Origin: Candidatus Hydrogenedentota bacterium
GTDB lineage: Bacteria > Hydrogenedentota > Hydrogenedentia > Hydrogenedentales > SLHB01
Length of the DNA stretch: 34,102 nt
Direction: 5' to 3'
NCBI GenBank assembly: GCA_016209895.1
Contig: JACQVH010000150.1
Span: 1 to 34,102, forward strand
Part shown: piece by piece, positions 1-34,102 of the stretch
How the letters are laid out: each line of letters opens with the position of its first letter
Position numbering within the stretch: the stretch's first letter is position 1
Made by a program: the position numbers and the translations under genes
The notes under the pieces: model-generated
The model's input: the letters and a program-made list of their open reading frames with translations, nothing else
Told to the model about the DNA's origin: nothing
The model's database searches: none

Positions 1-77
1 ACCGAGTACCGAGTGACGAGGTTCTTGAAGCCGAAAACTGGAAACTGGAAACCGATCACTAGCAACTAACAACTACC
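1..77. repeat. Degenerate 7-bp-period tandem tract (11 units, AACTGGA-like), continuing past the left window edge
   Basis: accgagt accgagt gacgagg ttcttga agccgaa aactgga aactgga aaccgat cactagc aactaac aactacc; C at unit position 3 in all 11 units. Confidence 0.85.
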
Positions 78-78
78 C

Positions 79-795
79 ATGGACAGAGATTTCATTCCCA
101 TATTAATCTTCATCGTTCTCGTGATTGGGAGCGTGGTCAAAAAGGCGTGGGATACTATGCAGGAGAACCGCCAGGGTGGCGGTCCTAAACCCACGACCAG
201 GGAGCAGCTTCCTGAAGCGACCCGTCGCACCATTTATGGCCCGCCGGGCGTTCGACAGGCGAAGCCTGCGCGCCGGGACATGTACGACGAAGAAGACGAA
301 GAAGATGATGAAGGCGAGGGCCGACCCGCCCTCGAAGATTCGTCCTCGGAAGAAGGCGAAGCCGCAGAAGAGGTGCGGCCGGCGATACCAGTGCGCCCAG
401 TACCACGTGTTCCGAGTCCGGTTCAGCGCCCAGCCGCCCCACGCCCCGTGGCTCAGCCACGACGAGCGCGACCGGTCGTGTTCACACCCAAGGAGCAACG
501 CCGACCCGAGCCGCCGGTAACTGTCCCCTTCGACCTCGAGGAACTGCGTCGCATGTTGACCGGGGAAGCCCCGGTACGCCCTCGACCAAGCCCCGCGCCT
601 CCGAAACCCGCAGCCCCGCCGCCGAAAAAGGTTAAGCCGCCCGCGCGCGTACAAGCGCAACAACCTGCGCCGTCTAAATCCCGTCGCCGCCCCGAGCGCC
701 GGAGCGTGATCGCAGCTCTGCTCAGCAGCCGGAACGATCTCCGTCGTGGCATACTGCTTCACGAAATCCTCGGCCCGCCGAAGGGGTTGCGGTAA
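79..795 (+). CDS. Hypothetical membrane-anchored, proline/charge-rich protein
   Basis: N-terminal hydrophobic helix (FIPILIFIVLVIGSVV), long Pro/Arg/Glu low-complexity linker, ordered-looking C-terminus RSVIAALLSSRNDLRRGILLHEILGPPKGLR. Confidence 0.75.
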   Translation: MDRDFIPILIFIVLVIGSVVKKAWDTMQENRQGGGPKPTTREQLPEATRRTIYGPPGVRQAKPARRDMYDEEDEEDDEGEGRPALEDSSSEEGEAAEEVRPAIPVRPVPRVPSPVQRPAAPRPVAQPRRARPVVFTPKEQRRPEPPVTVPFDLEELRRMLTGEAPVRPRPSPAPPKPAAPPPKKVKPPARVQAQQPAPSKSRRRPERRSVIAALLSSRNDLRRGILLHEILGPPKGLR

Positions 796-829
796 TTTCG
801 TTGATCGCGGTAGGCGGATGAGTACCAGC

Positions 830-858
830 TTGCGAATGATAACAATTATTGATATGAT
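830..858 (+). promoter_or_regulatory. Putative sigma70-type promoter of the toxin-antitoxin pair (TTGCGA-N17-TATGAT)
   Basis: -35 TTGCGA 830-835, 17-nt spacer, -10 TATGAT 853-858; predicted start of transcription coincides with the ATG at 865. Confidence 0.6.
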
Positions 859-866
859 GTTATCAT
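836..866. promoter_or_regulatory. Palindromic operator candidate ATGATAACA-N13-TGTTATCAT
   Basis: Perfect 9-bp inverted repeat spanning the promoter spacer, the -10 box and the antitoxin start codon. Confidence 0.65.
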
Positions 867-1089
867 GATTCGAACACAGATTAGTCTATCTGAAGTGGAA
901 TATCGCGCGGCCAAACGCGAGGCCAGGCGCTTGGGTATCTCGTTGGCGGAGTTGTTGCGCCGTTCGCTTCGCACCGTCCTTCCCGCCGATGCTTCAAAGC
1001 CATGGATGCGTTACGCGGGCATGATCGAGACGGGCGATCCCGAGTCGTCGCAGAAGATTGACGACATCGTCTATGGCCAGAAGGGTTGA
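865..1089 (+). CDS. Ribbon-helix-helix antitoxin (VapB-like)
   Basis: 74 aa, MIRTQISLSEVEYRAAKREARRLGISLAELLRRSL is RHH-like; overlaps the downstream PIN-domain ORF. Confidence 0.8.
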   Translation: MIRTQISLSEVEYRAAKREARRLGISLAELLRRSLRTVLPADASKPWMRYAGMIETGDPESSQKIDDIVYGQKG

Positions 1090-1486
1090 AACGTACGTTG
1101 ATACGTCCGCGTTGATTGCGTTTGTAGACCGGTCGGACAGCTTCCATCAACTCTTCCGTAGACTATTTTCCGAAGCTCCGGAATTGGTGACGACCACTCT
1201 GGTCGTGGCAGAAGGCCACGGTTGGTTCCTCAAGCGGTATGATCGGACGCGCGCGCTGCAATTTGTCTCGCTGATCGAGGATTTGAAGCCGCTGCGTCTG
1301 GTTGCGGTTGGAACTGATGAATTTGCCGGCGGTGTGCGCATGTTACGCAAGTTCTCAGACCAGAACCTTACGCTGACCGACGCCGTCGGCCTGCACGTGA
1401 TGAAGACGCACGGCGTCCGGAAGTGCTGGTCCACAGACTTTCATCTGGGTCTGACGGGCGTTTCACTGGTAATTGATGAATATTGA
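1073..1486 (+). CDS. PIN-domain ribonuclease toxin (VapC-like)
   Basis: VDTSALIAFVD, AEGH, TLTDAVGL and STDF motifs carry the spaced acidic residues of PIN domains; the ATG at 1073 overlaps the antitoxin end by 17 nt. Confidence 0.85.
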   Translation: MARRVETYVDTSALIAFVDRSDSFHQLFRRLFSEAPELVTTTLVVAEGHGWFLKRYDRTRALQFVSLIEDLKPLRLVAVGTDEFAGGVRMLRKFSDQNLTLTDAVGLHVMKTHGVRKCWSTDFHLGLTGVSLVIDEY

Positions 1487-1544
1487 AGCCCCGGGCGGCC
1501 TTGGCATGACAGAAGGAGGTACTTTTTTCAGAGAGTAGAACCCT

Positions 1545-1614
1545 ATCCCTCATCTTTCACCGTTCATCATTCAGCCTTCGTCGTTCATCGTTCACGCTTC
1601 AAACTTACGGTTTC
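1545..1614. repeat. Degenerate 7-bp-period tandem tract (10 units, ATCGTTC-like)
   Basis: ATCCCTC ATCTTTC ACCGTTC ATCATTC AGCCTTC GTCGTTC ATCGTTC ACGCTTC AAACTTA CGGTTTC; T at position 6 in 10/10 units, C at position 7 in 9/10. Confidence 0.88.
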
Positions 1615-1654
1615 AACAGCATTCTTCGTCCGCTTTGTGGTAGACTCGTTCCGT

Positions 1655-3334
1655 ATGTCGAGCGCGCCTGATCGCCCCATTATTGTGCAGTCTGACCGGT
1701 CCGTCCTGTTGGAGACGGATAGCCCGGTCTTTGAGGATGCGCGGGACAGCCTGGCCGCGTTTGCGGAACTGGTGAAGTCGCCGGAGCACATCCATACCTA
1801 CCGGATCACGCCGCTTTCGCTTTGGAACGCGGCCGCAGCGGGGATGAAGGCCGAGGAGATTGTCGAGAGCCTGTTTCGGTTCAGCAAATATGAGGTACCG
1901 CAGAACGTTATCGTGGATATCCGGGATACCGTGGCACGCTATGGCCGGCTCAAACTCTTCAAGCGCGAAGACGGCCAGTTGGTCTTGCAGTCCGACGATG
2001 CCAAGCTGATCATCGAGCTTTTGAACCAGAAGGCCATCCAGCCCTTCATTACCGGCTCTCCGGATGGGAAACAGATTTTCGTCAAGCCCATTGACCGAGG
2101 GAACGTCAAGAGCGCGCTGATCAAACTCGGGTTTCCGGTCGAGGACTTGGCAGGTTACATTGACGGGGCGCCGCTGACGTTGCAATTGCGCGACATGGCG
2201 CTTTCCGGAAAACCGTTTCAAATGCGGAAGTATCAGCGGGAGTCGGTGGATGCGTTCTACATGCGCGGGTCCAATCATGGCGGAAGCGGGGTTGTAGTGC
2301 TGCCGTGCGGGGCGGGCAAGACGATGGTGGGCATGGGCGTGATGAATTGCCTCCAGACGCAGACATTGGTCTTGACGACCAATACCGTCGCGCTGCGGCA
2401 ATGGAAGAACGAATTGAAGGACAAGACCACCTTAACCGAGGACGCGATAGGCGAGTATAGCGGTGATTCGAAAGAAATCCGACCGGTCACGATTGCGACG
2501 TACCAAGTTCTGACCTATCGTAAAGTGAAGGACGGTCCCTTTCTGCATTTCAGCCTGTTTGACGAAGGCAATTGGGGATTGATTATTTATGACGAGGTCC
2601 ATCTCTTGCCGGCCCCGGTGTTTCGCGCCACCGCCGATTTGCAGGCGCGGCGGCGTCTCGGCCTTACGGCGACGCTGGTGCGTGAGGATGCGCGCGAAGA
2701 CGAGGTATTCAGTCTAATCGGTCCCAAGAAGTACGACGTACCGTGGAAAGTCCTTGAGAAGCAGGGTTGGATTGCGCAGGCCGTCTGCACCGAAGTCCGG
2801 GTGCCGTTGCCGGAGGAGGAACGGTACCGCTACGCCATCTCGGACAAGCGCGGGAAGTTTCGGATCGCGTCCACGAATCCGGTCAAGGATCGAATCTGTG
2901 AATCGCTGATCGCGCGCCATCGGGAGGATAACGTGTTGGTCATCGGGCAGTACTTGGACCAACTCAAGCTCCTCGCCAAACGCTTCAAGGCCCCGCTCAT
3001 TACCGGCCAAGCGGCGAACCGGGAACGCGAACGTCTCTACAACGCGTTCCGCGTGGGGGAGATCAAATTGCTCATCGTTTCAAAGGTGGCAAATTTCGCG
3101 ATTGACCTGCCCGACGCCAACGTGGCCATCCAGGTCTCGGGCACGTTCGGTTCGCGCCAGGAAGAGGCGCAGCGGCTGGGCCGGATTCTGAGACCGAAAA
3201 CCGACAATGCACTGGCGCGCTTTTACTCGCTGGTCTCGCGCGATACCTGTGACCAGGATTACAGCGTGAAGCGCCAGCTCTTCCTAACGGAACAAGGATA
3301 CCGGTACGAAATCCGTAACGCCGAGGAAGTCTAA
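1655..3334 (+). CDS. XPB/Rad25-type SF2 DNA helicase
   Basis: Walker A LPCGAGKT, DEVH box, RRLGLTATLVREDAREDEVFSLIGPKKYD (RED motif), motif VI EAQRLGRILRPK; upstream GTG (1637) also possible. Confidence 0.92.
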   Translation: MSSAPDRPIIVQSDRSVLLETDSPVFEDARDSLAAFAELVKSPEHIHTYRITPLSLWNAAAAGMKAEEIVESLFRFSKYEVPQNVIVDIRDTVARYGRLKLFKREDGQLVLQSDDAKLIIELLNQKAIQPFITGSPDGKQIFVKPIDRGNVKSALIKLGFPVEDLAGYIDGAPLTLQLRDMALSGKPFQMRKYQRESVDAFYMRGSNHGGSGVVVLPCGAGKTMVGMGVMNCLQTQTLVLTTNTVALRQWKNELKDKTTLTEDAIGEYSGDSKEIRPVTIATYQVLTYRKVKDGPFLHFSLFDEGNWGLIIYDEVHLLPAPVFRATADLQARRRLGLTATLVREDAREDEVFSLIGPKKYDVPWKVLEKQGWIAQAVCTEVRVPLPEEERYRYAISDKRGKFRIASTNPVKDRICESLIARHREDNVLVIGQYLDQLKLLAKRFKAPLITGQAANRERERLYNAFRVGEIKLLIVSKVANFAIDLPDANVAIQVSGTFGSRQEEAQRLGRILRPKTDNALARFYSLVSRDTCDQDYSVKRQLFLTEQGYRYEIRNAEEV

Positions 3335-3336
3335 CC

Positions 3337-6300
3337 GTGGCGAATGTCCGGCTGCTGTGTGGGAGCCATCATTCCGGCCGTAACGAGGCCATAGACCGGC
3401 TTTTTCTGGAGTTGCCGGAGCGGACTATTCTACTCGCGCCTACCCAACAACAGGCGCGTCGCCGGGCGGAACATCTCATTCTGGAGAACGGTCTCGCGGG
3501 CCTCTGGGGGAGACGGGTTCTGACCTTTCAGGAGTTCGTCGTCTGGCTTCTCCAGGCGGAAGGGATTCATGCGACCCCGCTGGAACCGTTGGAACGACTG
3601 TTTTTCGCGGATGTAATCACGGCACGCTTGCTCGAAACAGGGAAAGCGGCGGCCTTGGGTGATGCCGCAAGGAGCAGCGGGTTTCTGACACACTTGATGC
3701 GAGTCATCGAACAACTTAAACAAGCGGCAGTGACGCCGGAGGAATTCCAGAAGCGGATTTGCACCCGTGGTTCGCAGTATCCGCTGGACTCCATCGTGAG
3801 CGAAGCGTATACCGCATACCAGGACGCGCTGATTGCTGTAGGCGCGTACGACCGTCAGGGATTATATTGGGAGGCGGAGCTGCGGTGCGGGAAAAGGCGC
3901 CCAGCGGCGTTGCACGGAATCGGTACGCTGCTCCTCGATGGGTTCGACGATTTCACTCCGTCCGAGTTCCGGCTCCTCGAATCGCTTGCGCCTCATCTGG
4001 AATGGCTGGTTTTCGGCATCAATTACCCTGCCGAGGAGCCCACACTGCGCGACGTCTTTCGCGTGCCGCGAGCTACGGTGGAAAAGATTCAGGAGACGTT
4101 CGCCGTGGAATCGAGGACGTTTTCATCGCCATCGCCACGCCGGCTCACCGAATTCGCCGCGCGCCACTTTTTCTGGCGTGATGTTCCGCCGCCTTTAGCG
4201 GGCCTGGTATGCGACTTGGAGCTCGTGCCTTGCGCGGGATTCGTGGAAGAACTGGAGACCATCGCCCGGCGTGTGAAGGCGTTGCTACTTGACGAGCGCG
4301 TACCGGCAAACGAGATCGTGGTCGTGTTTCGCCGTCTCGAGGAAAACGCGGAAATGCTGCGCGACGTGTTCGAGGAATTCGGCATCCCGGTTCGAGTACA
4401 CCATAATCCTTCTTTACTTCAAAGCAGCGTGGTGGTGTTCTTGCTCACGTTTCTCGAAGCTACCGGAACGTGGGAGCGCGAGACGGTGCTGGACGTATTG
4501 TCCTCGCCATGGTTTTCCAAGGATGGCGTTTCAGCGCAGGGACTGGTAGATGCCTTTTCACGATTGAGTCGGGCGGCGCGAGTCATTTCCGGCTTCGAAG
4601 AATGGCTGCAAGGCATTGACCGCCTTGGCCGGGCTATCGAGAAACGTAGCGATGAAGCGGCGGTCGAGCTTTGCCAGGCGATGCCGTTCGCGTCAGAAGG
4701 GCTCGAATTACTCCGCAAGAATTTGGAGAAATGCAAGCGGCTGGCAGACACGCTGCCGGCAACAGCCAGCTTCGGCGTTTACGCCGCATGCCTCGATGAA
4801 CTACTCACTGCGTTGGATGTCCAACGCGCCATTGCCAAACATCCCGATCCCATGACGCGCCATGTCGAGGGTGAGGCATTACGAGCCTTGTGTCGTTTGC
4901 TGTGTATTTTGCGGACCTGGGAAATATCGGTCGGCGCACCGGCGCGGGTGAATCGAGCCGACTTCGTCCGGCGATTTCGACAAATACTGAGGTCGGCATC
5001 GTACAGCTATCCCGATGACGCTCTCCAGGGCGTATCGTGTGTTGAAATTGAAACCCTGCGGAATCTCACTTTTGACTACGTGTTCTTTGCCGGTGCGAAT
5101 GAAGGCGCGGTGCCAGTCCATCCCACCGCAAATGCGGTCTATTCCGAAGAGGATGTGCGCGACCTGCAACGACTCGGGATACCCCTGGAAGGACGTGAGA
5201 CACACACGGCTCGCGAACTGCTTCTCTTTCATCACGTGCTGACCGTTCCCAAGAAACACTTGTGCGTTAGTTGGCATACCTTCGGCCGAGACGGGAAAGA
5301 AGCCCGACCCAGTCCCTTTGTCGAGCAATTACTGGAACTGGTCCGGGAACAGCAGGGTGAGGTCGTCGGGGTGACTCCGCGGCCGTCAGCCTTCGTGCCG
5401 GAACCCAATAAGATTGCCTCTCTACGAGATTTGCGCAACTACGTGTTTTTCCACGCGCCTCGCTTGAAGGAAACGTTTCCCGAGCTGTTCCAACAAGCGA
5501 TGTTCGGCGCGGAAATAGAAGCGCGTCGTCATGACGTGAGGCCATTCGATATTTATGACGGAGTATTGCGCCATCCCGATCTCATCGCGGCCGTCGGACA
5601 GCGATTCGGCGAGGGGCATTTGTTCAGCGTATCGCAACTGGAGACGTACGCGGAATGCCCATTCCGTTATTTTGTAGAACGCGCGCTGGAGGTATCCAAG
5701 ACGGACGTTCCGGCTCCGGAGTTTGAACGGCGCGTGTTCGGGAGCATCGTCCATCGAGTTCTCAGCGAGTTTCACTTCGTTTATCGCGGTTGCTCTTTGC
5801 GTGACATTGATGCCACGGAAGCCGAGCGTCAGATGAACGAGATCGTAAACCGTGCATTTGACGATCTGGCTGGTCTCAGTACGAATGCGCCAGTCGGCGT
5901 CGCAGCCGTGGAAAAACAGCGCATGCTCGCGGTGCTGTTGCGTTATCTGCGAATCGAACGGCAGCGCGACGATGAGGCGTGGAAGCCTTTGTACTTTGAG
6001 TCGGTATTCGGGGAAACACGGGAGGATTCGCCGTCGGGTCTCGATTGCGCCCAGCCGTTTGTTATGAACACGCCGCACGGCGCAGTCCGCCTCGCGGGGC
6101 GTATTGACCGGATTGATTTGGCCGGTGACGAAGCCTGTGTTATTGACTACAAGACCGGGCAGGTACCGACGCCGGATTCCGTTCGCACCGGAATCTCGGT
6201 TCAGCTTCCGTTGTACGCTCTGGCATTGGAGCAAGCCCTGCTGCCAGGGACCGCGTGTCGCCAGGCTGTCTTTCTTCGAGTAGGAACCAAGAAGCGGGTC

Positions 6301-6513
6301 GGTATCGGAGTCGGGCGCTCGAATCCGGACATGGCGGTATCCCAGGAGACGGCGCGAGAACGAGTGGCAGCGTACGTGGCGGGAATTCGCGCGGGCTATT
6401 TCCCGCCAACGCCGGCAAGAGAAGCATGTGAGTATTGCGCGGCGCGACGGGCCTGTCGCTACGAGCGAAGTCGCATCGAGCGGAAGCAGGAGGCGCATGA
6501 AGCCGACACCTGA
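3337..6513 (+). CDS. AddB/RexB-like PD-(D/E)XK nuclease with Fe-S cysteines
   Basis: YAECPFRYF, LAGRIDRIDLAGDEACVIDYKTG nuclease motif, C-terminal CEYCAARRAC (CxxCx5C); GTG start 2 nt after the helicase stop. Confidence 0.88.
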   Translation: MANVRLLCGSHHSGRNEAIDRLFLELPERTILLAPTQQQARRRAEHLILENGLAGLWGRRVLTFQEFVVWLLQAEGIHATPLEPLERLFFADVITARLLETGKAAALGDAARSSGFLTHLMRVIEQLKQAAVTPEEFQKRICTRGSQYPLDSIVSEAYTAYQDALIAVGAYDRQGLYWEAELRCGKRRPAALHGIGTLLLDGFDDFTPSEFRLLESLAPHLEWLVFGINYPAEEPTLRDVFRVPRATVEKIQETFAVESRTFSSPSPRRLTEFAARHFFWRDVPPPLAGLVCDLELVPCAGFVEELETIARRVKALLLDERVPANEIVVVFRRLEENAEMLRDVFEEFGIPVRVHHNPSLLQSSVVVFLLTFLEATGTWERETVLDVLSSPWFSKDGVSAQGLVDAFSRLSRAARVISGFEEWLQGIDRLGRAIEKRSDEAAVELCQAMPFASEGLELLRKNLEKCKRLADTLPATASFGVYAACLDELLTALDVQRAIAKHPDPMTRHVEGEALRALCRLLCILRTWEISVGAPARVNRADFVRRFRQILRSASYSYPDDALQGVSCVEIETLRNLTFDYVFFAGANEGAVPVHPTANAVYSEEDVRDLQRLGIPLEGRETHTARELLLFHHVLTVPKKHLCVSWHTFGRDGKEARPSPFVEQLLELVREQQGEVVGVTPRPSAFVPEPNKIASLRDLRNYVFFHAPRLKETFPELFQQAMFGAEIEARRHDVRPFDIYDGVLRHPDLIAAVGQRFGEGHLFSVSQLETYAECPFRYFVERALEVSKTDVPAPEFERRVFGSIVHRVLSEFHFVYRGCSLRDIDATEAERQMNEIVNRAFDDLAGLSTNAPVGVAAVEKQRMLAVLLRYLRIERQRDDEAWKPLYFESVFGETREDSPSGLDCAQPFVMNTPHGAVRLAGRIDRIDLAGDEACVIDYKTGQVPTPDSVRTGISVQLPLYALALEQALLPGTACRQAVFLRVGTKKRVGIGVGRSNPDMAVSQETARERVAAYVAGIRAGYFPPTPAREACEYCAARRACRYERSRIERKQEAHEADT

Positions 6514-9500
6514 ACAACAGGCCGCGATCGAGGCCGCGGACGAACACCTCTGCGTGGATGCGGGGGCGGGCGCGGGCAAGACCGGCGTTCTGATCGAAAG
6601 GGTCTTGTTTCTCCTGGAAGCACGTGAGGTACCGCTCGAACGAATCGTCGCGATTACGTTTACAGATAAGGCGTCCGGTGAAATGAAACAACGCCTGCGG
6701 AAGCGATTCCGCGAGCGGGCCCCGCTCGACGATCCGGCTCGCATGAACCTCTGGCGCGGTCTCGAGCAGCGTATCGAGTCGGCGCGAATCTTGACGATTC
6801 ACACGTTTTGTGCAGGTATCCTCCGCGAAAACGCGTTGTGGCTGGGCATGGACCCGGATTTTAGAATCTTGCCGGAAGAAGAGACCCTCCTTCTTCGAAA
6901 GGAAATTGTCCGAACCACCGTGCACGATCTGTTGGAAGGCGGGCATCCGGCGGCGGTTCGGGTTGCGACCGAGTATGGTGTTTCCGCCGTCGCAAGGTGC
7001 ATATCGGAATTGCTCAGGCATCGCGGGATGGTGGAACAAGTCTTGAGCGTGCTGCCGACGCAGTCGGCCGAGAAGTTGCTGGAATCTTGGCAGACGGGCC
7101 GGCAGATCGAGTTGACCAACTTCCAGCGGTCCGGAAGACTTCAGCAATTTCGCAACGAGTTGGCGAGTTTCGAAGGCCGCTGCAAGAAGGCTACGGATGG
7201 ACGCGAAGTCCTGCGGATTGAAACGATTTCCGGCCTCGACCGGATGATCGCTGCGTCCGAGATGGCCGAGTTGGGATTCGAGATAGCCCGAATCGCGACT
7301 CTGACGGTAGGCAGTACGCGCGTCAGCAATTGGGATTCCCAGGAGACCTTTGTTCGCCTCAAAGCAATTCAGGAGGACCTAAAAAAAGAATTGATGGAAT
7401 TAGGACGGGCAGGAGACGTTGCCGACGCCGCGATGACAGCGCACGCCACTCGTCTCACTTGTGATTTTGCCGCAGTGTATGTGGCAGTGGCCGATGCATT
7501 TCAAGAATCGAAGTTCGATCGGAACGGTCTCGACTTCGATGATCTTATCCTAAAGACGCTGCGCATTTTGCGTGAGAATACGGAAGCGCGAGACCGAATC
7601 GCGAAGGGGATATCCTATTTATTGATTGACGAGTTCCAGGACACCGATTCGCGACAGTTCGAGTTGGCCCGACTGCTGTCAGAGGCGCCCGGTGGCCCGA
7701 AGCTATTCGTGGTCGGTGACGCTAAACAGTCCATCTACGGTTTCCGCAATGCCGAGGTTGAGGTATTCGGCAGGGCGCGGGAATTAGCGCGACAGGTTGT
7801 GCCATTGCGGAAGAACTTTCGCTCGGTCCCGGAGATGTTGTGTTTCGTGGACGAATTCTTTGGCAAATCCGGGTTGTTGACCGCGGTCGAACCGGAGTAC
7901 AGACCGTTGGTGAGTGACCGCGCATCTGTGACCTCGGGGCCCATCGAGTTTCTAATTCCGAACGAGGAGGAGAAGGCATCGCTTGAGGAGTACCGTCGCA
8001 AGGAGGCGGAGATGTTGGCGCGCCGTCTGGTCCAGATGTGTACCGGGTCGGATGCGGTGCCGGTGTATGACAGCGAACGCGAAACCACCCGTCTCGCCAG
8101 CTTTGGAGACGTGGGGATTCTTTTCCGGTCCATGAGCAACGTGCCTATCTACGAGCGGAGCCTGCGGCGACTTGACATTCCGTACACGGTGGAGGCCGGA
8201 GCCGGTTTTTACGAACGCCAGGAAGTGCTCGATATCCGCAATCTGCTTACCGTGCTGGTAGACCCGTGGGATGAGATGGCCCTCGTGGGCTTCCTGCGGA
8301 GCCCGATGGGCGGTTTATCCGATGAATCGCTGATACGTCTGCGCGTGAGCGGCACTCTCGTCCGCGTCTTCGATTCTCCGGGACTTTTGCGCGGCCTTGA
8401 TTCGGTCCAATCCGAAAGACTGACCCGGGCCCGGGAACTGGTGGCGATGCTGCGTGCGCGCTGCGAGTGGCCGTTACCGAAATTACTGCGATACATGTTT
8501 CAAGAAACTGGTTACGAGGCTGTAGCGTTGAGCCAGTTTCTCGGCGTGCAAAAGGCAAGCAACGTGCGGAAAATTCTGGATCTTGCGGAACGCTTTGGGG
8601 CGGTATCCGCTCCGACATTGCGTGCGTTCACGCGCTTTCTCGACGAAGTATCCGCGGAAGAGATCCGGGAGGGCGAGGCGACCCTTCATGCGGAGGCATC
8701 GGACGTGGTTAAGATTCTGACCGTGCACAAAGCTAAGGGGCTGGAGTTTCCGATCGTTGCCATCCCTGACCTGGGACGCACACCTCGACCCCGAGACGGG
8801 GCGCCCGTCTTGGTACATCCCGAACTTGGCATGGTGGCCCGGATGGTGAATGACGAAGGGGAGTGGGCCGAACCCGATGCGTACCGGCGCATCTCGCGTG
8901 CGCAGGTACGGAAAGACATGGAGGAGGAGGCCCGCATCTTGTATGTCGCGATGACGCGGGCCCGGGACTGGTTGTTGTTGAGCGGTGCGCCGACGGACAG
9001 CGACAGGAACGCATCCTGGATACACGCGCTAAATCAACATTTCAAGCTGACCTCGCGGCCAGACGGGAACGAAATCACCGGGGCGGGGTGGCATGCGGTG
9101 GTGCGCCGCGCGGTGAACAAACCTGGCCGACTTGACACGCCGGCGGAATCGGTGGAACTGCCGGCGCCGGCGGTGTTGCTAGGGAGAATCGCGCCCGCGC
9201 GCGACGTCAAATTCCAGAGAACAACGTACGCAGTCACTGAATTGCTCGAGATTATGGTCCCTAGTGAGCCAGCCATCGTGCCGGACCGTGTTTCCGGCGA
9301 GAGCCATCATGGTCGGTCACTCGATCCGGTACGCTGGGGCACGTTGGTGCATCGTATGCTGGAGCGGTGGGACTTTCGAAGCCCGGTCCGGCCGTTGATC
9401 AAGAACCTCCTTCGAGGAGAAATTGATTCGTTTTCATGCGTCGAAGCGATGGAGCAAGATCTCGCGGCAGTGGCCGATCAATTTCGGCTTTCCGCGGCGG

Positions 9501-9865
9501 GTCGGCGGATTGGCGAGGCGAAGGACGTGGCGCGTGAGATGCCCTTTCTGCTTCGAATCGGCGAAGTCTTGATCAGTGGAACGATTGATGTCCTCTTGGA
9601 TGACGGCACGATCGTAGACTATAAGAGCGGTCGCGGCAGTCCCGCGTCACACGCTCGTTACGAGACCCAGGTTCAACTTTACGCGGCCGCGGTGCGCCAA
9701 TTGCTTCGGAAAACTCCGCCCGCAGGATTGATCTACTACGTGGACCGTCATGAAGTGTGTGGCGTGGATATTACGGCAGATGGGTTGGACGCCGTGCTGG
9801 CCCGAGCGAGCGATGCCGTTGCCTGCCGGGCAAGTGGAAGGACCGACGTCGTTGCCGCACGTTGA
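6497..9865 (+). CDS. AddA-like UvrD/Rep-family helicase-nuclease
   Basis: Walker A DAGAGAGKT, DEFQDTD, VHKAKGLEFPIVAIPD, LYVAMTRARDWLLLSG, C-terminal GTIDVLLDDGTIVDYKSG; SD-like ggagg before the ATG at 6497; 17-nt overlap with addB-like gene. Confidence 0.9.
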   Translation: MKPTPEQQAAIEAADEHLCVDAGAGAGKTGVLIERVLFLLEAREVPLERIVAITFTDKASGEMKQRLRKRFRERAPLDDPARMNLWRGLEQRIESARILTIHTFCAGILRENALWLGMDPDFRILPEEETLLLRKEIVRTTVHDLLEGGHPAAVRVATEYGVSAVARCISELLRHRGMVEQVLSVLPTQSAEKLLESWQTGRQIELTNFQRSGRLQQFRNELASFEGRCKKATDGREVLRIETISGLDRMIAASEMAELGFEIARIATLTVGSTRVSNWDSQETFVRLKAIQEDLKKELMELGRAGDVADAAMTAHATRLTCDFAAVYVAVADAFQESKFDRNGLDFDDLILKTLRILRENTEARDRIAKGISYLLIDEFQDTDSRQFELARLLSEAPGGPKLFVVGDAKQSIYGFRNAEVEVFGRARELARQVVPLRKNFRSVPEMLCFVDEFFGKSGLLTAVEPEYRPLVSDRASVTSGPIEFLIPNEEEKASLEEYRRKEAEMLARRLVQMCTGSDAVPVYDSERETTRLASFGDVGILFRSMSNVPIYERSLRRLDIPYTVEAGAGFYERQEVLDIRNLLTVLVDPWDEMALVGFLRSPMGGLSDESLIRLRVSGTLVRVFDSPGLLRGLDSVQSERLTRARELVAMLRARCEWPLPKLLRYMFQETGYEAVALSQFLGVQKASNVRKILDLAERFGAVSAPTLRAFTRFLDEVSAEEIREGEATLHAEASDVVKILTVHKAKGLEFPIVAIPDLGRTPRPRDGAPVLVHPELGMVARMVNDEGEWAEPDAYRRISRAQVRKDMEEEARILYVAMTRARDWLLLSGAPTDSDRNASWIHALNQHFKLTSRPDGNEITGAGWHAVVRRAVNKPGRLDTPAESVELPAPAVLLGRIAPARDVKFQRTTYAVTELLEIMVPSEPAIVPDRVSGESHHGRSLDPVRWGTLVHRMLERWDFRSPVRPLIKNLLRGEIDSFSCVEAMEQDLAAVADQFRLSAAGRRIGEAKDVAREMPFLLRIGEVLISGTIDVLLDDGTIVDYKSGRGSPASHARYETQVQLYAAAVRQLLRKTPPAGLIYYVDRHEVCGVDITADGLDAVLARASDAVACRASGRTDVVAAR

Positions 9866-10847
9866 TGGTGCATTTAGGAGGATTTGCGCCGCCATTTTTC
9901 TTGTATTCAGCTTGGTGTTGCCGATATTTCCCCTCCGCACGACGGCTTCGGGTGCCGTCCTGAATGAGGGTGTAATCGAGATCGAATACGACCCCGCGGA
10001 CGAAGCCATGGCCCGCGAAAGTATGAAGACGCTTCAGTCTGCGCTTCGGGAATTTTCGCAACGACTTCCGGCCGGCGAGCAGGCGATTCACGTAGTGATC
10101 TGCAATACCAGACCCGAATTCGCGCACATGGCCGGACCTTATGCGGTGCCGAACGTTACCGGCATCGCTCGACCGGACCTGGGTCTGATTGCCGTGAAGA
10201 GTCCGAATCTGCTCCCGCAGGGTGGCGACTATGAAGGCACGTTGCGTCACGAGTTGGTGCACGTGCTGCTGGTGCGGAACGTGAACGAAAAGAACCTCCC
10301 ACATTGGCTCAATGAAGGCATTACGATGGTGCTTTCGCGGGAACACCGCTGGTCGTCCAGCCTACGTGTGGCGCAAATGTATATGTACGGGAGCGTCATC
10401 GAGTATCGCGAACTCGAGTTCGTGTTTAACGAACCCGGAAACGAGATGGAGTTCGGCGATGCGTATGCTCAAAGCCTGTCCATGACGCGATACCTCCTTG
10501 ATCGTCTGGGCGAGAACCGGTTCTGGAGCATGCTCCGTACTCTCGAACACCAAAGCTTCGGGCAAGCGCTCGAACAGTTCACGGAGCTGACGCCGTACAA
10601 GTTCTGGGAGGCGTGGAAGAATTCGCTGTGGAAGGTTGCTCTTGTTTCGTCGCTTGTGTCAGGATTCTCTCTCTTCCAACTCATGGCGATACTGACGCTG
10701 ATGGCGTATCTTCGGAAGCGACGAAAAGGGAAAGAGATTCTGCAGGCATGGGAGGAGGAGCGCGGCACGGGCAGTACGTCGCCCGAGTCGTATGAGGAAC
10801 CGACCGAGTGGGAAGACTGGTATGACGACGATGAGGAACGGTGGTAG
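9813..10847 (+). CDS. Membrane-associated gluzincin-type metallopeptidase (peptidase MA-like)
   Basis: Signal/TM segment AAIFLVFSLVLPIFPL, HELVH motif with downstream LNEGI, C-terminal TM segment; start codon uncertain (ATG 9813 or a later start). Confidence 0.8.
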   Translation: MPLPAGQVEGPTSLPHVDGAFRRICAAIFLVFSLVLPIFPLRTTASGAVLNEGVIEIEYDPADEAMARESMKTLQSALREFSQRLPAGEQAIHVVICNTRPEFAHMAGPYAVPNVTGIARPDLGLIAVKSPNLLPQGGDYEGTLRHELVHVLLVRNVNEKNLPHWLNEGITMVLSREHRWSSSLRVAQMYMYGSVIEYRELEFVFNEPGNEMEFGDAYAQSLSMTRYLLDRLGENRFWSMLRTLEHQSFGQALEQFTELTPYKFWEAWKNSLWKVALVSSLVSGFSLFQLMAILTLMAYLRKRRKGKEILQAWEEERGTGSTSPESYEEPTEWEDWYDDDEERW

Positions 10848-10889
10848 TTTTCGATTTCGGATCGTGGATTGCGGATTTCGGATTGCGGA
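10848..10889. repeat. Degenerate 7-bp-period tandem tract (6 units, GATTNNN family)
   Basis: TTTTCGA TTTCGGA TCGTGGA TTGCGGA TTTCGGA TTGCGGA; G and A invariant at positions 6-7; begins directly after the stop codon. Confidence 0.85.
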
Positions 10890-10964
10890 ATGTGCCTGAG
10901 GTGGACACGTGCGGAATGGATTTCCGGCGGATCGGGAAACAATGAAGGGGATGAACAGTAGGGA

Positions 10965-11948
10965 ATGAGCGGTAATCCGGTACGGGTCGCGATAGTCGGC
11001 GCGCGCGGCATTGGGAAGCACCACGCCAAGTGGTGGGCGTTGGAAGGGGCCGACGTATGCGCGATTGTCGGGACGTCGGAGGCGAGTATGAATACGACGC
11101 GCGCGGCTCTCCGGGAACTGTTCCCGTTTGATGGCGCGAGTTTCACCGATATGGCGAAGATGTTGGAGGTGACCGATCCCGATATCGTAGACGTATGCTC
11201 GCCGCCCCCGTGCCACGCGGGCCACGTGCGGGCGGCGTTGGAAGCTGGAGCAGACGTACTGTGCGAAAAACCGTTCGTATACGATCCCCAGTTGTCACAC
11301 GAGGTGCTTCTGACCCAGGCGCGGGAATTAGCCGAGTTGGCGGTGTCGCGCCTCTGCCACTTAGGGATGTGCGCGCAATACGCCGCAGGTGGGCAGATGT
11401 TTTGCAGAATCTGGAAGGACCATTTCGCCAATAAACCAATTACGAAGTATTGTGGCCACCTGGCCTCGCCTGCCAAGGGCCGCGCCCCGGACCCGGAACG
11501 CGTGTGGGTGGACTTATCCCCGCACCCCCTCAGTGTACTACGTGTCTTGGCACCCGAAGGGCGGATACGGTGGGAGTCGGTCACGGTCGAGTTCGAAGGG
11601 TATCGCGCGGTCGCTTGGTTTTATGTCGAGCGTCCCGGCGAGGTGCCTCTCGAATGCGAAATTATTGCTGAAAATACGACGGAGCCGCCCCAAAATATTC
11701 GCAAATTCGGGTTCAATGACGAAGTATTTACGGTAGAAGGCGAGACAGACGATCGGGGGGTGTATCGCGCCCGTATCGAGACTTCACTGGGCAATTCGAT
11801 TGAACGAGACATGATGCACTGGATCATACATAGATTCAAGAAGAAAGCGCCGCTGGTGGGATCGGCAGAGGCTCGAATCAATTTGGAATGGATGCTGCGC
11901 TTCCTTCAGATAGCACGTACCGGGACCCGGGCAGGTAGCGGCAGTTGA
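10965..11948 (+). CDS. Gfo/Idh/MocA family oxidoreductase
   Basis: N-terminal Rossmann VAIVGARGIGKHHAKWW, DIVDVCSPPPCHAGHVRAALEAGADVLCEKPF. Confidence 0.87.
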   Translation: MSGNPVRVAIVGARGIGKHHAKWWALEGADVCAIVGTSEASMNTTRAALRELFPFDGASFTDMAKMLEVTDPDIVDVCSPPPCHAGHVRAALEAGADVLCEKPFVYDPQLSHEVLLTQARELAELAVSRLCHLGMCAQYAAGGQMFCRIWKDHFANKPITKYCGHLASPAKGRAPDPERVWVDLSPHPLSVLRVLAPEGRIRWESVTVEFEGYRAVAWFYVERPGEVPLECEIIAENTTEPPQNIRKFGFNDEVFTVEGETDDRGVYRARIETSLGNSIERDMMHWIIHRFKKKAPLVGSAEARINLEWMLRFLQIARTGTRAGSGS

Positions 11949-11951
11949 TGT

Positions 11952-14009
11952 ATGCCGGCGCTTGACGTTTCGCAACTGACGTTATTGCCGGGGCGACCGT
12001 TTCCACCGGGGACTGTGGTGCGGGATGCGGGCATTCGGTTTGCCTTGGTGAGCCGACACGCGCGAAAAGTCTGGTTATCCTTGTTCAATGCGCCGGAGGA
12101 CGAATACCCGGCCGTCGAGTACGCGTTTGATCCGCGGCAGCATCGGTTCGGGGACGTCTGGAGCGTATTTGTGACCGGCTTGCGTCCCGGTGCGCTGTAC
12201 ATGTTTCGATGCGACGGCCCGCGGGAGCCAGAGAAAGGCCATCGCTTCGATCCGAACCGCTACTTATTTGATCCGTGCGCCAAAGCCATTGTAGGCGATC
12301 TCGACGCACAGCGGGCCAAGTGCATGGTGGTGCATGAGACTCTGAATTGGTTTGACGACGAACGTCCATGTGTGCCCATTTCCGAAACCGTGATTTACGA
12401 AGCACACTTGCGCGGTTTCACGGCGCACACGTCTTCCGGGGTTTCCCAACCGGGCACGTATCGCGCGCTCATCGAGAAGATACCGTATTTGAAAGAATTC
12501 GGCGTTACGTCGGTTGAACTTCTTCCGTTGCAGGAATGCGGTGAGGTCACGCTCAAAAGACGCAACCCGGAGACGAATCAGCCCCTGCACAATTATTGGG
12601 GCTACCATCCGTTGGCGTGGTTCGCCCCGTCGGCGCGGTTCGTTAGCGACCAGACACCCGGCGCGCAGATCGAAGAGTTTCGCGAGATGGTGGTGGCGTT
12701 GCATCGCGCCGGAATGGAATTGATTCTGGACGTGGTATTCAATCATACGGTGGAGGGCAATGAGCGCGGTCCGGCGCTAAGCTTCCGGGGCATTGACAAC
12801 TCGCTCTATTACCTCTTGGACCCCAAGGGGGGCTACCGGGACTTTTCCGGATGCGGCAATACCGTGTGTTGCGGTCATCCCGTGGTGGCGGACCTTATCG
12901 TGGACTGTCTCCGGTACTGGGTGAACACATTTCACGTGGACGGTTTTCGTGTTGACCTTGCGTCCGTACTTTCGCGTGACCGGAAAGGCCATCTGATCTC
13001 GAACGCGCCGTTGATCGAACGCATCACGGAAGACCCGCTCATGCGCGGTGTTAAGCTCATCGCGGAGGCTTGGGACGTGGGCGGCGGATATCAGGTCGGC
13101 TCCTTTGGCGGCGAGCGCTGGGCGGAATGGAACGATCGGTACCGCGACGACGTGCGCAAGTTTTGGCGGGGCGACGCCGGCGCGAAATCCGCCTTTGCCC
13201 TCCGAATTACCGGCAGTCCCGACCTGTACCAGTGGGGTGGGCGTGGTCCCGCGAACACAATCAATCTCATCGCGTGCCACGACGGATTTACGTTGCGTGA
13301 TTTGGTTTCGTACAACGAAAAGCACAATGAAGCGAACGGCGAGGAGAATCGCGACGGGCTAAATGAGAACTACAGTTGGAATTGCGGCGTCGAGGGAGAG
13401 ACCAAGGATCGAACCGTCCTGTCACTGCGACTCCGAATGCAGAAAAACTATCTAACCACTCTTTTCTTGTCGCTGGGGGTGCCGATGCTACTGGGCGGAG
13501 ACGAGTTTGGTCGCACGCAACGCGGCAACAACAATGCATACTGCCAGGACAACGAAATCTCCTGGTTCGATTGGACGCTCCTGGAAACGAACCGCGACCT
13601 GCACCGATTTTGTCAGGAAGTCATCTGTTTTCGAAAGGCGAATCCGGTATTCGCCCGTATGACGTATTTCACTGGTCAGCCTACCGAGGCGGGAAAGAAA
13701 CCTGACCTGTTGTGGTTCGACGCCGCAGGCGCTTCCCAAACCTGGCTGGCGTCGGACCTCGCGTTGGCGTGCTGGATCAACGGCAGCGAAAATAACGGCG
13801 TGGCGCTGTATCTGCTCTTCAATCCAATGATGACGCCACTGCGATTCATGATTCCACCGGATACTTGGCGCGTGCGAATCAACACCAGCCTGAACGCGCC
13901 TCGTGACATTCCGCCGCTGGACCAATGTACGGTCGTGATTCAGGACACGCCGCTGTCTCTCGCCGCGAAGTCCATGATGGTGCTTTCGAGCGTGAGCACC
14001 AAGGGGTAA
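11952..14009 (+). CDS. glgX: Glycogen debranching enzyme / isoamylase, GlgX-like (GH13)
   Basis: VVFNHT, FHVDGFRVDLASVL, LIAEAWDVGG, NLIACHDGFTLRDLVSYNEKHNEANGEENRDG; 3 nt after the previous stop. Confidence 0.9.
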   Translation: MPALDVSQLTLLPGRPFPPGTVVRDAGIRFALVSRHARKVWLSLFNAPEDEYPAVEYAFDPRQHRFGDVWSVFVTGLRPGALYMFRCDGPREPEKGHRFDPNRYLFDPCAKAIVGDLDAQRAKCMVVHETLNWFDDERPCVPISETVIYEAHLRGFTAHTSSGVSQPGTYRALIEKIPYLKEFGVTSVELLPLQECGEVTLKRRNPETNQPLHNYWGYHPLAWFAPSARFVSDQTPGAQIEEFREMVVALHRAGMELILDVVFNHTVEGNERGPALSFRGIDNSLYYLLDPKGGYRDFSGCGNTVCCGHPVVADLIVDCLRYWVNTFHVDGFRVDLASVLSRDRKGHLISNAPLIERITEDPLMRGVKLIAEAWDVGGGYQVGSFGGERWAEWNDRYRDDVRKFWRGDAGAKSAFALRITGSPDLYQWGGRGPANTINLIACHDGFTLRDLVSYNEKHNEANGEENRDGLNENYSWNCGVEGETKDRTVLSLRLRMQKNYLTTLFLSLGVPMLLGGDEFGRTQRGNNNAYCQDNEISWFDWTLLETNRDLHRFCQEVICFRKANPVFARMTYFTGQPTEAGKKPDLLWFDAAGASQTWLASDLALACWINGSENNGVALYLLFNPMMTPLRFMIPPDTWRVRINTSLNAPRDIPPLDQCTVVIQDTPLSLAAKSMMVLSSVSTKG

Positions 14010-14040
14010 GGACCAAAAGGACACAAGGGACTAAAACGAC
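14005..14040. repeat. 9-bp-period tandem tract overlapping the glgX stop codon
   Basis: GGTAAGGAC CAAAAGGAC ACAAGGGAC TAAAACGAC; GAC invariant at unit end. Confidence 0.7.
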
Positions 14041-14050
14041 GCCGCTCGAC

Positions 14051-16864
14051 CTAGGCAGGGATGACTTTGAACGTTCCGATCTTCTTGCGGCCCAGGCGGA
14101 ATCGCACGGATTTGCCAGTGGTTGATAGCTTCTTCTTCCCGATTTCTTCCAAGGTTACATCTTCGGCGTGTTTGATCTTCCGGGCGAATGTTAACCGTCC
14201 CTGTCTAGCGCTATCGGTCGGATTGAATACCCGCACGACAATCCCTTCGCCGTCTTCGGAGCGCTTTATAGCACTCACGGCGAGATTGTCGCCCTCGAGA
14301 TTCATGAACCCATGGCGCTGAGGCAGGTCGCCCTTATGGACACCCGTCTGCGCCGGCTCCAGCGGTACACAGAGACGCTCGACCTGTTCGTAGACGCAGC
14401 CGGTATCCCAACGTCCCTTGTGCGGGTAAATCCAGTAGCGGAACTCGTGTTCGCCCGGACATTGGGAGAGTTTCATTTCGGGGTGTACGTCCCAACGTTT
14501 GCTCACGGTAGTGAGCGCGAGCTCATAGGCGCGTAGCAGCGTGATGCAAATAGAGCCGCTGTAATCTTGGGTAACTTCATATTCGCGCAAGCCGTCCGTA
14601 ATGATCGCGAGTCCAAACTTCCCGTCGCTCACGTCTACGAACCGTTGCATGGGAAACGTGACGCCCTGGCTGCCGAACCACGGGCTCTTCGGGCCGAAAG
14701 TGATCTCCCGTTCTACCACGTCAAACGCGCTTTCCACGTGGCATTCTTTTGTGTTGAACCGAGTCGGGAACTTCACGCGCAGCCGATGGCAGTCGGCGGT
14801 ATTGTTGAATCGTGTTACTACTTCCACGGCAGGCGAGCCTTTTCGGAGCGTAAAGAACGACGTGATAAGAAGGTCTCTGGTCTCTTCGGTGCGCCGCGCT
14901 GCGTTTCCCACGCCATCCCGCCGCTGCCAGGAATCCCCACCGTTCTCGTCCAGACCCGCTGGAATCTTCATGTGATAATCCACACGGTATCGGGCGAGCA
15001 ACGGGCCATTCTCTTCAAGCGAAACCGACGCCGGAAAGCCGACATTCCAGATGACACGATCATGGGCGGGCGTGACATGCATCCAGGCCATCCCCGCCTC
15101 GCCGCTGTCCTCGAATTCGTTTAGTCCGAAGAACGAGTGGTTCGAAAGCTTACGGTGGACATTGAGCGTACCGGTAGGACCAATACCAATTTGTAGGTAC
15201 TCATTTTCCATCATGGCTTCTTGTTCAGCCAGATGGTTCGACGGAAACCGGACCAAGCTTCCGGTGGCAAACTTACCTGCCCGGTCCACCGCGTACGTCG
15301 CATACCCGAGTGGGGGCACGTCCTTGGCTTCCATGTGCACGGTTGCGCGTTCGCATTTCATCATGGCGGGAGCGTCCCAGGCGTGATTTACGATGGCGTG
15401 GTGTGGCTTGCGCGATACGACTTGGACGGGAACGATCTTCTTGGTCGTCGCTTCCCGGAGTTGAAACTCGCGGGTCGCGCTGGTTAATGGAATATCGAGA
15501 ACTGCGGTGACGACCTCGGAACGCGGGTGTGGGGAGGCGTTGAACACGGTGACGAGCACGTCGTCCGGCTTCGCGTTCGCGTTGTTGATTCGTCTCTGGA
15601 TATGTTCGAGGCTGCGGCGTTTGATTCCGGCCGAGATATTGAGCACCTGACGTAGCCGATACATCATGTCCTGCTCGATGTCATCCACGCCGCTGCCGGC
15701 GATGCTGTCGTGGGCGTGACATTGCAACAGGGTCTTCCACGCCATGTCCATCAGGGATTGTGGATACTCCGCACCAAGCTGCCAGGCGCAGACGGCAAAC
15801 GGTTCAGTCCAGCGCTGGAGGTCCATTTCCGCCAGCGCATTGAGCCGTTTCATCCGCGTGCGGCTCGACAGCACGTCGCTGTACAAATGCATGATCAGTG
15901 GCATCGGCTTGGGAACACGGCGCTCGCCTTTCAGCGTGGTCAAGTTCTTGGCGGATTTCTTTACCTTCTCCATGTAATCCGGCAAGGTGCTATGGAAGAT
16001 TCGGTCCGCGCCGAAGTGCTTTTGCGCTTCTTCTAGAATATTGAGCTCGAGTTCATCGGCGACGCTGCTGTCGTGGCCCATCATGAAGGCCAGGTATGGG
16101 GTCGTAGCGACCTTCGCTTCCATCTCGTGGAGCGCCCGAACACGTTCCGCCACGATCGCACGGTCGAAGCCGCATTTCGGGTCGAGCAGAAGGTGATGTT
16201 CCGGTGCGTGCGCCTCGCTGCACAGGTGGAACGGGCACCCGCCGTTCCGCCAGTCGTACATCCGGTCATCGGGGGCCTCGCCGAATTTCACGTAGCGGTA
16301 GACGTGGTAGTAGTAGTTGTACCGAGCAAAGGAGCTCATCTGCGAACCCAGCACGCGGCTGCCGTCGGCCCCCTCGAAGATGAATTCATTGGCGACGTCG
16401 TCGTGAGACACACCATGATAGAAGAGCATCGTGTCAATGCCGAAGCCTTGGTAGATTTGCGGCATCTGCGAGTTCTGGCCATAAGAAAATGGGGTGTGGC
16501 CGACCTTCATCACGCCACCGAACTCGCGACCCACCTTGTGGCCGTAGAGCAGGTTTCGGACCAGCGACTCGCCGCCAATACAGAAGCATTCCGGCGCGGT
16601 GTACCACGGTCCAATAAACAGCCGCCCCGTCTTGACGAGCGCGATAATGCGCTCCCGATTTTCGGGTCGTACCTCGAGATAGTCCTCGATCGGTACGGTC
16701 TGGGAATCCAGCAGAAAGGCTCGGTATTCGGGCCGCTTGTCCAGGATATTCAGCAATGAATCGAAGAATTCCATCAACATCAAGCGCGTTTCCTGGAAGT
16801 TGCACAGCCATTCGCGGTCCCAGTGCGTGTTCGAAATTACATGCATTTCGTGCTTATCAGACAT
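14051..16864 (-). CDS. Glycoside hydrolase family 38 (alpha-mannosidase-like) protein
   Basis: HVISNTHWDREW, GQNSQMPQIYQGFGIDTMLFYHG, QCHAHDSIAGSGVDD; probable ATG at 16864. Confidence 0.88.
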   Translation of the reverse strand: MSDKHEMHVISNTHWDREWLCNFQETRLMLMEFFDSLLNILDKRPEYRAFLLDSQTVPIEDYLEVRPENRERIIALVKTGRLFIGPWYTAPECFCIGGESLVRNLLYGHKVGREFGGVMKVGHTPFSYGQNSQMPQIYQGFGIDTMLFYHGVSHDDVANEFIFEGADGSRVLGSQMSSFARYNYYYHVYRYVKFGEAPDDRMYDWRNGGCPFHLCSEAHAPEHHLLLDPKCGFDRAIVAERVRALHEMEAKVATTPYLAFMMGHDSSVADELELNILEEAQKHFGADRIFHSTLPDYMEKVKKSAKNLTTLKGERRVPKPMPLIMHLYSDVLSSRTRMKRLNALAEMDLQRWTEPFAVCAWQLGAEYPQSLMDMAWKTLLQCHAHDSIAGSGVDDIEQDMMYRLRQVLNISAGIKRRSLEHIQRRINNANAKPDDVLVTVFNASPHPRSEVVTAVLDIPLTSATREFQLREATTKKIVPVQVVSRKPHHAIVNHAWDAPAMMKCERATVHMEAKDVPPLGYATYAVDRAGKFATGSLVRFPSNHLAEQEAMMENEYLQIGIGPTGTLNVHRKLSNHSFFGLNEFEDSGEAGMAWMHVTPAHDRVIWNVGFPASVSLEENGPLLARYRVDYHMKIPAGLDENGGDSWQRRDGVGNAARRTEETRDLLITSFFTLRKGSPAVEVVTRFNNTADCHRLRVKFPTRFNTKECHVESAFDVVEREITFGPKSPWFGSQGVTFPMQRFVDVSDGKFGLAIITDGLREYEVTQDYSGSICITLLRAYELALTTVSKRWDVHPEMKLSQCPGEHEFRYWIYPHKGRWDTGCVYEQVERLCVPLEPAQTGVHKGDLPQRHGFMNLEGDNLAVSAIKRSEDGEGIVVRVFNPTDSARQGRLTFARKIKHAEDVTLEEIGKKKLSTTGKSVRFRLGRKKIGTFKVIPA

Positions 16865-16904
16865 CGAGCGCGTCCTCTTTTTCCGATGCATTCCTTTAAT
16901 CCCC

Positions 16905-17720
16905 CTATGGTAGAGCGAGACCTTTTACCACGTTCAGGATGATCCCGACCAGCAGACAGGCGATCCCCAGGCAAATCACAATAGCGTAGATAGCAACCAA
17001 TGCCTGCACGACTTTCTTAAGTGTGGCATCCCAGTCGTTGGCCATGGGCAGGCCGCCCAAGATGGACAAGGGTATGATTACCACGAGGAGCCAGGTAAAG
17101 ATGCTCGCCCCGTCTTCACGCAGCCACGTCCACTCGCCGAGTGTACTGCCGCCCGGCGCCAGAAAACGCAGATATGCGTACATAGCCCCTTTGATCAGGA
17201 TGACAGAGAACACGAACAAGAAGATAGTGATTGCCACGGGAACAAGCACTGTTTGAAGAAGTTTCCCCACCTGAATACGCGGCGCGTCCGGGTTAGGAAT
17301 CGCAAAGTACAGAATGAAATAGCCTAAGAGATAGAGCCCGAGCGCGAACGGCCCCGTGATTCCCAAAATCAGGGCGAATGCGCGGACGACCGCCGGTTCC
17401 ACCTCGAGCACGCGCGCCAATCCGGCACAGACGCCCAGCCAGCGTACGTCCTGGGTGGGAAGGCCGGCGCGGCGTGGTGCCTGCCGTTGTGCGACCAATT
17501 GTTTCGCGAGCCGGGCGGGGTCGCCGTACTTGGCGAGAACCGCTTCAAGATCCACATCTTGAACGGGCTGCCGCGGAAGGCCGCTAAGGGAGGTCACGAT
17601 GCGTTGGCGAAGTGCAGCTAAGGCTTGTTCGCGCGCCTTGTCCGACAGCTCCGCGAGAAACTGGTTGACGTCGCGCAGATATCGCGCGATGCGCCGCTCT
17701 TGTTTCTCCGTTAGCCGCAT
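16905..17720 (-). CDS. PspC-domain membrane protein with N-terminal HAAS/DUF1700-like helical region
   Basis: VRWLGVCAGLARVLEVEPAVVRAFALILGITGPFALGLYLLGYFIL (PspC); VLAKYGDPARLAKQLVAQ; several TM segments. Confidence 0.8.
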   Translation of the reverse strand: MRLTEKQERRIARYLRDVNQFLAELSDKAREQALAALRQRIVTSLSGLPRQPVQDVDLEAVLAKYGDPARLAKQLVAQRQAPRRAGLPTQDVRWLGVCAGLARVLEVEPAVVRAFALILGITGPFALGLYLLGYFILYFAIPNPDAPRIQVGKLLQTVLVPVAITIFLFVFSVILIKGAMYAYLRFLAPGGSTLGEWTWLREDGASIFTWLLVVIIPLSILGGLPMANDWDATLKKVVQALVAIYAIVICLGIACLLVGIILNVVKGLALP

Positions 17721-17897
17721 GGTTCTCCCCACAAACGGGTGCCAGTATAGGGCGAAGTCCGACCAAATAAAAGTCCATGAAATAACGTTTGCGATAGTGT
17801 CGAGATTGCCTGTAGGTAACATACGTGTATTAGTGAGTCACCGTTTGGGTTTATACTTGAAGATCGGTCGAGATTGATTGAATCCTGGAGAAAATTC

Positions 17898-18719
17898 ATG
17901 ACGGTGTCCACGACAGACGAACCCACGCAATTGCGATTGGGCACGTGTAGCTGGAGTACCAAAGACTGGGTCGGCAAATTCTATACTACGACCAATGCTT
18001 CGGAATTCATCACCGAATATGCGCGGGTCTACGACACGGTCGAGATTGATTCCACGTTCTACAGCACGCCGCGAAAAGAAGTCGTGTTGGCTTGGCGGAA
18101 ACGCACGCCGGAAGGATTCCTTTTTGCCGCCAAGATACCCAAGACCATTACGCACGAGAAGTTTCTGACGGATTGCGACAAGGACCTGGAGGAATTCCTG
18201 GCGACGGTTTCGCTGCTGGGTTCGCGTCTGGGGCCGTTGCTCTTTCAGTTTCCCTACTATGCGAAAGACAAAGGCATTACGCTGAAGGACTTCCTCGCGC
18301 ACCTCGAACCGTTCTTAGCGAAACTTCCCAAGGATGGATTTCGTTTCGCCTTGGAAGTGCGTAACAAGACGTGGCTGAAGCCTCCCTTGATGGACCTTCT
18401 ACAAGCCCACGGCGTGACTCTCGCCTTGATTGACCACCCCTGGATGCCGCGGGCCGACGAACTGATGAAAGATGAGCGCCTCGTGACGGGGCCGTTCGCC
18501 TATATCCGCTGGCTCGGGGACCGCTACGCTATCGAGAAGATCACCACGACCTGGAACCAGTGCGTGATTGATCGTAGTCAAGACCTGGAAGGGTGGGTGC
18601 CCTTGATTAAGCGCCTGTTGGACAAGAGAATCCCCGTCTTCGGCTTCGTGAACAACCACTACGCCGGGTATGCGCCGGACAATGTGGAACACCTGAAACG
18701 AGTACTCAACGAGGCATAG
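17898..18719 (+). CDS. DUF72 family protein
   Basis: LRLGTCSWSTKDWVGKFYTTTNASEFITEYARVYDTVEIDSTFYSTP, FRFALEVRNKTW, FGFVNNHYAGYAPDNV. Confidence 0.88.
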   Translation: MTVSTTDEPTQLRLGTCSWSTKDWVGKFYTTTNASEFITEYARVYDTVEIDSTFYSTPRKEVVLAWRKRTPEGFLFAAKIPKTITHEKFLTDCDKDLEEFLATVSLLGSRLGPLLFQFPYYAKDKGITLKDFLAHLEPFLAKLPKDGFRFALEVRNKTWLKPPLMDLLQAHGVTLALIDHPWMPRADELMKDERLVTGPFAYIRWLGDRYAIEKITTTWNQCVIDRSQDLEGWVPLIKRLLDKRIPVFGFVNNHYAGYAPDNVEHLKRVLNEA

Positions 18720-18738
18720 GCGGGTCCCCGAAAATACA

Positions 18739-18813
18739 AATTCGAGGCACGCTGCACTTGCCTTCCTCCACAAGGAGGAGTGGGAGCGGCAAGCTCACAC
18801 AATGTCTCGAATT
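18739..18813. terminator. Nested hairpin between convergent genes (bidirectional terminator or structured element)
   Basis: AATTCGAG...CTTGCC..CCTCC-acaa-GGAGG...GGCAAG...CTCGAATT, three nested complementary arms. Confidence 0.55.
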
Positions 18814-18922
18814 GAAGGCTAACCGAAAACTTTCGAAGGTTTATACCATCGTTTAGTGACGGAAATCAAACTCCAATCACCCGCACGCACGGGGAGGGTC
18901 CTGGTCCTCGCCGACCACCGCG

Positions 18923-21520
18923 CTACGCTGAACGAGCCGCCACGCGTCTTTCCCCCGGCGTCGAGGTCGAATCACCAAGAAACGTCGCGCATTTCACAAC
19001 CACGGTGGTAGCCGCATCCATTCCCAGTAACGCTATGATTTCTCGCGGTTTGGCGGCTTTGCCGTCGCGTAGGGTGGTAGTGAAATCAATGGCGAGTTGT
19101 CCTTGGTCTATCACACGAACGTCCAGAAACTGTATCAAGGGACGTATATTGATGCGGTTGACTCCCTTCCCATTGCCGTTCTGAGATTTCGCTTTCCGCT
19201 CCACCAAAATGGTGTCCGACGCGAGAATTCCTTCTATCCGCGTCTTCACGACCTCCGCGTCACCTCGGGCGTATAGGGTGTAGCTGAATCCAGTGACGGA
19301 ACTCATCAGCGAGGGTGCGTTCATCGGGACTTCGCTGATCTCAAACGCGTCAAAACCCAAGGGCAAGGTGTTCTGCAGGCGCGCGAGGAACTCCGCAGGC
19401 TCGACTCGCCCCTTCAACAGAATGTCCATGTAATCGCCGCTGCTTTCCTCGCCTACAGGAGAGGCCGTAGAGAAATTCACCTTCGGATGGGCATGGAATC
19501 CCTGCGAATAGGAGAGTGGCGCGCGAGCGCGGCGTAAGGCGCGGACCCACGCGTTCATCAATTCGAGGTGAGAGAGGAAACGCGCTTCGCCGGTGCGGCC
19601 AATCCGGAAACGCAGCCGTTGGACGGGTGGCGGCTCCACACGCGGCGGCAACGGTTTGCGCTGCCAATCCCTTTCTTCAGCGGAACCGGCCTTCGAGCGT
19701 TTGAGCATGTGCTTGCATAACTCGCGCTCGCGGTAAATCACACCGCAAAGATGGCATTTCCCGTGACGGCAGTCTTCGGCGTATTTGAGCTCCACGGCCC
19801 GGCGCCAGTCGTCCTGGAACCATTTCTTGGGGATCATGACGTCAATGTGGTCCCATGGCAGTCGCTCGTCGAGGTCGCGCTCACGGACTGCACCCGGTAC
19901 GTCGAATTTCACTTCTTCGATCGCCTTCAACCACGCATCGAAATTGAAATACTCATCCCACGTATCGAACCGCGCGCCGCGTTGCCATGCCGCCTCGAGC
20001 AAATCCCCGGCGCGTCGGTCGCCACGCGTAATCAGTCCCTCGATGAACGTCGTCTCCGGGTGATGGCGTCCAAACTTGACGCCGCGATTGCCGGCAAAAC
20101 CACGTTCGAGAATGCCTTGTCGGCGTGCGACTTCTTCGATGCCAATCTGTTCCGCCCACTGGAAAGGCGTGAACGGTTTCGGAACAAACGTCGAAACGCC
20201 GGTGTGGACGCGCGCCTTTCGATTCACCGTGCGGGCCCGTTGCAACGTGCGCAGACACAAGTCCACGATGGCTTGCACGTCGTCGTCACGCTCCGTCGGC
20301 AAGCCGATGATGAAGTAACACTTGACGTGTTCCCAGCCGCGCCGGAAAGCTTCAAGCGACATTTCCAGCAATTCTTCGTCGGGAATCCACTTGTTAATCA
20401 CGGCGCGCAGGCGCGGGCTGGCGGCCTCCGGCGCGAACGTGAGACCGCTTCGGCGCACGCCGGACACCATATCCGCGAGGTCCACAGAAAAGGAATCCAA
20501 GCGCAGCGACGGCAGCGAAACCGCGACGTTATCCTTATGGGCGCGTTCGACAGACTGTTGCACCAACGTGCGCACCCGCGAGTAGTCGCACGTGGACAAC
20601 GAGACCAGCGACACTTCCTCATATCCGGTGCTTTCGAGCGTGCGTTCCATAAGTTCATCTATCCTGCTCAAGCTGCGCTCGCGGACCGGCCGCGTCACCA
20701 TTCCCGCTTGACAAAAGCGACAGCCGTGGGTGCAACCCCGCAATACTTCGAGGCTGACCCGATCATGCACCTGCTGGGTGTAGGGGACGATGTAGTCCGT
20801 CGGAAACGTCGCGCCGTCCAAGTCTTGGACGAGACGCTTCACGATCTTCGGCGCGTTTTCCTTGGGTAAGATGCGACCGTCCGACAAGGTCTCGAAAGGA
20901 TAGAGTTCCGGCACGTAGAATCCGGGCAGCACGCTGACCGCCTTGAGTTTTTCGCGCCGCGACTTATCACGCATCCCGCGCATCAAATCGGCGAGTTCTA
21001 CGATGGCATCCTCGCCGTCGCCGATGAGAAAGAAGTCAATAAACGGCGCCAGCGGTTCCGGATTGAATACGCTGGGTCCGCCTGCAAATATCAGGGCATG
21101 ATTATCGTCGCGGTCTTTGCTCCGCAACGGTAAACTGGACAAGTCGAGGATGTTCAGCACATTGGTGTAAGTGAGTTCGGACTGCAGCGTGAAGCCGATC
21201 AGGTCCATGCAGTCGAGCGGGTCTTTTGACTCGTTTGTAAATAAGGGCAGACGGCGCGCCCGTAGCGCCGCTTCCATGTCCGGGGCCGGGGCATACGCCC
21301 GTTCCGCCCAACACCAAGGTAGCCGGTTGAGGATCGAATACAGGATCAGGATGCCCAGATTGCCGAGACCAAGATCATAGAGGTCGGGAAACACCAGCGC
21401 CACGCGCAGATCAACGTCGGTCGCCTTTTTGTGCGTGGCGTTAACTTCCGTGCCCAGATACCGCGACGGTTTCTGAACGTTAGGAAGAATTTCGTTATAT
21501 AGAATGTCGCGCAGATTCAT
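18923..21520 (-). CDS. TIGR03960-type B12-binding/radical SAM protein fused to DUF2344 (TIGR03936)
   Basis: VLRGCTHGCRFCQAGMVTRPVRERS (CxxxCxxC); C-terminal LRFRIGRTGEARFLSHLELMNAWVRALRRARAPLSYSQGFHAHPKV. Confidence 0.92.
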   Translation of the reverse strand: MNLRDILYNEILPNVQKPSRYLGTEVNATHKKATDVDLRVALVFPDLYDLGLGNLGILILYSILNRLPWCWAERAYAPAPDMEAALRARRLPLFTNESKDPLDCMDLIGFTLQSELTYTNVLNILDLSSLPLRSKDRDDNHALIFAGGPSVFNPEPLAPFIDFFLIGDGEDAIVELADLMRGMRDKSRREKLKAVSVLPGFYVPELYPFETLSDGRILPKENAPKIVKRLVQDLDGATFPTDYIVPYTQQVHDRVSLEVLRGCTHGCRFCQAGMVTRPVRERSLSRIDELMERTLESTGYEEVSLVSLSTCDYSRVRTLVQQSVERAHKDNVAVSLPSLRLDSFSVDLADMVSGVRRSGLTFAPEAASPRLRAVINKWIPDEELLEMSLEAFRRGWEHVKCYFIIGLPTERDDDVQAIVDLCLRTLQRARTVNRKARVHTGVSTFVPKPFTPFQWAEQIGIEEVARRQGILERGFAGNRGVKFGRHHPETTFIEGLITRGDRRAGDLLEAAWQRGARFDTWDEYFNFDAWLKAIEEVKFDVPGAVRERDLDERLPWDHIDVMIPKKWFQDDWRRAVELKYAEDCRHGKCHLCGVIYRERELCKHMLKRSKAGSAEERDWQRKPLPPRVEPPPVQRLRFRIGRTGEARFLSHLELMNAWVRALRRARAPLSYSQGFHAHPKVNFSTASPVGEESSGDYMDILLKGRVEPAEFLARLQNTLPLGFDAFEISEVPMNAPSLMSSVTGFSYTLYARGDAEVVKTRIEGILASDTILVERKAKSQNGNGKGVNRINIRPLIQFLDVRVIDQGQLAIDFTTTLRDGKAAKPREIIALLGMDAATTVVVKCATFLGDSTSTPGERRVAARSA

Positions 21521-21557
21521 GGTTCAAAGTGGGAACGATAAGTTAACTGTGAGCTAC

Positions 21558-21603
21558 GTCATTGGGAGGAGGTCCGCCGCGGCGGACCGACGCGGCAATC
21601 TCA
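21558..21603. repeat. REP-like intergenic palindrome (GTCATTGGGAGGAGGTCCGCCGCGGCGGACCGACGCGGCAATCTCA)
   Basis: Perfect 18-bp palindrome GGTCCGCCGCGGCGGACC (21571-21588) flanked by GTCATTG...CAATCTC. Confidence 0.6.
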
Positions 21604-21622
21604 TTTGTCCAAGAACGCGTGG

Positions 21623-22990
21623 TTAGCCGACCGTTGCAGGCTCCTTCTTGACCACCGATGGCGTCTTCCAATTCTTCAACGTACCCTCGTAATCGAATAA
21701 TTCATGGGCATTGCCGCGCATCAAACGCGCGACCAGCGCCGGCACGTGCGCACCGTCAATCCAGTGCTCCTCGACCAACTCGCTGATCGCCTGCGCCAAA
21801 CCCTTGCGGGCGATCTGCGCGTGACCGGGGACCATCTCGACCGGGATATAGTCGCCGCCGAAGGTGAGCAATTTGTTGGCGGGCGCCGCCATAAGAAACT
21901 CCTTTACAAAACGAACACTTGCCAGCGGGTTGATAATCCAGGCCCAGCAGAGGTCCACGTAGGCGTTCGGATAATGCTTGGCAATGGCGATGGCCTCGTC
22001 CTGGTACGGATAGGTGATGTGCATAATGACGAAGGGCGTCTTGGGATGCGCCTTAAGCAATTCGCACATGTCGCCGGCATTGTTGCGGACACGATGCAGC
22101 GGCATGCCGCCTGAACCGGCGTAATACCCGGTATGAAGCTTTACCGGCAGATGGAATTCCGTAGCCTTCTCGACACAGTAATGGAACAAATGGTCCTGGA
22201 TGGCCTTCAACTCATCCATCGGGAGATTCTTCGGGTTCGCGAGGTATTTTTCGAACAACGGCACCGCGTCGTCCGCGCTGACCTTCTCGTAGTCAATCCG
22301 GCGCCCGTACGCGCTCTGGTTTTTCACCGCGATGGCGCGTGGACCGTAGGTTGCGAAACACCAGTCCAGCACCTCGTGCCAATCTTTCAAACTCTTCACG
22401 TCACGATTCGCCAACTTGGACACCGCCTCGATGTTCAGCCCCGTGCTCAACGCGACGAAGCTGAGGTCTTGGCATAACAGGTCGGGATACTGTGTCTCCA
22501 TAAAGATAGTCGTTTGGAGATTGTTCACCTGGCAGTATTCGATATTCGCCACGTCGCGCAGGATGGGATAGTAGTACCCCGGCTTGATCATGGCGGCGAG
22601 TCTGTCGGAGATACTCCGATAGTTGTCCTCCCGAAGATCGTCTTCGCCGTACAGCATCCGCACCGTCTCGCGGATGTTCTGCAGGTACCCCGTGTGCCGC
22701 GCCTTCTCGTAGAACGGTCCGACGGTGCGCCATTTCTCGTCAACATCAATGTTGGGGTTGCCGATCTTGTCCCGCTCCTTGGGGTCCAGTCCGGCGACCA
22801 GCAAATCCGAATCAGAGTAATGCGAAAAGAAAATGCCGAAGTCTCGGATAGGCTGCCGTCCGCCATCGCCCGTCGGCGCAGATAGGCGCGTCGTTTCCTC
22901 CCAGATATGCTCGTGCGTGTCTACAAACGGCGTCCGATCAATAAGATTCCGAATCTCACTGCTGACCACTTGGGTTCTCCTTGTTGACAT
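21623..22990 (-). CDS. Amidohydrolase-superfamily TIM-barrel protein
   Basis: FVDTHEHIWEE metal-binding HxH; KLHTGYYAG; PFVIMHITYPYQDEAIAIAKHYPNAYVDLCW; probable ATG at 22990. Confidence 0.8.
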   Translation of the reverse strand: MSTRRTQVVSSEIRNLIDRTPFVDTHEHIWEETTRLSAPTGDGGRQPIRDFGIFFSHYSDSDLLVAGLDPKERDKIGNPNIDVDEKWRTVGPFYEKARHTGYLQNIRETVRMLYGEDDLREDNYRSISDRLAAMIKPGYYYPILRDVANIEYCQVNNLQTTIFMETQYPDLLCQDLSFVALSTGLNIEAVSKLANRDVKSLKDWHEVLDWCFATYGPRAIAVKNQSAYGRRIDYEKVSADDAVPLFEKYLANPKNLPMDELKAIQDHLFHYCVEKATEFHLPVKLHTGYYAGSGGMPLHRVRNNAGDMCELLKAHPKTPFVIMHITYPYQDEAIAIAKHYPNAYVDLCWAWIINPLASVRFVKEFLMAAPANKLLTFGGDYIPVEMVPGHAQIARKGLAQAISELVEEHWIDGAHVPALVARLMRGNAHELFDYEGTLKNWKTPSVVKKEPATVG

Positions 22991-23069
22991 TCGGCAGGAT
23001 TTCTGGGTTTGATGATACTTGTTCCCTCGTCTTGTGGCAAGCGTGACCTTCCGATTGATCGGTGAACAT

Positions 23070-23231
23070 GGATTCAAATTCTAAGTGCAACACTTTTCTT
23101 GCCGCACAGGACTTCGTTTGGAATGGCGTGTCTCTTAACCGATTGTGGAGACACGGCATTCCAAACGAAGTCTTAAGACGCAATCACTTCAAATGAAAGA
23201 AGTTATGGTGTTGCACTTAGACTTTGAATCC
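23070..23231. mobile_element. Nested inverted-repeat element (MITE candidate)
   Basis: Outer arms GGATTCAAATTCTAAGTGCAACAC (23070-23093) / GTGTTGCACTTAGACTTTGAATCC (23208-23231), 23/24 complementary; inner arms 23110-23134 / 23148-23172, 24/25 complementary with a 13-nt loop. Confidence 0.65.
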
Positions 23232-23416
23232 GCGGTTATCCGCGCTCAATGCCGCACACAAAACGCCGTTTTTCGAATCAGACACACCTTTCGCGTCTTG
23301 GACCCGAAGGCACGAGCGGAGATGTACTTGTCTCCCGCGAGACGACCATTATTGTGCGATCCTTTTGAGGAAAATCACAACGCCATACCGAGCTGAAGTC
23401 CGCTACATCCGATTCA

Positions 23417-24895
23417 CTAGTCCCGCTTTTGCGTGATCTTGTCTATGATCTTGGTGGTGGATTGGCCTTCGACGCCGGGGAGGAGGTGGATTTCGCCGCC
23501 GTAACTTTCGACGACTTTGCGTTCTTCTTGATTGATGGTGTTGATGTTGTAGTCGCCGCCCTTGGCGTAGACGGTCGGGTGCAGCGCCTGCAGGATCGAG
23601 ACGGTCGTGGGATCGGAAAAGATGGTGACGTAATTTACGCATTCGAGCGCCGAGAGCACCAAGGCCCGGTTGGCTTCGTTCACGACGGGCCGGCTCGGGC
23701 CTTTGACTTTTCGGACCGACGCGTCGCTATTCAACCCAACGACCAGGATGTCGCCGAGTCGGGCGGCCTTCATTAGATAGGTAACGTGCCCGACGTGGAG
23801 AAGATCGAAGACGCCATTGGTCCAGACCACGCGTTTGCCATCTTCTCGATGCCGTCGGACGATCTGTTTGAGTTCCTCCAGTGTTTTCAATTTGGCGGGA
23901 CCAACCTTGCCGAGAAGCGCATGCTCCAGTTCGGCGCGCGGCACGGTGACAACGCCGGGTTGCTTCACCGCGATTCCCGCCGCGGCGTTTCCGATCACGG
24001 CTGCATCGTGGAGCGAGCCACCCGCGACCAACGTCACGGCTACGGCGGCCGTAACCGTGTCTCCCGCGCCGGTGACGTCCACCACTTCGTGGGGGTCAAT
24101 GGTAATGGGCACATCCTCGACCGTGCCATCGGCGCTAAACACGGTAATCCCCTTAGGACCGCGCGTAATGAGGGCGTTCTTGCAGATGGTCAAGAGTTTT
24201 TTCCCCGCGGCCTGGAGGGTCGCGTCATCTACAACGGCAATTCCCGCGCCGAGGCCCGCTTCACGGTCATTGGGCACGATCACGTCAAACTCTTTGAAAG
24301 CGCCCGCGCGTTCCCGCGAATCGCCCACGGTGACGAGCTTATGCTTCTTGGCGCAAGCGACCACTTCCTGCAAAACGCGTTCAGTGGCGACCGTTGAAAC
24401 CTGGTCTCCCACCATGATGGCGTCCACTTCCGGCGCGCGCGCGCGGATATTCGCAATCACTTGGTCTTCCACGGTACCTGAAATGAACTTTGGCTTGGGG
24501 GTATCGGTGCGCAAGACTTCTTGAAGAGGAATGTTAAAGCCGCCGGCCTTGATCTTTCCGTAGGTGTTGGTGGGCCGTGACGGGTCTATAACTACGCCGG
24601 ACGCGTCTACATTGCGCGCGGCAAACTCCTTGAGAACGATGTCGGCATTCGAGTCAGCGCCGACGACGCCGACCATGTACGTCTTCGCGTCCAAGGCGGC
24701 GACGTTGCAGGCCGCGTTACCGGCGGCTCCGGGATTGTGCTTTCGTTCCTGCACTTCGAAGATCGGGATGGGCGCTTCCAGGCTGATGCCCGTCATGATG
24801 CCAAATACGTTTTCGTCGAGATAAATGTCGCCCACGACCAGAATCCGTGCCCGTGGGAACCGAGCGAGCAGATTGCGATAGTACTGACCATCCAT
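23417..24895 (-). CDS. hldE: Bifunctional heptose-7-phosphate kinase / heptose-1-phosphate adenylyltransferase
   Basis: PfkB-type kinase motifs (DVTGAGDTVTAAVAV) plus nucleotidyltransferase TNGVFDLLHVGHVTYLMKAARLGD...YAKGGDY. Confidence 0.93.
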   Translation of the reverse strand: MDGQYYRNLLARFPRARILVVGDIYLDENVFGIMTGISLEAPIPIFEVQERKHNPGAAGNAACNVAALDAKTYMVGVVGADSNADIVLKEFAARNVDASGVVIDPSRPTNTYGKIKAGGFNIPLQEVLRTDTPKPKFISGTVEDQVIANIRARAPEVDAIMVGDQVSTVATERVLQEVVACAKKHKLVTVGDSRERAGAFKEFDVIVPNDREAGLGAGIAVVDDATLQAAGKKLLTICKNALITRGPKGITVFSADGTVEDVPITIDPHEVVDVTGAGDTVTAAVAVTLVAGGSLHDAAVIGNAAAGIAVKQPGVVTVPRAELEHALLGKVGPAKLKTLEELKQIVRRHREDGKRVVWTNGVFDLLHVGHVTYLMKAARLGDILVVGLNSDASVRKVKGPSRPVVNEANRALVLSALECVNYVTIFSDPTTVSILQALHPTVYAKGGDYNINTINQEERKVVESYGGEIHLLPGVEGQSTTKIIDKITQKRD

Positions 24896-24999
24896 AGTTG
24901 CGCAAACTCCCGGAGATTACCGCCCATTATGAAGAAAATCACGAGGATTGTAGCGCGGCGCGCCGCTTTGATTCCACACCTGACAGGATCGGGACCCTC

Positions 25000-26124
25000 T
25001 CAGCCGGTGAAGGTCCTTTTTAGTTTTTCCATGAAACGACGGTGAAGCGGATAGGCCGCTTCGATATCGCTTTGCTCCTGGAATTGCTTCAAAAGTTCCT
25101 TCTGCTTGGCGGAGAGCTTGGTCGGCGTCTCGACGTGCACGCGAATAATTTCGTCGCCATGCCGATATCCACGAATATCGCGGACCCCGAGCCCGCGTAG
25201 CCGGAAGAGTGTGCCGGATTGTGTTCCCGCGGGGATTTTGAGCTCCGCCTTCCCATTTAAGGTGGGCACTTCGATGGTGGCGCCGACCGCGGCTTGCGGA
25301 AAACTGATCGGAATTTCACAGATGATGTCGTTACCGTCCCGCTCGAAAAGCGCGTCCGGCGCTACTTCCACGAAGATATAGAGGTCTCCGCGCGGTCCGC
25401 CCATGTCTCCCGGTTCACCCTCGCCCGCCAAGCGCAGCCGTGTGCCGGTGTCCACGCCGGCCGGGAGCTCGACGGCGAGGTCTCGTTGCACGCGGACACG
25501 GCCGGTCCCGGAGCAGCGCGAACAAGGCCGAGTAATCACCCGGCCGCGACCCCGACACCGGCCACAGGTCTGTGTAATGCTGAAGAAGCCCTGGACGCGC
25601 CGGACTTGGCCGGAGCCGCCGCATTCCGGACACGCCTGCGGCTGCGAGCCGGCGGCCGCTCCTGTCCCGCTACAGTCGCTACAGGTTTCCATCCGCGCCA
25701 GGCGAATCGTCTTCTTGGTGCCGGCGGCGGCCTCACGGAATGTGACGGTAAGCCGATACTCGAGGTCATTGCCTGGCGTTGCGGCGCGGCGGCGCGGACC
25801 ACCCCGGCCGAATAACACGTCAAAGAAGTCTTCAAACGGCGCGTCCGTCCCCGCGCCGCCGAACCCGAAGTCACCAAAGCCGCCGGCGCCTGCGAACTGT
25901 TCGCCGGCGCGTCCGAAACGATCATACTGGGCTCGTTTCTGGGGGTTCTTCAGCGTATCGTACGCTTCGTTGACTTCCTTTAGCTTCTCTTCAGCCGCTT
26001 TGTCTCCCCCCGTCTTATCCGGATGGTATTTATGGGCAAGCTTCAAGTATGCCTTGCGGATTTCCTCTTCCGAAGCCGTCCGAGAAACACCGAGTATTTC
26101 GTAGAAATCCTTCTCTTTCGTCAT
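25000..26124 (-). CDS. dnaJ: Chaperone DnaJ
   Basis: J domain with HPD ([10 protein letters not shown]), four zinc motifs [32 protein letters not shown]. Confidence 0.97.
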
Positions 26125-26142
26125 GGGTCAGGTTGACCGTTC

Positions 26143-28077
<1,935 letters not shown>

Positions 28078-28127
28078 TGTTGTGTACCTCCTCGTCGTCT
28101 ATATCGAAAAATTCAGAGTCTATGAGT

Positions 28128-28847
28128 TCAATTGATCCGGCGGCCAGTCTCCGGCGACCGGTCGGGAGCAGCTTCCTCGGTCGGTTCAGCGGATGACGAA
28201 TCTACGTCGCTTGACCCTTGCTGGTCATGACCTTGTTTTCCCGGCGGGCCGGCGCTGACCGCGACTCGTGTGGGTCGCAGAACACGATCGCCCAAACGGT
28301 AACCCTTTTGAATCTCCTGCGCCACACAATCGGCAGGGATCTCGTCGGATTCCCTATGTATCACGGCCTCGTGGACCTCGGGGTTGAAGGGTTCTCCCAT
28401 GGCCGGGATGAGATTGACGCCGTTCCGATTCAGGACCTCGTGGAAATGCCGGAGTACGAGTTCAACCCCTTCGGCCAACGCCCCCGAGTAATCATTCGCG
28501 TGCTCCAGGGCGCGCTCCAGATTGTCTGCGACCGGCAGCAATTCCTGTATAATCGCGCCTGTGGCGTTCTTTCGATTTTGTTCCGCCTCGCGTGCGACGC
28601 GTTTCTTGTAATTGTCGAAGTCCGCACGCAGGCGGAGTATTTGGCCTTTCAGCGCGTCCCGCTCGGCCACGAGTGCCGTTACCGCTGCTTCGGAGGCCGT
28701 GTCAGATGACTCGCTCGGACGCGTTTCATTTGGATTTACGATTGCTTGTTCCGGAGCTTCGGGTTTATCACACAATTGCGCCTCCCGCTCCGCTTCACGT
28801 TCCAAACGTTTTTCTAATTCAGTTTTCGGCACTTCCGCCGCCTTCAT
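28128..28847 (-). CDS. grpE: Nucleotide exchange factor GrpE
   Basis: RLRADFDNYKKRVAREAE, LLPVADNLERAL, GEPFNPEVHEAV, GYRLGDRVLRPTRVAV. Confidence 0.96.
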   Translation of the reverse strand: MKAAEVPKTELEKRLEREAEREAQLCDKPEAPEQAIVNPNETRPSESSDTASEAAVTALVAERDALKGQILRLRADFDNYKKRVAREAEQNRKNATGAIIQELLPVADNLERALEHANDYSGALAEGVELVLRHFHEVLNRNGVNLIPAMGEPFNPEVHEAVIHRESDEIPADCVAQEIQKGYRLGDRVLRPTRVAVSAGPPGKQGHDQQGSSDVDSSSAEPTEEAAPDRSPETGRRIN

Positions 28848-28888
28848 ATTTCCTCGAGGTCAATTCCCAATCCGCGCGTACGCGCGGC

Positions 28889-29941
28889 TCAACCCGCGAT
28901 CCGGGTTAGATGTCGTGACAACGATTCCGCAGTGTAATCCACTAACGCGGTCATCCGCGAATAGGGCATCCTCCGCGGGCCCAACACTCCGAGCATCCCG
29001 ACTATCTTTGCGCCGACGCGATATGGTCGCGCGACAAGGCTGATTTCCTCAAATCCCTGTTCTTGGGCCTCCGAACCGATCAATACCAACATTTGTGAAG
29101 ACCCACCGTCACGCAATCGGGATCGAATCAGCGTCGCCAAGCGGTGGCGCTCCTCAAGAAAACTCAACACTTCGCGAATTCGCACGACGTCGCGGAATTC
29201 CGGCTGCTCGAATAGTTGTGTGGTCCCGTCCAGGAACATGTGCCCCACCCGTTGACTGGGCAACATGCTCAGAATATCCAGGGCGCGCTCGGCTAACCGT
29301 CGCCGCTCGTCGAATAATGTTTCGAGGCTGGCCACGAGCGAGCTGATTACCTCCTCGAAGGCCAAGCCCGGCAGATGATCGTTCAAGAAGCTATTCAAGC
29401 GATGCACTTCGGCCGCCGACACGGGAGCATCGAGAACCACCATCAGAGAACGTATGCGCCCGTAGGTATCCGCGATCACGACGCCCAGCCGGTTCGGTGC
29501 AACCGAGACGAGTTCAATACGCAATACCTCTGCGTTGCCTTCGGCCGGAGCTTCCACCATCCCCGTCTGGTGCGACACGTCAGCCAGCAGATGACAAGTC
29601 TGCCGCATCGTCTCATCGGCGTCTTCCCATGGCTGAGTAACTGCGTGGTCAATCCGTTCACGTTCCGTTGGCGACAGTTCGGCCACGTCCATCAGCCGGT
29701 CCACGTAGTACCGGTATCCCAAATCCGTCGGAATCCGGCCGGAGCTTGTGTGTAACTGTTGGACATAGCCTGAATCCTCGAGATCCGCCATCACATTCCG
29801 GACCGTGGCGGGACTCAGGTCCAGGCCCAGTCGTTTCACGATAGCCCGCGACCCGACCGCTTCGGCCGTAGTCACATAGGTATGGACGACGGCCCGGAGA
29901 ATCAGTTCTTCGCGTTCACTTAATGTCGGACAGGATTCCAT
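28889..29941 (-). CDS. hrcA: Heat-inducible transcription repressor HrcA
   Basis: LSEREELILRAVVHTYVTTAEAVGSRAIVK, LSPATVRNVMADLEDSGYVQQLHTSSGRIPTDLGYRYYVD; adjacent CIRCE. Confidence 0.96.
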   Translation of the reverse strand: MESCPTLSEREELILRAVVHTYVTTAEAVGSRAIVKRLGLDLSPATVRNVMADLEDSGYVQQLHTSSGRIPTDLGYRYYVDRLMDVAELSPTERERIDHAVTQPWEDADETMRQTCHLLADVSHQTGMVEAPAEGNAEVLRIELVSVAPNRLGVVIADTYGRIRSLMVVLDAPVSAAEVHRLNSFLNDHLPGLAFEEVISSLVASLETLFDERRRLAERALDILSMLPSQRVGHMFLDGTTQLFEQPEFRDVVRIREVLSFLEERHRLATLIRSRLRDGGSSQMLVLIGSEAQEQGFEEISLVARPYRVGAKIVGMLGVLGPRRMPYSRMTALVDYTAESLSRHLTRIAG

Positions 29942-29952
29942 ACGTGCAGTCC

Positions 29953-29979
29953 TTAGCACTCGCCGATAGAGAGTGCTAA
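29953..29979 (-). promoter_or_regulatory. CIRCE element (HrcA operator)
   Basis: Perfect TTAGCACTC-N9-GAGTGCTAA. Confidence 0.98.
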
Positions 29980-29991
29980 CAAGCTTCCCTC

Positions 29992-30020
29992 AGTGTACCA
30001 TACCGTCCAATTCGTGTCAA
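29992..30020 (-). promoter_or_regulatory. Sigma70-type promoter of the hrcA operon
   Basis: On the minus strand TTGACA-N17-TACACT, placing the start of transcription just before CIRCE. Confidence 0.85.
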
Positions 30021-30123
30021 GCTACATGCCTACCCCCTTCCGAACGCCGCATTCAATTCATAACCGTTTACCGTGCAATTGGTTAGCAGTTAAGGAAAAT
30101 CCTTCGGTCCAAGAGTCACTTCT

Positions 30124-30152
30124 TGACGTGCCTTCCGCAAACTGCTACCATT
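30124..30152 (+). promoter_or_regulatory. Putative promoter of the glycosyltransferase genes
   Basis: TTGACG-N17-TACCAT. Confidence 0.55.
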
Positions 30153-30161
30153 CCGCACGTT

Positions 30162-30180
30162 AGCTGGATGGTCCAGCTAC
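30162..30180. promoter_or_regulatory. Perfect 8-bp inverted repeat at the putative 5' UTR start
   Basis: TAGCTGGA-TGG-TCCAGCTA, 3-nt loop. Confidence 0.55.
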
Positions 30181-30195
30181 TCCTAGGTCTAGGCT

Positions 30196-31317
30196 ATGCG
30201 TGTCGGCATTGATGTCGGACCAATAACCCGTGTCCGAACCGGGGTCGGTAACTACTGCTATTATCTCCTGAAACACTTGGTCGAAATCGCGGAAGATTGC
30301 GAGATGGTGGGTTTTGCGTCCGGGACAGGGCCGATCGACTTGGCGGAACTGCGGGGGAAGATACGCGCACGGTCAATACGTATACCAACTCGTATACTAT
30401 ATAAATCCTGGTCTTGGTTCCGGTTTCCGCAGATTGAGACCCTTATCGGGGCGGTCGACGTCTATCATGCCACCAACTATTTTCTTCCCCCCGTGAAGCG
30501 AGCGCGCCGGGTCGTCACCATCCACGATCTCGCTTTCTTGGCGATTCCGGAACGGTGCAGTCCGAAGATTGTCGGGCCGTTTTCCAGGTACATACACCGG
30601 TTCGCACAAGACGCGGACGCGATTCTGGCTTATTCGCAATCCACCAAGGACGACATTGTGAAGTTTCTCGCGGCTGCGGCCGAGAAAGTTGTCGTCGCTC
30701 CCATGGCCGTGGATGAAAACTTTAGACCGGTTTCGCGCGACCGGGCCGTGGAAGTCTTGAAGCGCCGTTTCGACATTGAGCCGCCGTTCCTATTGTTCGT
30801 CAGTACGCTCGAACCGCGCAAGAACGTGCCCACTCTGCTGCGCGCGTTTCATCGCTTGGCAAAGGACATTCCGCACCGATTGGTCCTGGTCGGCTCCGTC
30901 GGTTGGAAGGCCGACGAAATCTTCGAAACCATTGCCCGGCTTCACCTCGAAAACCGTATTGTACGTTTGGGGTTCGTGCCACACCTGGAATTACCGGTCT
31001 TTTACGGCGCCGCCGACGCTTTTGTCTTCCCAACCTGTTACGAAGGATTCGGGCTGCCGCTGCTCGAGGCTCTGGCCTGCGGCTGTCCCGTCGTCACCGC
31101 CGCGAATTCATCGGTACCGGAGGTTTGCGGCGATGCCGCTCAATACGTGGACGCGATGGACGACGAGGGACTGGCGTCGGCGGTGCGGCGAGTGTTGGAG
31201 GACGAGGGCTTAAGGGCCAAGATGGTCGCGAGCGGTCATGCGCACGCCGCCAAGTTCTCATGGAAGACTTGTGCCCGATCCACCCTGGACCTCTACCGGA
31301 GCCTCGCCCAGTGTTAG
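30196..31317 (+). CDS. GT4 family glycosyltransferase (1)
   Basis: FVSTLEPRKNVPTLLRAF, FPTCYEGFGLPLLEALACGCPVV. Confidence 0.92.
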   Translation: MRVGIDVGPITRVRTGVGNYCYYLLKHLVEIAEDCEMVGFASGTGPIDLAELRGKIRARSIRIPTRILYKSWSWFRFPQIETLIGAVDVYHATNYFLPPVKRARRVVTIHDLAFLAIPERCSPKIVGPFSRYIHRFAQDADAILAYSQSTKDDIVKFLAAAAEKVVVAPMAVDENFRPVSRDRAVEVLKRRFDIEPPFLLFVSTLEPRKNVPTLLRAFHRLAKDIPHRLVLVGSVGWKADEIFETIARLHLENRIVRLGFVPHLELPVFYGAADAFVFPTCYEGFGLPLLEALACGCPVVTAANSSVPEVCGDAAQYVDAMDDEGLASAVRRVLEDEGLRAKMVASGHAHAAKFSWKTCARSTLDLYRSLAQC

Positions 31318-32426
31318 CCGTGCTCAACGCACTGCAAGCCGGAAACCGGAGCGGTACCGGCATGTATGCGGCGCGTTTGGCGGAATGGTTGGCTCAAGTC
31401 GAGGGGGAGCCGGACGTGGCCGTCATCTGGCCGGAAGGATTGCCGCGCCGCCACTCCGCATATCACGTGCACGAGGCCATTCTGACCCGTCCGGCGCGTC
31501 CGGCCATTCGACGACTCATCTACGATCAGTGGGGAATCTACGGCGATGTGCGTCGGCTGCTGGCGAATCTCGTACACTATCCGGCGAACATCGGTAGTTT
31601 AAGATCGCTTCACAATATGGTCCTGACCGTGCACGACCTCAGTTTTCTTCGCGATCCGTCATGGTTCGCGTTCAGTCGCACCACTTACTATCGCCGCGCG
31701 GTGGCACGCAGCGTAAAGCTGGCGACGCACATTATTGCCGATTCGGAATCAACGGCTACGGACTTGCAGGACTTGCTCCGCATCCCGGCAAAAAAGATTA
31801 GCGTGGTCCCGCTGGGCGTGGGGGAGAGGTTTCAACCCTCTTCGGACGAGTGTGTTGCTACCATTCGCGAGAAGTACAAATTGCCCGACCGGTTTTTCCT
31901 CTATATGGGCACGCTGGAACCGCGCAAGAATCTCGTTCGTCTGATTCAAGCTTGGTCGCGCGTCGCGCACGATTTACCATACGATCTGGTCCTTGCGGGA
32001 CGGAACGGCTGGAAGACGGAGCCGATTTTCAGTGAAGCGGCCCAATCTACGCATCGGCCGAGAATTCGTTTCCTTGGTTTCGTTCCTGAAGACGACCGAC
32101 CGGTGATGATGAGCGCCGCGCACGCGTTTGTCTGGCCCAGCCTATGGGAAGGTTTTGGTTTGCCCCCGCTCGAAGCGATGGCTTGTGGTGTTCCTGTGCT
32201 GACCTCCAAGGTCTCCAGTCTTCCTGAGGTCGTAGGCGACGGAGCAATCCTCGTGGACCCGGCGAACGTCGAACAAATCGCACACGCACTCGTGGTGATT
32301 GCTACCGATGAGGCGTTGCGCGCTTCCCTTCGTGAAAAAGGCCGCGCCCGCGCCGCGCAGTTTACTTGGAAGAAAACTGCCGAACTTACCAAACGCGTAT
32401 ATCGCTCCGTGCTCGGAGTCGAGTGA
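31311..32426 (+). CDS. GT4 family glycosyltransferase (2), paralog of the preceding gene
   Basis: MGTLEPRKNLVRLIQAW, WPSLWEGFGLPPLEAMACGVPVL; GTG start overlaps the upstream stop by 7 nt; the longer ORF-track start (30903) lies inside gene 1. Confidence 0.88.
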   Translation: MLAVLNALQAGNRSGTGMYAARLAEWLAQVEGEPDVAVIWPEGLPRRHSAYHVHEAILTRPARPAIRRLIYDQWGIYGDVRRLLANLVHYPANIGSLRSLHNMVLTVHDLSFLRDPSWFAFSRTTYYRRAVARSVKLATHIIADSESTATDLQDLLRIPAKKISVVPLGVGERFQPSSDECVATIREKYKLPDRFFLYMGTLEPRKNLVRLIQAWSRVAHDLPYDLVLAGRNGWKTEPIFSEAAQSTHRPRIRFLGFVPEDDRPVMMSAAHAFVWPSLWEGFGLPPLEAMACGVPVLTSKVSSLPEVVGDGAILVDPANVEQIAHALVVIATDEALRASLREKGRARAAQFTWKKTAELTKRVYRSVLGVE

Positions 32427-32463
32427 TGGTCCGAATGCCGGTCCGCTTCACGCCATCCTCCGA

Positions 32464-32505
32464 AACGTCAAATCGAGAATCGGCAATCGAAAATCGAAAA
32501 TCGAG
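32464..32505. repeat. Degenerate 7-bp-period tandem tract (6 units, AATCGAA; GATTNNN family on the minus strand)
   Basis: AACGTCA AATCGAG AATCGGC AATCGAA AATCGAA AATCGAG. Confidence 0.85.
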
Positions 32506-32517
32506 TGGATGGCTTGT

Positions 32518-33609
32518 ATGAGAATCTTGCATGTCTACAAGGATTTTGATCCGCCCATCCACGGCGGCGTGGAACGCCACGTCGCCCTTATGTGTCGCTA
32601 TCAGCGCGAGTGGGCCGAGGTTGAGGCGTTGGTCTGCAGCCGCTCGTTTTGCACGCGTACTGTCGAGCGCGACGGCACGCGTGTGACCGAGGTCGGCGAA
32701 TGGGGCCGCTTCCAGAACGCGCCCGTTTCTCCGCTGTTTCCGTTCTACTTGCGCCGGATGGAAGCCGACGTGGTCGTCGTTCACGTCCCGAATCCGACCG
32801 CCGAACTGTCCTGGCTGATGGTGCGGCCGCGAGGCAAGCTCGTGGTGCGATATCACAGCGACGTGGTGCGCCAGGCGTCAGCGATGCGGTTCTATGGCCC
32901 ATTGCAGTTGAGATTCCTTCGGAACGCCGCGCTCATCTTGCCGACGTCGGAGCCTTACGTCGAGACCTCGCCCATGTTGCGCGCGGTCCGCGACCGTTGC
33001 CGCGTCGTACCGCTGGGCATCGTGCCCGAGACATTCCAGCGCGCCGATCCGCAACGTGTGCAGGCGCTGCGCGCCCGCTACGGCGGCAACTATGTTCTAT
33101 TTACGGGACGGCACCGTTACTACAAGGGACTCGGATACCTCGTGAAGGCCGCGCCTCATATTAAGGCGCGCGTCGTGATCGCGGGCGACGGCCCCGAACG
33201 TGCGCGTTGTGAAGCCTTGGCACAAGATCTTGGCGTGCACGTCGAGTTTCCCGGAAGCCTTACCAACGAAGAACTCGTCGAACACCTGCACGGCTGCGAA
33301 GTTTTCGTCTTCTCCTCAGTGGAACGCAGCGAAGCGTTTGGTATTTCGTTATTGGAGGCCCATGCTTGCGGCAAGCCCGCCGTTGCCACCCGACTCGGCA
33401 CAGGCGTCGAATTTGCCAACCTCCATAATCAAACGGGCCTGAACGTGCCCCCGCGCGATCCCAATGCCCTCGCCGAAGCCGTCAACACGTTGCTTGCCGA
33501 CCCCGCCCTCCGGGCTCGCATGGGCGACTTCGCCCGCCGTCGCGTCCTCACCGAATTCAACGCCACCAACGTCGCCCGCCGCGAATTCGACCTCTACCTC
33601 CACGCGTGA
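32518..33609 (+). CDS. GT4 family glycosyltransferase (3)
   Basis: MRILHVYKDFDPPIHGGVERHV; LFTGRHRYYKGLGYLVKA; FSSVERSEAFGISLLEAHACGKPAV; ATG at 32509 also possible. Confidence 0.9.
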   Translation: MRILHVYKDFDPPIHGGVERHVALMCRYQREWAEVEALVCSRSFCTRTVERDGTRVTEVGEWGRFQNAPVSPLFPFYLRRMEADVVVVHVPNPTAELSWLMVRPRGKLVVRYHSDVVRQASAMRFYGPLQLRFLRNAALILPTSEPYVETSPMLRAVRDRCRVVPLGIVPETFQRADPQRVQALRARYGGNYVLFTGRHRYYKGLGYLVKAAPHIKARVVIAGDGPERARCEALAQDLGVHVEFPGSLTNEELVEHLHGCEVFVFSSVERSEAFGISLLEAHACGKPAVATRLGTGVEFANLHNQTGLNVPPRDPNALAEAVNTLLADPALRARMGDFARRRVLTEFNATNVARREFDLYLHA

Positions 33610-33658
33610 ACTTTTGACCGTTACGGCAGCAGAAATACCAAGAAACGAAAGAACGAAT

Positions 33659-33970
33659 TCAGTTGGCGAAGGTGTCAGGTTCTGCTTGTCGTTCTTTCGA
33701 CAAGAGTTGCGCCAACATCTTCTCGTACTCGGCGTGAATGCCTATCCAAAACCAGGATAACGAATCGCCTTTGAGAACCCCGACCGCGCGGTAGGCACGT
33801 GTGATTCGCAATGAATATACTGGGTTGGTTGCATGTACACGCTTGAAATGTAGACTCGGATGGTTCGGATCTTTGAGAAAGAGCCTATAAGCGTCTCGCG
33901 CTTGTTGCCGGATGTGCTCCGGCAAGGTCCGGAACGTCCTACGGAAACGTTCCGTCGTATGTGAGATCAT
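33659..33970 (-). CDS. RelE/ParE-superfamily toxin-like protein
   Basis: FRRTFRTLPEHIRQQARDAYRLFLKDPNHPSLHFKRV...VYSLRITRAYRAVGVL. Confidence 0.78.
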   Translation of the reverse strand: MISHTTERFRRTFRTLPEHIRQQARDAYRLFLKDPNHPSLHFKRVHATNPVYSLRITRAYRAVGVLKGDSLSWFWIGIHAEYEKMLAQLLSKERQAEPDTFAN

Positions 33971-34102
33971 AACTTATCGGGGTCAAGTGTTTGGGTACGG
34001 TCGGATTCGTATTCGGCAAGAGCCTCGGCCGCCAGGGCCGCAAGTTTTCCCTGGGATTCCGCAAACAAGGTCCCCCATCGTTGTTCCGAAGCGAGTTCTT
34101 CA
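33967..34102 (-). CDS. C-terminal part of the cognate antitoxin (truncated by window edge)
   Basis: Not in the ORF track; open frame EELASEQRWGTLFAESQGKLAALAAEALAEYESDRTQTLDPDKL* whose TGA overlaps the toxin ATG (ATGA). Confidence 0.6.
   Translation of the reverse strand, partial: EELASEQRWGTLFAESQGKLAALAAEALAEYESDRTQTLDPDKL

Follow-up and report, generated by a model that had tools for sequence, protein, structure and literature searches.

The heptamer tract at positions 1545 to 1614 of the window (the whole 34,102-bp stretch of DNA analysed) was confirmed as a real, phase-true array that exceeds chance expectation, and it belongs to a genome-wide class of heptamer arrays. As the sequence-only reading had described, the tract consists of ten 7-bp units (from 1545: ATCCCTC ATCTTTC ACCGTTC ATCATTC AGCCTTC GTCGTTC ATCGTTC ACGCTTC AAACTTA CGGTTTC), with T at position 6 in all ten and C at position 7 in nine. 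Two further positions are nearly fixed, T5 (9/10) and A1 (8/10); the fixed core is therefore TTC plus A (A....TTC) rather than one base. The G- and purine-rich strand is the minus strand, on which the words read GAANNNT, the dialect of the tract; the plus strand reads TTCANNN.

Self-identity of the tract was 40/63 at lag 7, 35/56 at lag 14, and 31/49 at lag 21, against 6 to 21 matches per approximately 60 to 68 positions at the remaining short lags. Its top 49-base stretch had 34 matches at lag 7; the maxima among 300 second-order shuffles of the window were 31 over lags 2 to 24 and 29 at lag 7, below the tract in every shuffle. Tandem Repeats Finder (TRF) called period 7 at 1550 to 1594 and, with a higher score (59; 84% matches), period 21 at 1561 to 1600, a three-unit higher-order duplication of 21 bp within the tract. 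The final two units (AAACTTA and CGGTTTC) are marginal, and to that extent they favor an artefact of chance or composition; however, the tract beats all 300 shuffles over the full set of lags, and the lag-7 excess is genome-wide, so such an artefact has almost no probability of being the correct reading.

Neither strand of the tract carries four G3 runs. The plus-strand RNA has a minimum free energy of -6.9 kcal/mol over 74 nt, and the sense RNA (approximately 70 nt) is pyrimidine-rich, with C exceeding G, and weakly structured. There were no Rfam RNA matches in the window, neither an intrinsic terminator nor a consensus sigma-70 promoter was found at the tract, and no inverted partner of the tract exceeded background (score 9). 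A similarity search of the tract against its own genome returned only the self-match; TTCACCGTTC-type words of the tract recur elsewhere in the genome.

The host is a "Ca. Hydrogenedentota" metagenome-assembled genome (MAG) of 5.34 Mb in 312 contigs (93.8% complete), in agreement with the earlier impression that the gene content is not cyanobacterial. About one-fifth of the genome (approximately 1.1 Mb) was analysed, with genes called by a hexamer-score caller made for this analysis. Because part of this larger set had been chosen for its TTC-type words (gene orientation played no part in the choice), the unselected contigs were given separate statistics; this sample comprised contigs C1 to C39, every third contig of C160 to C217, and the window (0.78 Mb). 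The refuting outcome named in the sequence-only reading, no genome-wide lag-7 excess between genes, did not occur: in the unselected sample, the intergenic autocorrelation excess was z = 13.7 at lag 7, 10.5 at lag 14, and 9.6 at lag 21, and coding DNA had no lag-7 excess. With three all-N contigs subtracted, the same 0.78 Mb contained 58 lag-7 arrays, 47 of them mostly intergenic, versus mostly 0 to 3 at other lags, with the exceptions of lag 9 (20 arrays, 11 intergenic) and lag 14 (28 arrays); first-order simulated sequence gave none. An N-free rescan of the 0.78 Mb at a slightly laxer threshold gave 69 lag-7 arrays versus 0 to 8 at other lags, save lags 9 (27) and 14 (40). The 9-bp periodicity is a weaker excess that is partly intergenic, and coding periodicity may contribute to it. 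By extrapolation, the genome would hold some 300 intergenic heptamer tracts, and similar tracts adjoin unrelated genes across the genome. Arrays were found at 7 of 93 contig ends, versus 1.9 expected, so assemblies may break there and arrays may be under-counted; examples are L051:16376-16436, L141:10637-10775, and L143:70-140.

The window itself has three further tracts, all listed on the plus strand. The tract at 3 to 76 is a composite (CGAGTNN -> AAACYGG -> ACTAGCA/ACTAACA) that abuts an ATG at 79 and matches the composite profile described below with an E value of 1e-15, this locus being one of the profile seeds. A GGATTTC/GGATTGC tract at 10848 to 10894 begins at the stop codon of the gene at 9912 to 10847, and an AAATCGA tract at 32469 to 32506 ends approximately 12 bp ahead of the gene at 32518.

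The target lies 58 bp past the stop codon of a PIN-domain gene (1112 to 1486, plus strand; PF01850, 1.3e-10) and 40 bp ahead of the ATG at 1655 of an XPB/ERCC3-type helicase gene (1655 to 3334, plus strand; PF16203, 1.4e-49; PF13625, 9.6e-39), whose product is up to 84% identical to proteins of "Ca. Hydrogenedentota" MAGs. The ATG at 1655 is probably the true start of the helicase gene: an extended -10 element (TTTGTGgTAGACT) and this ATG (1632 to 1657, plus strand) recur as a conserved TTTGTGNTACACT...ATG block at many XPB loci of Hydrogenedentota, and the TTTGTGNTANACT-to-ATG block is common to many relatives. With XPB as the query, plasmids gave distant matches only. The sequence-only reading had noted that the tract sits directly 5' of the repair cassette. 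A special tie between the two was not supported: the XPB promoter core lies 3' of the tract, no lag-7 tract was found upstream of XPB at the other Hydrogenedentota loci examined, and similar tracts sit beside unrelated genes; the cassette is therefore a neighbor and not an explanation. An XPB-specific cis element was rejected because the tract is absent from those loci, and the tract is probably dispensable for XPB, although a reduction of read-through from the PIN gene may be an incidental effect of it. Just 5' of the target, a small ORF followed by the PIN-domain gene (865 to 1486) has a layout like that of a type II toxin-antitoxin system. XPB genes of Chloroflexi, Latescibacterota, and Verrucomicrobia likewise have degenerate heptamer tracts next to them, in some cases inverted; degenerate and inverted tracts adjoin XPB genes at L105:1314-1609 (Anaerolineae), L107:1101-1201 (unclassified bacterium), and L089:3949-4013 (Latescibacterota).

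The orientation of the arrays follows the nearest gene edge. Where that edge is a stop, the G-rich strand is sense in a ratio of 42:8; where it is a start, the G-rich strand is antisense in a ratio of 29:9 (pooled, 71 versus 17, p = 5e-9; unselected contigs alone, 39 versus 11, p = 9e-5). Four relatives showed a trend only (14 versus 7, p = 0.19). Within gaps between co-directional genes, proximity to the stop goes with a G-rich sense strand and proximity to the start with a C-rich one (p = 3.6e-5). The target fits this rule, since it is C-rich in sense and its nearest edge is a start. A G-quadruplex (G4) motif (G3+ x4) is present in only 5 of 103 tracts; G-quadruplexes were accordingly rejected as an explanation, and the strand rule does not need them.

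The words themselves form a shared vocabulary. Of 99 tracts, 89 have consensus words that join into one network at one substitution, and there are 369 close word pairs, versus 126 +/- 9.5 for shuffled words. The main dialects are GAAGNNT, AAACYGG, GTNCCGA, GCAAYGA, AAAGGAY, and ACAGGAG. This vocabulary is lineage specific and is not conserved between genera: AGCAAYGAGCAAYGAG has 194 matches in the genome versus 1 in 59 relatives, AAACYGG triplets are absent from the relatives, and the GAAGNNT pattern is abundant in just a few relatives, with its own words in each.

The dialects follow one another in a fixed order on one strand, GCAAYGA -> GTNCCGA -> AAACYGG -> CACTGR -> GCAACTA (a->b, 67:2, and a->d, 47:0, in unit counts that are non-independent; by locus, a->b is 15:1). 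A second fixed order is AAAGGAY -> GAAGNNT -> AAACYGG (9:0, 10:0, and 7:0). A profile of the composite matched 34 distinct places in the approximately 1.1 Mb at E values of <1e-4, 12 of which are its seeds, and copies were also present on contigs outside those used to build the profile, with E values down to 4.5e-24. At L166:2410-2527, L166:3439-3585, L141:3906-4036, and L047:802-906, a composite of approximately 110 bp made of ordered, slowly changing heptamers fills the gap between co-directional genes; its orientation is a tendency, because two composites at extra loci between co-directional genes are antisense. Context also differs by dialect, as assessed by Fisher tests: GCAAYGA is sense in 15 of 18 cases, nearly all of those flush with a stop; GAAGNNT lies mostly after stops; and AAAGGAY is antisense before starts in 7 of 7. 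This dependence suggests that selection acts in favor of the arrays as well as against them, and to that extent it speaks against the joint reading given below.

Some arrays have an inverted counterpart. A word-matched inverted partner within 300 bp was present for 18 of 100 arrays, versus 2 of 100 for direct partners and approximately 2% at other loci (Fisher p = 2e-4); the 18 cases count both arms of a pair and so represent roughly half that number of independent events. The spacers between arms are 40 to 115 bp long and unrelated to one another, which rules out a miniature inverted-repeat transposable element (MITE) with a conserved interior, and the gene contexts are mixed, which rules out purely convergent terminators. 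Inverted arrays with matching words were found in several genera (L141:8436-8634, L148:7370-7549, L191:19431-19583, L235:10595-10733, L246:949-1101, and L270:90-246).

The degeneracy of the tracts is reproduced by a simple history. Mean lag-7 identity is about 0.69 to 0.75, and identity between units drops with distance along the tract: the observed values for lags 7 to 35 are.748/.684/.638/.578/.568, and a simulation of one-unit slippage with substitution gives.745/.651/.596/.558/.531. With 1.2 to 1.6 substitutions for each unit gained and few changes thereafter, this simulation also approximates the minority counts and the invariant columns of the tracts. A perfect array that only decays by point mutation is ruled out, since its simulated lag profile is flat, and simulated multi-unit slippage misses the observed statistics. 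Mismatches in the tracts are concentrated by phase (z = 7.5 and 15); however, because the slippage history reproduces the column statistics, we do not take this concentration as evidence of selection. The sequence-only reading had supposed from the degenerate word in strict period that the phase seems maintained or the tract is old. This supposition was not supported, because one-unit slippage with approximately 1.2 to 1.6 substitutions per unit gives the same statistics, and tandem duplication by seven keeps phase while letters drift, so that no phase-keeping function is required. In one pair of tandem gene copies with 78.8% identity, the arrays behind the stop codons begin with the same five units and then diverge in unit number and order; gene conversion may account for the common block.

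We favor, with somewhat better than even confidence, a joint reading in which 7-bp slippage and substitutions generate the arrays, copying between loci spreads them, and the tolerance of neighboring genes filters their placement. Arrays would lengthen by repeated one-unit replication slippage, with substitutions gathering between slips, so that phase would be kept while words drift along the array. Copying of array sequences between loci would give one lineage-specific vocabulary and the ordered composites. Arrays would persist between genes, often flush with stops and oriented so that the G-rich strand is sense past a stop codon but antisense ahead of a start codon, and we infer purifying selection on their orientation. 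It is plausible that G-rich sense words (e.g., AAGGATG) before genes would be mistaken for ribosome sites and starts and that C-rich sense runs after stops would act as Rho-loading sites, harming downstream operon genes. Rho is encoded in the genome; the Rho-polarity reason is nevertheless weakly supported, since the two orientations are not distinguished by gap length (gaps with C-rich-sense arrays are not clearly longer, p = 0.23). Slippage alone leaves the word network, the dialect order, the inverted pairs, and the strand rule unexplained, and locus-matched inverted pairs are predicted by neither slippage nor tolerance alone.

Two other explanations were considered. The arrays might be a dispersed family, like repetitive extragenic palindromic (REP) elements or MITEs (or foldback-like, for the inverted pairs), in which an ordered composite was spread by mobility or by gene conversion and the tracts, the target among them, are fragments of it. 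The constant dialect order, the profile matches at seed and independent loci, the common vocabulary, the inverted arms with their 40- to 115-bp spacers, and the array-rich contig ends would all follow, but the spacers share no common interior, no target-site duplication was noticed by casual inspection, the target and most other tracts are short and made of a single dialect, and the words change between genera; we consider this origin possible, although on balance unlikely. Alternatively, the arrays could be a posttranscriptional or transcription-boundary code in which heptamer RNA binds a protein or Rho, with the target a rut site that shields the XPB promoter from PIN read-through. The weak fold and C-over-G bias of the target RNA, the presence of Rho, the negative search for an intrinsic terminator, the dialect-specific contexts (such as the stop-flush GCAAYGA tracts), and the RNA-level role proposed for TAACTGA repeats (MacGregor 2015, PMC4679880) are consistent with such a code. 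Most stop-adjacent arrays, however, have a G-rich sense strand, contrary to what a rut site would show, no tract is present at the other XPB loci examined in Hydrogenedentota, and the vocabulary changes from genus to genus; we consider such a code rather unlikely. A broader idea, which we regard as doubtful, is that the arrays are lineage-specific gene-boundary punctuation, with dialects read by context (operon-gene stop, convergent 3' end, or pre-start) and inverted arms bracketing intergenic regions; period 7 and the strand rule would then persist from phylum to phylum, with each genus replacing the words. The ordered dialects and word-matched inverted arms are concrete, testable regularities.

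Cyanobacterial short tandemly repeated repetitive (STRR) sequences are heptanucleotide tandem repeats in noncoding DNA with a fixed consensus; by that general description, they share period 7 with the present arrays and are set apart by the fixed consensus and a different phylum. REP- and MITE-type elements have a conserved interior between inverted ends, whereas the spacers of the present inverted pairs are unrelated. Heptanucleotide long simple sequence repeats (Mrazek 2007, as summarized in PMC4679880) are likewise tandem, intergenic, and over-represented genome-wide, and the SPADE paper (PMC6344855) reports that, across a broad spectrum of prokaryotes, no intergenic tandem repeat is commoner than the heptamer, for which it sees no clear functional clue. 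In these surveys, slippage is proposed and the repeats mostly have near-identical units, whereas neighboring units in the Hydrogenedentota tracts are about 70 to 75% identical, and those of the target less (40/63). Such degenerate tracts are easily missed by repeat finders, and the class may therefore be under-counted.

The TAACTGA direct repeats at gene starts of marine Beggiatoaceae, for which an RNA-binding regulator has been suggested (MacGregor 2015, PMC4679880), are also numerous intergenic heptamer arrays at gene edges, with a patchy phylogeny and some units split by related words. They have a near-invariant word and lie mostly just 5' of starts, whereas the Hydrogenedentota arrays are degenerate, come in several dialects (GAAGNNT, AACYGGA, GCAAYGA, and others), lie in many cases at stops, and are in some cases inverted. 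Beggiatoaceae arrays end a few nucleotides before the start; the target, at 40 bp, does not, and in the window only the tract at 3 to 76 does.

The nearest parallel in placement is that of the GGGNATC and GGGGA(C/T)T heptamers of Xanthomonas and Nostoc (Rehm et al. 2015, PMC4692102), in which stops are accompanied by a G-rich sense strand and starts by a G-rich antisense strand and for which G4 structures were considered as the basis of placement. Both sets have period 7, dispersed noncoding locations, variable units, the strand rule, and inverted pairs (some in Xanthomonas). The repeats of Rehm et al. use a single G4-forming word, preferentially in arrays of four units, whereas the Hydrogenedentota tracts use many words and G4 motifs are rare among them; neither such a motif nor the GGGNATC word occurs in the target. 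The strand rule itself had already been reported; our data suggest that it extends to tracts almost all of which lack a G4 motif and, as far as one genome can suggest, that G-quadruplexes are not needed for it at gene edges.
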